This document shows positions 1-64,000 of a DNA stretch of 64,000 bases, in pieces. Positions within the stretch are counted from its first letter, which is position 1. Each line of letters starts with the position of its first letter. The notes under the pieces are model-generated. The model saw only the letters and a list, made by a program, of their open reading frames with translations. It made no database searches and was not told where the DNA came from. The stretch comes from Burkholderia contaminans (GTDB taxonomy: Bacteria > Pseudomonadota > Gammaproteobacteria > Burkholderiales > Burkholderiaceae). The position numbers and the translations under genes were made by a program. The stretch is taken from the NCBI RefSeq assembly GCF_029633825.1, contig NZ_CP090640.1:2170001-2234000 (forward strand), in the 5' to 3' direction.

Positions 1-780
1 TACATGGACGTGCGTTCGGCCGAATTCGCGAAATACGCGGCGAACGCGATGCTCGCAACGCGCATCTCGTTCATGAACGAGATGTCGAATCTGGCCGACA
101 AGGTCGGCGCCGACATCGAGGCCGTGCGCCGCGGGATCGGCTCCGATCCGCGCATCGGCTACCACTTCCTGTACGCCGGCGTCGGCTACGGCGGCTCGTG
201 CTTCCCGAAGGACGTTCAGGCGCTGATTCGCACGGCCGGTGAGAATGGCCAGCCGCTGCGCATCCTGGAGGCCGTCGAGGCGGCCAACCATGCGCAGAAG
301 GACGTGCTGATCAGCAAGATCGAGCAGCGCTTCGGCGCCGACCTGACCGGTCGCGAGTTCGCGGTCTGGGGCCTGGCGTTCAAGCCGAACACCGACGACA
401 TGCGCGAGGCGCCGAGCCGCCGCCTGATCGCCGCGCTGCTCGAACGCGGCGCGACCGTACGTGCGTACGATCCGGTCGCGGTCGACGAGGCGCGGCGCGT
501 GTTTGCGCTCGATTTCGGCGCCGATGCGGACGCGCTGGCGCGGCTGCATCTCGTCGAGACGCAGGACATCGCCGTGACGGGCGCGGACGCGCTCGTGATC
601 GTGACCGAGTGGAAGGAGTTCAGGAGCCCCGACTTCACGCGCCTGAAGGCCGAACTGAAGGCGCCGGTGATCTTCGACGGTCGCAACCTCTATGAGCCGG
701 ATGCGATGGCCGAACTGGGCATCGACTACTACGCGATCGGCCGGCCGTATGTCGATCCCCAGTCGTCTACCCGTGGCTGA
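1..780 (+). CDS. ugd: UDP-glucose 6-dehydrogenase, C-terminal part (partial at window edge)
   Basis: Oxidises UDP-glucose to UDP-glucuronate with NAD+, supplying precursors for surface polysaccharide and, in Burkholderia, lipid A aminoarabinose. The frame is open to base 1, so roughly the first 200 residues (the NAD-binding Rossmann domain) lie upstream. What remains is the central helical domain with the family motif GGSCFPKD (catalytic Cys codon at 199-201) and the C-terminal UDP-binding domain containing [16 protein letters not shown]. The 3' end is intact and ends 7 bases before the hldA ATG, so the two are probably co-transcribed as part of a nucleotide-sugar/LPS block with hldD. Assignment is secure from the motifs and length of the C-terminal half. 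Confidence 0.95.
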
Positions 781-787
781 CCACACG

Positions 788-1738
788 ATGAATACTCTCC
801 GCGAAGTCGTTCCGGTGCCGCGCGAGCAGCTCGCGCGCTCGCGCGTGCTTGTCGTCGGCGACGTGATGCTCGACCGTTACTGGTTCGGCAACGTCGATCG
901 CATTTCGCCTGAGGCGCCGGTGCCGGTCGTGCATGTGCAGCGTCAGGAAGAGCGCCTCGGCGGTGCGGCCAACGTTGCGCGCAACGCCGTGACGCTCGGC
1001 GGCCAGGCCGGATTGCTGTGCGTCGTCGGTTGCGACGAACCCGGCGAGCGGATCGTCGAGCTGCTCGGCAGCAGCGGCGTGACGCCGCATCTCGAGCGCG
1101 ACCCGGCGCTGCCGACCACGATCAAGCTGCGCGTGCTCGCGCGCCAGCAGCAACTGCTGCGCGTCGACTTCGAGGCCATGCCGACGCACGAGGTGCTGCT
1201 CGCGGGGCTTGCGCGCTTCGATGCGCTGCTGCCGCAGCACGACGTCGTGCTGATGTCGGATTACGCGAAAGGCGGCCTGACGCACGTCACGACGATGATC
1301 GAGAAGGCGCGTGCGGCCGGCAAGTCCGTCCTCGTCGACCCGAAAGGCGACGACTGGGCACGCTATCGCGGCGCGTCGCTGATCACGCCGAATCGTGCGG
1401 AACTGCGCGAAGTGGTCGGGCAGTGGAAGTCGGAAGACGATCTGCGCGCGCGCGTCGCGAAGCTGCGTGCGGAGCTCGGCATCGACGCGCTGCTGCTCAC
1501 GCGTTCGGAAGAAGGGATGACGCTGTTTTCCGCCACCGGCGAACTGCACGCGCCGGCGCTCGCGCGCGAGGTGTTCGACGTGTCGGGCGCGGGCGATACC
1601 GTGATTGCAACGGTCGCGACGATGCTCGGCGCGGGCGTGCCGCTCGTCGACGCCGTCGTGCTCGCGAATCGCGCGGCAGGCATCGTGGTCGGCAAGCTCG
1701 GCACGGCCACGGTGGATTACGACGAACTGTTTCACTGA
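788..1738 (+). CDS. hldA: D-glycero-beta-D-manno-heptose-7-phosphate kinase
   Basis: Phosphorylates heptose 7-phosphate at C1 in the ADP-heptose pathway for LPS inner core. The 316-residue protein is a PfkB/ribokinase-fold kinase: an N-terminal GDVMLDRYWFG segment, a GGAANVARN substrate-binding stretch, and the anion-hole/catalytic motif SGAGDT near the C-terminus (Asp about residue 270). It lacks the adenylyltransferase domain of enterobacterial HldE, so this organism must encode HldC separately, as is known for Burkholderia. I chose ATG 788; a GTG at 773 overlapping ugd is an alternative, and neither has a strong ribosome site. It sits between ugd and hldD, consistent with its LPS role. Confidence 0.93.
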   Translation: MNTLREVVPVPREQLARSRVLVVGDVMLDRYWFGNVDRISPEAPVPVVHVQRQEERLGGAANVARNAVTLGGQAGLLCVVGCDEPGERIVELLGSSGVTPHLERDPALPTTIKLRVLARQQQLLRVDFEAMPTHEVLLAGLARFDALLPQHDVVLMSDYAKGGLTHVTTMIEKARAAGKSVLVDPKGDDWARYRGASLITPNRAELREVVGQWKSEDDLRARVAKLRAELGIDALLLTRSEEGMTLFSATGELHAPALAREVFDVSGAGDTVIATVATMLGAGVPLVDAVVLANRAAGIVVGKLGTATVDYDELFH

Positions 1739-1801
1739 GCGCATGCGGTGGCGCGACGAGCGCGCCGCACGCATGGCTCGCACTTTTCAGGCAGGACGAT
1801 C

Positions 1802-2794
1802 ATGACCCTCATCGTCACCGGCGCAGCCGGTTTTATCGGCGCGAACATCGTCAAGGCGCTCAACGAGCGCGGCGAAACGCGCATCATCGCGGTCGACAAC
1901 CTGACGCGCGCGGACAAGTTCCGGAATCTCGTCGATTGCGAGATCGACGACTATCTGGACAAGACGGAATTCGTCGAACGTTTCGCCCGCGGCGATTTCG
2001 GCAAGGTACGCGCGATTTTCCATGAAGGCGCCTGTTCGGACACGATGGAAACCGACGGCCGCTACATGATGGACAACAACTTCCGCTACAGCCGCGCGGT
2101 GCTCGACGCCTGCCTCGCGCAGGGTACGCAGTTCCTGTACGCATCGTCTGCCGCGACCTACGGCGGGTCGACGCGCTTCGTCGAGGAGCGCGAGGTCGAG
2201 GCGCCGCTGAACATCTACGGCTATTCGAAGTTCCTGTTCGACCAGGTGATCCGCCGCGTGCTGCCGACCGCGAAGAGCCAGATCGCCGGCTTCCGCTATT
2301 TCAACGTGTACGGCCCGCGCGAGACGCACAAGGGGCGCATGGCGTCGGTCGCGTTCCACAACTTCAACCAGTTCCGTGCAGAAGGCAAGGTGAAGCTGTT
2401 CGGCGAGTACAACGGCTACGCACCGGGCGAGCAGACGCGCGACTTCGTGTCGGTCGAGGACGTGACGAAGGTGAATCTGTTCTTCTTCGATCATCCGGAG
2501 AAGTCGGGCATCTTCAACCTCGGCACGGGCCGTGCGCAGCCGTTCAACGATATCGCATCGACGGTCGTGAATACGCTGCGTGCACTCGACAACCAGCCGC
2601 CGCTGACACTCGCGCAGCAGGTCGAGCAAGGGCTGATCGAATACGTGCCGTTCCCCGATGCACTGCGCGGCAAGTACCAGTGCTTCACGCAGGCCGATCA
2701 GACGAAGCTGCGCGCGGCCGGTTACGACGCACCGTTCCTGACCGTGCAGGAAGGCGTCGACCGCTATGTGCGTTGGCTATCTGGCCAGGTTTAA
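1802..2794 (+). CDS. hldD: ADP-L-glycero-D-manno-heptose 6-epimerase
   Basis: Last enzyme of ADP-L-glycero-D-manno-heptose synthesis, inverting C6'' to give the donor for LPS inner core. The 330-residue product is an extended SDR: NADP-binding [11 protein letters not shown] at residues 7-17 and the catalytic YGYSK motif at about 139-143, plus an ASSAATYGG segment. Length matches the family (about 310-330). The start was set at the ATG preceded by AGGACGATC and giving the canonical [11 protein letters not shown]-terminus rather than an upstream in-frame ATG at 1748. It follows hldA by 63 bases in the same direction, so they are probably one transcript. Confidence 0.95.
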
Positions 2795-2868
2795 ACGGAA
2801 GCGTTGCATCGATAGACTGGGTCTCACGGTCGGCAGCCGCCGGCCGTTTTTCATCGGAGATCCAGCAC

Positions 2869-3210
2869 ATGATCAGGAAATGGTTGGCCGCAGCGGCAAT
2901 GCTCGGCACGATCGCGTCGGCCTGGGCGGCCGTTGACGTCAACACCGCGAACGAGGATGCGCTCGTCGGCATCAAGGGCATCGGCCCGGCACGAGCGAAG
3001 GCGATTCTCGACGAACGCGGCGCACGCGGTCCGTTCAAGAATGCGGAAGATCTCGCATCGCGCGTGAAAGGCATGGGCGGCCATACCGTCGAGCGGCTTC
3101 AGCAGGAAGGCCTGACGATAGGCGCGGCCGGTACGGGCACTACGCCGCCGGCGCCGGGCAAACCGCCCGGCAAGCCAGCGGCACCACCCGCCCGCACAGC
3201 ACAGAAGTAA
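2869..3210 (+). CDS. Secreted helix-hairpin-helix (ComEA-like) DNA-binding protein
   Basis: A 113-residue protein with an N-terminal signal peptide (KWLAAAAMLGTIASAWA, cleavage likely after AWA) followed by one helix-hairpin-helix domain: VDVNTANEDALVGIKGIG, then AKAILDERGARGPF and the second hairpin VKGMGGHTVERLQ. The C-terminal 25 residues are Pro/Ala/Thr-rich and probably disordered. The domain is that of ComEA, the periplasmic DNA receptor of competence, but many betaproteobacteria have such small proteins and no other competence gene is nearby, so a role in DNA uptake is inference. Start chosen at the ATG after GGAGATCCAGCAC. A strong terminator follows, so it ends the hld transcript or stands alone. 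Confidence 0.8.
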   Translation: MIRKWLAAAAMLGTIASAWAAVDVNTANEDALVGIKGIGPARAKAILDERGARGPFKNAEDLASRVKGMGGHTVERLQQEGLTIGAAGTGTTPPAPGKPPGKPAAPPARTAQK

Positions 3211-3265
3211 CGCGTCGCGCGCGACCGACAACGAGCTCCTTCAGTCGCCGTCGTTGCGACGGCTT

Positions 3266-3289
3266 CCCGCGGCATGCCGCGGGTTTTTT
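3266..3289 (+). terminator. Rho-independent terminator after the HhH protein gene
   Basis: Inverted repeat CCCGCGGC/GCCGCGGG with a two-base apex followed by six T. It separates the hld-HhH transcription unit from cysM. Confidence 0.8.
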
Positions 3290-3422
3290 GCGTGGGCACG
3301 GCGTATGGCGACCGTGCGTTGCACGGCACGTGTATTCCATCGTCGTAATGGGGTTGCCGGCGCGAGCAGCGGTGCTGGTTTACAATCGATCGATTGATCG
3401 GCCTCGTACTCACGGTATATCC

Positions 3423-4325
3423 ATGGCTTACAAAACTATCGAAGATACGATCGGCAATACGCCGCTCGTCCAACTGGTCCGCTTGCCGGACGATGAAATT
3501 CGCGCGCGCAACAACGTGCTGCTCGCGAAGCTCGAAGGCAACAATCCGGCTGGTTCCGTGAAGGATCGTCCGGCACTGTCGATGATCAGCAAGGCCGAGG
3601 CGCGCGGGCGCATCAAGCCGGGCGATACGCTGATCGAGGCGACGAGCGGAAACACGGGTATCGCACTCGCGATGGCCGCGGCGATCCGCGGCTACAAGAT
3701 GGTGCTGATCATGCCGGAGGACCTGTCGGTCGAGCGCCGCCAGAGCATGGCCGCCTACGGGGCCGAAATCATCCTGACCCCGGTGAAGGGCGGGATGGAG
3801 CTGGCGCGTGATCTCGCGGACCAGATGCAGCGCGAAGGCAAGGGTGTGATCCTCGACCAGTTCGCGAACCCCGACAATCCGATTGCGCATTACGAAGCGA
3901 CGGGCCCGGAAATCTGGCGCGATACCGAGGGGCGCATCACGCATTTCGTGTCGGCCATGGGCACGACGGGCACGATCATGGGCACGTCGCACTATCTGAA
4001 GGAACAGAATCCGGCGATCGAGATCGTCGGTGCGCAGCCGGAAGACGGTTCGCGCATTCCGGGCATCCGCAAGTGGCCGGAAGCGTACATGCCGACCATC
4101 TTCGATCGTAGCCGCGTCGACCGCGTCGAGAGCGTGAGCCAGGCCGCGGCGGAAACGATGGCGCGCCGGCTCGCGTCGGTCGAAGGCATCTTCGCGGGCA
4201 TTTCGTCGGGCGGCGCGTGTGACGTCGCAATGCGCATCGCGCGTCAGGTCGAGAATGCGACGATCGTGTTCATCATCTGCGATCGCGGCGACCGCTACCT
4301 GTCCACGGGCGTGTTTCCCGCCTGA
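3423..4325 (+). CDS. cysM: Cysteine synthase B (O-acetylserine sulfhydrylase)
   Basis: PLP enzyme making L-cysteine from O-acetylserine and sulfide or thiosulfate. The 300-residue product has the CysK/CysM fold: NPAGSVKDRP with the PLP lysine at residue 47, the phosphate-binding TSGNTGIALA loop, a Gly-rich segment near SAMGTTGTIMG, and SSGGACDVA near the C-terminus. CysM is favoured over CysK by length (CysK is about 315-325) and by the VKDRPALSMI context typical of CysM. ATG 3423 begins MAYKTIEDTIGNTPLVQL, the usual family start; an in-frame start at 3288 would add a non-conserved extension. Convergent with mltB, sharing a terminator. Confidence 0.93.
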   Translation: MAYKTIEDTIGNTPLVQLVRLPDDEIRARNNVLLAKLEGNNPAGSVKDRPALSMISKAEARGRIKPGDTLIEATSGNTGIALAMAAAIRGYKMVLIMPEDLSVERRQSMAAYGAEIILTPVKGGMELARDLADQMQREGKGVILDQFANPDNPIAHYEATGPEIWRDTEGRITHFVSAMGTTGTIMGTSHYLKEQNPAIEIVGAQPEDGSRIPGIRKWPEAYMPTIFDRSRVDRVESVSQAAAETMARRLASVEGIFAGISSGGACDVAMRIARQVENATIVFIICDRGDRYLSTGVFPA

Positions 4326-4357
4326 ACGCAGGCAGGTGCGCGCCGTGCGCGTGCGAT

Positions 4358-4387
4358 AAAAAAAGCGCCGCTACTGCGGCGCTTTTT
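4358..4387. terminator. Bidirectional terminator between cysM and mltB
   Basis: GCGCCGC, loop TACT, GCGGCGC, flanked by an A-tract on the left and five T on the right, so it can stop both convergent transcripts. Confidence 0.88.
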
Positions 4388-4404
4388 CTTTGAGCGGTTG
4401 GCGC

Positions 4405-5622
4405 TTATTGCGACTCGGTGTCGGCGGTGGCCGGCTGAAGTGCGCCGCTCGCTTCCATCTGCGCCTTCACCGCCTCGCCAAGCTGGTACACGGTGAGCGC
4501 GTAGAAGAAGCTGCGGTTGTAGCGCGTCAGCACATAGAAATTCTTGAGACCGAGCATGTACTCGGTCGCACGCCCCGGCGACGGCAGGTCGACCACCGTC
4601 ACAGGGGTGCCGCCTTCGGTCGTGATGTTGACCGTCGGCTCGTTCAGCGTCATGCCCGCGCGCAGCAGTTGCGACAGTGCCCAGTGCGGCTCGGGCTGGC
4701 CGTCGGCGGCGGCCTGGGCGATCCCCAGGCTGCCCGTATCGGGCGTGATCTGCCAGACCACCGGGCGGTCGGTTTCCCAGCCGTGCTGCTTCAGGTAGTT
4801 CGCGACGCTGCCGATCGCATCGACAGGACTGCTGCGCAGGTCGACATGGCCCGTGCCGTCGAAGTCGACCGCGTATTCGCGGATGCTGCTCGGCAGGAAC
4901 TGCGGGATCCCGATCGCGCCCGTATACGAGCCGAGCACGGTGGTCGGGTCGAGCTGGTTGTCGCGCGTCCAGACCAGGAAATCCTCGAGGTTCTTGCGGA
5001 ACGTCGCCTGGCGGCTGTCGCGATTCGGCGTGTCCGGATAGTCGAACGTGAGCGTCGTCAGCGCGTCGAGCACGCGGAAATTGCCCATGTAGCGGCCGTA
5101 GATCGTCTCGACGCCGATGATGCCGACGATCACCTCGGGCGGCACGCCGAACTGCTCGGATGCGCGCTGCAGCGTTGCCTGGTTCGCCTTCCAGAATTTC
5201 ACGCCCGCGTTGATGCGGATCGGCTCGATGAAGCGCGAGCGATAGACGCGCCAGTTCTTGACCGTCGGCGACGGGGCCGGCTTCACGAGCTTGACGGCCG
5301 TCGCCGAGTAGCTGATGCGCGCGAACAGCGCGTGCAGGCTGGTGGAGTCGAAGCCGTTGCGGCTTACCATCTCGTCGATGAATGCATCGACCTTCGCGTT
5401 GTTCGCGTAACGCTGCGGAACAATTTCCTCTTCGAAGGTCTGGCCTTGCGGTGTCGGCTGCTGTGGCTGGGCCTGTGCGACGAGCTTGCCCGCCGACTTC
5501 GCGGGTTGCGTCTGCGCGCCGGCAGGCGTGGTGCCGAGAGCCGCGACCACGGCGGCCGCAACGAGCGGCGCGCGAGCACGGAACAGCGCGGAGAGAAGGG
5601 CGGCAGGCTTGCTGGGATTCAT
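4405..5622 (-). CDS. mltB: Lytic murein transglycosylase B
   Basis: Cleaves the MurNAc-GlcNAc bond of peptidoglycan with 1,6-anhydro product formation. The 405-residue protein has an N-terminal hydrophobic export segment (about residues 15-37, ending in AGAQTQ), a Gln/Pro-rich linker, then the SLT_2 catalytic domain with GVETIYGRYMG (catalytic Glu at about 172) and the TGAIGIPQFLPSS segment. No lipobox Cys is visible at the signal end, so unlike E. coli MltB it may be a soluble periplasmic enzyme. The start at 5622 gives MNPSKPAAL and a proper signal peptide; the open frame extends 49 codons further upstream without support. Confidence 0.92.
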   Translation of the reverse strand: MNPSKPAALLSALFRARAPLVAAAVVAALGTTPAGAQTQPAKSAGKLVAQAQPQQPTPQGQTFEEEIVPQRYANNAKVDAFIDEMVSRNGFDSTSLHALFARISYSATAVKLVKPAPSPTVKNWRVYRSRFIEPIRINAGVKFWKANQATLQRASEQFGVPPEVIVGIIGVETIYGRYMGNFRVLDALTTLTFDYPDTPNRDSRQATFRKNLEDFLVWTRDNQLDPTTVLGSYTGAIGIPQFLPSSIREYAVDFDGTGHVDLRSSPVDAIGSVANYLKQHGWETDRPVVWQITPDTGSLGIAQAAADGQPEPHWALSQLLRAGMTLNEPTVNITTEGGTPVTVVDLPSPGRATEYMLGLKNFYVLTRYNRSFFYALTVYQLGEAVKAQMEASGALQPATADTESQ

Positions 5623-5791
5623 GTCGAAGCGGGCGGACGAGGCGATTGGGTTCGGCGCAGTATACCCGACGGATCCGGCGCGCCGGGGCGTGGCGGCCCC
5701 CCGTTGTGGTAAGTTAGCGGCGAATTCGCGGCAGACGATGGACATCATTGATGGAGACCTGCGGCGCACCGCGCGCCGCGGATGACAGCTT

Positions 5792-6715
5792 ATGGCAACC
5801 GCTTTCTATACGCACCCCGACTGCATGCTGCACGAGATGGGGGAATGGCATCCGGAATGCCCGGCGCGCCTGTCGGCGATCCAGGATCAACTGATCGCGA
5901 GCCGCATCGACGACCTGATCGTGCATGAAACCGCGCCGTTCGCGAGCGAGGTGGCGCTGGGCCGGGTGCATACGCAGGCGCACATCGATTACATCCGGAG
6001 CATGACGCCGGTCGACGGCTATGTCGAGATCGATCCCGATACGCTGATGAACCGCGATACGTGGCGTGCGGCGCTGCGCGCGGCCGGTGCCGCGATCGCG
6101 GCGACCGACGCGGTGATCGAAGGCCGCTATGCGAATGCGTTCTGCGGCGTGCGCCCGCCTGGCCACCATGCGGAACCTGCGCGCGCGATGGGTTTCTGCT
6201 TCTTCAACAACGTCGCGATCGCCGCGCGGCACGCGCTCGACGTACACGGTCTGGAGCGCGTGGCGATCATCGATTTCGACGTGCATCACGGCAACGGCAC
6301 CGAGGCCGCATTCGCGAATGACGAGCGCGTGCTGATGTGCAGCTTCTTCCAGCATCCGCTGTACCCGTTCTCGGGCGTCGATCACCAGGCGCCGAACATG
6401 GTCAACCTGCCGATGCCCGCGCGCAGCAACGGGATGGCGATCCGCGAGGCCGTCGACATGTTCTGGCTGCCGCGCCTCGATGCGTTCAAGCCGCAGATGC
6501 TGTACGTGTCGGCGGGTTTCGATGCGCATCGCGAGGACGACATCGGCAACCTCGGCCTCGTCGAAGCCGACTTCGAATGGCTGACCGCGCAGATCGTCGA
6601 CGTGGCGCGCCGGCATGCGCAGGGCCGCATCGTGAGCTGCCTCGAAGGCGGCTACAACCTGTCTGCGCTCGGGCGCAGCGTCGTCGCGCACCTGCGCGTG
6701 CTGGCCGGTATCTGA
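5792..6715 (+). CDS. Histone deacetylase family (class II-like) amidohydrolase
   Basis: Zinc-dependent deacetylase of the arginase/deacetylase fold; bacterial members act on acetylpolyamines or small acetylated amines, not histones. The 307-residue protein shows all core motifs: RPPGHHAEP with the His pair at 125-126, DFDVHHGNG with the zinc Asp at about 163 and HH at 165-166, SAGFDAHREDD with the second zinc Asp, and a C-terminal LEGGYN Tyr motif. Start MATAFYTHPDC is family-typical. It is divergent from mltB across about 170 bases. Substrate cannot be told from the sequence. Confidence 0.88.
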   Translation: MATAFYTHPDCMLHEMGEWHPECPARLSAIQDQLIASRIDDLIVHETAPFASEVALGRVHTQAHIDYIRSMTPVDGYVEIDPDTLMNRDTWRAALRAAGAAIAATDAVIEGRYANAFCGVRPPGHHAEPARAMGFCFFNNVAIAARHALDVHGLERVAIIDFDVHHGNGTEAAFANDERVLMCSFFQHPLYPFSGVDHQAPNMVNLPMPARSNGMAIREAVDMFWLPRLDAFKPQMLYVSAGFDAHREDDIGNLGLVEADFEWLTAQIVDVARRHAQGRIVSCLEGGYNLSALGRSVVAHLRVLAGI

Positions 6716-6747
6716 TTATCGATTGACCGGGGCTGTGTCGTGCGTGC

Positions 6748-7668
6748 TCAGCGCGCCGGCGCGCGGGCGTGAATCCACGCGATCAGCGCGTCGATCACGC
6801 GGTCGCGTTCGAGATCGTTCATCGTTTCGTGAAAGCCGCCTTCGTATAGCGTCAGCGTGCGATCGGGCGAGCCGACATGCGCACCGAACGCCCGGCTGCC
6901 GTCGGGCTCGGTCAGCTTGTCCTCGGTACCGTGGTAGACGAGCACCGGAACGCGGAGCCCACCGCGGCCGCTCTCGATGCGCGCCATCGCGTCGAGAATC
7001 TCCGCACCGGTGCGTGCGGGCACCGCGCCGTGATGCACGAGCGGGTCGGCACGATTGGCCGCGACGATGGCCGGATCGCGCGACAGCAGTGCTGCATCGA
7101 TCTTGATGGCAGGGAAGGTCGGCCAGACGCGGCTGATGACGCGGCTCACCGCGAGCATCCAGCGCGGCACGTCGCGCCCCGGCGCGAGCGCCGGGCTCGA
7201 CAGCACGAGGCCGGTTAGCGCGTGGCCGCGCGTCGGCGCGCGTTCGATCGCGTAGAGCGCCGCGACCGCGCCGCCCATGCTGTGCCCCATCAGGAACAGC
7301 TGCGAATTGCCGCGCGCGGCTTCGGCGACAAGCGCATCCGCATCGTTCAGGTAGCCGTCGAAGTGCTCGACCCACGCGCGCTTGCCGGGTGACTGGCCGT
7401 GCCCGCGCAGGTCGATCGCGAGCACGTCGATGCCGGCCGCATTCAGCCGGCCCGCGAGTGCGGCGTAGCGGCCCGCGTGTTCCGCAAGACCGTGAACGAG
7501 CGCGATCGTCGCGCGCGGCGGCGCGGTGCCGTTGCCGGCAGACCACCGGTACGACGCCAGTTCGAGCCCGTCCGCGGTACGCAGGCGGCCCATGGTCGGC
7601 GCGGGCGACGACGCAGGGCCCGGTCCTGCGGTGGCGGGTGCGGCGGCCGGCGTAGTGGTGGCGGTCAT
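6748..7668 (-). CDS. Alpha/beta hydrolase, monoacylglycerol lipase/lysophospholipase-like
   Basis: Serine esterase of the alpha/beta-hydrolase fold, related to monoacylglycerol lipases (Hydrolase_4 family). The 306-residue protein has an Ala/Pro-rich N-terminal 30 residues, an oxyanion segment VHGLAEHAGRY, the nucleophile elbow GHSMGG (Ser about 130), a YHGTEDKL loop bearing the acid residue, and a late GGFHE with the catalytic His. Start ATG 7668 has AGGGGACA upstream; an in-frame ATG at 7710 lacks such a site. Convergent with the deacetylase-like gene. Cytoplasmic, with no signal peptide. Confidence 0.85.
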   Translation of the reverse strand: MTATTTPAAAPATAGPGPASSPAPTMGRLRTADGLELASYRWSAGNGTAPPRATIALVHGLAEHAGRYAALAGRLNAAGIDVLAIDLRGHGQSPGKRAWVEHFDGYLNDADALVAEAARGNSQLFLMGHSMGGAVAALYAIERAPTRGHALTGLVLSSPALAPGRDVPRWMLAVSRVISRVWPTFPAIKIDAALLSRDPAIVAANRADPLVHHGAVPARTGAEILDAMARIESGRGGLRVPVLVYHGTEDKLTEPDGSRAFGAHVGSPDRTLTLYEGGFHETMNDLERDRVIDALIAWIHARAPAR

Positions 7669-7809
7669 CTGGCGTGTCCCCTGTCGGTTGGCATGTGTGT
7701 TCCGGATCATAGTCGCGGCACCGTCGCGGCGCGCCAGCGGTGCTCCTCTAATTTCGTGTGGTTATGAAAAGATCGAAATCGATTATTAAGGGGAATGAGG
7801 GGTTTGCGG

Positions 7810-7887
7810 TAAAATCGACGGCTACTCCAGATGCATCGGCGGCCGACTGGCGGGCCAACTCGCCAGCCGGGCCGCCGTTTTGTTTAC
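7810..7887 (+). promoter_or_regulatory. metN leader with terminator-like hairpin
   Basis: A possible -10 (TAAAAT at 7810-7815) is followed by a leader of about 65 bases dominated by a hairpin: GGCGGCC (7838-7844) pairs with GGCCGCC (7870-7876) and CTGGCG (7847-7852) with CGCCAG (7861-7866). A GTTTTGTTTA tract follows and the metN ATG lies 12 bases past the stem. There is no recognisable Shine-Dalgarno site. The layout suggests an attenuator or translation-control element; no known SAM riboswitch consensus was recognised. Confidence 0.5.
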
Positions 7888-8922
7888 ATGATCGAATTAC
7901 GCAATCTTTCGCAGCGATTTCCCGGGCCGGGTGGCTGGGTCGAGGCGCTGCGCAACATCAACCTGACGATCCCGCAGGGTGAGGTGTTCGGCATCATCGG
8001 CCGAAGCGGCGCCGGCAAGAGCACGCTCGTGCGCACCATCAACCTGCTCACGCGGCCGACCGAAGGCAATGTCGTCGTCGGCGGGCGCGATCTCACGCTG
8101 CTGCCGGCTGGCGCGCTGCGCGAGGCGCGCCGCGAGATCGGCATGATCTTCCAGCACTTCAACCTTCTGTCGTCGCGCACGGTGTTCGACAACGTCGCGC
8201 TGCCGCTCGAACTGGCCGGTGCAAGCCGTACCGAGATCGAGGCCGCCGTGCTGCCGCTGCTCGACCTCGTCGGGCTGTCCGCGCAGAAGGATCGCTATCC
8301 GTCGCAGATCAGCGGCGGGCAGAAGCAGCGCGTCGGCATCGCACGCGCGCTCGCGAGCCAGCCGAAGGTGCTGCTGTCGGATGAAGCGACATCCGCGCTC
8401 GATCCCGAGACCACGCGTTCGATCCTCGACCTGCTGAAGCGCATCAACCGCGAACTCGGGCTGACGATCGTGCTGATCACGCACCAGATGGAGGTGATCA
8501 AGCAGGTGTGCGATCGCGTCGCGGTGCTCGATGCGGGGCGCGTGGTCGAGGAAGGCCGCGTGATCGACGTGTTCCTGCAGCCGCATCACGAAGTGACGCG
8601 CGCGCTGATCGGCGACGTGATCGCGCAGGAGTTGCCGCCCGCGCTGAAGGTGCGCGTGGCCGAGCGGCTGAAGACGGGCAGCGGGCATCTGCTGCGGCTC
8701 GCGTTCACGGGTTCGGGTGTCGACCAGCCGATCCTGTCGGAGACGATCCGCCGGTACGAACTCGATTTCAACATCCTGCACGGCCAGATCGACGAGATCC
8801 AGGGGCAGGCGTTCGGTTCGCTCGCGGTGCTCGCGGGCGGCGAACCGGGCAAGGTCGGGCAGGCGCTCGCGTTCCTGCGCGAGCAAGGTGTGGTGGTGGA
8901 GGAGCTTTCGTATGTTGAGTGA
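7888..8922 (+). CDS. metN: Methionine ABC importer ATP-binding protein
   Basis: ATPase of the D/L-methionine importer MetNIQ, acting on the inner face of the cytoplasmic membrane. The 344-residue protein has Walker [10 protein letters not shown] (Lys about 44), signature [12 protein letters not shown], Walker [13 protein letters not shown] (Asp about 165) and the switch His in LITHQMEV, then a C-terminal NIL/ACT-like domain (about residues 265-344) that in the E. coli homologue binds methionine and inhibits transport. Start at ATG 7888 (MIELRNLSQ) is the family start; an in-frame ATG at 7831 would place the leader hairpin inside the coding region. Overlaps metI by 11 bases. Confidence 0.95.
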
Positions 8923-9565
8923 GATGTTCGATATGTTCGTGCAGTCGTTCTGGGAGACGCTGATCATGGTCGGCATCTCCGGAGTGGTCGGCGCGCTCGT
9001 CGGCCTTCCGCTCGGCGTGCTGCTCTACCTGACCGACCGCCAGGGCGTGCTCCAGAACCTCGCGGTGAACCGCGTGCTCGGCGGCATCGTGAATGCTGTC
9101 CGCTCGACGCCGTTCATCATCCTGCTGGTCGCGGTGATTCCGTTTACGCGGCTCGTCACGGGTTCGTCGATCGGCACGGCCGCGGCGGTCGTGCCGCTGA
9201 CGCTCGCGGCCGCGCCGTTCATCGCGCGTCTCGTCGAGACGGCGTTGCGTGAAGTCGACCGCGGGCTGATCGAGGCTGCGCAGTCGATGGGCGCGACCAC
9301 GTCGCAGATCGTCTTCAAGGTGCTGCTGCCCGAATCGCTCCCGGGCGTCGTTGCGGGCCTGACGATCACGTTCGTGTCGCTGGTCGGCTATTCGGCGATG
9401 GCGGGCGCGATCGGCGGTGGCGGCCTCGGCGATCTCGGGATCCGCTACGGCTACCAGCGCTATCTGCCCGAAGTGATGTGGACGGTGGTCGCGATCCTGA
9501 TCGTGTTCGTGCAGATCGTGCAGTCGTTCGGCGACTGGCTCGTCCGCCGGCTGAGCCACAAGTAA
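8912..9565 (+). CDS. metI: Methionine ABC importer permease
   Basis: Membrane subunit of MetNIQ. The 217-residue protein has about five transmembrane segments and the EAA loop ([21 protein letters not shown], about residues 128-148) that docks on MetN. The start at 8912 has GGTGGAGGAG upstream within metN and overlaps the end of metN, indicating translational coupling. The length and the [18 protein letters not shown]-terminal segment match the MetI family. Confidence 0.94.
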
Positions 9566-9594
9566 AACAAGATTGATCCGTTAGGGGACACTCG

Positions 9595-10389
9595 ATGCAA
9601 CGACGCTTCATGCTGAAATTCGCGGCGGCACTGGGCGCGGCCGCGCTGTTCGCGGGCGCACACGCGCAGGCCGAAACCATCAAGGTGGGCGTGACGGGCG
9701 GGCCGCACGCGCAGATCATGGAAGCGGTGAAGAAGGTCGCGGCGAAGAGCGGCCTCGACATCCGCATCGTCGAATTCTCGGATTACGTGCAGCCGAACGC
9801 CGCGCTCGCGTCGGGCGACCTCGACGCGAACAGCTACCAGCACGATCCGTATCTGCAGGCACAGGTGAAGGACCGCGGCTACAAGCTGATCAAGGTCGCG
9901 GATACCGTCACGTTCCCGATGGGCATCTATTCGAAGCGGGTGAAGTCGCTGGCCGAACTGAAGCCGGGCGCGCGCATCGCGGTCCCGAACGATCCGACCA
10001 ACGGCGGCCGTGCGCTGCTGTTGCTGCAGAAGCAGGGCCTGCTGAAGCTGCGCGCCGACGCAGGGCTGAAGGCGACGCCGCTCGATATCGTCGACAATCC
10101 GCGCAAGCTGAAGATCGTCGAACTCGATGCGGCGCAGATTCCGCGCTCGCTCGGTGACGTCGACGCGGCCGCGATCAATACCAACTACGCGATGGAAGCG
10201 GGGTTGAAACCGAAACAGGACGCGATCGCGATCGAGGGCCCGAGCGGCCCGTATGCGAACATCCTCGCGATCCGCGACGCGGACCGGAACAAGCCGTGGG
10301 TCGCGAAACTGGTCGCGGCCTACCATTCGGCCGAGGTGAAGCAATTCATCGAAGGCAAGTTCGGCGGCGCGGTCATCGCCGCCTGGTAA
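9595..10389 (+). CDS. metQ: Methionine-binding periplasmic protein of the MetNIQ importer
   Basis: Captures methionine in the periplasm and delivers it to MetI. The 264-residue protein has a signal peptide (MLKFAAALGAAALFAGAHAQA) and the NLPA domain beginning ETIKVGVTGGPHA, with family motifs ANSYQHDPYL and NTNYAMEAGL. Unlike E. coli MetQ and NlpA lipoproteins it contains no cysteine at all, so it cannot be lipid-anchored and should be a soluble periplasmic protein. Downstream of metI by 29 bases, with GGGGACACTCG before the ATG; a terminator follows, closing the metNIQ operon. Confidence 0.93.
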   Translation: MQRRFMLKFAAALGAAALFAGAHAQAETIKVGVTGGPHAQIMEAVKKVAAKSGLDIRIVEFSDYVQPNAALASGDLDANSYQHDPYLQAQVKDRGYKLIKVADTVTFPMGIYSKRVKSLAELKPGARIAVPNDPTNGGRALLLLQKQGLLKLRADAGLKATPLDIVDNPRKLKIVELDAAQIPRSLGDVDAAAINTNYAMEAGLKPKQDAIAIEGPSGPYANILAIRDADRNKPWVAKLVAAYHSAEVKQFIEGKFGGAVIAAW

Positions 10390-10433
10390 CAGGCGAAGCA
10401 CGAGGCGCCCGGCGCGATTAGAGTCGATGATCG

Positions 10434-10467
10434 AAAACCCGGGCTTTGCGTCCGGGTTTTTTCTCTT
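10434..10467 (+). terminator. Rho-independent terminator of metNIQ
   Basis: AAAACCCGG paired with CCGGGTTTT around a nine-base loop, followed by a T-rich tract. Confidence 0.85.
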
Positions 10468-10472
10468 TTAAA

Positions 10473-10492
10473 ATAGAACGACCGTTCGCTAT
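10473..10492 (+). promoter_or_regulatory. Candidate TetR-type operator upstream of etfBA
   Basis: GAACG-AC-CGTTC (10476-10487) is a 12-base inverted repeat with half-sites and spacing like those bound by TetR-family repressors of fatty-acid and branched-chain catabolism in betaproteobacteria. It lies about 130 bases before etfB. A possible promoter follows (TTGGCG 10495-10500, TATCCT 10517-10522), and a further -10-like TATAAA is at 10574. The regulator's identity is inference. Confidence 0.35.
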
Positions 10493-10617
10493 CATTGGCG
10501 CGTCGCCAAGAAGCGGTATCCTCGACAACCACGAAGGTTGGGTCCGCTTGGCCGCGCAGTCATGAGGCCTCGCTATAAAATGGCCTCTGGTCGTATTCGT
10601 AACTTTGGAGCGTGTGC

Positions 10618-11367
10618 ATGAAAATCCTGGTGCCAGTGAAAAGAGTGGTCGATTACAACGTGAAGGTCCGCGTGAAGTCGGACAACACGGGTGTCGACAT
10701 CGCGAACGTGAAGATGTCGATGAACCCGTTCGACGAGATCGCGGTGGAAGAAGCGGTGCGCCTGAAGGAAGCGGGCGTCGCGACCGAAGTGATCGCGGTG
10801 TCGGTCGGCGTCGCGCAAGCGCAGGAAACGCTGCGTACGGCGCTGGCGATCGGTGCGGATCGCGCGATCCTCGTCGAGTCGAACGATGGCGTCGAGCCGC
10901 TGGGCGTCGCGAAGATCCTGAAGGCGCTGGTCGACAAGGAACAGCCGCAACTGGTGATCCTCGGCAAGCAGGCGATCGACGACGATTCGAACCAGACTGG
11001 CCAGATGCTGGCGGCGCTGGCAGGCCTGCCGCAAGCGACGTTCGCATCGAAGGTGACGATCGCCGACGGCCGTGCGACCGTCGCACGCGAAGTCGACGGC
11101 GGCGCGGAAACGCTGTCGCTTCAATTGCCCGCCGTCATCACCACGGATCTGCGCCTGAACGAGCCGCGCTACGTGACGCTGCCGAACATCATGAAGGCGA
11201 AGAAGAAGCCGCTCGAGACCGTGAAGCCGGAAGACCTGGGCGTGGACGTTGCGCCGCGTCTGAAGACGCTGAAGGTGGTCGAGCCGCCGAAGCGCGCAGC
11301 CGGCGTGAAGGTGCCGGACGTGAAGACGCTGGTCGAGAAGCTGAAGACCGAAGCCAAGGTGCTGTAA
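10618..11367 (+). CDS. etfB: Electron transfer flavoprotein beta subunit
   Basis: With EtfA forms the FAD/AMP-containing soluble carrier that takes electrons from acyl-CoA and other dehydrogenases and passes them to ETF-ubiquinone oxidoreductase. The 249-residue product starts [14 protein letters not shown] and carries the ETF-beta signature region around [16 protein letters not shown] and the AMP-site segment [15 protein letters not shown]. Start at 10618 follows TTTGGAGCGTGTGC; an in-frame start six bases earlier is less likely. No acyl-CoA dehydrogenase lies within the window downstream, since etfA is followed by a terminator. Confidence 0.96.
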
Positions 11368-11383
11368 GAGGGAGCGGAAAGAA

Positions 11384-12319
11384 ATGACGATTCTGGTGAT
11401 TGCAGAACACGACAACGCGTCGATCAAGGCCGCGACGCTGAACACGGTGGCGGCGGCAGCGAAGATTGGCGGTGACATTCACGTGCTGGTCGCGGGCCAC
11501 AATGCGCAAGCGGCTGCTGACGCAGCAGCGAAGATCGCAGGTGTGTCGAAGGTCCTCCTGGCCGACGCACCGCAACTCGAAGCGGGCCTGGCGGAAAACG
11601 TCGAAGCGACCGCGTTGAACATCGCGAAGGACTACTCGCACATCCTCGCGCCGGCGACGGCCTACGGCAAGAACATCGCCCCGCGTATCGCCGCGAAGCT
11701 GGACGTCGCGCAGATCTCGGACATCACGGCGGTCGATTCGGCCGACACGTTCGAGCGCCCGATCTACGCGGGCAACGCGATCGCGACGGTGCAGTCGAGC
11801 GATCCGATCAAGGTCATCACGGTGCGTGCGACGGGTTTCGATCCGGTGGCATCGGAAGGCGGCAGCGGGTCGGTCGAGAAGATCGACGCGGCGGCCGATG
11901 CCGGCAAGTCGCAGTTCGTGAGCCGTGAAGTGACGAAGCTGGACCGTCCGGAACTCACGAGCGCAAGCATCATCGTGTCGGGCGGCCGTGGTCTGGGCAG
12001 CGGCGAGAACTACACGAAGGTGCTGGAGCCGTTGGCGGACAAGCTGTCGGCAGCACTGGGCGCCTCGCGTGCCGCAGTCGACGCAGGCTACGTGCCGAAC
12101 GACTATCAGGTCGGCCAGACCGGCAAGATCGTCGCACCGCAGCTGTACATCGCGGTCGGCATCTCGGGTGCGATCCAGCACCTGGCCGGCATGAAGGATT
12201 CGAAGGTGATCGTTGCGATCAACAAGGATCCGGAAGCACCGATCTTCAGCGTGGCCGACTACGGCCTCGTCGGCGATCTGTTCGCACTCGTGCCGGAGCT
12301 CGTGGCCGAGCTCGGCTGA
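11384..12319 (+). CDS. etfA: Electron transfer flavoprotein alpha subunit
   Basis: FAD-binding subunit of ETF. The 311-residue protein has the N-terminal nucleotide-fold domain ([10 protein letters not shown]) and the C-terminal FAD domain with the family signature [20 protein letters not shown] and the following [15 protein letters not shown]. Length is standard. It is 16 bases downstream of etfB with GGAGCGGAAAGAA before the ATG, so the pair is one operon. Confidence 0.96.
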
Positions 12320-12356
12320 GGCAGTGTGATGCTTCAGCGGTAAGCACACGAGAAGA

Positions 12357-12382
12357 GGGGCGCGGCGAGCGCCCCTTTTTTT
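12357..12382 (+). terminator. Rho-independent terminator of etfBA
   Basis: GGGGCGC, loop GGCGA, GCGCCCC, followed by seven T. Confidence 0.88.
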
Positions 12383-12462
12383 CGCCGTCGACAGAAGGGG
12401 AAGAGGGTGACACCTCATGAACCATCACGCCCGTGACCGGCACGACGACGATTCGATGAAAT

Positions 12463-12486
12463 GAAAAAGGCGCCCCGAAGGGCGCC
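12463..12486 (-). terminator. Rho-independent terminator of dadA
   Basis: Read on the minus strand: GGCGCCC, TTCG tetraloop, GGGCGCC, then five T. It lies about 46 bases past the dadA stop codon. Confidence 0.8.
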
Positions 12487-12532
12487 GTCCTATTTGATGC
12501 CGGCCGCCTGCATGGCTACGGCCTGCGTCGGC

Positions 12533-13819
12533 TTATGCGTATGCCGGGCGCGTCTGGCCGGCCACGTCTTTCAGGTAGCGATGCACCGACAGGTCGTCGG
12601 CCTGGATCGCCGGCATCTTGCCCGAGATCAGGTCTGCGAGCAGCTGGCCCGAACCGCACGACATCGTCCAGCCGAGCGTGCCGTGGCCGGTGTTCAGGAA
12701 CAGGTTCGACACCGGCGTGCGGCCGACGATCGGCGTGCCGTCCGGCGTCATCGGGCGCAGGCCCGTCCAGAACGTTGCCTTCGACGTGTCGCCGCCCCCC
12801 GGGAACAGGTCGTTCACGCACATTTCGAGCGTTTCGCGGCGCGCGGCGCGCAGCTTCTTGTCGAAGCCGACGATTTCCGCCATGCCGCCGACGCGGATGC
12901 GCTGGTCGAAACGCGTGATCGCGATCTTGTAGGTCTCGTCGAGCACGGTCGACACGGGCGCGGCCGCTTCGTTGACGATCGGCGCGGTGATCGAATACCC
13001 CTTCAGCGGATAGACGGGGATCTTCATCAGGTTCGAGATGAGGCTGGTCGAGTACGAGCCGAGCGCGACGACGTACGCGTCCGCGCGCACCGTCTCGCTG
13101 CCGCACTGCACGCCGGCGATCTTGCCGCCGGCGATCGCGAGCGCGTCGATCGGCGTGTTGTAGCGGAACTTCACGCCAAGCGATTCGGCGAGCGCTGCAA
13201 GGCGCGTCGTGAACAGCTGGCAGTCGCCCGTTTCGTCACCCGGCAGGCGCAGGCCGCCCGTCAGCTTGTGCGAGACGGCGGCAAGCGCCGGTTCGGCTTT
13301 CTTCAGGTCGGCCGGGGAAAGCAGTTCGAACGGCACGTTCGCTTCCTGCAGGACGGCGATGTCCTTCGCCGCGCCGTCGAGTTGCTGCTGCGTGCGGAAA
13401 AGTTGCAGCGTGCCGCCCGTGCGGCCTTCGTACTGGATGCCGGTGTCGGCGCGCAATGCCTGCAGGCAGTCGCGGCTGTATTCGGCGAGGCGAACCATGC
13501 GCCCCTTGTTGACCGCGTAGCGCTCGGCCGTGCAGTTGCGCAGCATCTGATACATCCACTGGAGCTGGAAGCGCGTGCCGTCGAGGCGAATCGCGAGCGG
13601 CGCGTGTTTTTCGAACATCCACTTGACGGCCTTCAGCGGCACGCCGGGTGCAGCCCACGGCGCGGCATAGCCGGGGGAGATCTGGCCTGCGTTCGCGAAG
13701 CTCGTCTCGAGCGCCGGGCCGGCTTCCCGGTCGATCACCGTGACTTCATGGCCGGCGCGCGCGAGGTAATACGCGCTTGCCACGCCCACCACACCGCTGC
13801 CCAGAATGACGACTCGCAT
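12533..13819 (-). CDS. dadA: D-amino acid dehydrogenase small subunit
   Basis: Membrane-associated FAD enzyme that deaminates D-alanine and other D-amino acids, passing electrons to the respiratory chain. The 428-residue product has the N-terminal FAD-binding GSGVVG (residues 7-12), an ATG-like VDRE nucleotide segment, and the DAO fold C-terminus with [16 protein letters not shown]. Start MRVVILGSG at 13819 is the family start. It is divergent from an Lrp/AsnC regulator, the arrangement expected for Lrp-controlled alanine catabolism; the alanine racemase gene (dadX) is not in the window. Confidence 0.94.
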
Positions 13820-13964
13820 AGCTGCTCCAGATGGAAGGGACCAGATCGAGGCCGGGCGCACCTGCGTCTCCGTGTAACCTCTAGCTGATCTAGTTTTTTG
13901 CGCTATGGTATTGTCGAATGTGTAGGTTTTGTTATCGTATTTTTCAGGTTTTCAGCATAAACAA

Positions 13965-14453
13965 ATGAGAACGCAACGTCAGCCCGTACGCTCGCTCGAC
14001 AAGCTCGACCGACGCATCCTGAAACTGCTCCAGGACGACGGCCGGATGGCGATGAAAGACCTTGCGGAACAGGTTGGACTGACCGTCACGCCGTGTATCG
14101 AGCGTGTGCGGCGCATGGAGCGCGACGGCGTGATCACCGGCTATCACGCGCGGGTCGACCCGCACCAGCTGGATGCCGCGCTGCTGGTGTTCGTCGAGAT
14201 CACGCTCGGCCACAAGGGCGGCAACATGTTCGAGCAGTTCCGCCGGGAAGTGATGAAGATCGACGAGGTGCTCGAGTGTCATCTCGTGTCCGGCGATTTC
14301 GACTACCTGATCAAGGCGCGGATCGGTGAGATGGCCGACTACCGGAAGCTGCTCGGCGACATCCTGCTGCAGTTGCCCGGCGCCGTGCAGTCGAAGAGCT
14401 ATGTCGTGATGGAGGAAATCAAGGAGACGCTGACGATCGCCGTGGGCGACTGA
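13965..14453 (+). CDS. Lrp/AsnC family transcriptional regulator (probable dadA regulator)
   Basis: A 162-residue regulator: N-terminal winged HTH (LDKLDRRILKLLQDDGRMAM through the recognition helix near VTPCIERVRRME), hinge, and C-terminal RAM/ACT ligand domain with the EVLECHLVSGDFDYLIKAR segment typical of Lrp. Start MRTQRQPVRSLDKLD fits Lrp proteins, whereas the open frame runs 12 codons further up. Divergent from dadA over about 145 AT-richer bases, so it most likely controls dadA in response to alanine and may be the global Lrp orthologue. The specific role is inferred from position. Confidence 0.85.
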   Translation: MRTQRQPVRSLDKLDRRILKLLQDDGRMAMKDLAEQVGLTVTPCIERVRRMERDGVITGYHARVDPHQLDAALLVFVEITLGHKGGNMFEQFRREVMKIDEVLECHLVSGDFDYLIKARIGEMADYRKLLGDILLQLPGAVQSKSYVVMEEIKETLTIAVGD

Positions 14454-14491
14454 CGTGCCTGCGGCGGGCCGTCGGGCCCTTTATCCCGCCC

Positions 14492-14538
14492 TTGGCATGC
14501 TGCACCCAATACTGTATAAATATACAGTATTGGGTGCA
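14492..14538 (+). promoter_or_regulatory. LexA (SOS) box overlapping a sigma-70 promoter
   Basis: A perfect 38-base palindrome (14501-14538: 18-base arms around AA) contains TACTGT-N8-ACAGTA (14510-14529), a match to the gammaproteobacterial-type LexA box CTGT-N8-ACAG. It covers the -10 TATAAA (14515-14520) of a promoter whose -35 TTGGCA (14492-14497) is spaced 17 bases away, so LexA binding would occlude RNA polymerase. The transcript would be the downstream radical SAM gene. Confidence 0.82.
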
Positions 14539-14555
14539 GGCGAATGGGTGGGCAC

Positions 14556-15725
14556 ATGGACGATCGGTCCGACAACGAATTTCCGGTAGCGCCGCCCGCG
14601 CCCCGCAAGGGGCGCGGTGCGGTCGACAACCTGCAGGGGCGATACGAAATCGCGCAGCGCGAAGCGGTCGACGACGGCTGGACACACGAGTCCGACAATG
14701 CCGACTTCCCCGCGCCGCTGCGCACGCAGGTCTTCGAGGAGCGCGCGAAGAGCATCCTGACGCACAACCAGTCGCCCGACATTCCATTCAGCGTATCGCT
14801 CAATCCATATCGCGGCTGCGAGCACGGCTGCATCTACTGCTTCGCGCGGCCGACGCACAGCTATCTCGGCCTGTCGCCGGGGCTCGATTTCGAAAGTCGC
14901 ATCTATGCGAAGGTCAATGCAGCCGAACTGCTCGAGCGCGAGATCTCGCGCAAGCGTTACGTTCCGGAGCCGATCGCGCTCGGCGTCAACACCGACGCAT
15001 ACCAGCCGGTCGAGCGTGACCTTCGCATCACGCGCAGCGTGATCCAGGTGATGCACGATCGCGGGTTGCCGTTCGCGGCGATCACGAAGTCGTCGCTGAT
15101 CGAACGCGATCTCGACCTGCTCGCGCCAATGGCCGAACGCGGGCAGGTGATGGCGGCGGTCACGATCACGACGCTCGATGCCGATCTTGCGCGCACGCTC
15201 GAGCCGCGCGCGGCAACGCCGGCGCGGCGGTTGCGCACGATTCGTGCGCTGAGCGAGGCGGGTGTGCCGGTCGGCGTGAGCATCGCACCGGTGATTCCGT
15301 TCGTCACCGAGCCCGACATGGAGCGCGTGCTCGAGGCGTGTGCGGAAGCCGGCGCGACGCATGCGAGCTACATCATCCTGAGGCTGCCGTGGGAAGTCGC
15401 GCCGCTGTTCAAGAACTGGCTTGCCGCGCATTTTCCCGATCGCGCGGAGCGTGTGATGAACCGCGTGCGCGACATGCGCGGCGGTAAAGACTACGACTCG
15501 GATTTCTCGAAACGGATGAAGGGCGAGGGGATCTGGGCCGACTTGCTGCGGCAGCGCTTCCGCCAGGCCGTCAGGCGGCTCGGGCTGAACGAGCGCACGA
15601 ACGGGATTCTCGATCTGTCGCAGTTTCGCGGCGCGCCGGCCACCGCGGCGCCGCGTGTTGCTGTTCGTTCAGCTGCGGCGCGGTCGACGCAGACGCGTGA
15701 CGACACGCAATTGAATCTGTTCTGA
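14556..15725 (+). CDS. SOS-controlled radical SAM protein (PA0069 family)
   Basis: A 389-residue radical SAM enzyme with the [4Fe-4S] motif RGCEHGCIYC (Cys 88, 92, 95) in a TIM-barrel-like core. It belongs to the PA0069/Rv2578c group, distantly related to spore photoproduct lyase (SplB); its reaction is not known. Asp/Pro-rich N-terminus contains PRKGRGAVDNLQGRYE, conserved in the group. ATG 14556 follows GGGTGGGCAC; ATG 14544 is an in-frame alternative adding four residues. The upstream LexA box places it in the SOS response, so a DNA-damage role is a reasonable inference. Stands alone between the Lrp gene and a convergent membrane-protein gene. Confidence 0.88.
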   Translation: MDDRSDNEFPVAPPAPRKGRGAVDNLQGRYEIAQREAVDDGWTHESDNADFPAPLRTQVFEERAKSILTHNQSPDIPFSVSLNPYRGCEHGCIYCFARPTHSYLGLSPGLDFESRIYAKVNAAELLEREISRKRYVPEPIALGVNTDAYQPVERDLRITRSVIQVMHDRGLPFAAITKSSLIERDLDLLAPMAERGQVMAAVTITTLDADLARTLEPRAATPARRLRTIRALSEAGVPVGVSIAPVIPFVTEPDMERVLEACAEAGATHASYIILRLPWEVAPLFKNWLAAHFPDRAERVMNRVRDMRGGKDYDSDFSKRMKGEGIWADLLRQRFRQAVRRLGLNERTNGILDLSQFRGAPATAAPRVAVRSAAARSTQTRDDTQLNLF

Positions 15726-15774
15726 CCGGCTTGCCAAACCGGCGCAGGGCGCCGGTGTGTAGCGGCCGTTGCCC

Positions 15775-16242
15775 TTACTGCGAAATCTGCTTGGCTGCTT
15801 CGACCTGCGACTCGAAGTACGTCTGGAACGACAGCGCGAGTGCGGTCATCAGCAGGAATGCGCCGATCAGCAGCGAGAAGATCACCACGAAGATTACGGT
15901 CCAGCCCGACTTGCTGTGCTTGCCCGTTTCCGCGTTGAATTGCGCGTCCCATTTTTCGTCGGGGCGCAGCCCGTAGACGAGCGCGGCGAGAAACGCTGCC
16001 AGCAGCGAGATCGCACCGGGAACGGCAAGCCACCAGCCGAGGCCCGCGCTGCGCTGGGTTGCGGCGAGCAGGAGGAAGCCCGGGATGCCGACGATCGTCG
16101 CGAGCAGGTGAGCCCAGCCGAACACGTCGCGGAATCCATACAGGTAGAAGCGGTGCGCGCCGAGCGATCCGAACAGGAACGCGAGGGCGGCGGTGAGCGT
16201 CTTGGAGCGAAAGCGGCGGGACGGTGCGGTGCTGCTGGACAT
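15775..16242 (-). CDS. TM2-domain integral membrane protein
   Basis: A 155-residue inner-membrane protein of unknown function. The N-terminal part has the TM2 domain pattern: FLFGSLGAHRFYLYG with the conserved Gly-x-His-Arg-Phe-Tyr, followed by a second transmembrane segment. A further hydrophobic pair follows (about residues 70-90) and a C-terminal segment (VIFVVIFSLLIGAFLLM). Start MSSSTAPSRRFRSKT at 16242; the open frame extends further upstream without support. It precedes nothing in obvious operon and is convergent with the radical SAM gene. Confidence 0.75.
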   Translation of the reverse strand: MSSSTAPSRRFRSKTLTAALAFLFGSLGAHRFYLYGFRDVFGWAHLLATIVGIPGFLLLAATQRSAGLGWWLAVPGAISLLAAFLAALVYGLRPDEKWDAQFNAETGKHSKSGWTVIFVVIFSLLIGAFLLMTALALSFQTYFESQVEAAKQISQ

Positions 16243-16351
16243 GGATGGCGGCGTATTGTCGTTGGCATGGGCGGCCGGCGGGCCGGCGCGGGCGCGCGGC
16301 CCGGCACGCATTCTACGATGCCCGGTCGGGCCCGGTCACCCCTGTCCTGCG

Positions 16352-17491
16352 TCAAGGTGCCGCATAGGTCACGCGGTAGATCGCACCCGCGTAGTCGTCG
16401 CTGACGAGCAGCGAGCCGTCCGGCAGCGGTAGCACGTCGGCGGGGCGTCCCCACACCGTGCCGTCGGGGCGCAGCCAGCCCGTGACGAACGGGGTCTGGC
16501 GTGCCTGGCTGCCGTCCGCCGAGACGACGACGCGCATCACGCGGTAGCCGACCTTCGTGCTGCGATTCCACGAGCCGTGTTCGGCGATGAAGACGTTATT
16601 GCGATATGACGCCGGAAACATCGACCCTGAATAGAAGCGCATGCCGAGTGCTGCGACGTGTGCGCCGAGTTTCAATACGGGCGGCACATAGCGGCGGCAT
16701 ACGTCGGCGCCACCGTATTCGGGGTCGGGCGTGTCGCCGCCATGGCAATACGGGAAGCCGAAGTCGAGGCCGGCGCGCGGTGCGCGGTTCAGCTTGTCGT
16801 CGGGCACGTCGTCACCCATCATGTCGCGCCCGTTGTCGGTAAACCAGAGCTCGCCCGAATCGGGGTGCCATGCGAAGCCGACCGTATTGCGTACGCCGCG
16901 GGCGACAACCTCGCTCCCGCTGCCGTCCGTCTTCATGCGTGCGATGATCGCGTAGCGGCTGCGATCGGCGAGACAGACGTTGCACGGTGCGCCGGTCGGC
17001 ACATATAGCTTGCCGTCGGGGCCGAACGCGATGAATTTCCAGCCGTGATGGTGTTCGGTCGGCAGCGCGTCGGTGACGACGACGGGTGCGGGCGGTGTGG
17101 CAAGCCGATCGTCGATGTGATCGAGGCGCAGGATGCGTGAGACGGCGGATATATAGAGTGCGCCGTCACGGTAGGCGACACCGACCGGCATGTCGAGCCC
17201 GGAAGCGATCACATGGCGCGCGCTGATCCGGCCCTCATGCATCACGAGCGCATGCACGCGGCCTTCCCGGGTGCCGACATACAGAATGCCGCGCGGCGAC
17301 CACGCCATTTCGCGTGCGGTCGGTACCGCGTCGGCCAGCACTTCGACGTGGAAGCCGGGCGGCACGACCAGTTCGCCCACCGGCAACGGCGCGGCAAGCG
17401 CCGGTGCGGACACGAGGCAGGCAAGGCCGGCAAGCAGCGCCGCGAAACGGTGCTGCGCGCGGCGCATCGAAGCGGCGCGAAGGGGCGACAT
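16352..17491 (-). CDS. PQQ-dependent aldose/sorbosone dehydrogenase-like periplasmic protein
   Basis: A 379-residue exported protein with the soluble glucose/L-sorbosone dehydrogenase six-bladed beta-propeller. It has a signal peptide ([20 protein letters not shown]) and blade motifs such as [25 protein letters not shown] and HGSWNRS. PQQ is the usual cofactor and sugars the usual substrate in this family, but neither is certain here; no PQQ synthesis gene is nearby. Start set at 17491 ([11 protein letters not shown]), with 17467 as an alternative. It is divergent from the rpsP operon. Confidence 0.82.
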
Positions 17492-17569
17492 GGCGGTGTG
17501 GAACGTCCCGGACACGACGATTGTATGCCCGGCGGACAGGCCGCCTCCCGATTTTTTACGCGTAAGTGT

Positions 17570-17598
17570 TTGTTGTACCTCTGGTTTCCGGCTATAAT
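17570..17598 (+). promoter_or_regulatory. Promoter of the rpsP-rimM-trmD-rplS operon
   Basis: -35 TTGTTG (17570-17575), 17-base spacer, perfect -10 TATAAT (17593-17598), about 47 bases before the rpsP ATG. Confidence 0.78.
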
Positions 17599-17644
17599 CG
17601 CGTGTTTCAGTAGTTTCGAACCCGGTTTTCCCGAAGGACATCAT

Positions 17645-17899
17645 ATGGTTATCATCCGTCTGGCTCGTGGCGGCTCGAAGAAGCGCCCGTTCTACAACAT
17701 CGTTGCTACCGATTCGCGCAACCGTCGTGACGGCCGCTTCATCGAGCGCGTCGGCTTCTACAACCCGGTCGCTACGAAGGGCGAATCGCTGCGTATCGCT
17801 CAGGATCGCCTGACGTACTGGCAAGGTGTTGGCGCGCAACTGTCGCCGACCGTCCAGCGTCTCGTGAAGGAAGCGCAAAAGGCGCAACCGGCTGCCTAA
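17645..17899 (+). CDS. rpsP: 30S ribosomal protein S16
   Basis: An 84-residue S16, binding 16S rRNA in the 30S body. It starts [20 protein letters not shown] and has [12 protein letters not shown], both diagnostic of S16. GAAGGACATCAT precedes the ATG. First gene of the conserved rpsP-rimM-trmD-rplS operon with a strong promoter just upstream; spacing to rimM is 42 bases. Confidence 0.98.
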
Positions 17900-17941
17900 C
17901 ATGGCACGGTGTGCCGGTCGTGCCGGCTGTGAGGTGAATTA

Positions 17942-18619
17942 ATGGCGGGTCACGATTCCGGTAATGCAAGGCGCGGGCGTGCGTCGTTTGGCGCATTCGT
18001 CCGCAAGCCGGTCGAACGCGACGCTGTCGCGAACGCCGGTCAGGCTGCCGAGCAGGGCAGTCTCGAAGTGGCGCAAGCCTGGCCCGACGATGCCGTCGAG
18101 GTCGGAGCGGTGGTCGACGCCTATGGCCTGAAGGGTTGGGTCAAGGTGGCGACGCATGCCGACGCCGGCCGCGGCGGCGATGCGCTGCTCAAGGCGCGCC
18201 ACTGGTGGCTGGAACGCGGTGCGGAGCGGCTTTCCGTCCGCATCATGCAGTCGAAGGCGCACAGCGACACCGTCGTTGCGCAACCCGCGGGCGTCAGCGA
18301 CCGCGATGCCGCGTACGCTATGCGCGGCTTTCGCGTGTTCGTCCGCCGGGAAGATTTCCCGGCACTGGCCGCGGACGAATTCTATTGGGTCGACCTGATC
18401 GGTCTCGACGTCGTCAACGAGCAATCGGTGGCACTCGGGAAGGTGAGCGGGATGATCGACAATGGCGTGCATTCGATCATGCGTGTCGAGTATCCGGCGA
18501 CCGGCAAAGACGGTCAGCCGACCACCGACGAGCGGTTGATTCCGTTCGTCGGCGTATACGTCAAAACGGTGGATCAGGCGGCGCGTCGCATCGTCGTCGA
18601 CTGGGAAGCCGATTACTGA
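17942..18619 (+). CDS. rimM: 16S rRNA processing/maturation protein RimM
   Basis: Assembly factor that binds S19 and helps mature the 30S head. The 225-residue protein is longer than E. coli RimM (182) because of an Arg/Ala-rich N-terminal extension of about 50 residues before the conserved [18 protein letters not shown] start of the RimM domain; this is common in Burkholderia. C-terminal PRC-barrel-like part has [11 protein letters not shown] and [13 protein letters not shown]. Start at ATG 17942 keeps the extension; a shorter start cannot be excluded. Second gene of the rpsP operon, and its stop is 1 base from the trmD ATG. Confidence 0.94.
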
Positions 18620-18620
18620 A

Positions 18621-19415
18621 ATGAACCAGGTTACCGAGAGCGCGGTGCAGTTCGACGTCGTCACGCTCTTTCCCGAGATGTTCCGTGCACTGACCGACTG
18701 GGGGATCACCAGCCGGGCCGTCAAGCAAGGGCGCTTCGGGCTGCGCACCTGGAACCCGCGTGATTTCACGACGGACAACTACCGCACGGTCGACGATCGT
18801 CCGTACGGCGGCGGTCCGGGCATGGTGATGCTGGCCAGGCCGCTCGAAGCCGCGATCGATGCCGCGAAAGCGGCGCAGGCGGAGCAGGGCATCGCGAGCA
18901 CGCGTGTCGTGATGATGTCGCCGCAGGGCGCGCCGCTCACGCACGATCGTGCGGTGCGGATGGCGCAGGAACCCGGTGTCGTCGTGCTGTGCGGCCGCTA
19001 TGAAGCGATCGACCAGCGCCTGCTCGATCGTTGCGTCGACGAGGAAATCAGCCTCGGCGATTTCGTCCTGTCCGGCGGAGAATTGCCGGCGATGGCGATG
19101 ATGGATGCCGTCGTGCGGTTGCTGCCCGGTGTGCTGAACGATTCGCTGTCGGCGGTACAGGACAGTTTCGCTGACGGCCTGCTCGATTGTCCGCACTACA
19201 CGCGCCCCGAGGAATACGACGGTGTGCGCGTGCCGGACGTGCTGCTCGGCGGGCATCATGCCGAGATCGAGAAGTGGCGGCGGCAGGAAGCATTGAGGAA
19301 TACGTTGCGGAAGCGGCCGGACCTGATCGTCCGGGCGCGCCGCGAAAAGTTGTTGAGCCGCGCCGACGAGGCGTGGCTTGCGAACCTCGCACGCGAAGCG
19401 AAGGACGCCTCCTGA
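18621..19415 (+). CDS. trmD: tRNA (guanine-N1)-methyltransferase
   Basis: SPOUT-class methyltransferase forming m1G37 in tRNAs that read CNN/CGG codons, preventing frameshifting; essential. The 264-residue product has [10 protein letters not shown] and, in the deep trefoil knot, [13 protein letters not shown] and [17 protein letters not shown]. Length is usual for the family. It is tightly coupled to rimM (1-base gap) and followed by rplS. Confidence 0.97.
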
Positions 19416-19548
19416 GGCGGCTGCGCGAGCGGGAATTGGCGGTGTCGTGCATGCGTGTGCGGCGCCTGATGTGAATCCATCCTCTATCGGGGCCAGGCCT
19501 GGAAGCAGGCGGGTGTCAACGCCGACACGATGGCATAAGGAGTCAGTA

Positions 19549-19941
19549 ATGAATCTGATCGCAAAACTTGAGCAGGAAGAAATCGAGCGCGCGCTCGCCG
19601 GCAAGACGATCCCCGAATTCGCCCCGGGCGACACGGTGATCGTGAACGTGAACGTGGTTGAAGGTAACCGCAAGCGCGTTCAGGCTTACGAAGGCGTCGT
19701 GATCGCGATTCGCAACCGTGGTCTGAACTCGAACTTCATCGTCCGCAAGATCTCGTCGGGCGAAGGCGTCGAGCGTACGTTCCAGACGTACTCGCCGCTG
19801 CTGGCAAGCATCGTCGTGAAGCGCCGCGGCGATGTGCGTCGTGCGAAGCTGTACTACCTGCGCGAGCGTTCGGGCAAGTCGGCTCGTATCAAGGAAAAGC
19901 TGGTGTCGAAGGATCGCGCCGCAGCAGCTTCCCAAGAGTAA
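19549..19941 (+). CDS. rplS: 50S ribosomal protein L19
   Basis: Large-subunit protein at the 30S-50S interface. The 130-residue protein starts [19 protein letters not shown] and has [30 protein letters not shown] and [13 protein letters not shown], typical of L19. AAGGAGTCAGTA precedes the start. Last gene of the rpsP operon, followed by a strong terminator. Confidence 0.98.
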
Positions 19942-19952
19942 GAGCTGTAAGG

Positions 19953-19980
19953 AAAAAGCACCCAACCGGGTGCTTTTTTC
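19953..19980 (+). terminator. Rho-independent terminator of the rpsP operon
   Basis: GCACCC, loop AACC, GGGTGC, with A-tract before and six T after. Confidence 0.88.
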
Positions 19981-20028
19981 ATTCTGGCGCGACAATATGC
20001 TCGATACGACACGAACCCGAGAGCCCCA

Positions 20029-20715
20029 TTGAATCGCCGCCCCATCATCGATCCCGAAGTCCTGCCGGTCGAAGGCACCGGCGCCGGCCTGCCGGCCATC
20101 GATTCCCGCCTGATGACGCCGTCCGGCCTGCGCGACCGTTTCGCGCGCACGCTCGAATGGAGCGTCGAGCCCGGCGAGGCGAGGTTGCAGGAGGGCGTCG
20201 ATCCACGCAGCGCGGCCGTTCTCGTGCCGCTCGTCGTCCGCGAATCCGGTCTCACCATGCTGCTGACCCAGCGCGCCGACCACCTGAACGACCACGCCGG
20301 ACAGATCAGCTTTCCCGGCGGTCGTCGCGAACCGTTCGATCGCGATGCAACCGCAACCGCGTTGCGCGAGGCGAAGGAAGAGATCGGTCTGGCAGACGAG
20401 CGTGTCGAGATCCTCGGCGCGCTGCCCGACTACCTGACCGGTACGGGCTTTTGCGTGACACCGGTGGTCGGCCTCGTGCATCCGCCGTTCACCGTGCAGG
20501 CCGACACGTTCGAAGTGGCCGAGATTTTCGAGGTCCCGCTCGCGTTCCTGATGGATCCCGCGAACCATCAGGTCCGTGTGTTCCGCTGGGAAGGCGGCGA
20601 GCGTCGTTTTTTTGCGATGCCCTATCCGAATGGCGAACCAGGCGGGCATTACTTCATCTGGGGCGCAACTGCCGGCATGTTGCGCAATCTGTACCGCTTC
20701 TTGGCCGCCGGCTAG
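20029..20715 (+). CDS. CoA pyrophosphatase, NUDIX hydrolase (NudL-like)
   Basis: A 228-residue NUDIX enzyme hydrolysing CoA or its derivatives to phosphopantetheine and ADP, by analogy with NudL/CoAse. It has the NuCoA motif LLTQRADHLNDHAGQISFPG and the Nudix box GRREPFDRD through LREAKEEIGL. The start is a TTG at 20029 (MNRRPIIDPEVL); an ATG at 20113 would cut off 28 residues. It follows rplS but lies beyond that operon's terminator. Confidence 0.86.
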   Translation: MNRRPIIDPEVLPVEGTGAGLPAIDSRLMTPSGLRDRFARTLEWSVEPGEARLQEGVDPRSAAVLVPLVVRESGLTMLLTQRADHLNDHAGQISFPGGRREPFDRDATATALREAKEEIGLADERVEILGALPDYLTGTGFCVTPVVGLVHPPFTVQADTFEVAEIFEVPLAFLMDPANHQVRVFRWEGGERRFFAMPYPNGEPGGHYFIWGATAGMLRNLYRFLAAG

Positions 20716-20835
20716 GCGTGCACGGCTGTCGGCGTGCGGGGCCGGCTGGCGGGCGACTGCACCGGCAGCCATCCGGTGCTTACGCTGTGCTATCGTTATG
20801 CAAAAAATGACATAACTCCGAAGACGGCGCCACGC

Positions 20836-21774
20836 ATGACTTTCTTCTCGGTTCTCCTCGCTCTCATCATCGAACAGGTCCGCGCGTTGTCGCCGAACAA
20901 TCCGGTGTTCGCACTGTTCCAGTTTCATGCGGAAACCGTCGCGCATGGTCTCGACGCGGGCAAGCAGAAGCACGGCATCCTCGCGTGGCTCGCGGTCGTG
21001 CTGCCGTGGGTGCTGATCGTCGCGCTGATCTATTTCCTGCTGTACAAGGTGAGCTTCGTGCTCGCCTTCATCTGGAACGTCGTCGTCGTGTATTTCACGC
21101 TCGGCTTCCGCCAGTTCAGCCACTACTTCACCGACATTCACCTCGCGCTCAACAACGACGACGTGCCGCGTGCACGCGAAATCCTGCGCGAGTGGACGGG
21201 CATCGACACGGTCGACATGCCGGTCGGCGAAATCGTCCGCCATACGCTGATTCACGCCGTCGTCGCATCGCATCGCCACGTGTTCGGCGTGTTCTTCTGG
21301 TATGTGTTGCCGCTCGGGCCTGCCGGCGCCGTGCTGTACCGGATTTCCGAATACCTCGCGCGCAGCTGGTCGACGCCCGGCGACGACCGCACGGCGGCCT
21401 TCTCGACGTTCGCGCAGCGCGCGTTCTTCGTGATCGACTGGATTCCCGCGCGATTGACCGCGCTCGGCTTCGCGATCGTCGGCAATTTCGAGGACGCGAT
21501 CTACGCGTGGCGCAACCACACGCGCCAGTGGCCCGATCCGAACGATGGCGTCCTGCTGGCCGCCGGCAGCGGCGCGCTTGGCGCACGCCTCGCGGGGCCG
21601 CTTGCGGAACCGTCGAGCCTCGATGCGCTGGCAGTCGGCGACAGTGGTCCGCTGACGGTCGGTGACGATTGCACGCCGCGTACGCTGCAATCCGCGGTGG
21701 GCCTTGTCTGGCGTGCGGTGATCCTGTGGATGATTCTGCTGCTGATGCTGACGCTCGCCGTCTGGGTGTCGTGA
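20836..21774 (+). CDS. CobD/CbiB-family integral membrane protein
   Basis: A 312-residue polytopic membrane protein of the CobD/CbiB superfamily, whose characterised members make adenosylcobinamide; the family also includes AmpE-like proteins. It starts MTFFSVLLALIIEQVRAL and has several transmembrane segments (about 48-90, 150-175, 285-310). A true role in cobalamin synthesis is uncertain because no other cob gene is in the window and the characteristic catalytic region is not clear to me. Start chosen at ATG 20836 after GCGCCACGC. Confidence 0.7.
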   Translation: MTFFSVLLALIIEQVRALSPNNPVFALFQFHAETVAHGLDAGKQKHGILAWLAVVLPWVLIVALIYFLLYKVSFVLAFIWNVVVVYFTLGFRQFSHYFTDIHLALNNDDVPRAREILREWTGIDTVDMPVGEIVRHTLIHAVVASHRHVFGVFFWYVLPLGPAGAVLYRISEYLARSWSTPGDDRTAAFSTFAQRAFFVIDWIPARLTALGFAIVGNFEDAIYAWRNHTRQWPDPNDGVLLAAGSGALGARLAGPLAEPSSLDALAVGDSGPLTVGDDCTPRTLQSAVGLVWRAVILWMILLLMLTLAVWVS

Positions 21775-21802
21775 CGGGGCGGTGCGGTACCCGATGAAAG
21801 GC

Positions 21803-21831
21803 AGAAGGCCGGCTCGAAGCCGGCCTTTTTG
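21803..21831 (+). terminator. Rho-independent terminator after the CobD/CbiB-like gene
   Basis: GGCCGGC (21807-21813) pairs with GCCGGCC (21819-21825) around TCGAA, then five T. Confidence 0.82.
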
Positions 21832-21838
21832 CTGTGGG

Positions 21839-22156
21839 TCAGTCGTCCAGCGGATCGCGCACGGCGCCGCATTGCCAGCACGCGGTGAACTGGGCCTCGA
21901 GCGCCTCGCCGCACTGCCGGCAGCGCCACGCTGCGGCGCCGGCCGACGGGCCGTGCGACGCGGCATCGAGGAGCCGGCGCGCGAGCGCGTCGTCGCGTTC
22001 ATCGTCGAGCCACAGTTCGGGCGTGCACGCGTCTGCGGGCAGGCCGCCGAGCGCGCCGGTCGCGTAGCAGTTATGCAGCTCGCAACCGATGCCGGCCACC
22101 TGAAGCACGTTGGCCCAATGCTGCGCCGTCGCGAGATCGGGTGCCTTGAAACGCAT
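21839..22156 (-). CDS. DUF2007-like domain protein with C-terminal zinc ribbon
   Basis: A 105-residue cytoplasmic protein of unknown function. N-terminal RFKAPDLATAQHWANVLQVAG resembles the DUF2007 domain that may bind signals or membrane partners. A C-terminal rubredoxin-like zinc ribbon has two CxxC pairs, CRQCGEALE and CWQCGAV. ATG 22156 has CAGGAGCCGTG upstream, supporting this start over a GTG three bases before it. It lies next to rsgA on the same strand (66 bases apart), so they may be co-transcribed. Confidence 0.7.
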   Translation of the reverse strand: MRFKAPDLATAQHWANVLQVAGIGCELHNCYATGALGGLPADACTPELWLDDERDDALARRLLDAASHGPSAGAAAWRCRQCGEALEAQFTACWQCGAVRDPLDD

Positions 22157-22222
22157 CACGGCTCCTGTCGGTGAACGCCGGCCCGCAAGGGACCGGCTGG
22201 CCGCCGCGCGCGTGCCGCGCGG

Positions 22223-23164
22223 TCAGCGGACGATCTGGCTCGCCTCATGCACGAGCTGCGCATACAGCGCATGCCGTGACGGTGCGATGCGGCCGTCAGC
22301 GACGGCGTCGAGAATCGCGCAGCCGGGTTCGTGCAGATGATGGCAATTATAGAAACGGCAGTCGGCCAGCAGCGGCCGGAACTCCGGAAAGGCGCGCTCG
22401 AGACGGCCTTCCGTCAGGTGGTAGAGGCCGAATTCCTGGAAGCCCGGCGAATCGATCAGCGCGCCGCCGCCCGCCAATGGGTAGAGGCGCGTGAACGTCG
22501 TCGTGTGACGGCCGCTGTTGAGCGCGGCCGAAATCTCGCGCGTGGCGGCTTCGGCATCGGGAACGAGCAGGTTCACGAGCGTCGACTTGCCCATCCCGGA
22601 CTGGCCGAGCAGGATCGTCGAATGTCCGGCGAGGTGCGGCATCAGTTGTGCGCGTGCGTCGTCGGGCGAGCCCTTCACCGACAGCTCGAGCACGTCGTAG
22701 CCGAGGGCGCGGTAGGGCGCGAGGCGCTCGCGCGCGACCGGCAGCGCGGCCTCGACGTCGATCTTGTTCAGCACGACGAGCGGCTTCAGCTCGTTCGCCT
22801 CGGCGGCGATCAGCGCGCGGCCGAGCAGGTCCTCGCTGAAGTAGGGCTCGGTCGCGAGCACGATCAGCAATTGATCGAGGTTGGCCGCGAAGAGCTTCGA
22901 CTTGAACTGGTCGGAGCGGTACAGCAGGTTGCGCCGTTCGCCGATCTCGACGATGACGCCCTGGTCGGCCGACGCGAGTTCGTACGCGACACGGTCGCCG
23001 ACCGCGATATCGCTCTTCTTGCCGCGCGGGAAGCACTGCAGCATCGGGCCGCCGTCGTCGGGCGCGACGATGTAGTGGCGCCCGTGCGCCGCGATCACGC
23101 GGCCTTCGGCACGTTGCGCGCCCGACGCGCGCGGGGCCGGCTTGCGGGAGGTCGGCCGGCTCAT
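22223..23164 (-). CDS. rsgA: Ribosome small subunit-dependent GTPase
   Basis: Circularly permuted GTPase that checks 30S maturation. The 313-residue protein has an N-terminal OB-like RNA-binding domain, NKID (G4) ahead of the P-loop GQSGMGKST (Lys about 193), DSPG, and a C-terminal zinc knuckle [14 protein letters not shown]. Its start overlaps the stop of the M48 protease gene by 4 bases (ATGA), showing translational coupling, as does the pairing seen in other proteobacteria. Confidence 0.95.
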
Positions 23165-24420
23165 GCGTGCTGCATCAGGCGGTCGATCCGCTGCGACGCA
23201 GGCGGATGCGAGTAGTAGAAGGCCGTGTAGACGGGGTCGGGCGTCAGCGTCGACGCGTTGTCCTCATAGAGCTTCACGAGCGCGCTGACGAGATCCTGCG
23301 CGTCGGTCTGGCTGGCCGCGAATGCGTCGGCCTCGAACTCGTGCTTGCGCGACGTGAGGCTGCCGAACGGCGTTGCAAAGAACAGGAACACGGGAATCGC
23401 GAGGAAGAACAGCACGAGCGCGGCACCCGCGTTGCTCGTGTCGAGCGACGGCGTGACGCCGAGCCCCGTATAGAACCACGTGCGTTGCGCGAGCCAGCCG
23501 AGCAGCGCAAGCAGCACGAGGCTCAGTACGAACGACACGAGCATCCGCTTCATCACGTGGCGGCGCTTGAAGTGGCCGAGTTCGTGCGCGAGCACGGCTT
23601 CGATTTCCTCGCCGGACAGGCGCGCGAGCAGCGTGTCGAAGAACACGATCCGCTTCGACGCGCCGAAGCCCGTGAAGTACGCGTTGCCGTGCGCGGAGCG
23701 GCGGCTGCCGTCCATCACGAAGAGTCCCTTCGCCGCAAAGCCGCAGCGCTTCATCAGCGCCTCGATGCGCGCGCGCAGCGCGTCGTCCTTCAAGGGCTCG
23801 AACTTGTTGAAGATCGGTGCGATGAAGGTCGGGTAGATCAGCAGGACGAGCATCTGGAACGCGACCCAGACGATCCAGGTCCACAGCCACCACAGGCTGC
23901 CGGCCTGGTTCATCAGCCACAGCACGACGAACAGCAGCGGCAGGCCGAGCGCAGCGCCGAGCAGCGAATTTTTCAGCATGTCGGTGAAGAACAGCCGCTT
24001 CGTCATCCGGTTGAACCCGAACCGCTGTTCGATCCCGAACTGACGGTAATACTCGAACGGGACGTCGATGACGCTCGTGATCACGAGCACGGCGGCGACG
24101 AGCGCGACCTGCTGCCCGTAGCCGCGGCCGATCCAGCCGGTGAGCAGCGTGTCGAGCGCGCCGACGCCGCCGAGCAGCGTGAGGCCGACCAGCACGGCCG
24201 CGCTGACGACGATCTCGAGCATCGTCAGCCGGGTGCGCTCGACCGTATAGTCGGCCGCGCGCTGGTGGGCGGTCAGCGGGATGGTTGCGCTGAACTGCGC
24301 GGGGACGCCGTTGCGGTGCGCCGCAACGAAGCGGATCTGCCGCGACGCGAGCCACAGCTTGGTGACGACCATCGCGAGCACGGCGAGCGCGAACAGCAGG
24401 GTGAACGAAAAGGGTGACAT
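23161..24420 (-). CDS. M48 family membrane metallopeptidase (STE24/CaaX protease-like)
   Basis: A 419-residue polytopic zinc protease of the inner membrane. [10 protein letters not shown] gives the zinc HExxH (His about 279 and 283, Glu 280), and a downstream EFEADAFA provides the third ligand. Multiple transmembrane segments precede and follow the motif. Family members such as YhfN/Ste24 cleave membrane or prenylated proteins; the bacterial substrate is not known. Start [15 protein letters not shown] at 24420; a TTG 12 bases upstream is less likely. First gene of a two-gene unit with rsgA. Confidence 0.9.
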
Positions 24421-24537
24421 CGAAGGCGCCAAAGGGTTCTATGCGAGAATTATATGTTCTTGCGGACCGGCCCCGCTGATGCGATGCCGGCCGCCCGGGC
24501 GGCGCCGCGCGCCGGCCGCCATTTTCCAGGATGACTC

Positions 24538-25158
24538 ATGACCGATACCGCCGCTTCCGCCAGCCAGCCCGCGCTCGTGCGCAACGAGTTGAACCTCGTC
24601 TGGCTCGACATGGAGATGACGGGCCTCGACCCGGATAACGACCGCATCATCGAGATCGCGGTCGTCGTGACCAATTCCACGCTCGACGTCGCCGTCGAAG
24701 GCCCCGTGTTCGCGATCCACCAGAGCGACGAAACGCTCGCAAAGATGGACGACTGGAACAAGTCGACGCACGGCCGCTCGGGCCTGATCGACCGCGTGCG
24801 TGCGTCGACCGTGACCGAGGCGGAAGCCGCCGAGCAATTGCAGGCCTTTCTCGCGCAGTACGTGTCGCCCGGCAAGTCGCCGATGTGCGGCAACTCGATC
24901 TGCCAGGACCGTCGCTTCATGGCGCGCTGGATGCCCAAATTCGAGCGGTTCTTCCACTACCGCAACCTCGACGTCAGCACGCTCAAGGAGTTGTGCCGAC
25001 GCTGGCAGCCCGCGATCTACAAGGGCTTCCAGAAGCGGGCGATGCACACGGCGCTCGCGGACATCCACGAGTCGATCGACGAACTGAAGTACTACCGCGA
25101 GCATTTCCTGATTCCGGCCGCGTCGGCTTCGGCGGGCGAGTCCGCGCCGGCCGCCTGA
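24538..25158 (+). CDS. orn: Oligoribonuclease
   Basis: 3'-to-5' exonuclease that finishes the decay of short oligoribonucleotides, including pGpG from c-di-GMP turnover. The 206-residue DEDDh protein has [20 protein letters not shown] (Asp/Glu pair), a central [15 protein letters not shown], and C-terminal [19 protein letters not shown]. It is about 25 residues longer than E. coli Orn because of N- and C-terminal Ala-rich ends. Divergent from the M48-rsgA unit. Confidence 0.96.
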
Positions 25159-25170
25159 GCGGGCCGGCAT

Positions 25171-25201
25171 GCGCTTAGCGCGGTGCGCGCTGAGCGCTTT
25201 T
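25171..25201 (+). terminator. Terminator of orn, overlapping the mog 3' end
   Basis: GCGCTTAGCGC (25171-25181), loop GGTGC, GCGCTGAGCGC (25187-25197), then four T. The stem has one T-G wobble. The right arm lies inside the mog coding region, since mog ends at 25175. Confidence 0.6.
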
Positions 25202-25795
25202 CGGCCGGAACGCCGTGACCACCGCGGCGTCGGTCTCGATGTACGGGCCGCCGATCAGGTCGATGCAGTAGGGCACCGCGGCGAAGATGCCGGGCACGGT
25301 CGACTTGCCGTCGGCATCGCGCAGCCCTTCGAGCGTTTCCCGGATCGACTTCGGCTGGCCAGGCAGGTTGATAATCAGCGCCGCGTGGTCGGCTGTCTCG
25401 CGGATCACCGCGACCTGCCGCGACAGGATCGCGGTCGGCACGAAATTCAGGCTGATCTGCCGCATCTGTTCGCCGAATCCCGGCATTTCCTTCGTCGCCG
25501 CGGCCAGCGTGGCCTCGGGCGTCACGTCACGGCGCGCCGGGCCCGTACCGCCGGTCGTCAGCACGAGGTCGCACCCCGCGACGTCGACGAGTTCGGCGAG
25601 CGTGGCGGAGATCGTCGGCGCGTCGTCCTGGATCAGGCGCGTTTCGGCGCGCCACGGCGACACCAGCGCGCCGGCGAGCCACTCCTGCAGTGCCGGAATG
25701 CCCTTGTCTTCGTAGACCCCCGTGCTCGCGCGGTCGCTGATCGACACGAGGCCGACGACGAGCTCGTCCGGGTGGTTACGCTTCGTCGTCGTCAT
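25175..25795 (-). CDS. mog: Molybdopterin adenylyltransferase
   Basis: Adenylates molybdopterin before metal insertion by MoeA. The 206-residue MoaB/Mog-fold protein starts [23 protein letters not shown] and has [19 protein letters not shown] and [15 protein letters not shown], typical of Mog. Its start overlaps darP by 20 bases, so it is coupled to that gene, while the other molybdenum-cofactor genes in the window (moaA, mobA, moeA) are about 26 kb away. C-terminal end abuts the orn terminator. Confidence 0.9.
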
Positions 25796-26381
25796 GGTCG
25801 TCTCCGGCGTCGTCCGCCGCTTCTTCGTCCACATGGGACGTGCCGCCGGCGGTCTTGATCCACTGGAACAGCTCGCGGAAATAGCGCGGCGGCTTGCCTT
25901 GCTGCGCTTCCTTGCGTGCGTTGCGGATCAGCGTGCGCCCTTCCTGGATGTCGGCTTCCGGGTGCTGGCGCAGGAATTCGGTCAGCGCGTCGTCGCTCGC
26001 GAGCAACTGTTCGCGGGTGCGTTCGATCCAGTGCAGGCGGGCCGTCGCGGCCTTGTTCACGCCGCGCTGCGCGTCGAGCGCGGTGCGCAGCGCGGCCGTC
26101 TCGTCGTCGGTCAGCGAGCGCATCACGCGGCCGACGTACTGGAGCTGGCGGCGCTTGCCTTCGTGATCGGTGATCCGGCGCGCCTCGCGCACGGCATCGC
26201 CGAGGCTTTCGGGCATCGGCATGCGTTTCAGCGCGTCTTTCGGCAGATCGACGAGTGCCTGGCCGAGCACCTGCAACTCGTGCATCTCGCGCTTCAACTG
26301 GGATTTGCTGGGGCGATCGTAGCCATTGTCGTCGTCTTCGGCGGCATGCTCGATCGGCTGGATTCGGGTTTTGCGTGTCAT
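25776..26381 (-). CDS. darP: Ribosome-associated protein DarP/YjgA (DUF615)
   Basis: Dual-action assembly factor, helping late 50S maturation. The 201-residue protein is mostly helical and charged, with [38 protein letters not shown] and FRELFQWIK, typical of YjgA. The C-terminal tail is very acidic ([14 protein letters not shown]). Start [12 protein letters not shown] at 26381; MPSMTRK at 26390 is an alternative. Upstream of and overlapping mog. Confidence 0.86.
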
Positions 26382-26508
26382 GGACGGCATTGTATCGCGC
26401 CGCGGACACCCCAAGCTTGTCGGTGTCCGGCCCCGGACCTTGCTATGATCGCGGGATACGTAACATTTTGAACATGCGGGCGCCCGCCCGCCACCGGATA
26501 TCAAGACG

Positions 26509-27879
26509 ATGGCAGCCAATCTCGACGTACAAGCGCGCTATTTCCCGCACACGCAGGACCAGCTCAAAGAAATCGCCTCGGACATCCTTCGCCATGCGAA
26601 GGCGCTCGGCGCGACCGACGCCGCGACCGAAATCTCCGAGGGCGACGGCCTGTCGGTGTCGGTGCGCCGCGGCGAAGTCGAAACGATCGAGCACAACCGC
26701 GACAAGATGGTCGGCGTGACCGTGTTCATCGGCAAGAAGCGCGGCAACGCGAGCACGTCGGATTTCTCGCCGGGCGCGATCAAGGATACCGTCGCCGCCG
26801 CGTACAACATCGCGCGCTTCACGGCCGAGGACGAGGCGGCCGGCCTGGCCGAAGCCGAGCTGCTCGAGACCGACCCGCGTGACCTCGACCTCTACCATCC
26901 GTGGGCGCTGTCGGCCGACGAGGCCGTCGAGCTTGCCCGCCGCGCGGAAGACGCCGCATTCGCGGTCAGCCCGCAGATCCGCAACTCGGAAGGCGCGAGC
27001 GTGTCGGCCCAGCATTCGCAGTTCGTGCTGGCCACGTCGCGCGGCTTCCTGTCCGGCTACCCGTACTCGCGTCATTACATCGCATGCGCACCGATCGCGG
27101 GCAGCGGCCGTCACATGCAGCGCGACGACTGGTATTCGTCGAAACGCAGCGCGATCGATCTCGCGGCACCCGAAGCGGTGGGCCGCTATGCGGCCGAGCG
27201 TGCGCTCGCTCGGATGGGCGCACGCCGCCTCGATACCCGCAAGGTGCCCGTGCTGTTCGAGGCGCCGCTCGCGGCCGGCCTGCTCGGCGCGTTCGTGCAG
27301 GCGGTGAGCGGCGGTGCGTTGTACCGCAAGACGTCGTTTCTCGTCGACAGCCTCGGCAAACCGGTGTTCGCGCCGCACATCCAGGTCGTCGAGGATCCGC
27401 ACGTGCCGCGCGCGATGGGCAGCGCGCCGTTCGACGAGGAAGGCGTGCGCACGCGTGCGCGCAGCGTCGTCAAGGACGGCGTCGTCGAAGGCTACTTCCT
27501 GTCGACCTATTCGGCGCGCAAGCTCGGCACGCAGACCACCGGCAACGCGGGCGGCTCGCACAACCTCGCGCTGCGCAGCTCGAACACGCAGGCGGGCGAC
27601 GATTTCGACGCGATGCTGAAGAAGCTCGGCACGGGCCTGTTGCTGACCGAGCTGATGGGGCAGGGCGTGAACTACGTGACGGGCGACTATTCGCGCGGTG
27701 CGGCGGGCTTCTGGGTCGAGAACGGCGTGATCCAGTATCCGGTCGAGGAAATCACCGTCGCGAGCACGCTGCAGGAAATGTTCCGGCATATCGTCGCGAT
27801 CGGTGCCGATTCGATCGTGCGCGGCACGAAGGAAACGGGCTCGGTGCTGATCGAGCAGATGACGATCGCCGGGCAGTAA
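26509..27879 (+). CDS. pmbA: Metalloprotease PmbA/TldE
   Basis: Partner of TldD in the protease that matures microcin B17 and degrades CcdA in E. coli. The 456-residue protein has the family segments [19 protein letters not shown], an N-terminal domain with [26 protein letters not shown], and a C-terminal [20 protein letters not shown]. Length is standard. Divergent from darP across about 127 bases with a TATGAT -10-like element near 26443. Followed by a terminator shared with folA. Confidence 0.92.
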
Positions 27880-27909
27880 GCGGCGCACGGCATCGACCGC
27901 CATCAAACG

Positions 27910-27945
27910 AAAAAGCCCGACCGGCGCGAGCCGGTCGGGCTTTTT
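27910..27945. terminator. Bidirectional terminator between pmbA and folA
   Basis: GCCCGACCGG (27915-27924) pairs with CCGGTCGGGC (27931-27940), with A-tract before and five T after. The same stem core recurs in the terminator after thyA. Confidence 0.9.
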
Positions 27946-27961
27946 CGTGGTGCGCGACGCG

Positions 27962-28462
27962 TCAGCCGCGCTTGCGCTCGTACACGACGAATGCATAGCC
28001 GAACGTATTCGGCGCGGCCGCCTGATGCGCATCGCGCGACACTTCCTGCCACTGCGCGGCGTCGGGTGCCGGGAACGACGCATCGCCGTCGAAGTCGGCA
28101 TCGATCTCGGTGACGACCAGCTTGTCGGCGAGTGCGAGACCTTCCGTGTAGAGCTGCGCGCCACCGATCAGGAACGCCTCGGGCACGCCGTCGCGCGCGG
28201 CGAGCGTCAGCGCATCGCCGAGCGACGTGACCGTGTCGCAGCCGTCGAAGCGACGCGTCGCGTCACGCGTGACCACGATATTGCGGCGGCCCGGCAGCGG
28301 CCGGCCGATCGACTCGTGGGTCTTGCGGCCCATCACGATCGGTGCGCCCATCGTCGTGCGCTTGAAGAAGGCCAGATCCTCGGGAAGTTTCCAGGGCAAC
28401 TGGTTGTCGCGGCCGATGATGCCGTTGCGGGCACGCGCGACGATCAGGGTCAACGTCGTCAT
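27962..28462 (-). CDS. folA: Dihydrofolate reductase
   Basis: Reduces dihydrofolate to tetrahydrofolate with NADPH; target of trimethoprim. The 166-residue protein begins [20 protein letters not shown] and has [34 protein letters not shown] and IGGAQLYTE, typical of bacterial DHFR; the Asp or Glu at the active site is in LPED. Start at 28462 is the family start. Convergent with pmbA. Unlike a simple thyA-folA pair, a sigma-54 activator and a secreted protein lie between folA and thyA. Confidence 0.96.
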
Positions 28463-28733
28463 GAAGGTCGGGGGAAAGAAGAACCGGAATGGCGTCGATT
28501 TTACCGGAACGGCGGCACGCGCCGGTTCCGCGCGCATCCGCCTTGCTGAACTGCGCGCCGCGACGCTCGAGGCAATGCGTCGCGGCGACGGAATGAATAA
28601 AAAGAGTGCCCGCCGGGGGACGGAGCACAAAAACCGTTTCGTGTTGCGAACGCAACGATGCCGGCTTCTGGCCGATGCTGTCGGGCTCGTTCAAATCAAT
28701 ATGTCATCCTGATTAAATGGATGGAATCGTGCG

Positions 28734-29054
28734 TCACTGACGGGTACTGCCGTGCGTGGTGCCTTCCATCGCGTGCTGCACGTCGCCCGGCTGCTGCGCC
28801 GGAAGTGGCTTAGGCAATTGAGGCGGTGGCGGGATCTCGTCCCACAGCGTCACGGACGTCTTGCCGGCCGGCAGCGGTTGCGGTGACGACACGGTCACGA
28901 TGCCGAACCCGTTGCCGTGCTGCATGCTCGGCGCGTTTGCCGCAAGCAGCATGGCGCGATCCGGATTCATGCTTTCGTCTGCGCGTACGGGGGGGCCGGC
29001 GGCCGCGACCGCAATGGTCATCGGCACGAAAGAAAGCAAAAGATGTTTTCGCAT
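28734..29054 (-). CDS. Small secreted Pro-rich protein, unknown function
   Basis: A 106-residue protein with a signal peptide (RKHLLLSFVPMTIAVAAAGPPVRA, likely cleaved after VRA). The mature part has no domain I recognise: a Met/Ala-rich segment, GFGIVTVSSPQPLPAGKTS, then IPPPPQLPKPLPAQQP. ATG 29054 has GGAGACAGTGACC upstream; a GTG six bases before it is a less likely start. It faces away from the sigma-54 activator gene, with about 500 bases between them, so that regulator could control it, though no -24/-12 element was found. Confidence 0.6.
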   Translation of the reverse strand: MRKHLLLSFVPMTIAVAAAGPPVRADESMNPDRAMLLAANAPSMQHGNGFGIVTVSSPQPLPAGKTSVTLWDEIPPPPQLPKPLPAQQPGDVQHAMEGTTHGSTRQ

Positions 29055-29556
29055 GGTCACTGTCTCCGACGGGTTCCCTGTTCAGCGAAATGCATGCCAT
29101 CGCGCCGGGACCGTTGTCGAGACTGCGATTCGTGCTCAGGCGTTGCGAATTGCGTCGGAAAACGGCTGAAAATGTTTCAGGCCTGAAACGAGGGGGCTCG
29201 GGAATACTGCGGATTCAATCGGTACGCTTCAAGGATGAAAATCGTTGCAAGTGCCAATGACAGAGCGTATCGCCGCGCCGGGGCTATGTGCAGACGATTG
29301 ACATGCGTCGACCTCCTGAGCGATAAGGCCGCATCGCCCACCGCGCTGAAATCGGATTGTCGTATTCAGTGCCTATAACTAAGCTGTCTTGATCAAAATA
29401 ACTGGACGCGAGATAAGCGCCATCATGCGAGGCTTTGTTGTCGCCGCGCATCGGCATGGCGAATCGAGCCGCCTTCGGCTGACCCGATTCGATCCTTTTC
29501 GCACGTGACCTGACGTGCACGGCAATCGTTAGACGGTTGATGAACGGGGTGAGCAT
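29055..29556. other. 502-base intergenic region between the secreted protein and the sigma-54 activator
   Basis: No open frame I can support. It holds a perfect 16-base palindrome GTTTCAGGCCTGAAAC (29174-29189), a candidate operator, and a hairpin-forming stretch at 29461-29490 (GAATCG/CGATTC outside AGCCG/CGGCT) about 70 bases before the activator ATG. No convincing sigma-54 promoter was seen. Confidence 0.4.
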
Positions 29557-30954
29557 ATGGGCGCCGATCAGCGGCACGTGATCTACTATTCGCGCGAACC
29601 GAACGACGCGTTGCGCGGCCATTTCGACGAATGCGGTTGGCGTGTCGATCTCGCGGAGACCGTGCGAGACGTACGGCGCGTCGTGCAGCATGGTGTCGCA
29701 ACGGCAGGGCTGCTCGATTTTTCGCCGGGTTTCAAGCCTTCCGACCTGCGCGAACTCGAATCCTGTCTGAGCATTCAGCACATCGGCTGGATCGCGGCGA
29801 CGCGCCGCGGCCAGTTGCAGGACGTTACGCTGCGCCATCTCATTCGCGACTACTGCTTCGACTACGTGACGATGCCGTACGAAACGGCGCGGATCGTCGA
29901 GACAGTCGGCCATGCGCACGGGATGATCGCGCTGACCGAAACCGTTGCGCCGCCCGTCGGCGCCGGACGCAGCGAAGGCGAAATGGTCGGGACCTGCGAT
30001 GCGATGCTCGGGCTCTTCAGGACGATACGCCGCGTCGCGGCGACCGACGCGCCGGTGTTCATCTCCGGCGAATCGGGTACGGGCAAGGAGCTGACGGCGG
30101 TCGCAATTCACGAACGGTCATCGCGCGCACAGGCGCCTTTCATCGCGATCAATTGCGGTGCGATTCCGTCGACGCTGCTGCAGGCCGAACTGTTCGGCTA
30201 TGAGCGCGGCGCGTTCACCGGCGCGAACCAGCGCAAGATCGGCCGCGTCGAGGCGGCCAACGGCGGCACGCTGTTTCTCGACGAGATCGGCGACTTGCCG
30301 CTCGAAAGCCAGGCGAGCCTGCTGCGCTTCCTGCAGGAAGGCAAGATCGAGCGGTTGGGTGCTCATGTGTCGGTGCCCGTCGACGTGCGCGTGATCTGCG
30401 CGACGCACGTGGACATGGAAGCGGCGCTGCGCGAGGGGCGGTTCCGCGAGGACCTGTTCCATCGCCTGTGCGTGTTGAAGATCGAGGAGCCGCCGCTGCG
30501 CGCGCGCGGCAAGGACATCGAGGTGCTCGCGCGCCACATGCTCGAACGTTTCAAGGGCGACGCGCATCGTCGGCTGCGCGGCTTCTCCCCTGACGCGGTC
30601 GCGTCGCTGTACGGCTATTCGTGGCCGGGCAACGTGCGCGAGCTGATCAATCGCGTGCGCCGGGCGATCGTCATGTCGGAGGGCCGGCTGATCACCGCGG
30701 CCGATCTCGAGCTGAACGACTTCGCGACGCTCGCGCCCGTGTCGCTGCTGGAGGCACGCGAGGCGGCCGAACGGCAGGCGATCGAGCAGGCGCTGTTGCG
30801 TCATCGCGGCCGTTTCGCGGATGCCGCGCGCGAGCTCGGCGTGTCGCGCGTCACGCTCTACCGGCTGATGTGCGCACACGGCATGCGTGATCGCGGCGAC
30901 ACGCTGGCAGGGTTTTCGGCGCCGTTGCCGGAGCTTCCTCACCACGCTTGCTAA
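29557..30954 (+). CDS. Sigma-54-dependent activator with degenerate receiver domain
   Basis: A 465-residue bacterial enhancer-binding protein. The N-terminal ~130 residues look like a receiver domain that has lost key residues: there is no Asp/Glu pair on the first strand (VIYYSREP) and the conserved Lys is Met in DYVTMPY, although LLDF could keep an Asp. This resembles VpsR/FleQ-type regulators that respond to c-di-GMP rather than phosphorylation. The AAA+ domain has Walker A GESGTGKE (Lys about 177), the sigma-54 contact GAFTGA (218-223) and LFLDEIGDL; a Fis-type HTH ([19 protein letters not shown]) ends the protein. Sits 41 bases before thyA. Function inferred, not known. Confidence 0.88.
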
Positions 30955-30995
30955 AATTAGCGGGTACGGCCGCCCTCGCGGCCGAAGGAACCCGC

Positions 30996-31967
30996 ATGAA
31001 ACAGTATCTCGATCTCGTCCGTACCATTCTCGATACCGGCACCTGGCAGGAGAACCGCACGGGGATCCGCACCATCAGCATGCCGGGCGCGATGCTGCGC
31101 TTCGACCTGCAGCAAGGCTTCCCGGCCGTGACGACCAAGAAGCTAGCATTCAAGTCCGCGATCGGCGAACTGGTCGGCTTCCTGCGCGCGACGCGCAGCG
31201 CGGCCGATTTCCGCGCGCTCGGCTGCAAGGTGTGGGACGCGAACGCGAACGAGAACGCGCAATGGCTCGCGAACCCGTATCGCCAGGGCGTCGACGATCT
31301 CGGTGACGTGTACGGCGTGCAATGGCGCCAGTGGCCGGGCTACAAGGTGCTCGACGCGGGCGCCGACGCGCAGATCGCCGATGCGACGCGCCGCGGCTTC
31401 CGGATCGTTACGCGTTTCGACGAAGACGGCGCGCCGAAGGTGCTGCTGTACAAGGCAATCGACCAGTTGCGCCAATGCCTGGACACGATCATGGAGAATC
31501 CGTCCGACCGCCGCATCCTGTTTCACGCGTGGAATCCGGCCGTGCTCGACCAGATCGCGCTGCCCGCGTGCCACTTGCTGTACCAGTTCCTGCCGAATGC
31601 GACGAAGCGCGAAATCTCGCTGTGCCTGTACATCCGCAGCAACGACGTCGGCCTGGGTACGCCGTTCAACCTGACGGAAGGGGCCGCACTGCTGGAACTC
31701 GTCGGCCGGCTGACGGGCTACACGCCGCGCTGGTTCACGTACTTCATCGGTGACGCGCACATCTACGAGAACCAGCTCGACATGCTGCAGCGCCAGCTCA
31801 CGCGAGAGCCGTATGACAGCCCGCGGCTCGAGATTGCCGAGCGCGTGCCGGAATACGCGAAGACGGGCGTCTATGCGCCCGAGTGGCTGGAGCAGATCGA
31901 ACCGTCCGATTTCTCGCTCGTCGGCTACCGCCACCATGAGCCGCTGACCGCGCCGATGGCGGTCTGA
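30996..31967 (+). CDS. thyA: Thymidylate synthase
   Basis: Methylates dUMP to dTMP with methylene-tetrahydrofolate, which it turns to dihydrofolate, the substrate of FolA. The 323-residue protein is the long form (E. coli has 264), with the insertion between residues about 90 and 140 seen in some Gram-positive and betaproteobacterial enzymes. It has [10 protein letters not shown], the nucleophile Cys in PACHLLYQF (about 192) and [12 protein letters not shown]. Start [15 protein letters not shown] at 30996 follows GAAGGAACCCGC. Adjacent to the sigma-54 activator. Confidence 0.96.
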
Positions 31968-32012
31968 TCGAGCAACCCGGGCCGCGCGGGAGCATCAATC
32001 CGCACCCGGTAG

Positions 32013-32051
32013 GAAAAAGGCCCGACCGGCTGATCCCGGTCGGGCCTTTTT
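32013..32051. terminator. Bidirectional terminator between thyA and the DUF6600-like gene
   Basis: AAAAAGGCCCGACCGG pairs with CCGGTCGGGCCTTTTT (32014-32029 and 32036-32051). It can end both converging transcripts. Confidence 0.92.
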
Positions 32052-32069
32052 GTTTCACGTTTGCGGCGC

Positions 32070-34658
32070 TTACTGACGATGCCGCTCTTCGTGACCGCCT
32101 TGCGGCGGGTTGCTCGGGTGGGGCGCCTCGACGTGCGGCGCCGGTTGCGGCCGCGGCTCCACGTGCGGTGCGGGCATCGACGGGCGCGGTTCCATGCGAG
32201 GCGCCGGCTGCGGCCGCGGTTCCACACGTGGTGCGGGCTGCGGCCGCGGCTCCATGCGCGGCGCCTGCGGTTGCGGACGCGGCATGTCGTGCACGGCGGG
32301 GGCCGGCGGACGGTACTCGTTCACACGGGGCGGCGCGACTTCGCGATGCGGCGCCGGTTGCGCGAATTCGGGGCGCGGTTGCGGCGCAGGGGCCGCCCGT
32401 TCCGGTTGGGATTGCCCATGCTGGGCCGGCGACTGGAAATCGGGGCGCGGACGCGGCTGCGGAACCTGCGCCGTGTTGTCGAGCCGCGGTTGCGGCAGTG
32501 CACGCGGCGCTTCGTTACGGCTGCCGGGCTGCGCGCTCTGTGGAGTCGGCATGCCGTCCGGATGCGGGACCGCTGCGCTGCGCACCGGCGGCAGCGCATT
32601 CTGTCCTGCGGCATGCAGCGCGGTCGGAGGAGCAGGGCGCTGACGTTCCATCGGCGTGTGCGGCTGCATCCACGCGGGCGACGGCGCTTCGGCTGCGCGC
32701 GCATTGCCGATCCCGGCCTGACTGTTGTTCGCTACCGGCGGATGCGGGACGCCGTTGCCGGGCCCGAATGCCTGATGCGGCACCGGGTTGCCGGGTGCCT
32801 GCGGCACGGCACCGTTGGCGAAACGCGGTGCGTTGGGGTTTTCGCCGTTCGCCGGTCGCGCGACATTCGGCATGCCCGGCATCGGTGTGCCCGGCTGCCC
32901 GGCCTGTACGGCGGCCGGCTGGCCTTCGCGAGGCGCGCGAGCCGGTTGCACGACGGGGCCGTGCGGATTCACGAGCTGCACGTTGCGCATCGCCCATGCG
33001 CCGCCGTCCGGCTTGCCCGCAACGCGGACCGGGCGAGCCGTATAGTCGGCAGGCACGTTCGTCTTCACGACAGGTGCGCCGGCACCCGGTACGCGCCCGC
33101 CCTGCTGCGCGAGGTGGGCCGCCGCGTGGTCGCGATATGCGGCCGGCACGGCGGGATTGCGTGTCGCGACGAACGGGTGCTGGGCGATCGCTGCAGGCGG
33201 ACGGTAGCTCGCATTGCGCAGCCCGCCCGTGAAGCTTTGGCGCACCGGTGCAATGCCCGGGGTCCCCGGCGTGACGTGCGCGTTGCGCCATTGTTGCGGA
33301 TCGACGTGCTGCGAGAAGTGCGCGACCGGCTGGCCGTGCACGAACGCGGAGGCAGGCACGGCCGTGATCGCGTGCGGCGCGCGGAAGTTCACGTACGTCT
33401 TGTTGATGTTGGTGATATTGGTGATGTTCGTCACGTTCACGGTCTTGTTCACGTTGACGTTGTTCACCACGATGTTGCGGTTCACACGGTCGTAGTAGTG
33501 CGGGCTCCAGCCGCCCCAGCCCGGATGCCACGGTTCGCCCGGGCCGAGCGCGAACCACGCGCAGCCGGCCGCGGCGACACCGCCCACCGTGAGCGCGATG
33601 CTCCAGTCGGGGCCGCCGCCACCGCCCACGAACGCGACCAGTGCCGGCGCATAGACCGGCGGCTGGCTGACGACCAGCGGGCCCGGTACCCAGGCCCAGC
33701 TATCGTCCACGTACGCCCAGCGGCCATAGTGATACGGCGCGAAACCCCATGGTGCATCGTCGACCCACGTCCAGCCCCACGGTGCCTGCCAGATCCAGTG
33801 GCCGTCGTGATACGGCGCCCAGTCGGCCGGCGTGTCGTTCGGCACCCATACCTGACCGTAGTTCGGGGTTTCGCGCCATGTGCCGTTCGCGTCGAGATCC
33901 TGGTAGCCGGGGATGTCGCGGGACACATAGCGGGCCGATACCGAGCGCTCCTCGGCCGCGTCGCGGCTGGCGGCCCACTGGTCGAGCGGATCGGGGCCCG
34001 GGGCGGCGGATTGCTGCGCGACCTGCAGGTCGGTGCCGGTGAACACGACCTGCTGCCCGGGCGACAGCGGGTACTGGCCGTTGCTGCCGTAGACGGTCGC
34101 ACTGCCGCTGCGCACCGTGACCGTCGTGCTCGTACCGTTCGGCGCGACGTCGACGCGATAGTCGCCGGGGCCCGTGATGCCGAGCGCGAGATTAGGCGTG
34201 TCGATTTCGTACGATCCGCCGGCCGGCAGATCGCGCACGTGCGTCGATACGGTGCCGAGCCCCACTTTCAGCTGGGTCGTCGTGTCGTCGAGGTTCAGCA
34301 CCGACAGGCTCGTCGATTCACCGAGCCGCACCGCGGTCGAGCCGATGTGCAGTTCCGAGCGTGCACCGGCATCGTTCCAGAGCTGGTCGCCGGTCGTCAG
34401 CGGCCGGTTCACGGCGGCATACGACCACGTATCGGTGCCGGCCGGTTCGGTCGTCACGGCACCCGACAGGTAATTGAGCCGCGCGACACGGCTGGGTGGA
34501 TCGCCGCCCGGTTGCCGTGCCGGGGCCGCATAGGGCGGCGCGCCGGCCGATTGTGCGAATGCGGGGGGCAGTGCCGCAAGCGCGACGAACGCGACCAGCG
34601 TGCAGCGGGCGGTTCGCTTGAGCGTGAACAGGGTGGCCATGGTGAGCGTCTTCGTCAT
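32070..34658 (-). CDS. Exported FecR/DUF6600-like protein with long Pro-rich tail
   Basis: An 862-residue protein of unknown function. It has a signal peptide (TLVAFVALAALPPAFA), then a FecR-like domain (about 60-200, including LNYLSGAVTTEPAG and SGSATVYG), Trp/Tyr-rich YxWGxW-type repeats (GHWIWQAPWGWTWVDDAPWG, about 290-330) typical of DUF6600, a short Asn/Val/Thr-rich stretch NKTVNVTNITNITNINKT (about 400), and some 430 residues of Pro/Gln/Arg/Ala low-complexity tail with PRPQPAPR-like repeats. The overall shape suggests an envelope or surface protein. A long antisense frame here is an artefact of GC bias. Confidence 0.8.
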   Translation of the reverse strand: MTKTLTMATLFTLKRTARCTLVAFVALAALPPAFAQSAGAPPYAAPARQPGGDPPSRVARLNYLSGAVTTEPAGTDTWSYAAVNRPLTTGDQLWNDAGARSELHIGSTAVRLGESTSLSVLNLDDTTTQLKVGLGTVSTHVRDLPAGGSYEIDTPNLALGITGPGDYRVDVAPNGTSTTVTVRSGSATVYGSNGQYPLSPGQQVVFTGTDLQVAQQSAAPGPDPLDQWAASRDAAEERSVSARYVSRDIPGYQDLDANGTWRETPNYGQVWVPNDTPADWAPYHDGHWIWQAPWGWTWVDDAPWGFAPYHYGRWAYVDDSWAWVPGPLVVSQPPVYAPALVAFVGGGGGPDWSIALTVGGVAAAGCAWFALGPGEPWHPGWGGWSPHYYDRVNRNIVVNNVNVNKTVNVTNITNITNINKTYVNFRAPHAITAVPASAFVHGQPVAHFSQHVDPQQWRNAHVTPGTPGIAPVRQSFTGGLRNASYRPPAAIAQHPFVATRNPAVPAAYRDHAAAHLAQQGGRVPGAGAPVVKTNVPADYTARPVRVAGKPDGGAWAMRNVQLVNPHGPVVQPARAPREGQPAAVQAGQPGTPMPGMPNVARPANGENPNAPRFANGAVPQAPGNPVPHQAFGPGNGVPHPPVANNSQAGIGNARAAEAPSPAWMQPHTPMERQRPAPPTALHAAGQNALPPVRSAAVPHPDGMPTPQSAQPGSRNEAPRALPQPRLDNTAQVPQPRPRPDFQSPAQHGQSQPERAAPAPQPRPEFAQPAPHREVAPPRVNEYRPPAPAVHDMPRPQPQAPRMEPRPQPAPRVEPRPQPAPRMEPRPSMPAPHVEPRPQPAPHVEAPHPSNPPQGGHEERHRQ

Positions 34659-34802
34659 TATCGCGGCGCGTCGATTCGTGCCGCTGAGTTCACAATATCC
34701 GTTCGGCCTGTTTCAATGCTCGGTGTTTTGTAAGTCGAATGGCACGCGATGTAACAAAACCTGTCGATCGCGCGCCGTTGTCGTGCAGACGCAATCCAGG
34801 CG

Positions 34803-35510
34803 TCAAGCGGACGTAAGCCACCCGTCGAAAACCTGCTGTCCGGGCACGGTGACGCGCAGCACGCGCGGCCGCGCGGCGCGCTCGATCCAGCCGTGCGCGC
34901 AGAAGCTCTCGAGCAGCGCCGCTCCGAGCGCGCCGCCGAGATGCGAGCGCCGTTCGCTCCAGTCGAGGCAGCCGCATGCGAAGCGGCGCCGGCGCGTGCG
35001 CTGCTGCGCGACGTCGATGCCCCATTGCGCGAGCGCCTGGGTGCCGAGCTCGGTGGTCTCGATCGCATTGCCGTCGGCAAGCAGCCAGCCGCGCGCGGTG
35101 AGCCCGTCGAAGATGCGCACCGCAAGTTCGCCGGCCATGTGGTCGTAGCAGGTGCGCGCATAGCGCAATTCGGCCGGGACCGTGCGGGACGGCGCCGGAA
35201 CCGGGCGATGCGGCGCGGCTGCGCGGGCGACGTTCGCGAGCGCCTCGAGCGATGCCGCGATGTCGGCCGATGCGATCCGGTAGTAGCGGTGCCGGCCGCG
35301 CACGTCGAGCGCGAGCAGGCCACCCTCGGTCAAGCGCGCGAGATGGGCGCTTGCGGCGGACGGCGACAGCCCCGCGATCATCGTCAGCTCGCCCGCCGGT
35401 CGCGCGCTGCCGTCCATCAGCACCCACAGCATCGCGGCGCGCCCGGGGTCGGCGATCAGCGAGCCGATGCGGCTCAGGCCCGGAAAGTGGTGGTCGTCTT
35501 GGTCGGTCAT
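34803..35510 (-). CDS. ArsR-type winged-helix regulator with long C-terminal domain
   Basis: A 235-residue regulator. The N-terminal winged HTH (LIADPGRAAMLWVLMDG, LTMIAGLSPSAASAHLARL recognition helix, RGRHRYYRIA wing) is ArsR-like; a C-terminal part of about 130 residues has Cys and His residues (CGCLDWSERRSH, FCAHGW), perhaps for metal or redox sensing. No classical ELCVC metal-binding motif. Target genes unknown; divergent from the small lipoprotein gene about 200 bases away. Confidence 0.75.
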   Translation of the reverse strand: MTDQDDHHFPGLSRIGSLIADPGRAAMLWVLMDGSARPAGELTMIAGLSPSAASAHLARLTEGGLLALDVRGRHRYYRIASADIAASLEALANVARAAAPHRPVPAPSRTVPAELRYARTCYDHMAGELAVRIFDGLTARGWLLADGNAIETTELGTQALAQWGIDVAQQRTRRRRFACGCLDWSERRSHLGGALGAALLESFCAHGWIERAARPRVLRVTVPGQQVFDGWLTSA

Positions 35511-35706
35511 CGTCGTGTCTCGTCAGGCGGGATGATCTTCAGTGTAGTGGGCGCGCGCATTCGATGTTTCGCTTGTGATTGAAATGTCGGATGCAGTGGC
35601 GCGGGCATCGTCGAGGCGGCGGAACCGGGCCGCGGCCGCTTGCGGCGCGCGCGTAGAATGGCCGAAAGCGGCCGCAGCGGGCGGCCGCACGTGATACGAC
35701 GCAACG

Positions 35707-35847
35707 ATGAAGAAGATTTTCTGTTTGCTGGCGGCCGCGCTCGTCTGCGCGGCCTGTGCGCAGGGCGGTGCGGGCGCGGCCGGCGAGCGCGGCGGCAGCA
35801 TCGAGATGTACGGAACGATCGACCAGGGCATTACGGTGCGCCGCTGA
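35707..35847 (+). CDS. Small lipoprotein (46 aa) with porin-like C-terminus
   Basis: A short frame beginning MKKIFCLLAAALVCAACAQGG and ending after GSIEMYGTIDQGITVRR. The N-terminus is a lipoprotein signal with lipobox VCAAC, so the mature protein would be about 30 residues, lipidated on Cys17. The tail GSIEMYGTIDQGIT closely resembles the mature N-terminus of Burkholderia trimeric porins (SSVTLYGVIDAGIT type), including the YGxID core. Family recognition is from memory of similar small Burkholderia lipoproteins, not a search. It may bind or mimic a porin first strand. Confidence 0.7.
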   Translation: MKKIFCLLAAALVCAACAQGGAGAAGERGGSIEMYGTIDQGITVRR

Positions 35848-35976
35848 CCGGTGCGGCCGTGCGCGCGCCGGGCCAATCCCCGCCAGCCGCGCCACACGGG
35901 GCGCTCCGCGACGCGTTGCCGCAGTGCAACGTATAATGGCCCGATTACAGCGCCCCTGCCGCCTGGAGCCAACAAG

Positions 35977-36489
35977 ATGTCCCAACCGTCCCCCGTACCG
36001 GCCGCGCTCGACCGCACCGAAACCGTATTCCGCTTCCTCGCCGAGCCGTCGTCCGTGAACTTCGGCGGCAAGGTGCATGGCGGCGCGCTGATGAAGTGGA
36101 TCGACGAGGTGGCCTATGCGTGCGCGGCCGTCTGGTCGAGCCGCTATTGCGTGACGGTCAGCGTCGGCAACATCCGTTTCCAGCGTCCGATCATGGTCGG
36201 CAATCTGGTCGAGCTGAAGGCGCGCGTCGTCGCGACGGGCCGCACCAGCATGCACATCCACGTGTCCGTGCATGCCGGCGATCCGAAGGGCGGCATGCTG
36301 CGCCAGACGACCGATTGCCTCGTCGTGTTCGTCGCAGTCGACGAGAACGGGAACCCGGTGCCGGTGCCGCCGTTCGTGCCCGAGACCGACGAGCAGAAGG
36401 TGCTCGCGAAATATGCGGCCGACGTGCGGGCCGCGCTCGACAAGATCGTCGAGATGAAACCGGAAGAGGTCGCGAAGGGCGCGGTCTGA
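35977..36489 (+). CDS. Acyl-CoA thioesterase (YciA-like hotdog family)
   Basis: A 170-residue single-hotdog thioesterase hydrolysing acyl-CoA; YciA-type enzymes act broadly. It has NFGGKVHGGALMKWIDEVA and VGNIRFQRPIMVGNLVEL, with the catalytic acidic residue in WIDEVA. Start MSQPSPVPAALDR at 35977 follows CTGGAGCCAACAAG; a TATAAT -10-like element lies at 35932-35937. Convergent with fumC. Confidence 0.88.
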   Translation: MSQPSPVPAALDRTETVFRFLAEPSSVNFGGKVHGGALMKWIDEVAYACAAVWSSRYCVTVSVGNIRFQRPIMVGNLVELKARVVATGRTSMHIHVSVHAGDPKGGMLRQTTDCLVVFVAVDENGNPVPVPPFVPETDEQKVLAKYAADVRAALDKIVEMKPEEVAKGAV

Positions 36490-36552
36490 CCGCTGCGGGC
36501 GCCGCGCATCGCGCCGCGCCCGTCATCCTGCCTCTTCCTGCCGTTTCTGCCG

Positions 36553-37947
36553 TTACTGCGATCCGATCATCTGCTCGGGACGTACCCACGCATCGAATTC
36601 CGCCTCGGTCAGGTAGCCGAGCGCGAGCGCGGCCGCCTTCAGCGTCGTGCCATCCTTGTGCGCCTTCTTCGCGATTTGCGCCGACTTGTCGTAGCCGATG
36701 TGCGGATTGAGCGCCGTCACCAGCATCAGCGATTCGTTCAGCAGCAGGTCGATCCGCGAGCGGTTCGGCTCGATGCCCACCGCGCAGTGGTCGTTGAAGC
36801 TCTGCGCGCCGTCAGCGAGCAGCCGTACCGACTGCAGCACGTTGTGCGCGATCATCGGCCGGAACACGTTCAGCTCGAAATTGCCGCTCGCGCCGCCGAC
36901 GTTGACCGCGACGTCGTTGCCGAACACCTGGCAGCACAGCATCGTCACGGCTTCGGACTGCGTCGGGTTCACCTTGCCCGGCATGATCGAGCTGCCCGGC
37001 TCGTTCTCCGGAATCGACAGTTCGCCGAGCCCGCAGCGCGGCCCGCTTGCGAGCCAGCGGACGTCGTTCGCGATCTTCATCAGGCCGGCTGCAACCGTCT
37101 TCAGTGCGCCGTGCGCGAATACCAGCGCGTCGGCCGCGGCCATTACCTCGAACTTGCTCGGCGCCGTCACGAACGGCAGCTTCGCGAGCCGGCCGATTTC
37201 ATCGGCGACGCGCACCGCGAACTCCGGATGCGCGTTCAGCCCGGTGCCGACCGCCGTGCCGCCGAGCGCGAGTTCATACAGGTGCGGCAGCGCCGATTCG
37301 ACGTGACGGATGCCCTGGTCGAGTTGCGCGACGTAACCGGAAAACTCCTGGCCGAGCGTGAGCGGCGTCGCGTCCTGCAGGTGCGTGCGGCCGATCTTCA
37401 CGATGTCGGCGAACGCCTTCGACTTCGCATCGAGCGTCGTGCGCAGCGTGCGCAGCGCCGGCAGCAGGTGGTTGACGATCGCGTAAGCGGCCGCGACGTG
37501 CATGGCAGTCGGGAAGACGTCGTTCGACGACTGGCCGCGGTTCACGTCGTCGTTCGGATGAACCTTGCGCGCTTCGCCGCGCTCGCCGCCCATCAGTTCG
37601 CTCGCGCGATTCGCGATCACCTCGTTGAGGTTCATGTTGGTCTGCGTGCCGGAACCCGTCTGCCACACGGCGAGCGGGAATTCGCGCGGATGCTTGCCGG
37701 CGATGATCTCGTCGGCCGCGTCGATGATCGCGCGCGCCTTGTCGTCGGCCAGCACGCCGAGCGACTGGTTCACGGCCGCCGCGGCGCGCTTGACGATCGC
37801 GAGCGCGTGGATCAGCTCGGGCGACTGCTTCTCGGTCGAGATCCGGAAATTCTGCAGCGAGCGCTCGGTCTGCGCGCCCCAGAGCCGGTCGGCCGGCACG
37901 GCGATTTCGCCGAACGTATCGCGTTCCATCCGAACTGCTTCGTTCAT
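36553..37947 (-). CDS. fumC: Fumarate hydratase class II
   Basis: Hydrates fumarate to L-malate in the TCA cycle; the iron-free, heat-stable enzyme class. The 464-residue protein has the fumarase/aspartase signature [13 protein letters not shown] (about 315-327), [14 protein letters not shown], a [16 protein letters not shown] segment and the C-terminal [20 protein letters not shown]. Length and start [14 protein letters not shown] fit FumC. Confidence 0.96.
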
Positions 37948-38102
37948 GATCCACTCCTCCAGGAAAGGGGAAAGGCCGCGCGCGGCCGCGCGGCATCAGA
38001 CGTAATCAGACGTATCGTGAGGCAGTCGCGCCGCTTGCGCGGCGTCTTGAGATCTTCAGCCGACTAGCATAGCGCCGGCCCGGATTTTGCGTCTTGTCGC
38101 GT

Positions 38103-39491
38103 TCAGTGCGGCGACGTCACGAGCGACGCGCTCTTCAGATGGAAGCGCCACGCCATCAGCACGGCCACGCTCGCGAGGCCGGCCGCGAGGCCCCACCAGA
38201 GGCCGCGGGCACCGAGGCCCACGTGGAATGCGAACCAGTAGCCGGTCGGAAAGCCGATACCCCAGTAGCCGAGGGTCGCCGCGAGCATCGGGATGCGCGT
38301 GTCCTTCAGGCCGCGCAGCGCGCCGGATCCGACGGTCTGCGCGCCGTCGACGATCTGGAACACTGCGGCGATGCCGAGCAGCGACGCGGCGAGCGACACG
38401 GTGGCCGCGTTGGCCGGATCGTCGAGGTTCAGGTACAGGCCGACGATCGCATGCGGCGCGACGATCAGCACGATGCCCGACAGCGTCATGAACGCGACAC
38501 CGAGGCCGAGCGCGACGAAGCCGGCATGCCGCGCGGCGACGGGCGCCCCCGCGCCGACCCAGTAACCGACCCGCACGTTGGCGGCCTGGCCGATCGCGAG
38601 CGGCACCATGAATGCCACCGACGCGACGTTCAGCGCGATCTGGTGTGCGGCCAGCGACGTCGCGCCGAGCACGCCGATCGTCAGGCCGGTGGCGAGGAAC
38701 AGCGTCGACTCGACCCCGTACGTGATCGCCACGGGCCAGCCGATGCCGATCAGTTCGCCCATCATCGGCAGCTTCGGGCGTGCGGCCGTGACGAAATGGC
38801 GGAAGCGCTGGCGGCCGTGCAGCAGCCAGATCAGGGCGAATGCGGTCAGCCAGATCGTGATCGTCGTCGCGACGGCCGAACCGAGAAAGCCGAGGCGCGG
38901 CAGCCCGAACGCGCCGTGGATCAGCCCGTAGTTCAGCACGCCGTTCACGCCGACGCCGCCGATCGACACCCACAGCAGCCGGCGCGCCGCACCGATTGCC
39001 GGCAGGAACGCGCGCATCAGCCCGACGCCGATCAGGCTGCCGAGCGCGGCGAAGCGCAGGATGCCGGTGTATTCGCCGACGTGATGGGCGAGCAGCGGCG
39101 GCTCGTGGAACATCAGCAGGATCGGTTCGGACAGCGACAGCGCGACGATGGCCGGAATCGCGAGCAGCACGGACAGCGCGAAGCCGGTCCAGTAGATGTG
39201 CGGGACGCGCTCGTCGGCCTTGGCGCCGCGCGCGTGCGCGACGCTGACGCTGACCGACGACAGCACGCCTTGCAGCACAGTCACGATGACGAAGAAGAAG
39301 TTCGCGCCGAGGCCGCCCGCCGCGAGCGAATCGGGGCCGAGCGAGCCGAGCAGCACTGTGTCGGTGACGCTCATCGCCATCTGCGAGAGCTGCGCGATCG
39401 CGAGCGGCGCGGCAAGGCGCGCGGTATCGGCGGCATGACTGGACAGGGACGGCGGCGCGGCGGCCGTCCGCGTAAGACCGGAATGCGACAT
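38103..39491 (-). CDS. MATE family multidrug efflux transporter (NorM-like)
   Basis: A 462-residue transporter with about 12 transmembrane segments that exchange Na+ or H+ for cationic drugs, as in NorM. Features include LAAPLAIAQLSQMAMSVTDT in the first repeat, an internal repeat of the N- and C-halves, and TYGVESTLFLATGLTIGVLG in the second half. Substrate and regulation cannot be told. Stands alone, tail-to-head with fumC and 135 bases from the S4 gene. Confidence 0.88.
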   Translation of the reverse strand: MSHSGLTRTAAAPPSLSSHAADTARLAAPLAIAQLSQMAMSVTDTVLLGSLGPDSLAAGGLGANFFFVIVTVLQGVLSSVSVSVAHARGAKADERVPHIYWTGFALSVLLAIPAIVALSLSEPILLMFHEPPLLAHHVGEYTGILRFAALGSLIGVGLMRAFLPAIGAARRLLWVSIGGVGVNGVLNYGLIHGAFGLPRLGFLGSAVATTITIWLTAFALIWLLHGRQRFRHFVTAARPKLPMMGELIGIGWPVAITYGVESTLFLATGLTIGVLGATSLAAHQIALNVASVAFMVPLAIGQAANVRVGYWVGAGAPVAARHAGFVALGLGVAFMTLSGIVLIVAPHAIVGLYLNLDDPANAATVSLAASLLGIAAVFQIVDGAQTVGSGALRGLKDTRIPMLAATLGYWGIGFPTGYWFAFHVGLGARGLWWGLAAGLASVAVLMAWRFHLKSASLVTSPH

Positions 39492-39626
39492 GGATTGGGC
39501 GCTCGCGCGGGTGCGGGCCCGCGCTATATGTATTTATTTTGAGAGACGGTTAGCTTACGGCTTTATTCGAACGGTGTCGAACGCGCGCGCCGATGGCCAT
39601 GTCGCAGGCAGGGGGAACCGTCGGGC

Positions 39627-39845
39627 CTAGGCTTCGCGCACGGCAATGCGCGTGTCGCCGAGCAGGACGACCTGGCCCGCACGGATCTTGCAGGTCTTGC
39701 GCAGCTCGACCGCGCCGTCGACTTTCACCGCGCCGGACGCGACGATCAGCTTCGCGGTGCCGCCGCTGTCCGCGAGGCCGGTGATCTTGAGAAGGTTGTG
39801 CAGCTCGACGTATTCGCCGGTCAGCGTGAAATCCAGATTGGGCAT
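39627..39845 (-). CDS. Small S4-domain RNA-binding protein (YbcJ-like)
   Basis: A 72-residue single S4-domain protein with DFTLTGEYVELHNLLKITGL and TAKLIVASGAVKVDGAVELR, the S4 alpha-L fold, ending in VVLLGDTRIAVREA. YbcJ-type proteins are thought to bind RNA or the ribosome. Start ATG 39845; no strong ribosome site. The longer open frame upstream on this strand is not coding. Confidence 0.82.
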   Translation of the reverse strand: MPNLDFTLTGEYVELHNLLKITGLADSGGTAKLIVASGAVKVDGAVELRKTCKIRAGQVVLLGDTRIAVREA

Positions 39846-40114
39846 GACGAAGAAGGTGCGCAAAGCGCGGGAGGAATCGCCTCGCATCATACGGCACCGC
39901 GGGCCGGCGCGCGAGCGCGGCCGGCCGCCGCCTGCAGTTGTGAGGGAGTGTGAGCCATTCGTCAGCAAATGAAACGGTGGGTAACAGTCTGAGAGATTGG
40001 AGAACCGGCCGCGCGGGCCGCGGGTCTTCTGTCGTACCTGCTGCGTGTTGCGGCGGGGACGCGACGGACCGCATCGCTGCGGTTCGGGCTCACAACTTCC
40101 TGAGGAGAATTGCC

Positions 40115-40522
40115 ATGTCCAAGATTCGTACGATGCTGATCGGTGCCGCGTTGACGGCGTTCGCCACTTCGGCCGCATTTGCCCAGACGGGTACGGCGGT
40201 GCAGGGCGCCGCCGGTGCCGGCGTACAGGCGCAGACGCCGGCGGCGGGTGCCGGTGCCGGTGCCGGCGTGCAGGGCGGTGCGGGCGCGAACGCGTCGGGC
40301 AATGCGGTCGGCGGCGCAACCGATGCGGTCGGCGCGGCGGCCGATGGTGCGAAGGAGTCGACGTCGTCGGCCGTCCACTCGGCCAAGAAGCACACGAAGC
40401 ATGCCGCGAAGTCGGCCAAGAGCCATGTCGGCTCGGCCAAGGAGAAGGCCGGCGAAGCAACCGAAGGCGGCGCGTCGGTCGGCGCGGAGGGTGGTGCATC
40501 TGCCCAGGGCGCCACGCAGTAA
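40115..40522 (+). CDS. Exported Gly/Ala/Lys-rich low-complexity protein
   Basis: A 135-residue protein, unknown function. Signal peptide MSKIRTMLIGAALTAFATSAAFA, then a Gly/Ala-rich stretch (about residues 24-70), followed by a Lys/Ala/His-rich segment AVHSAKKHTKHAAKSAKSHV reminiscent of histone H1-like or LEA-type repeats, and a Gly/Ala tail. TGAGGAGAATTGCC precedes the ATG. Such a basic, disordered exported protein could bind nucleic acid or polyanions at the envelope; that is inference only. No clear partner genes. Confidence 0.72.
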   Translation: MSKIRTMLIGAALTAFATSAAFAQTGTAVQGAAGAGVQAQTPAAGAGAGAGVQGGAGANASGNAVGGATDAVGAAADGAKESTSSAVHSAKKHTKHAAKSAKSHVGSAKEKAGEATEGGASVGAEGGASAQGATQ

Positions 40523-40582
40523 GCGATGGCCGGCGCCGCGCGACGCTCGTCGTCGACGGGGCGTCGCGACGGCGGCCATCCG

Positions 40583-40618
40583 ACGGCCCGGTTCGCGTTG
40601 CGCGAACCGGGCCGCTTT
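40583..40618 (+). terminator. Likely terminator after the low-complexity protein gene
   Basis: Perfect 13-base stem GGCCCGGTTCGCG/CGCGAACCGGGCC with a TTG loop, followed by GCTTTC. The T-tract is short, so efficiency is uncertain. Confidence 0.55.
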
Positions 40619-40645
40619 CATCCAGCGATGCGAACAGGCGCGCCG

Positions 40646-41428
40646 TTACGGCCGCCGTTGGCTTTGCCCTTGTCCCTGACCCTGCGCCGGCCGCGCGGCA
40701 GCCGGGGTGAATACGCTGCGCAGCCACGCGGCGAGGCGGGCGAAGACGTCGTACGGCTCCTCGACGAAGATTTCCGGCTTCAGCAGCCGCAGGTACTCCA
40801 TGATCTGCTGCGCTTCCTGCTTCTGGAACGAGCCGTGCGCGAGCCCGAGCCGCAGCAGCCCGCGCAGTTCGCCGAGCTTGTCGCGCGCGGTGCTGCCGAC
40901 GCTCATCTCGCATGCGAGCTTGGCCTCGTAGACCCGTTGTCGCAGCGATTCCGCGAGCCGCCACGCAGGCGTCTGCATCAATTCCTCGAGCGTCTGGATG
41001 TCTTGCGCCGCCCCCTTGATCTGCGAGGCGAGCGGATCGATCAGTGACGGCTCGGCCTGCGCTTCGGCGACGATCGCTTTCGCCCAGTCGCGGCATGCCT
41101 TCGCGAGTTCGTCGGGGGTCCATTCGGAGCGCGATGCGAAGCCGAAGCCGAATTCGCCGGCCTGTCGCATCAGGATCGCGACGACGTCCGGAAATTCCTT
41201 GTCGAGCGTGCGTTTCGCCCACGCGTACTGGCCGCCCTGCAGCATTCGCTGCACCGCGTGCTCGGTCAGCGGCACCATGTTGTCGAGCAGCTTGGCGCGC
41301 AGGAAATCCTCGAACGACGGCGTCGCGAACTGCGGGTCGAGTTTCAGCGACACGCGGACGAAAGCGTCGTAGTCCTTGCGTAGGGACTCGAGCGTGTCGT
41401 CCTTGAGGGAAAGGGTGATCTGGCCCAT
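40646..41428 (-). CDS. Hypothetical protein, unknown family
   Basis: A 260-residue soluble protein I do not recognise. It starts MGQITLSLKDDTLESLRKDYD and looks mostly alpha-helical, with KLLDNMVPLTEHAVQRMLQ, FPDVVAILMRQAGEFGFGF and LRGLLRLGLAHGSFQKQEA, and ends in a Gln/Gly-rich tail (RPAQGQGQGQSQRRP). No signal peptide or membrane segment. The nearest neighbours give no clue: the low-complexity protein gene is convergent and azlD lies 160 bases away. Confidence 0.6.
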   Translation of the reverse strand: MGQITLSLKDDTLESLRKDYDAFVRVSLKLDPQFATPSFEDFLRAKLLDNMVPLTEHAVQRMLQGGQYAWAKRTLDKEFPDVVAILMRQAGEFGFGFASRSEWTPDELAKACRDWAKAIVAEAQAEPSLIDPLASQIKGAAQDIQTLEELMQTPAWRLAESLRQRVYEAKLACEMSVGSTARDKLGELRGLLRLGLAHGSFQKQEAQQIMEYLRLLKPEIFVEEPYDVFARLAAWLRSVFTPAAARPAQGQGQGQSQRRP

Positions 41429-41589
41429 GAATCGTCTCGATGGCGGCCCGTGCAAGCCGGCGGCCGGCACGGCGCACCGGGACGGGCGCAGCGTCGACTG
41501 ACCGGTGCGCGCCGAGGCCGGTGGCGGGTCTTCATTCCCTATATCGGCGCGCCGGGCGGAAACTTGAGCGCACGCGACCGAGCGTGTGC

Positions 41590-41928
41590 TCAGGCCGGCA
41601 GCCAGTGGGGCAGCACGATCCCTTGCCAGAAAAAGAACACCGCAAGCCCAACTGCGATCGTCACGAGCGGGCGGCGGGTGGCGGCCGACACGAGCACGGC
41701 AGCGAGCGCGCCGACGAGCTGTGGATTGCGCCAGGTCAGCTCGGCCGTGCCGCCGTGCGGCGAAACGACCATCGGCACGATGATCGCGGTCAGCACGGTG
41801 ACGGGCACGAAGCCGAGTGCGGTTCGCACGAGCGGCGGGAAGGCCAGCCGTTCGCCGAAAAGGAACAGCGTCGAGCGGATCGCGTAGGTGATGACGGCCA
41901 TCCCGAGAATCAGCAGCGCGTAGCTCAC
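41590..41928 (-). CDS. azlD: Branched-chain amino acid exporter small subunit AzlD
   Basis: A 112-residue membrane protein with about four transmembrane segments, the small partner of AzlC in export of valine/leucine/isoleucine or their analogues. The start is a GTG (41928) that overlaps the azlC stop (GTGA) and follows GGAGGCTGCATC, so it is coupled. Features ILGMAVITYAIRSTLFLFGERL and WRNPQLVGALAAVLV match AzlD. Confidence 0.87.
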   Translation of the reverse strand: MSYALLILGMAVITYAIRSTLFLFGERLAFPPLVRTALGFVPVTVLTAIIVPMVVSPHGGTAELTWRNPQLVGALAAVLVSAATRRPLVTIAVGLAVFFFWQGIVLPHWLPA

Positions 41929-42692
41929 GATGCAGCCTCCGTGCGCGAGCCGGTGCGCGTGCGTTCGTGCCGCAGCGTGAGCGCGACGCCGACCGCGACG
42001 CCGGCGGCGACCGCGCCAAGCAGCCCGAGCTTGTACGGCCAGCCCTGCCAGAAGTACGCGAGCGTGCCGGCTGTCACGGCTGCCGCGAAATAGCGCAGCG
42101 TGCCGAGTTGCGGGACGACGATCGCGATGAAGGTCGCCGCCATCGCGAAATCGAGACCGAGCGACTGCAGACCGGGAAATGCCGCGCCGAAGCCGATGCC
42201 GGCGAGTGTCCAGACCTGCCAGTTCAGGTACATCGCGAGCCCCGAGCCGAAGAAGTAGTGGGGGCCGATCGTGCCCGGCGGGAAATGCCGGTAGTGCGCA
42301 TAGGCGACCGCGAACACCTCGTCGGTCATCAGCGCGCCGAGCGTCGCACGCCAGCGCAGCGGCAGGTGTGCGACATAGGGCGCGAGCGTTGCGCTGTACA
42401 GCAGGTGGCGCAGGTTCACGATCAGCGTGGTCGCGAGCACGACGACGAAGCTCGCGCTGCCCGCGATCAGGCCGAGCGCGATGAACTGCGCGGAGCCCGC
42501 GAACACGGCGAGCGACATCAGCGCGCCATGCCATGCGGCCAGCGGGCCGCCGCCAACGAGCGTGCCGAAAATCACGCCGAACGGGGCGGCGCCGATCATC
42601 ATCGGGATCGTGTCGCGTGCACCGTCGAGCCATTCGTTCAATGCGCGGCGGGCAGGCGCTGCGGGTATCGGTTTCAAAAGGGGCTCCTCCAT
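41925..42692 (-). CDS. azlC: Branched-chain amino acid exporter large subunit AzlC
   Basis: A 255-residue membrane protein of the AzlC/YgaZ family, exporting branched-chain amino acids or analogues such as azaleucine. About seven transmembrane segments, with IPMMIGAAPFGVIFGTLVGG, the AGSAQFIALGLI segment, and DEVFAVAYAHYRHF typical of AzlC. Start MEEPLLKPIPAAPARR at 42692 is preceded by GGAG-like sequence. Forms an operon with azlD and lies beside an AraC-type regulator on the same strand. Confidence 0.9.
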   Translation of the reverse strand: MEEPLLKPIPAAPARRALNEWLDGARDTIPMMIGAAPFGVIFGTLVGGGPLAAWHGALMSLAVFAGSAQFIALGLIAGSASFVVVLATTLIVNLRHLLYSATLAPYVAHLPLRWRATLGALMTDEVFAVAYAHYRHFPPGTIGPHYFFGSGLAMYLNWQVWTLAGIGFGAAFPGLQSLGLDFAMAATFIAIVVPQLGTLRYFAAAVTAGTLAYFWQGWPYKLGLLGAVAAGVAVGVALTLRHERTRTGSRTEAAS

Positions 42693-42787
42693 GAACTGGA
42701 GGATAGCGAGCACGGGATGTGCCCGCTTGTATGTTCTTGCGCTTCCGGGATGGAGCGGTATCGCGGTGGCGGGCCGGACGCTGTGCG

Positions 42788-43684
42788 TCAGCTCGCCTGC
42801 CAGTGCCCGGGCGGCACGCCGAACATGCGTTTGAAATGTCGTGTGAAGTGGCTTTGGTCGACGAAGCCGCTGGCCGCCGCGACGTCGGCGACGGGCACGC
42901 CCGCGCGCAGCGGCGCCAGCGCGCGCTGCAAGCGCAACTGGTTGCGCCACGCATGCGGCGGCATGCCGGTCGTGCGGGTGAACAGGCGCGCCGCGTGGAA
43001 CGGCGACAGGCCGGCTGCCCGCGCGACCTCGTCGAGCGTCACCGGGCACACGAGATCGGCGGCGAGACGCTCGCGCATCACGTCGACGCGCGGTTCGTCC
43101 GCTGCGAGCGGAGCCGGTCGCGGCAGTGCGTCGGCATGGCGCACGATCAGCGTCGACAACGCGTCGAGCGTCGCCGTTTCGGCGGCGAGCGGATCGTAGA
43201 TGCGCTCGCCGCTCGCCGGATCATGAGCCGGCTGCCCGTGCGTCTGCAGGGGCAGTGCGCGCGCGCTGCCGGCCTCCATCATCCGGTGCGCCAGCGTGAG
43301 CCGGGCCGCAAGATCGGCGTCGCGAATCACGCCGGGTGCAAACCACGGTGCATCCTGTGGGCGGCCGGCGATCGCACGGGTGAGTTCGTGAATGAATTCG
43401 ACCGGTATGTAGCTGACGCGATAGCACCAGCCTTCATCGGCCGCGCGCGACCCCGTATGCACCTCGCCGGGATTGATGACGGGCACGGAGCCGGTTTCGG
43501 CGACATAGCCGCTGCCGCGATAGGTGAAGCGCTCCGCACCTTCGAGAATCACGGGGATCGTGTACGCGTCGTGCCAGTGGGGGGCGAAAGCGTGATCGCG
43601 ATAGGTGGCCGTGAGGAGGTCCGCGTCCGGCAGCAGCGGCGTGCGCCAGTAGCGTGCGGAGTCGGGAAGGCGGGTGGCGGACAT
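42788..43684 (-). CDS. AraC family regulator, probable regulator of azlCD
   Basis: A 298-residue regulator. The N-terminal cupin-like ligand domain (about 1-170) includes HAFAPHWHDAYTIPVILEG; the C-terminal AraC double HTH has LDEVARAAGLSPFHAARLF and FVDQSHFTRHFKRMFGVPP. Adjacent upstream of azlC on the same strand, the common arrangement for AraC regulators of AzlC exporters. Effector unknown. Confidence 0.86.
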   Translation of the reverse strand: MSATRLPDSARYWRTPLLPDADLLTATYRDHAFAPHWHDAYTIPVILEGAERFTYRGSGYVAETGSVPVINPGEVHTGSRAADEGWCYRVSYIPVEFIHELTRAIAGRPQDAPWFAPGVIRDADLAARLTLAHRMMEAGSARALPLQTHGQPAHDPASGERIYDPLAAETATLDALSTLIVRHADALPRPAPLAADEPRVDVMRERLAADLVCPVTLDEVARAAGLSPFHAARLFTRTTGMPPHAWRNQLRLQRALAPLRAGVPVADVAAASGFVDQSHFTRHFKRMFGVPPGHWQAS

Positions 43685-43746
43685 GATCGGGCGCGGAAGC
43701 GGTCGAATTGGCAGTGTATCGCTCGCGCGCCCGGCAGGCGCGGGCT

Positions 43747-44232
43747 TTACTTGACCGGAATCGTCGTGCCGGCCGGCATCGGTACCGCGGTGACGGCGTT
43801 CTTCGGGCTGCCGCTGACGATGCGGTCGCTGTAGGTCAGGTAGACGATCGTGTTGCGCTTGGTGTCGACCACGCGCACGACGTGCAGGGTCTTGAAGATG
43901 AACGACATGCGCTCGCTGAACACGTCGGTCTGCTGCTTGAGCGGCTCCTTGAAGCTGATCGGGCCGACTTGCCGGCATGCGATCGACGCTTCGCTCGGAT
44001 CCTCGGCGACGCCGAGCGTGCCCTTGATCCCGCCGGTGCGGGCGCGCGACACGTAGCAGGTCACGCCGTTCACGACCGGATCGTCGTACGCCTCGACGAC
44101 CACGCGATCGGAGCCCGTGACGCGGAAGTGGGTGTTGACGCTGCCGACTTCCTCCGCGTGCGCGAGCGGTGCCGCGGCGAACGCGGAAAGCAGGAGGGCG
44201 AAGGGGGCTGAGCTCAGGAGGCGGTGCTTCAT
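43747..44232 (-). CDS. CreA-like exported protein
   Basis: A 161-residue protein with a signal peptide ([19 protein letters not shown]) and the CreA domain: [49 protein letters not shown] and the C-terminal [20 protein letters not shown]. CreA is periplasmic in E. coli and of unknown function. Two Cys are spaced for a possible disulfide. Separate from creB-D genes. Confidence 0.88.
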
Positions 44233-44312
44233 CGATGGAACCGGATGCGAATGCGGGACAGAGACTCTAGCATGTGCACGGGCCTGGCGATGAAAGCCGA
44301 ATGGCGGTCCGG

Positions 44313-44347
44313 AAAAACAAAAGGCCCGTCGAATGACGGGCCTTTCG
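44313..44347 (-). terminator. Terminator downstream of the first tRNA-Asn
   Basis: On the minus strand AAAGGCCCGTC pairs with GACGGGCCTTT around ATTC, followed by TGTTTTT. Confidence 0.8.
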
Positions 44348-44352
44348 CTATT

Positions 44353-44428
44353 TGGCTCCCCGACCTGGGCTCGAACCAGGGACCTACGGATTAACAGTCC
44401 GGCGCTCTACCGACTGAGCTATCGGGGA
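44353..44428 (-). tRNA. tRNA-Asn (GTT)
   Basis: 76 nt on the minus strand, CCA encoded. Acceptor TCCCCGA/TCGGGGA, D-loop with AGCTCAGTCGGTAGAGC, anticodon arm CGGACTGTTAATCCG (anticodon GTT), and T-loop GGTTCGAGCCC. Identical to the second copy downstream. Confidence 0.97.
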
Positions 44429-44465
44429 ATAAATCGGTACATCTGCATGCTTGTTTGTCTACCAG

Positions 44466-44497
44466 CAAAAAGCCCGTCCACTTTCAACGGGCCTTTG
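44466..44497 (-). terminator. Terminator between the two tRNA-Asn genes
   Basis: Read on the minus strand: GCCCGT pairs with ACGGGC around GAAAGTGG-like loop, followed by five T. It separates the second tRNA from the first. Confidence 0.65.
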
Positions 44498-44503
44498 CGT
44501 TTT

Positions 44504-44579
44504 TGGCTCCCCGACCTGGGCTCGAACCAGGGACCTACGGATTAACAGTCCGGCGCTCTACCGACTGAGCTATCGGGGA
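44504..44579 (-). tRNA. tRNA-Asn (GTT), second copy
   Basis: 76 nt, identical in sequence to the copy at 44353-44428, with its own terminator after it. The two are spaced 75 bases apart, indicating a tandem duplication. Confidence 0.97.
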
Positions 44580-44680
44580 ACAAACAACAACAGCAGAGAA
44601 ACGAGATTATATGGAGCGTTGATCAGGTCGTCAATACTTTTGAGCCGCGGCGCACAAAATTTTTTGCGGCCGCTGCGCGA

Positions 44681-45004
44681 TCAGCGCTCGAGCAGGTGCA
44701 GCTTGTCCTGCACGTCCTTCCACTCGTCCGCGTCGGCGGGTGCCGGCTTGGTCTTCGTGATCGACGGCCAGTCCTTCGCCAGCTCGGCGTTCAGCGCGGT
44801 GAACTGCTGCTGGTCGCCCGGAACGTCTTCTTCGGCATAGATCGCATTGGTCGGGCACTCGGCGACGCACACGGCGCAGTCGATGCACTCGTCCGGATCG
44901 ATGGCGAGAAAGTTGGGACCTTCACGGAAGCAATCCACCGGGCACACATCCACGCAATCCGTGTATTTGCACTTGATGCAGCCTTCGGTCACAACGTGAG
45001 TCAT
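44681..45004 (-). CDS. fdxA: Ferredoxin FdxA (7Fe-8S type)
   Basis: A 107-residue low-potential electron carrier with [3Fe-4S] and [4Fe-4S] clusters. N-terminal Cys pattern [17 protein letters not shown] and the second [17 protein letters not shown], as in Azotobacter FdI. A C-terminal extension of about 40 residues is usual for FdxA. Start [12 protein letters not shown] at 45004 follows GCAGGAGCGTTTA. Divergent from pncB. Confidence 0.95.
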
Positions 45005-45324
45005 TAAAACGCTCCTGCTTGGCGGTATATATGGGGTGGCGTTTGCGCCAAAACCGGCATTGTAACTGAAGCGCAAAACCCGCATGGCGTGGTCGGCTAT
45101 CCGGCTTATATCGTTTCGTGATTAGTTTATGGGGCGCCTCCGGCGCGCGCCGAAGGGGCGCACCAGCGGCAGTGCGTGTTCCGTACGCAGGAACGGGCAC
45201 GCGACCGCAGCAGGGCGGCAGGCGGTTTCACGATGGTCGGGCCCGCATTCGGGTAACATGGCCGGCAGACCGGGCGGCGCGCGGTGCGCCGAGGCCCTGT
45301 CACGATATTGGCGGTGCCGCAATC
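45005..45324. other. 320-base divergent intergenic region between fdxA and pncB
   Basis: No supportable small gene. On the minus strand a TACAAT -10-like element (about 45059-45064) may serve fdxA; the pncB side shows only a weak TAACAT-like hexamer near 45255. No palindromic operator stood out. Confidence 0.35.
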
Positions 45325-46524
45325 ATGATCATCACTTCGCTGCTCGACACGGATCTCTACAAGTTCACGATGATGCAGGTCGTCCTGCATCACTTCCCCG
45401 CTGCAAGCGTCGAATACCGTTTCCGGTGCCGCACGCCCGGCGTCGATCTCGTGCCGTACATCGACGAGATCCGCGACGAGGTGCGCGGCCTGTGCGCGCT
45501 GCGTTTTTCCGACGTCGAACTCGACTACCTGCGGCGGATGCGTTTCATCAAGAGCGATTTCGTCGACTTCCTCGCGCTGTTCCACCTGAACGAGAAGTAC
45601 ATCTCGATCACGCCGTCGCCGAAGGGCAATGGTGAAATCGACATCGAGATCACGGGGCCGTGGCTGCACACGATCCTGTTCGAGATCCCGGTGCTCGCGA
45701 TCGTCAACGAAGTGTATTTCCGCAATACCCAGCGCGAGCCCGACTATCGCGAAGGCCGCGAGCGGCTGCGCGAGAAGATCAAGCTGCTCGGTGCGAAGCC
45801 CGAATTCGCCGATTGCAAGATCGCCGACTACGGCACGCGCCGGCGCTTCTCGAAGGTCTGGCACGAGGAGGTCGCGCTCACGCTGCGCGACGGCCTCGGC
45901 CCGCAGTTCGCGGGCACGAGCAACGTGCTGTATGCGATGAAGCACGGCATCACGCCGCTCGGCACGATGGCGCACGAGTACTTGCAGGCCTGCCAGGCGC
46001 TCGGCCCGCGGTTGCGCGATTCGCAGATCTACGGCTTCGAGATGTGGGCGAAGGAATACCGCGGCGACCTCGGGATCGCGCTGTCGGACGTCTACGGGAT
46101 GGATGCATTCCTGAACGACTTCGACATGTACTTCTGCAAGCTGTTCGACGGCGCACGCCACGATTCGGGCGATCCGTTCGAATGGGGCGAGCGGATGCTG
46201 CGCCATTACGAGACGAACCGTTGCGACCCGCGTACCAAGGTGCTCGTGTTCTCGGACGCGCTCGATATCCCGAAGGTCATGCAGTTGTACGAACGTTTCC
46301 GTGGCCGCTGCAAGCTCGCGTTCGGCGTCGGCACGAACCTCACCAACGATCTCGGCTACGTGCCGCTGCAGATCGTGATCAAGATGGTCCGCTGCAACGG
46401 CCAGCCGGTCGCGAAGCTGTCGGATTCGCCGGGCAAGAGCATGTGCGACGACAAGGCGTATCTCGCCTACCTGCGCCAGGTGTTCGGCATCGCGCAGCCG
46501 GTCGAGGAAGACGCGTCGAAGTAA
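45325..46524 (+). CDS. pncB: Nicotinate phosphoribosyltransferase
   Basis: Converts nicotinate to nicotinate mononucleotide with PRPP and ATP in NAD salvage. The 399-residue protein starts [18 protein letters not shown], the family-typical DTDLYKFTM opening. Further motifs: [36 protein letters not shown] and [10 protein letters not shown]. Length matches bacterial PncB. Start chosen at the ATG that gives this N-terminus. Confidence 0.95.
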
Positions 46525-46612
46525 GCGTCGGCCGAACGGCCAAAACTGCGTGGCGGCGGGGGCGGTCGGTATAATCCGACGGTATCGCCCGCCAACGTCA
46601 CGAGGACCGTTC

Positions 46613-47275
46613 ATGGACACTTCCGCTGCCCGTCGCCAGATCCTCGCGCGCATTCGCGCGGCGCAGGGGCGCGCGGCCGAACCCGATGCGGCCGAGCGCG
46701 ACGGCGTTGCCGACTATCTCGCCCGTCATCCGGAAGGCCCGCGCCCGCCGGTGCCGGCCGATCTCGTCGCTGCATTCGTCGACGAAGCGGCACGCCTGTC
46801 GACCTCGGTCGACGAAGTCGCGACGCTTGCCGACGTACCGGCCGCCGCGGCCCGCTACCTTTGCGCTCATGGCCTGCCGACGCAGGCCGTCGCGTGGCGC
46901 ACGCTGGCCGATTTCGACTGGGCGGGCGCAGGCCTGTCGGTCGAATGCCGCAAGCCGCGCGATGGCGATCTGGTCGGCCTCACCGGCTGCTTTTGCGCGA
47001 CCGCCGAAACGGGCTCGCTGGTGCTGCTGTCCGGCCCCGACACCTATGCGTCGGCCGGCCTGCTGCCGGAAACACATATCGCAATCGTTCCCGCGTCGCG
47101 GATCGTCGCCGGTCATGAAGACGCCTTTGCGCTGATCCGCTCGGAGCGTGGCGAATTGCCGCGCGCGGTCAACTTCGTATCGGGCCCGTCGCGCACGGGC
47201 GATATCGAGCAGACCATCGTGCTGGGCGCGCACGGCCCGTACCGCGTTCACGTGATCGTCGTACGGGGCGCATGA
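46613..47275 (+). CDS. LutC/YkgG-family (DUF162) protein
   Basis: A 220-residue member of the LutC family. LutC normally works with LutA and LutB in oxidising L-lactate; the iron-sulfur subunits are not in this window. Family segments include GDLVGLTGCFCATAETGSLVL, LPETHIAIVPASRIV and FVSGPSRTGDIEQTIVLGAHG, typical of LUD domains. Start MDTSAARRQILARIRA at 46613, with a TATAAT -10 at 46570-46575. Isolated between pncB and an antiporter, so the partner genes may lie elsewhere. Confidence 0.82.
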   Translation: MDTSAARRQILARIRAAQGRAAEPDAAERDGVADYLARHPEGPRPPVPADLVAAFVDEAARLSTSVDEVATLADVPAAAARYLCAHGLPTQAVAWRTLADFDWAGAGLSVECRKPRDGDLVGLTGCFCATAETGSLVLLSGPDTYASAGLLPETHIAIVPASRIVAGHEDAFALIRSERGELPRAVNFVSGPSRTGDIEQTIVLGAHGPYRVHVIVVRGA

Positions 47276-47318
47276 CGCGCCCGCTGCATCCACTACCACT
47301 CGAACAAGGAAGTTCTGC

Positions 47319-48749
47319 ATGAAACGACATGCCGCCTGGGCGGGCATGGCGTCGGGGATCGCGCTTGGCGCCGCCCCCGCGCTTGCCTCGGCCGCAACGC
47401 TCGACGGTGCCACGCTGTCCGCTCTCTGGGGCATCCCGTTTGCCGGGATCCTGCTGTCCATCGCACTGTTCCCGCTCGTCGCCCCCGTGTTCTGGCATCA
47501 CCACTTCGGCAAGATTGCGGCCGGGTGGGCGGTCGTGTTCCTGGTCCCGTTCGCGTTCGCATTCGGCGCGGGCACCGCGTTCGGCACGCTCGTGCATGCG
47601 CTGCTCGAGGAATATATCCCCTTCATCGTGCTGCTCACCGCGCTCTATACGGTCGCGGGCGGCATCTGCGTGAACGGCAACCTGCACGGCACGCCGAAGC
47701 TGAACACCGCGATCCTCGCGCTCGGCACGCTGCTCGCGAGCGTGATGGGCACGACCGGTGCCGCGATGCTGCTGATCCGGCCGCTGCTGCGCGCCAACGA
47801 CAACCGCAAGCATGTCGTGCACGTCGTGATCTTCTTCATCTTCCTCGTCGCGAACGCGGGCGGTTCGCTGTCGCCGCTCGGCGATCCGCCGCTGTTTCTC
47901 GGTTTCCTGAATGGCGTGAGCTTCTTCTGGACGACCACGCACCTCGCATTGCCGATGCTGTTCATCTGCGTGGTGCTGCTGACGCTGTTCTTCGCGCTCG
48001 ATACGTACTTCTACCGGAAGGGTGGAGAGGAGCGGCCGGCCGTGCTCGACCCGACGCCCGACAGCGACCGGCTGTCGATCGACGGCAAGATCAATTTCGT
48101 GCTGCTCGCGGCCGTGATCGGCCTGGTACTGATGAGCGGCGTGTGGAAGCCGGGCATCACGTTCGATGTGTGGGGTACGCACGTCGCATTGCAGAATCTC
48201 GTGCGCGACGTCGCGCTCGTGGGCGTGACGCTCGCGTCGCTCGCGCTGACGCCACGCTCTGCGCGCGAGGGCAACGCGTTCAACTGGGCGCCGATCGAGG
48301 AAGTCGCGAAGCTGTTCGCGGGGATCTTCGTGACGATCGCGCCGGTGATCGTGATCCTGCGCGCCGGTGCCGACGGCGCATTCGCGCAGATCGTCCATCT
48401 CGTCACGGGGCCGGACGGCAAGCCGATCGACGCGATGTACTTCTGGGCGACGGGCATCCTGTCGTCGTTCCTCGACAACGCACCGACCTATCTCGTGTTC
48501 TTCAACCTCGCGGGCGGCGATGCGCAGTCGCTGATGACGGCCGGCGCTTCGACGCTCGCCGCGATTTCCGCGGGCGCGGTGTTCATGGGCGCGAACAGCT
48601 ATATCGGCAACGCGCCGAATTTCATGGTGAAGGCGATCGCCGAATCGCGCGGCGTGAAGATGCCGAGCTTCTTCGCGTATCTCGGCTGGGCGCTGGTCGT
48701 GCTGATACCGGTATTCCTGCTCACGTCGTGGATCTTCTTCACGGCGTAA
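47319..48749 (+). CDS. Sodium:proton antiporter (NhaD/ArsB-type fold)
   Basis: A 476-residue polytopic membrane protein of the ion transporter superfamily, likely exchanging Na+ for H+. About 12-13 transmembrane segments; conserved stretches are SLSPLGDPPLFLGF, FLDNAPTYLVFFNLAG and GANSYIGNAPNFMVKAI, the last two diagnostic of NhaD-type antiporters. N-terminal signal-like segment precedes. It follows the LutC-family gene by 43 bases with AAGGAAGTTCTGC before the start. Confidence 0.87.
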   Translation: MKRHAAWAGMASGIALGAAPALASAATLDGATLSALWGIPFAGILLSIALFPLVAPVFWHHHFGKIAAGWAVVFLVPFAFAFGAGTAFGTLVHALLEEYIPFIVLLTALYTVAGGICVNGNLHGTPKLNTAILALGTLLASVMGTTGAAMLLIRPLLRANDNRKHVVHVVIFFIFLVANAGGSLSPLGDPPLFLGFLNGVSFFWTTTHLALPMLFICVVLLTLFFALDTYFYRKGGEERPAVLDPTPDSDRLSIDGKINFVLLAAVIGLVLMSGVWKPGITFDVWGTHVALQNLVRDVALVGVTLASLALTPRSAREGNAFNWAPIEEVAKLFAGIFVTIAPVIVILRAGADGAFAQIVHLVTGPDGKPIDAMYFWATGILSSFLDNAPTYLVFFNLAGGDAQSLMTAGASTLAAISAGAVFMGANSYIGNAPNFMVKAIAESRGVKMPSFFAYLGWALVVLIPVFLLTSWIFFTA

Positions 48750-48830
48750 GCTGACGATTTTCAACCCTGGAGCGGTGGTCCCTGCGGCGCACGGCGCGCA
48801 GCGATCCGCTCGCGGCATGTGGAGATGGCG

Positions 48831-49820
48831 ATGCAGAAGATCCTGGTCGCGCGTCCGATCTTTCCGGACGTGATCGAGCGGCTCAAGCAGTATTTCGACG
48901 TCGACTGGAACAACGGCGACGCACTCGCGCCCGACGCGCTCGCCGCGCGTCTGGCCGACAAGGATGGCGCGCTGACGGCCGGCGATCCGGTCGGCGCGGC
49001 CGAGCTCGCGGCGGCGCCGCGCCTGCGCGTCGTGGCGAACATGGCGGTCGGCTACAACAATTTCGACATGGCCGCGTTCAACGCGGCGAACGTGCTCGGC
49101 ACCAACACGCCCGACGTGCTGAACGAGTCGACCGCCGATTTCGGCTGGGCGCTGATGATGGCCGCGGCCCGCCGGATCGCCGAATCCGAGCACTGGCTGC
49201 GCGCCGGCCACTGGCAGAAGTGGGTGTACGACGGTTTCCTCGGCAGCGACATCTACGGCTCGACGCTCGGCGTCATCGGCATGGGGCGCATCGGCCAGGC
49301 ACTCGCGCGCCGCGCGCGCGGCTTCGGGATGCAGGTGATCTATCACAACCGGTCGCGGGTCGCGCCCGAGATCGAGGCCGAGCTGAATGCCGAATACGTG
49401 TCGAAGGACGCGCTGCTCGCCCGCGCCGATCACGTCGTGCTCGTGCTGCCGTACACGAAGGAAAACCATCACACGATCGGCGCGGCCGAGCTCGCGAAGA
49501 TGAAGCGCACCGCGACGCTGACCAATATCGCGCGCGGCGGGATCGTCGACGACGCGGCGCTGGCCGTCGCGCTGCGCGACGGGACGATCGCCGCGGCCGG
49601 CCTCGATGTGTACGAAGGCGAGCCGACGGTCCATCCGGCGCTGCTCGAGGTGCCGAACGTCGTGCTGACGCCGCATATCGCGAGCGCGACCGAAAAAACG
49701 CGCCGAGCGATGGCGAACCTTGCCGCCGACAACCTGATCGCCGCGCTGGGCGAAGGGCCGCGCGCAGGGCAGCCGCCGAATCCGATCAACCCTGACGTGA
49801 TCGGGAAGTCGCGCGCATGA
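48831..49820 (+). CDS. 2-hydroxyacid dehydrogenase (glyoxylate/hydroxypyruvate reductase type)
   Basis: A 329-residue D-isomer-specific dehydrogenase. NAD(P)-binding GVIGMGRIGQALARRARGF, catalytic Arg in NIARGGIVDD, Glu in YEGEP and His in LTPHIASAT are present. GhrB-like reductases act on glyoxylate, hydroxypyruvate or 2-ketogluconate; which one cannot be told here. ATG 48831 has GGAG with a 6-base spacer; a frame start 12 bases upstream is less likely. The end overlaps rmuC by 4 bases (ATGA). Confidence 0.9.
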   Translation: MQKILVARPIFPDVIERLKQYFDVDWNNGDALAPDALAARLADKDGALTAGDPVGAAELAAAPRLRVVANMAVGYNNFDMAAFNAANVLGTNTPDVLNESTADFGWALMMAAARRIAESEHWLRAGHWQKWVYDGFLGSDIYGSTLGVIGMGRIGQALARRARGFGMQVIYHNRSRVAPEIEAELNAEYVSKDALLARADHVVLVLPYTKENHHTIGAAELAKMKRTATLTNIARGGIVDDAALAVALRDGTIAAAGLDVYEGEPTVHPALLEVPNVVLTPHIASATEKTRRAMANLAADNLIAALGEGPRAGQPPNPINPDVIGKSRA

Positions 49821-51295
49821 CGATGACGTTGTTGCTTGGGGCGGTCGTCGTGCTGGCCGTCGCGCTTGCGGTGGCGATCGTCGCGCTCGTGCGCGGCGGT
49901 GGCCGCCACGACGATGCGACGATACTCGGCGACCAGATCGAGGACGCCGCGCATGCTCAGGCGCGCGCGGTCGAGCGGCTCGAACGAGAATTGCGCGGCG
50001 AGATCGTCGAGAACGCGCGCGGTTCGCGCACCGAGCTGGCCGGCAGCTTCGCGCAGCTTCAGCAGACGCTCGCCGCACAACTGACGAGCGTCGCGACGGT
50101 ACAGAACAACCAGATCGAGGGTTTTGCACAGCAGCTCGGCAAGCTCGTCGCCGGCAATGCGCAGCAGTTCGACGCGATGCGCGAAAGCGTGCAGCGCCAG
50201 GCGCAGCAGGCGCGCGAGGAGCAGACGGGCGCGCTCAGGCTGTTCGGCGACACGTTGAACCGGCAGCTCACGCAACTGACCGAAGCGAACGACCGCCGGA
50301 TCGGCGAGGTGCGCGCGACGCTCGAACAGCGGCTGAAGGAAATCGAGACGAACAACGCGGCGAAGCTCGAGGAGATGCGCCGCACCGTCGACGAGAAACT
50401 GCACGCAACGCTCGAGCAGCGGCTCGGCGAATCGTTCAAGCTCGTGTCGGACCGGCTCGAGCAGGTGCATCGCGGGCTCGGCGAGATGCAGACGCTCGCG
50501 GCGGGCGTTGGCGACCTGAAGAAGGTGCTGACCAACGTGAAGACGCGCGGCACCTGGGGCGAAGTGCAGCTCGAGGCGCTGCTCGAACAGATGCTGACGC
50601 CCGAGCAGTACGCGAAGAACGTCGCGACGGTGCCGAAGAGCAGCGAGCGCGTCGAGTTCGCGATCCGGCTGCCGGGGCGCGAGGCCGGCACGCGTGACGC
50701 GCCGCCCGTGTGGCTGCCGATCGACGCGAAATTCCCGCGCGAAGACTACGAGCGGCTGATCGACGCGCAGGAGCGTGCCGATGCGGTGGCGGTCGAGGAA
50801 GCGGCCCGCGCGCTCGAAGCGCGCGTGCGGCTGGAGGCGCGCACGATCGCCGAGAAGTACGTCGCCCCGCCGCACACGACCGATTTCGCGCTGCTGTTCC
50901 TGCCGACCGAAGGGCTCTATGCGGAGATCCTGCGTCGCCCGGGGCTGACCGACCTGCTGCAGCGCGACTATCGCGTGACGGTCGCCGGCCCGACGACGCT
51001 CACCGCACTGTTGAACAGCCTGCAGATGGGTTTCCGAACGCTCGCGATCGAGCAACGCTCGAGCGAGGTGTGGCAGGTGCTCGGGGCGGTGAAGACGGAG
51101 TTCGGCAAGTTCGGCGATGTGCTCGCGCGCACGAAGTCGCAGCTCGAAACGGTCACGCGCTCGATCGAGGCCGCCGAGCAGCGCACGCGCGTGATGGGCC
51201 GCAAGCTGAAGCAGGTCGAGGCGCTGCCGGGCGATACGGCGGCAGGGCTGCTTGGTGCGGAAGGGGGCGACGGTGCCGATGCGGACGACGCGTGA
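49817..51295 (+). CDS. rmuC: DNA recombination protein RmuC
   Basis: A 492-residue protein that limits recombination at inverted repeats in E. coli. An N-terminal transmembrane segment (TLLLGAVVVLAVALAVAIVALV) is followed by a long coiled coil (about 30-230) and the RmuC nuclease-like domain with RGTWGEVQLEALLEQMLTPE, LPIDAKFPREDYERLI and LLNSLQMGFRTLAIEQRS. Length standard. Coupled to the hydroxyacid dehydrogenase gene by a 4-base overlap. Confidence 0.93.
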   Translation: MTMTLLLGAVVVLAVALAVAIVALVRGGGRHDDATILGDQIEDAAHAQARAVERLERELRGEIVENARGSRTELAGSFAQLQQTLAAQLTSVATVQNNQIEGFAQQLGKLVAGNAQQFDAMRESVQRQAQQAREEQTGALRLFGDTLNRQLTQLTEANDRRIGEVRATLEQRLKEIETNNAAKLEEMRRTVDEKLHATLEQRLGESFKLVSDRLEQVHRGLGEMQTLAAGVGDLKKVLTNVKTRGTWGEVQLEALLEQMLTPEQYAKNVATVPKSSERVEFAIRLPGREAGTRDAPPVWLPIDAKFPREDYERLIDAQERADAVAVEEAARALEARVRLEARTIAEKYVAPPHTTDFALLFLPTEGLYAEILRRPGLTDLLQRDYRVTVAGPTTLTALLNSLQMGFRTLAIEQRSSEVWQVLGAVKTEFGKFGDVLARTKSQLETVTRSIEAAEQRTRVMGRKLKQVEALPGDTAAGLLGAEGGDGADADDA

Positions 51296-51331
51296 CGCAT
51301 GACGCACATGGCCGACATCGGCCGGAAAGCA

Positions 51332-51361
51332 AAAACGGGCGCCGCGGCGCCCGTTTTCCTT
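51332..51361. terminator. Bidirectional terminator between rmuC and the GNAT gene
   Basis: ACGGGCGCC pairs with GGCGCCCGT around GC, with A-tract before and four T after. Confidence 0.85.
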
Positions 51362-51392
51362 TGAAGCGATTGCCGGCGTAGCCAGCTCGTGG

Positions 51393-51878
51393 TCAATGCC
51401 CGGCGAGCGTATCCAGTGCGTCGTCCGTGACGCGAACGATGCGCCAGTCGGGCAGCACGGTTGCGCCCATCTTTTCGTAGAAATCGATCGCCGGCTGGTT
51501 CCAGTCGAGGACCGACCATTCGAAGCGTCCGCAACGGCGCTCGACGGCCAAGGCCGCGAGGTGACGCAGCATCGCGGTGCCGAGTCCCGTGCCGCGCTGC
51601 GACGGCTGCACGTACAGGTCCTCGAGATAGAGGCCGCGACGGCCGAGGAACGTCGAATAATTGTGGAAGAACAGCGCATACGCGACGATCGCGCCGTCGT
51701 GCTCGGCCACCCGTGCCTCGGCGGCAGGCTGCTCGCCGAACAGCGCGTCGGCGAGATCGGCCTCGGTCGCGACGAACAGGTGCGCAAGTTTCTCGAACTC
51801 GGCCAGCTCGCGCATCAGCGCGAGGATCGCGCCGACGTCGCGTGCCTGGGCCGCGCGGATCAGCGGCGTGCCGTTCAC
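51393..51878 (-). CDS. GNAT-family N-acetyltransferase
   Basis: A 161-residue acetyltransferase. The acetyl-CoA-binding motif is YVQPSQRGTGLGTAMLRHL, with the YLEDLYV strand just before it, and a C-terminal DWNQPAIDFYEKMGA. It resembles diamine or spermidine acetyltransferase-like GNATs, but the substrate is unknown. The start is GTG 51878, overlapping the stop of the upstream membrane protein gene (GTGA), so it is coupled to it. Convergent with rmuC. Confidence 0.82.
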   Translation of the reverse strand: MNGTPLIRAAQARDVGAILALMRELAEFEKLAHLFVATEADLADALFGEQPAAEARVAEHDGAIVAYALFFHNYSTFLGRRGLYLEDLYVQPSQRGTGLGTAMLRHLAALAVERRCGRFEWSVLDWNQPAIDFYEKMGATVLPDWRIVRVTDDALDTLAGH

Positions 51879-52150
51879 GCTTCTTCCGGCGGGTCGGACA
51901 GCACGATCTCGATGCCGCCGAAGCGCGATGCGACCCAGTTGTACGCGTGGCACGCGATCCACAGCAGCACGAAGCCGAGGATGGCGTTCAGCAGCAGCGC
52001 GCTCAGGATCGTGCTCAGTTCGACCATCCCGTAGCGGACGTACGCGACGAGAATGCCGAGCAGCACGATCGGCACGCTGAACGTCAGGTAGACGAGGATC
52101 AGCGCCTTTGCGGTCTGCCCCGCGGCGATCGACGAAATTTGTTTCTTCAT
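51875..52150 (-). CDS. Small membrane protein, unknown function
   Basis: A 91-residue protein with two or more hydrophobic segments (KALILVYLTFSVPIVLLGIL and LLLNAILGFVLLWIACHAY) and a short acidic tail. MKKQISSIAAGQTAKAL begins the protein; GGGGGCAATCCGCAC precedes the ATG. No recognisable family beyond small inner-membrane proteins. The coupled GNAT gene follows; moeA is upstream on the same strand 39 bases away. Confidence 0.68.
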   Translation of the reverse strand: MKKQISSIAAGQTAKALILVYLTFSVPIVLLGILVAYVRYGMVELSTILSALLLNAILGFVLLWIACHAYNWVASRFGGIEIVLSDPPEEA

Positions 52151-52189
52151 GTGCGGATTGCCCCCGTAGAGATATACCGATAGTGGAAT

Positions 52190-53488
52190 TCAGATCAGGC
52201 CGTCGAGCGGCAGGATGTCGACCGGGGTGCCCGCGTCGACTGCCGCGGTATCGTGGCCCAGGACGATGAAACAGTTGGCGGCCGAGAGGCCGCTCAGCGA
52301 TGCGGAACTCTGCGAGCCGGCCGGTGCGACGTGCCAGCGGCCGTCGGCGGCGCGCGTCGCGATGCCGCGCAGGTAGTCGGTACGGCCCGGGCGCGTCTTC
52401 AGCGGTTGCGTGCTGAGTGCCGTATACATCGCCGGCGGCTGGGCCTGCGCGCCGGCCAGCGTCATCAGCGCGGGGCGCACGATCGCATGGAACGTCACGG
52501 CAGATGCGACCGGGTTGCCGGGCAGCCCGAAGAACAGCGTCTGACCGGTGCCGCCGGCCGCATGCGAGAGCGTGCCGCACGCGAGCGGCCGGCCGGGGCG
52601 CAGCGCGAGGCTCGCGAACGTCACGTCGCCGAGCCGTGCCATGACGTCGCGCGTGAAGTCGGCTTCGCCGACCGATACGCCGCCCGACGTGATCACCGCG
52701 TCGGCCTGCGCGGCGACCGCGCCGCGCAACGCGGCTTCGAGGGCGGCCGGGTCGTCGCGGACGATCCCGAGATCGACCGCGTCGACATGCAGCCTTTCGA
52801 GCATCGCGATCAGCATCCCGCGATTGCTGTCGTACAGGGTGCCGGGGCCGAGCGTCTCGCCGGGCTCGCGCAGTTCGTCGCCGGTGGAGAACACAGCGAC
52901 GCGCACGCGCCGGCGCACCGAAACCTCGGTGACACCGAACGACGCCAGCAGGCCGAGATCGGACGGCCGCAGGGTGCGGCCGGCGGCAAGCGCGCAGGCG
53001 CCGCGCGCAAGATCCTCACCGGCCTTGCGGCAGTTCGCGCCGCGTGCGATGTCGTGTGCGGCGAAGTGGACCGTGTCGCCGTCGATGCGCACGCGTTCCT
53101 GCGGAATCACCGTGTCGCAGCCGGCCGGCATCGGCGCGCCCGTCATGATGCGCACGCATGATCCGGCCGCCACGGCGCCGTCGAACGGATGGCCGGCGAG
53201 CGCAGTGCCGACGACCGTCAGTGTGACGTCGGCTTGCGGCGATGCGTGCGAGCCTGTGCTGCCGTCGAACGCATAGCCATCCATCGCCGAGTTGTCGTAC
53301 GCGGGAATGTCGAACGGCGCGTTCACGTCGGCCGCGAGCACGCGGTCGAGCGCATCGCGCAGCGTCACCGTATCACACGCGTCGACCGGCACCGCGAAGC
53401 GGCACGCGAGCGCCTGCGCGTCGGCGAGCGACAGCGGGGCATCGGAATCGGGTGCGGTTCGGGGGGCGGGCGAGGATTGCGTGATCAT
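52190..53488 (-). CDS. moeA: Molybdopterin molybdenumtransferase
   Basis: Inserts molybdate into adenylated molybdopterin. The 432-residue MoeA has an N-terminal part with DIPAYDNSAMDGYAF, VRIMTGAPMPAGCDTVIPQE, a central MoCF domain with ITSGGVSVGEADFTRDVM and FFGLPGNPVASAVTF, and a C-terminal beta domain with RTDYLRGI. An Asp/Pro-rich N-terminal stretch of about 30 residues precedes. Start MITQSSPAPRTAPDSD at 53488. Third gene of the moaA-mobA-moeA run. Confidence 0.95.
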   Translation of the reverse strand: MITQSSPAPRTAPDSDAPLSLADAQALACRFAVPVDACDTVTLRDALDRVLAADVNAPFDIPAYDNSAMDGYAFDGSTGSHASPQADVTLTVVGTALAGHPFDGAVAAGSCVRIMTGAPMPAGCDTVIPQERVRIDGDTVHFAAHDIARGANCRKAGEDLARGACALAAGRTLRPSDLGLLASFGVTEVSVRRRVRVAVFSTGDELREPGETLGPGTLYDSNRGMLIAMLERLHVDAVDLGIVRDDPAALEAALRGAVAAQADAVITSGGVSVGEADFTRDVMARLGDVTFASLALRPGRPLACGTLSHAAGGTGQTLFFGLPGNPVASAVTFHAIVRPALMTLAGAQAQPPAMYTALSTQPLKTRPGRTDYLRGIATRAADGRWHVAPAGSQSSASLSGLSAANCFIVLGHDTAAVDAGTPVDILPLDGLI

Positions 53489-53594
53489 CAGTCGGACTGC
53501 GCCGCAAGGCGTATCGGGTTCGTGGCCGGTGGCGCGAGGAGGGTGCCTGGGCGCGGGTTTCGCGTGCGGCGGGCGGGGAACCGCACGGGTGCCG

Positions 53595-54212
53595 TCAGCG
53601 GCGGGCCAGCGCGGCGAGTTCCTGCCAGGAGTTGGCATTGTAAAACGCACGCTCGTCGTGAAACTCGACTTCGACCGTCTTGTGGCGTGCGTACCACGCA
53701 CGCACCTTGCGGTCGCCGGCGGCGAGCCGGGCGGCGAGATCGTCGGCCAGCGACGTGCGCAGCAGCGCGAACGTCGGCTGCGGCGAGCGCACTAGTTGTT
53801 CGTCGACGGTCACCGCCATGGCGATGTCGGCCTGCTGCGCGTCCAACGCCGCCTGCAACCGTGCGACGAGGTCGGCCGGCAGATAGGGGGTATCGCATGG
53901 CGAGCACGCTACGAGCGGCGCGCGTGCCGCCCGCATGCCGGCGAGCAGTCCCGCGAGCGGGCCGGGGAAGTCGGGTGTTTCGTCCGCGACGATGCGCGCA
54001 TCGAATGGCGCACCGAGTTCGGCATAGCGATCGGCATGGCGATTCGCACTGATCAGCGTCTCGTCGACCTGCGGCGAGAGCCGGCGCAGCGCGTGCAGCG
54101 CGAGCGGCGTGCCGTCGAGCAACTGCAGGCCCTTGTCGACGCCGTCCATGCGTGTGGCGCGCCCGCCTGCGAGCAGCAGGCCGGCGATCGAGGGATAGGC
54201 GGAAGCGGGCAT
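53595..54212 (-). CDS. mobA: Molybdenum cofactor guanylyltransferase
   Basis: Attaches GMP to molybdopterin to give the MGD form of the cofactor. The 205-residue protein has the nucleotidyltransferase signature LAGGRATRMDGVDKGLQLL and CDTPYLPADLVARL, the metal-binding CDTPYLP segment. Start MPASAYPSIAGLLLAGGRA. Lies between moaA and moeA, with 28 and 106 base gaps. Confidence 0.95.
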   Translation of the reverse strand: MPASAYPSIAGLLLAGGRATRMDGVDKGLQLLDGTPLALHALRRLSPQVDETLISANRHADRYAELGAPFDARIVADETPDFPGPLAGLLAGMRAARAPLVACSPCDTPYLPADLVARLQAALDAQQADIAMAVTVDEQLVRSPQPTFALLRTSLADDLAARLAAGDRKVRAWYARHKTVEVEFHDERAFYNANSWQELAALARR

Positions 54213-54240
54213 GGCAAGAGGGCGGGAAGGGCGGCGTGCG

Positions 54241-55353
54241 TCAGCCGCCGATATACGACATCTCGACCCGCTTGCCGGCGCCGTCGGGCACGGCGTCGGC
54301 CGACGCGCTGCCGCGCAGCTGCGAATAACGGTCGGTGCGGGCCTGCCAGATGCGGGCGATCGCGGTCGCGATCTCGGCGTCGCTCGCGCCGCCGCGCACG
54401 AGCGCGCGCAGGTCGTGGCCCGCCGACGCGAACAGGCACAGGTACAGCTTGCCTTCGGTCGACAGCCTTGCGCGCGTGCAGTCGCCGCAGAAGGCCTGTG
54501 TGACGCTCGAAATCACGCCGATCTCGCCGCCGCCGTCCGCATAGCCCCAGCGCTGCGCGGTTTCGGCCGCCGTATGCGGATCGAGCGGCACGAGCGGGAA
54601 GTGTTCGGCGATCCGTGCGATGACGTCGGCCGATGGCAGCACCTCGGTCATGTTCCAGCCGTTCGACGTGCCGACGTCCATGTATTCGATGAAACGCAGG
54701 ATCACGCCGGTACCGCGGAAACGCTCGGCCATCGGCAGGATCTCGCTGTCGTTGGTGCCGCGCTTCACGACCATGTTGACCTTGACCGGCGCGAGGCACG
54801 CGGCCTGGGCCGCGAAGATGCCGTCGAGCACGTCGGCGCTCGCGAACTCGGCATCGTTCATCCGCTTGAACAACGTATCGTCGAGCGCGTCGAGGCTGAC
54901 CGTCACGCGCGTGAGCCCGGCGTCCTTCAGCGCGCGCGCCTTGCGTGCGAGCAGCGAACCGTTGGTCGTGAGTGTCAGGTCCAGCGGGCGGCCGTCATGC
55001 GTGGTCAGGCGGGCAAGGCGCTCGATCAGGAATTCGAGATTCTTGCGCAGCAGCGGCTCGCCACCGGTGATACGGATCTTCTCGACGCCGTGTGCGACAA
55101 AGAGTCGCGCCACGCGTTCGATTTCCTCGTGCGTGAGCAGCGCGCTGTGCGGCAGGAACGGGTAGTCCTTGTCGAAGACGGCGCGCGGCATGCAGTACAC
55201 GCAGCGGAAGTTGCAGCGATCCGTCACCGAAATGCGCAGGTCGCGCAGCGGCCTGGCGAACGTGTCGGCCAGCGTGCCGTCCGGGGCGTGCGCGACGCCG
55301 GAGACGTCCGGCATCCCGCTGACGTCGGCGAGAGGAATGATGCGTCGGGACAT
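54241..55353 (-). CDS. moaA: GTP 3',8-cyclase (molybdenum cofactor synthesis)
   Basis: Radical SAM enzyme that makes 3',8-cH2GTP, the first step of molybdopterin synthesis. The 370-residue protein has CNFRCVYC (Cys 47, 51, 54) for the SAM cluster, a second [4Fe-4S] site near the C-terminus with [11 protein letters not shown], and the terminal GG needed for cleavage (ends SYIGG). Substrate-binding segment [19 protein letters not shown]. Start [13 protein letters not shown]. First gene of the moaA-mobA-moeA run; the separate moaC/moaE are not here. Confidence 0.95.
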
Positions 55354-55436
55354 GTTGAAAGAAGTGCGGACCAGACCTCTATTTTAGCCGCAAGCGGCAG
55401 GTCGGTCCGGTGGGCGGAAACCCGCAGCGCGGACAT

Positions 55437-55463
55437 GAAAAAGCCCGCCGGAGGCGGGCTTTT
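55437..55463 (-). terminator. Rho-independent terminator of rne
   Basis: GCCCGCC (55443-55449) pairs with GGCGGGC (55453-55459) around GGA; on the minus strand it ends in five T (complement of 55438-55442), 22 bases past the rne stop codon. Confidence 0.85.
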
Positions 55464-55484
55464 CCTGGTTGGACGATGCGTCGA

Positions 55485-58400
55485 TCAGTGATGCGTCGTT
55501 TCGACCTGCTGCATCGGTGCCGTATCGACCGGCGGCAGTGCCTTGCGTTCGCGCGGCACGCGAGCCGGACGCGGGAGGCGCGACGCGGCTTCCTGCGCAG
55601 CGGCAAACTTGTCGGCGTCCGTGTTCACCCAGACGAGACCGGCCTGCTCCAGCACGGTATCCAGGCTCGCCGAAGCGGGCGCGGCTGCCGGTTGGGCGGG
55701 GGCCGGAGCCGGTGCGGGTGCCGGTGCGGCAACGGCCTCGACCGGCGCCGCTTCGACGTGGGCCGGCTCCGCAACCACCGGAGCGGCTTCGGTCGTCACG
55801 GCCGGTGCAGCTTGCTCGACGGGGGCCGGCTGAGGCGCCTCGACGGCGACAGGCGCGGCCGGCACTTCGAACGCGTCGGTCGGCGAAACCGCGACCGGAG
55901 CCGGACCGGCTTCCGTATCGACGGCCGGTGCGACCGGTGCCGGTTCTGCTGCCTGGGCGACCACTGCTGCTTCGACCGGCGCTGCTTCGACGTGTACCGG
56001 TGCCGGCTGCGGCTCGACAGCGGCCGGTGCTGCCGGTTCGGCATGGTGCTCGACCACGGCTTCGGCGACGACGGCGCTTGCCGCGGCGGCTGCCACGACG
56101 ACTGCCGGTGCGGCCGTGTGGGCCGGTTCGGCAGCAGCCGGTGCTTCCGGCGTCACGGCTTGCACCGTCACTTCGCCCTCTGCGCCTTGCTCGGCGTGGT
56201 CGACGGCTGCGCCGTCTTCCTCGCGCTCGCGACGACCGCCGCGGCGGCCGCGACGGCGACGGCGACGTTCCTCGCCATCACGCGCGCCGGCTTCCGCGTC
56301 GGCTGCCAGTTCGGCGCCGGGCAGGGCTTCTGCGACGGCCTTGTCGGCTTCCGGTTCCGGATGGGTTTCGCCACGGGTGACGGTTTCCAGCGTTGCCGCA
56401 TGCTGAGTCGGCTTGCGGCGCTCGCGACGTTCCTGGCGCTCGCCACGACCGGCTGCTTCGACGCCTTCCGGCTGCTCGACACGCTCGCGCGGTTCACGCG
56501 GTTCGCGATTCTCACGCGGTTCGCGCGGCTCACGGCTTTCACGCGGCTCGCGGCCTTCGCGCGGGCTACGGCCCTCGCGACCTTCGCGGTTCTCGCGGCC
56601 TTCACGGGGTTCACGACCCTCGCGCGGTTCGCGGCCTTCACGCGGCTCACGAGCCTCACGCGGTTCGCGCACTTCCTTGCCTTCACGCTCCTGGCGTTGC
56701 GACTGGCCACGGCCTGCCGCGACCTGGTCGCGGCCGCCTTGCGCCTGCTGGGCGCCGCCGCGACGGTTGCGGTTGCGATCGCCGCCGCGTTCGCCGCGTT
56801 GCTCGGACTTCTCGGCGCGTTCGCCGCGAGCCGGACGGGCTGCCTGCTCCTTCGCCGGGGCCGGAGCAACCGGTGCGGGTGCGGGCGCCGGCGATACGCC
56901 GAACAGACCCTTCAGCCAGCCGATGAAGCCGCCGGTTGCCGGCGCGACAGGCGCGGGCGCTGCAACGGGTTCGACCGGGCGCTGCGGTGCCGGGCTCGGG
57001 GCCGGACGCTCGGGCGTGATGCCCTTGACCGCGGCTTCCTGCTTCGGCTTCACTTCCGCCGCGCGCTTGCTGTAGCCGGTTTCCGACTCGAGTTCGCGGG
57101 CTGCTTCCTCGGCCATCTTCCAGGACGCGCGCGGGTCGTCGAGACGTGCGTCGTCGTGGCGCAGGCGCTCGAGCTTGTAGTGCGGCGTATCGAGGTGCTT
57201 GTTCGGGATCAGCACGATGCCGACCTTGAAGCGCGACTCGATCTTGTTGATTTCCTGACGCTTTTCGTTGAGCAGGAAGGCGGTCACCTCGACCGGCACC
57301 TGGCAGTGGATCGCCGCGGTGTTTTCCTTCATCGCTTCTTCCTGAATGATCCGCAGGACCTGCAGCGCGGACGATTCGGTATCGCGGATGTGACCGGTGC
57401 CGTTACAGCGCGGGCAGGTCACATGGCTGCCTTCCGACAGGGCCGGACGCAGGCGCTGGCGCGACAGTTCCATCAGGCCGAAACGGGAGATCTTGCCCAT
57501 CTGGACGCGCGCGCGGTCATGCTTGAGCGCGTCTTTCAGGCGCTGCTCGACTTCGCGCTGGCTCTTCGCCGATTCCATGTCGATGAAATCGATCACGATC
57601 AGGCCGCCGAGGTCGCGCAGGCGGAGCTGGCGGGCGACTTCGTCGGCTGCTTCGAGGTTCGTGCGGGTGGCGGTTTCCTCGATGTCCGCGCCCTTGGTCG
57701 CGCGCGCCGAGTTCACGTCGATCGCGACGAGCGCTTCGGTGTGGTCGATCACGATCGCGCCGCCCGACGGCAGCGGCACCGTGCGCGAGTACGCGGTCTC
57801 GATCTGGTGCTCGATCTGGAAGCGGGAGAACAGCGGCACGTCGTCGTGGTAGCGCTTCACCTTCGCGACGTTGTCCGGCATCACGATGTCCATGAATGCG
57901 CGGGCCTGATCGTGGATTTCGTTCGTATCGATCAGGATTTCGCCGATGTCGGGCTGGAAATAGTCCCGGATCGCGCGGATCACGAGGCTCGATTCCAGGT
58001 AGATCAGCATCGGCTGGCCGGCGTTGCCGCTTTGCGACGCCGCTTCGATCGCGCGCCACAGTTGCAGCAGGTAGTTCAGGTCCCACTGCAGTTCCTCGGC
58101 GCTGCGGCCGATGCCCGCGGTACGGGCGATCATGCTCATGCCGTCCGGGATCTGCAGTTGCGCCATCGTTTCGCGCAGTTCCTGACGCTCGTCGCCTTCG
58201 ATCCGGCGCGACACGCCGCCGCCGCGCGGATTGTTCGGCATCAGAACCAGATAGCGGCCGGCGAGCGAGATGAACGTGGTGAGGGCGGCGCCCTTGTTGC
58301 CGCGCTCTTCCTTCTCGACCTGGACGATCAGTTCCTGGCCTTCGCGCAGGGCATCCTGGATGCGCGCGGAGCGCATGTCGATGCCTTCCTTGAAGTACTG

Positions 58401-58625
58401 GCGGGCGACTTCCTTGAACGGCAGGAAGCCGTGGCGGTCTTCGCCGTAGTTGACGAAGCACGCTTCGAGCGACGGCTCGATACGGGTGATGACACCTTTG
58501 TAGATATTGCCTTTGCGCTGTTCGCGCCCGGCTGTCTCGATGTCGATGTCGATGAGCTTTTGCCCATCAACGATGGCGACGCGCAGCTCCTCCTGCTGCG
58601 TCGCATTGAACAGCATGCGTTTCAT
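55485..58625 (-). CDS. rne: Ribonuclease E
   Basis: Essential endonuclease that starts mRNA decay and processes 9S rRNA and tRNA; scaffold of the degradosome. The 1046-residue protein starts [15 protein letters not shown], has the S1 domain (about 35-120), 5'-sensor, the DNase I-like catalytic domain with Asp303 (AIDVNS) and Asp346 (IDFIDM), and the zinc link CPRC with Cys404 and Cys407, exactly as in E. coli numbering. The C-terminal half is Arg/Pro/Glu-rich and low-complexity. Start at 58625; a longer open frame upstream is 5' leader. Followed by a terminator. Confidence 0.97.
56470..56695 (-). repeat. Arg/Glu/Pro-rich tandem repeats in the rne C-terminal half
   Basis: Repeating [15 protein letters not shown] units, some 12-15 bases of DNA each, encode a long stretch of Arg-Glu-Pro-Arg motifs (residues about 640-720). 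RNase E scaffold regions commonly carry Arg-rich RNA-binding segments, so this is likely an RNA-binding arm. The high GC and low complexity invite slippage. Confidence 0.7.
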
Positions 58626-59350
58626 GAACGACTCCAGGCGGCTCTGCTGGCGGCGCCTCGCGGTTGTCAGTCGCGAGGGCGGGAACGACGGCAGGCCGCG
58701 CCTTGTTGTGTTGTCACGAGCACGCTGGAGCGGGAACGATGGCGGGGAGAATTGCCTGAAGAGGCGCTTGGGCCCGAAACACGGGGCCGGCGGCCATAGG
58801 GCACCTGCGAACACGGCTTCAAAGCACGGCGTCCACACACCGCACGCTGTCAAAGCGCGCTAAGCCTGAGGCCGGGCACTGCCGCGGGGCGCGTCGTCAT
58901 GCGACGCGCGTGCCAACGGGCGGCAGATGCTGCGGCTCGGGCCGCAGCGGGGAGTATCGAATCCAGCCCGACTTTCCCGCCTGGGGTGTACTTCCCTGGT
59001 TTGACGTCGCCAGGCCCCGCACGCTTCGCGGAGCCAAATCGGGCGCAACGCCGTAATTTTCGCAACCGGCAGCCTGCGCGGACGCACTTCGCGCCGTCAG
59101 GCTGCCGATCAAATTCTTTTCAACCAACTTTCCGTTACCGCGGCGCCTTGCCGACCGAATCCGCCTGTGGGCGCGATCCTTGCCGACGGGCGGCGCCGTG
59201 CGTGCAACTTGCTGCTTCTCTTTGATTAGGGGCGAGCAGCAGACCCCCGGCGCAAGTAAAATAACGGTTTGCGCTTGCGCCTTGCCCGGTTGATCCGGGT
59301 CGGCCGGTGAGGCCGCCCGCAACGTCAGGCTGGGCAAAATTATATTCAGT
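58626..59350. other. 725-base structured intergenic region between rne and rluC
   Basis: No frame I can support. It contains several perfect or near-perfect stems: CCTCGCG/CGCGAGG (58656-58678), GCGCGTCG/CGACGCGC (58889-58909), GCTGCGGC/GCCGCAGC (58929-58948) and CGGCAGCCTG/CAGGCTGCCG (59067-59107). As 5' leaders of rne genes are often structured and autoregulated by RNase E, most of these probably lie in the rne 5' UTR. A TATATT -10-like element just before rluC (59341-59346) is the only promoter hint on the plus strand. Confidence 0.55.
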
Positions 59351-60355
59351 ATGAACGAGTTAGGCAAAATATCCCAGAATTCGGTCGCAAGCGGCCAGGT
59401 ATCGATGATCGAGATCGACGAAAACTCGGCCGGTCAGCGTATCGACAACTTCCTGTTGCGCGTCTGTAAAGGCGTGCCGAAAAGCCATATTTACCGGATC
59501 CTGCGCAGCGGCGAAGTGCGTGTGAATAAGGGCCGGGTCGATGCGCAGTACCGGCTCGCGTTCGGCGACATCGTCCGCGTGCCGCCCGTGCGCGTGGCCG
59601 CCGCCGACCTCGCGCGGGCCGAAGCGACCATCGTGCCGCCCGCGCACTTCGACGTGCTGTTCGAGGACGACGCGATGCTCGTCATCAACAAGCCGGCCGG
59701 GGTGGCGGTCCACGGCGGCAGCGGCGTCGCGTTCGGCGTGATCGAGCAGATGCGCCAGGCGCGCCCGCGCGCGAAATTCCTCGAACTCGTGCACCGGCTC
59801 GACCGCGAGACGTCCGGGATCCTGATGCTCGCGAAGAAGCGCACGGCGCTCGTGGGCCTGCACGAACAGATTCGCGAGAACAAGATGGACAAGCGCTACT
59901 TCGCGTGCGTCCACGGTGAATGGCAGTCCGACTGGGGGCGTCGCCGCGCGGTGAAGGCGCCGCTGTTCAAGTATTCGACCCCGGAAGGGGAGCGCCGCGT
60001 GCGCGTGCAGGACGACGGACTGCCGTCGCATACGGTGTTCAACCTCGTCGACCTTTGGCCCGAGTACGCGCTTCTCGAGGCGGAACTCAAAACGGGTCGG
60101 ACCCATCAGATCCGTGTGCACCTCGCGCATCTGGGCCTGCCGATTGCCGGTGACGCCAAGTATGGCGATTTCGCACTGAACAAGGCGCTGGCACGCGCGA
60201 ATGCGCAGCCGTCGCTGAAACGGATGTTCCTGCATGCGTACCGGCTGCGGCTCGCCCATCCGCTGACCGGCGAGGCGCTGCAGTTCGATGCGCCGCTGCC
60301 GGACGAATGCCGGCGCTTCCTCGATCAACTCAGCGCACTGCGCGATACCGCCTGA
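59351..60355 (+). CDS. rluC: 23S rRNA pseudouridine synthase RluC
   Basis: Makes pseudouridines 955, 2504 and 2580 in 23S rRNA. The 334-residue protein has an N-terminal S4 domain (GQRIDNFLLRVCKGVPKSHI) and the RluA-type catalytic domain with HRLDRETSG (catalytic Asp about 151), LVHRLDRETSGILMLAK and the C-terminal KTGRTHQIRVHLAHLG. Divergent from rne, as in other proteobacteria. Length standard. Confidence 0.96.
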   Translation: MNELGKISQNSVASGQVSMIEIDENSAGQRIDNFLLRVCKGVPKSHIYRILRSGEVRVNKGRVDAQYRLAFGDIVRVPPVRVAAADLARAEATIVPPAHFDVLFEDDAMLVINKPAGVAVHGGSGVAFGVIEQMRQARPRAKFLELVHRLDRETSGILMLAKKRTALVGLHEQIRENKMDKRYFACVHGEWQSDWGRRRAVKAPLFKYSTPEGERRVRVQDDGLPSHTVFNLVDLWPEYALLEAELKTGRTHQIRVHLAHLGLPIAGDAKYGDFALNKALARANAQPSLKRMFLHAYRLRLAHPLTGEALQFDAPLPDECRRFLDQLSALRDTA

Positions 60356-60360
60356 ACCGC

Positions 60361-61419
60361 ATGGCTCGACAGCAATTTGACCTGATCGTCTTCGACTGGG
60401 ACGGCACGCTGATGGATTCGACTGCGCACATCGCGCACAGCATCCAGGCCGCATGCCGCGATCTCGGCTTGCCCACGCCGTCCGACGAGGCGTCACGCTA
60501 CGTGATCGGCCTCGGCCTGCGCGATGCGCTGCAGATTACGGCTCCGACCCTCGATCCGTCCGACTATTCTCGGCTCGCCGAGCGCTACCGCCATCACTAT
60601 CTGCTCGACGACCAGCGCATCGAGTTGTTCGCCGGTGTGCGCGAACTGCTCGCCGAGCTGCGCGACACGGGCTATCTGCTCGCCGTTGCTACCGGCAAGG
60701 GCCGGGTCGGGTTGAACCGCGTGCTCGACCAGTCGAAGCTGACGAGCCTGTTCGATGCGACGCGCTGCGCCGACGAAACCTTCTCGAAACCGCATCCGGC
60801 GATGCTGCACGAACTGTCCCGCGAATTGGGGCAGGATCTGTCGCGCACCGTGATGATCGGCGACACGACGCACGACCTGCAGATGGCCGCGAGTGCCGGG
60901 GCCGCTGGCGTCGGCGTCGCGTACGGCGCGCACACGGCCGACGCACTGGCTGCGCTCGCGCCGCGCTTCGTCGCGCCGGACGTCGGCGGCGCTGGCCGCG
61001 TGGCTGCGGGAGCACGCATGAGCGCGGTGCCGGACGCCGTGCGCGTGTGCGCATCGGATGCACTGGCCGACGGCGGCGCCGGCGTGCGCGTCGACGCGAC
61101 GCTGCGCGGCGAGCAGGCCGTCGTGTTCTTCGTGCGCTACGAGGGCCAGGCATACGGTTACCTGAATCGCTGCGCGCATGTGCCGATGGAGCTCGACTGG
61201 GCCGAAGGGCAGTTCTTCGAATCCTCGGGCCTCTATCTGATGTGCGCGACACATGGCGCGATCTACGAGCCGAACACCGGCAAGTGCGTCGGCGGCCCGT
61301 GCCGCGGTGGCCGCCTGCGGCCGGTCGAGGTCGACGAGCGCGACACCTCCGACGGGCGTGCGGTATTCTGGGTGCCCGACGCCGACCTGCGTCCCGCTGT
61401 TTCCGCCACGACCGACTGA
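60361..61419 (+). CDS. HAD-family phosphatase fused in frame to a Rieske protein (apparent frameshift)
   Basis: As sequenced, one 352-residue frame joins two units. Residues 1-~215 are a HAD phosphatase of the Gph/phosphoglycolate type: FDWDGTLMDSTAHIAHSIQA (motif I), VATGKGR (II), SKPHPAML and MIGDTTHDLQMA (III/IV). From the Met at 61018 the frame is a Rieske protein. Just before the junction, codons turn poor (GCT, GGA, GCA) and removing one G near 60985-60987 gives instead ALAAWLREHA and a stop at 61019-61021 overlapping the Rieske ATG. So a one-base insertion, or a sequencing error, probably fused two genes that are normally separate and coupled. Confidence 0.8.
   Translation: MARQQFDLIVFDWDGTLMDSTAHIAHSIQAACRDLGLPTPSDEASRYVIGLGLRDALQITAPTLDPSDYSRLAERYRHHYLLDDQRIELFAGVRELLAELRDTGYLLAVATGKGRVGLNRVLDQSKLTSLFDATRCADETFSKPHPAMLHELSRELGQDLSRTVMIGDTTHDLQMAASAGAAGVGVAYGAHTADALAALAPRFVAPDVGGAGRVAAGARMSAVPDAVRVCASDALADGGAGVRVDATLRGEQAVVFFVRYEGQAYGYLNRCAHVPMELDWAEGQFFESSGLYLMCATHGAIYEPNTGKCVGGPCRGGRLRPVEVDERDTSDGRAVFWVPDADLRPAVSATTD
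61018..61419 (+). CDS. Rieske [2Fe-2S] protein, native reading of the fused frame
   Basis: The 133-residue C-terminal unit starts MSAVPDAVRVCASDALADGG. It has the two Rieske boxes CAHVPM (Cys-x-His) and LMCATHGAIY (Cys-x-x-His) spaced as in Rieske ferredoxin-like proteins, followed by CVGGPC. The box spacing fits a small soluble Rieske protein rather than a bc1-complex subunit. Reading from the ATG at 61018 this is a complete protein; in the present sequence it is also reached as the tail of the HAD frame. Next to sppA (12-base gap). Confidence 0.85.
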   Translation: MSAVPDAVRVCASDALADGGAGVRVDATLRGEQAVVFFVRYEGQAYGYLNRCAHVPMELDWAEGQFFESSGLYLMCATHGAIYEPNTGKCVGGPCRGGRLRPVEVDERDTSDGRAVFWVPDADLRPAVSATTD

Positions 61420-61431
61420 CGACAACCCTGC

Positions 61432-62424
61432 ATGGCCGACCAACCGAATTCCCCGGATTCCTCCTCCCGTCCCGACAGCCGTGAACCGAACTGGGAGCGT
61501 GCGGCGCTCGAGCGGATCGCGCTCGCGGCCGTCAAGGAGCAGCGCGCGGCGCGACGCTGGAAGATCTTCTTCCGCTTCGCGTTCCTCGCCGTGTTCGTGC
61601 TGTTCGCGTTCGCGCTGATCGATTTTTCGAGCGATTCGAAGTTTTCGTCGAGCGGGCGGCATACGGCGCTCGTGACGATCGACGGCGAGATCGCGGCCGG
61701 CGTGAACGCAAATGCCGACGACATCAACACCGCGCTCGACGCCGCGTTCGAAGACGACGGCACGGCCGGTGTCGTGCTGCGGATCAACAGTCCGGGCGGC
61801 AGCCCGGTGCAGGCCGGGATGGTCTACGACGAGATCCGCCGGCTGCGCGCGAAGCATCCGGACAAGCCGCTGTATGTCGTCGTGACCGACATGTGCGCAT
61901 CGGGCGGCTATTACATCGCGTCTGCGGCCGACAAGATCTTCGTCGACAAGGCGAGCATCGTCGGCTCGATCGGCGTGCTGATGGACGGGTTCGGCTTTAC
62001 CGGGCTGATGGGCAAGCTCGGTGTCGATCGGCGCCTGCATACGTCGGGCGAAAACAAGGGCTTCTACGACCCGTTCTCGCCGGAAACGCCGAAGATGGAC
62101 GCGCACGCGCAGGCATTGCTCGACCAGGTGCACGCGCAGTTCATCAAGGCTGTGAAGGATGGCCGCGGCAAGCGGCTGCACGAGACGCCCGACATGTTCT
62201 CGGGCCTGTTCTGGACCGGCGAGAAGAGCGTCGAGCTCGGGCTTGCGGACGGTTACGGTACGACCGACACGGTCGCGCGCGACGTGCTGAAGGCGCCGGA
62301 TCTCGTCGACTACACGGTGAAGGAAAGCCTGACGAACCGCGTTGCGCGCAAGTTCGGCGCGGCCGTCGGCGGCGCCGCGATGAAGGCGCTGACGACCGGC
62401 GGCGCGTCGGTCAGCCTGCGCTGA
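61432..62424 (+). CDS. sppA: S49 family signal peptide peptidase SppA
   Basis: Membrane serine protease that degrades cleaved signal peptides. The 330-residue short form has an N-terminal hydrophobic segment (FRFAFLAVFVLFAFALIDF), then the Ser-Lys dyad: Ser157 in MCASGGYYIA and Lys209 in SGENKGFYDPF, a 52-residue spacing equal to that in Bacillus SppA. Other motifs: LRINSPGGSPV, SIVGSIGVLMDG. Unlike E. coli SppA (about 618 residues) it is not duplicated. Confidence 0.93.
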   Translation: MADQPNSPDSSSRPDSREPNWERAALERIALAAVKEQRAARRWKIFFRFAFLAVFVLFAFALIDFSSDSKFSSSGRHTALVTIDGEIAAGVNANADDINTALDAAFEDDGTAGVVLRINSPGGSPVQAGMVYDEIRRLRAKHPDKPLYVVVTDMCASGGYYIASAADKIFVDKASIVGSIGVLMDGFGFTGLMGKLGVDRRLHTSGENKGFYDPFSPETPKMDAHAQALLDQVHAQFIKAVKDGRGKRLHETPDMFSGLFWTGEKSVELGLADGYGTTDTVARDVLKAPDLVDYTVKESLTNRVARKFGAAVGGAAMKALTTGGASVSLR

Positions 62425-62481
62425 CCGGAGGCGGGCGGGCCGGAATGGCCCGCCGTTCGCCTGGCGGATCGCCTGCCGCGT

Positions 62482-63204
62482 TCAGTTCGCCAGCAGCAGG
62501 AAGATGGCAGGGCGCTTGTGCAGATTCGGCGCAGGCGCCTTTTTCCAGTCCGTGACGGTCCGGCTCGCGATCGTCTCCGTCGCGAGGGTCAGGTCGGCTG
62601 CGACGCAGATCTGCGTCGACGGCGCGCAGGTCGCGACGAGCGTGTCGAGCATCGCCTGATTCCGGTACGGCGTTTCGATGAAGATCTGCGTCTGGCGGGC
62701 CTTGCGTGACAGTTGCTCGAGTTCGCGCAGGCGTTTCGCTCGTGCCGCCGCGTCGACCGGCAGGTAGCCGTTGAACGCGAAGCTCTGGCCGTTCAGGCCC
62801 GATGCCATCAGTGCGAGCAGGATCGAACTCGGTCCGACCAGCGGTACGACTTTCACGCCGCGCTCGTGCGCGCGGCGCACCAGCATGGCGCCGGGATCGG
62901 CGACGGCCGGGCAGCCGGCTTCGGACACGAGGCCGGCGTCCGCGCCGGCCAGCACGGGCGCGAGCAGCCGGTCGATGGCGCCGGCCGGCGTGTTGACGTT
63001 CAGTTCGCTGATCTCGATTTCCTGGATCGGGCGTGTGGTGCCGATCTTCTTCAGAAACGCACGCGTCGTCTTCGCGTTCTCGCCGATGTAATAACCGAGC
63101 GTGCCGGCGCGCGCCTGCACGGCCGCGGGCAGGACGGCCGCGAGCATCGATTCGTCGCCTTCGCCGAGCGTGTTCGGGACGAGGTAAAGCGTGCCGGCGG
63201 TCAT
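62482..63204 (-). CDS. RsmI-like SAM-dependent methyltransferase (tetrapyrrole methylase family)
   Basis: A 240-residue protein related to RsmI, which methylates C1402 of 16S rRNA. It has [13 protein letters not shown] at the start, [30 protein letters not shown] with GCP where RsmI has GTP, and [21 protein letters not shown]. RsmI is about 280-290 residues with an extra C-terminal domain; this one is shorter and lacks it, so it is likely a paralogue with a different substrate rather than RsmI. It overlaps maf by 4 bases (ATGA). Confidence 0.82.
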
Positions 63205-63833
63205 GCGCGGTCTCCACGGGTGGTTGCAAACAATGGATAGTCGGCGGCGCGCAGCATGCGCGTGAGCGCGATCAGCGGCAGGCCGACGAGCGCGGTCGGA
63301 TCGTTCGAGTCGATCGCGTCGAGCAGTGCGATGCCGAGCCCTTCGGACTTCGCGCTGCCGGCGACGTCGTACGGCGTTTCGGCGCGCAGGTACGCGTCGA
63401 GTTCGGCCTCGGGCAGCGAGCGGAAACGCACGCGCGTGACGATGTCCTCGACCTGCGCTTCACCCGTCCGGCTGTCGTACAGGCACAGCGCGCTGTGGAA
63501 TTCGACTTCGCGGCCCTGCATCGACACGAGTTGCGCGAGCGCGCGCTCATGGGTGCCGGGCTTGCCGATCTGGAGCCCGTCGAAGGTCGCGACCTGGTCC
63601 GACCCGATCACGAGCACGCCGTCCGGTGCGTCGATGGTGGCGGCGACGGCGCGCGCTTTCGCGCCGGCGAGCCGCAGGGCGGTCGCGGCCGGCGTTTCGC
63701 CGTCGTGCGGGGTTTCGTCGAGGTCGGGCGACACGACGTCGAAGGGGACGCCGAGGCGCTCGAGGAGCGCGCGGCGGTAGCGTGAACTGGAGGCAAGAAT
63801 CAGCCGCGGTGGGCGGCAAGCGGTATCCGGCAT
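63201..63833 (-). CDS. Maf-like nucleotide pyrophosphatase
   Basis: A 210-residue Maf/YceF-type house-cleaning pyrophosphatase acting on modified or canonical nucleotides. It begins [20 protein letters not shown] and has the signature [40 protein letters not shown] and [21 protein letters not shown]. m7GTP or other substrates are known for YceF; the choice between YhdE and YceF types cannot be made firmly. Coupled to the RsmI-like gene. Divergent from the operon whose promoter lies at the right edge. Confidence 0.88.
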
Positions 63834-63896
63834 GGTCGGTTGGATCGGTGAGTCGTCGGGTGTTGTGCGGCGTTGCGCGGACGCAAGCTTAAGTGA

Positions 63897-63925
63897 TTGA
63901 CCGCAAAAGGTAAAACAGGTATGCT
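63897..63925 (+). promoter_or_regulatory. Promoter of the downstream operon (probably yceD-rpmF)
   Basis: -35 TTGACC (63897-63902), exactly 17-base spacer, -10 TATGCT (63920-63925). Nothing on the plus strand begins before the window ends. In Burkholderia the gene divergent from maf is usually the DUF177/yceD-rpmF-plsX-fab operon, which is inference here. Confidence 0.72.
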
Positions 63926-64000
63926 TTCCCGCTTTTCGTCGGCAGGCTTCCGTTGTGGTGGCGCCTGTCGGGTCTTCGGAAGTAAAGTACGTCATCCGCG

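Follow-up and report, generated by a model that had tools for sequence, protein, structure and literature searches.

The locus and its genes

The element analysed here lies between two co-directional genes in a 64-kb window, by which we mean the whole stretch of DNA studied (Table 1). The upstream gene matches the Lrp model at 214.9 bits, below the equivalog cut-off of 233, and is followed by a short terminator-like hairpin on which a terminator scan, which needs five T in eight bases, made no call. The downstream gene had been described preliminarily as a PA0069-type radical SAM gene, an identity that its profile match confirms (472.3 bits against a cut-off of 360). Its start codon is taken as the ATG at 14556 because an upstream ATG at 14544 is absent in some relatives (e.g. 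L026 and L034). A search of Rfam with positions 13900-15000 returned zero families above the gathering score.

Table 1. Features of the lrp-radical SAM intergenic region and its flanking genes (positions in the window).
Feature	Position	Strand	Basis
lrp-type regulator gene	13965..14453	+	best match NF008370 Lrp
Short terminator-like hairpin after lrp, GGGCC-GTCG-GGCCC then TTTAT	14466..14484	+	sequence, read-through fold
Outer stem, 5' side (anti-Shine-Dalgarno)	14485..14493	+	pairs with 14543-14544 and 14546-14552 in read-through fold
-35 hexamer TTGGCA	14492..14497	+	sequence; invariant in alignment
Palindrome, left arm	14500..14518	+	inverted-repeat search, covariation
LexA-like operator CTGTATAAATATACAG	14512..14527		motif search, conservation
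-10 hexamer TATAAA, within operator	14515..14520	+	sequence, alignment
Palindrome, right arm	14521..14539	+	inverted-repeat search
Outer stem, 3' side, holding the putative Shine-Dalgarno	14543..14552	+	folds, alignment
PA0069-family radical SAM gene, 389 aa	14556..15725	+	NF033668 profile match

The three cysteines of the CX3CX2C cluster motif (C88, C92 and C95) are invariant across 31 proteins. A relationship to spore photoproduct lyase (SPL) had also been suggested for this enzyme, and it holds as regards the fold, but the identity to SPL is 12-14%, and among 31 relatives just three invariant cysteines were found when a fourth was sought. SPL has a conserved fourth cysteine in its active site; C140 appears in PDB entry titles. 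There was no SPL model among the NCBIfam matches of the radical SAM protein, and PDB sequence searches with it never matched SPL: in one of these SkfB was the only match under an E value of 0.001, and another listed designed repeat proteins, in none of which a single stretch passed.

Some genomes have a break in the radical SAM gene near position 70 of the family model, within CX3CX2C (L077, L078, G051, G015, G380 and G382), and split copies occur also in G383, G334 and G463. In L077 and L078 the 3' remnant starts with GCIYCFARPTH and adjoins a divergent complete copy with its own LexA box; at loci of this type it looks as if an island breaks the gene and supplies a replacement. Two genomes of the window's genus carry a second, weaker radical SAM relative with one internal TGA (G019:C4:479989-480822 and G024:C2:3209941-3210774).

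Palindrome, operator and promoter

A single inverted repeat was found in 14400-14620, with arms of 19 nt that are 100% complementary and a 2-nt spacer, AA. What had been called a perfect palindrome of 38 bases therefore does have 38 paired bases, but these are split by the two-base centre and the palindrome is not uninterrupted. The 40-mer folds at -29.6 kcal/mol (z -9.55) and none of 200 shuffles was as stable, so the arms are not due to chance. As the preliminary description had it, TACTGTATAAATATACAGTA lies within the palindrome on the -10 of a TTGGCA-N17-TATAAA promoter, and our reading of the sequence agrees on both hexamers and on their 17-nt spacing. Each hexamer matches the sigma-70 consensus at five of six positions; a consensus promoter scan of 14300-14700 gave 0 promoters because it demands T as the final base of the second hexamer. 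Across 45 aligned sequences of the window's genus CTTGGCA is invariant, and TATAAA is invariant or nearly so. Judging from the position of the -10, the SOS transcript would start near 14527, in the right arm.

The operator, which overlaps the -10, stands out in the window, where a box score of at least 16 was reached in none of 176 other 360-nt stretches. It is also the sole match to CTGT-N8-ACAG in the 64 kb. Because 0.35 such matches are expected per window by chance, and 33 of 100 shuffles of the window have at least one, the bare motif is weak evidence and we dropped it as a line of support.

Conservation of the LexA box

Boxes upstream of PA0069-family orthologues were counted if they scored at least 16 and lay within 300 nt of the gene, which leaves candidate boxes farther upstream in L101 and L145 uncounted. 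By this count the box is present in all 61 loci of the window's genus, as the preliminary description would lead one to expect, and in all 59 loci of the sister genus g20, which by inference only is Paraburkholderia (59 loci from 57 genomes, G121 and G156 contributing two each; 21 of the 76 in the g20 survey were left out). Two loci at contig ends, L110 and L121, have the box and are counted here but were excluded from the pairing tests. In 13 other genera of the family, 41 of 60 loci carry a box, with any box at all in 10 genera; this family survey covered 80 of 85 matching genomes, leaving out G074, G109, G096, G124 and G135.

Further afield, the box precedes the gene in 28 of 29 loci of f161, a group for which 30 of 32 above-cut-off genomes were covered (a further f161 locus, L184, was assigned to the class sample). 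We call f161 very probably Pseudomonadaceae because the best named relatives of its protein L266 are mostly Pseudomonas; identity to 30 Pseudomonas/Stutzerimonas records is 69-81%. An upstream-neighbour test in f161 was dropped, as the open frames there were judged unreliable. In the best 80 of 595 named loci the box occurs in 48, including 29 of 30 from Pseudomonas/Stutzerimonas; within the same 80 there was none in two Rhodanobacter, Dyella, Luteibacter and Frateuria records, nor was there a CTGT-type box in L416-L418, L425-L430 and L432, which from their names we take to be alpha-proteobacteria. Alpha-proteobacterial LexA recognises a different motif, and since our score detects boxes of the CTGT type, their absence from these records is uninformative on LexA control there. 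In the class sample, which covered 50 of 73 matching genomes, only 7 of 50 regions had a box, and none of nine g24 loci has one. By these counts the link is real and lineage-specific, and the earlier interpretation is partly supported.

The same type of box is found in the window's own genome at two genes which, from their translations, we take to be lexA (twin boxes, L084) and recA (one box, L004), and LexA would be expected to bind at 14512-14527. Four copies of the radical SAM gene that are taken to be island-borne (L016, L017, L214 and L215) also have the box. Elsewhere in the own genome, a pair of LexA-like matches spaced by about 2.93 kb occurs on both contigs, at C1:670555-673488 and, in opposite order, at C2:6924-9858; the 16-base flanks around one of the matches are identical, which points to duplication of a segment of roughly 3 kb or longer.

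Covariation of the arms

Beyond the 16-base core, the letters of the arms vary by species and their pairing is kept. This is seen in the arm pairs TGCACCCAA/TTGGGTGCA and TGCGCCCAA/TTGGGCGCA, and again between species in ACCGCCAAT/ATTGGCGGT and GAGCCGAA/TTCGGCTC. In 42 distinct rows from 59 loci of the window's genus, 82.5% of arm cells are paired against 69.6% after shuffling, a control that leaves relatedness in place, and both sides have changed in 12 of 14 arm pairs, which one of 500 shuffles reached. The covariation of the arms is 0.379, against 0.142 shuffled (0 of 500 reach it) and at most 0.134 in slid controls. On a tree of the 59 loci built from the adjacent lrp region, we inferred 36 double changes from one pair to another in 12 flank pairs, with 1-4 in slid controls, a count that may be too high if the element has recombined between species. 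The inner arms hold 8 G-U and 7 A-C mismatches, and inferred single changes in the arms are 9 from Watson-Crick to G-U and 9 of the alternative kind, with neither a G-U preference nor a strand bias. In a few loci of the window's genus, such as L018, L020, L023 and L024, the arms are weak.

Symmetric pairing of the flanks averages 10.98 of 12 in the 61 loci of the window's genus, compared with 4.10 of 12 at imuA boxes (30 loci, one from each of 30 of 31 genomes) and 3.93 of 12 at uvrA boxes (27 of 28 loci usable) in the same genus; these and the other control-site genes are presumed from their translations. In g20 and f161 the means are 5.36 and 5.43, many of the hairpins there being bulged or short. 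A stricter energy test, which holds the three innermost bases fixed, gave p<.05 in 54 of 59 loci of the window's genus and 47 of 57 in g20. Elsewhere the same level was reached in 12 of 29 named Pseudomonas loci (7 of 29 at p<.01), 8 of 28 in f161, 5 of 10 in g10, 2 of 3 in g18, 1 of 8 in g11, 0 of 5 in g25, 2 of 7 in the class and 5 of 19 other named loci. In g13, g3, g8 and g16 the box is present and lrp lies upstream in 10 of 11 loci, and flank pairing reached p<.05 in none of the 11; the island copies likewise carry a box that lacks arms (0 of 4).

The controls themselves differed in this test, with 0 of 27 uvrA and 18 of 30 imuA sites at p<.05, and among other LexA-like sites of the own genome 3 of 9 were flank-paired at p.01 or less. 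Loose flank pairing is therefore not unique to the radical SAM gene; long, symmetric and covarying arms are what distinguish its site from those of imuA and uvrA.

Some of the control sites have features of their own. At the imuA-like boxes (L007 and L293-L322), a TGGC directly before the start codon faces GCCA, and in L321 the stem is clearly longer; a lock of this type may be present at these genes, too. Flank pairing reaches p.002 and.01 at two LexA-like sites of the own genome, L086 (C2:77000) and L089 (C2:2584721). In L323-L350 the open frame that contains the LexA-boxed uvrA-like gene spans about 1975 codons and its matches are repeated, resembling a UvrA of double length.

Two predicted forms of the hairpin

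What follows the hairpin differs between the two genera. In g20, a hairpin of at least 8 flank pairs is present in 55 of 57 loci, and at least four T occur in the next eight bases in 47 of these 55, against 3 of 59 in the window's genus (mean T in the eight bases, 4.42 against 1.46). The window hairpin itself has no T-run, and so lacks the stem followed by a T-run that marks an intrinsic terminator.

In the window's genus, the stem is instead predicted to continue outwards into an outer stem that captures GGGTG at 14546-14550, which we name here as the likely Shine-Dalgarno. In 45 distinct rows from 46 loci that share the leader length, the seven outer-stem pairs are paired in 94.9% of cells, against at most 53.0% when slid; both sides have changed in just one of the seven, a count that 498 of 500 shuffles matched. 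RNAalifold, unaided, recovers the inner and outer stems together. The read-through RNA (14454-14620) folds at -98.2 kcal/mol (z -6.47, to which other hairpins in the RNA contribute) with the Shine-Dalgarno paired, and the RNA from 14527 has a z of -0.79 and a 5' end that is open in the centroid. Over 48 loci, 11 with other leader lengths being left out, the mean predicted cost of opening the Shine-Dalgarno is 9.0 kcal/mol for read-through RNA, 3.15 for SOS RNA and 5.9 when the 5' part is shuffled. The read-through cost exceeds that of the SOS RNA by more than 2 kcal/mol in 42 of the 48 (the other 6 gain 2 or less) and that of the shuffled control by more than 2 in 34 but not in 14. In the Pseudomonas loci L353, L356 and L365 the region before the start is paired in a like manner.

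A possible double lock and its alternatives

Computation shows the element, the covariation of its arms and a predicted sequestration of the Shine-Dalgarno, and with these in mind we lean slightly towards a model in which two controls share one element of 70 bases, namely repression by LexA and an RNA lock on read-through. According to this model, LexA on 14512-14527 would cover the -10 and repress the gene. A transcript entering from lrp would hold the entire inverted repeat and fold into the long hairpin; in the window's group, this would block translation by pairing the Shine-Dalgarno with bases in and ahead of the -35, and in g20 the hairpin and its T-run would terminate transcription. Since the -10 lies inside the operator, the SOS transcript, made once damage removes LexA, would start near 14527 in the 3' half without any 5' strand of the hairpin, and would thus be free to be translated. 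Only RNA from upstream could then form the hairpin. The start site, termination, translation block and LexA binding are what we infer in this scheme, and the position of the LexA site at the tip of a covarying hairpin suggests a second, RNA-level lock, under which the gene would stay off until the damage-induced promoter of the gene itself fires.

The arms might also be kept paired by mutation, the palindrome around the LexA box seeding template-switch copying that rewrites both arms. Template switching was reported, in the part of the source available to us, to create and maintain hairpins (PMC8794818), and the arms bear marks that it would leave: double changes without G-U intermediates prevail (36 against 9 from Watson-Crick to G-U) and G-U bias is missing. 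However, other LexA boxes of the genus have no symmetric arms (about 4 of 12 pairs), and the T-runs of g20 and the paired Shine-Dalgarno are left unexplained, so that as a full account we think this unlikely, if worth serious thought. Template switching and selection may act together, and the likeliest history is one of selection for the T-run and for Shine-Dalgarno pairing, aided by template switching.

Another possibility is that the hairpin serves lrp, ending or stabilising the 3' end of its mRNA, and that the LexA promoter shares it by chance. The tail of lrp does lie upstream in 59 of 61 loci of the window's genus and in 55 of 59 of g20, and the T-runs of g20 would suit such a role. In the window, however, lrp has its own short hairpin and TTTAT before the -35, the long element lacks a T-run, and the long stem extends to the Shine-Dalgarno of the next gene, all of which makes this reading a rather poor prospect. 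That a second dimeric protein, or an extended contact of LexA, reads the arms would fit the long two-fold symmetry around the operator but is highly improbable, as it is the pairing and not the letters of the arms that is conserved and many g20 hairpins pair solely out of the symmetric register.

If the double lock is true, the element is a compact one-way gate in which one set of bases acts as repressor site, promoter and read-through trap, and which is conserved through pairing rather than sequence. One may speculate, though we hold it doubtful, that the device is recurrent: a LexA operator and promoter nested in a hairpin that silences read-through in several lineages, by termination in one genus and by capture of the Shine-Dalgarno in others, keeping the gene doubly off until damage. 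Control this tight would imply that making the radical SAM enzyme in the absence of damage does harm. The double lock, if true, also gives reason to ask whether leaky expression of PA0069-family genes is costly, a question that bears on the reaction of the enzyme. The element is also a good case for separating hairpin maintenance by template switching from selection.

Relation to known systems

The LexA link itself is already known in print for beta-proteobacteria, under the name splB. In the part available to us, a paper printed in 2012 reports LexA control of splB, an SPL-like gene, in alpha- and beta-proteobacteria; LexA-binding sites are given for the beta-proteobacterial gene, and Burkholderia species were among those analysed (PMC3323433). 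This splB is probably the PA0069-family gene studied here. A radical SAM protein is also named, in the accessible part of another report, in the core SOS regulon of Gram-positive bacteria (PMC7739468). What looks new is the palindrome beyond the LexA site: the extended hairpin goes unmentioned in the accessible part of the splB paper, and a limited search of the open-access literature found no paper title on a LexA site inside a read-through hairpin.

Of known RNA devices, the g20 form resembles an intrinsic terminator in its stem and T-run, whereas the window form has no T-run, and promoter and operator lie inside the stem. The logic of the proposed lock is that of the lysozyme gene (gene e) of phage T4, where, according to the part of the source we cite, long early transcripts hide the ribosome site and transcripts from a late promoter, which are without the 5' portion, are translated well (PMC3014915). 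Here, too, folding predicts a ribosome site that is hidden by pairing in the longer RNA and freer in the shorter one. In contrast to gene e, the inner promoter of our locus is chromosomal and would be repressed by LexA, and the tip of the predicted hairpin is made up of the operator.
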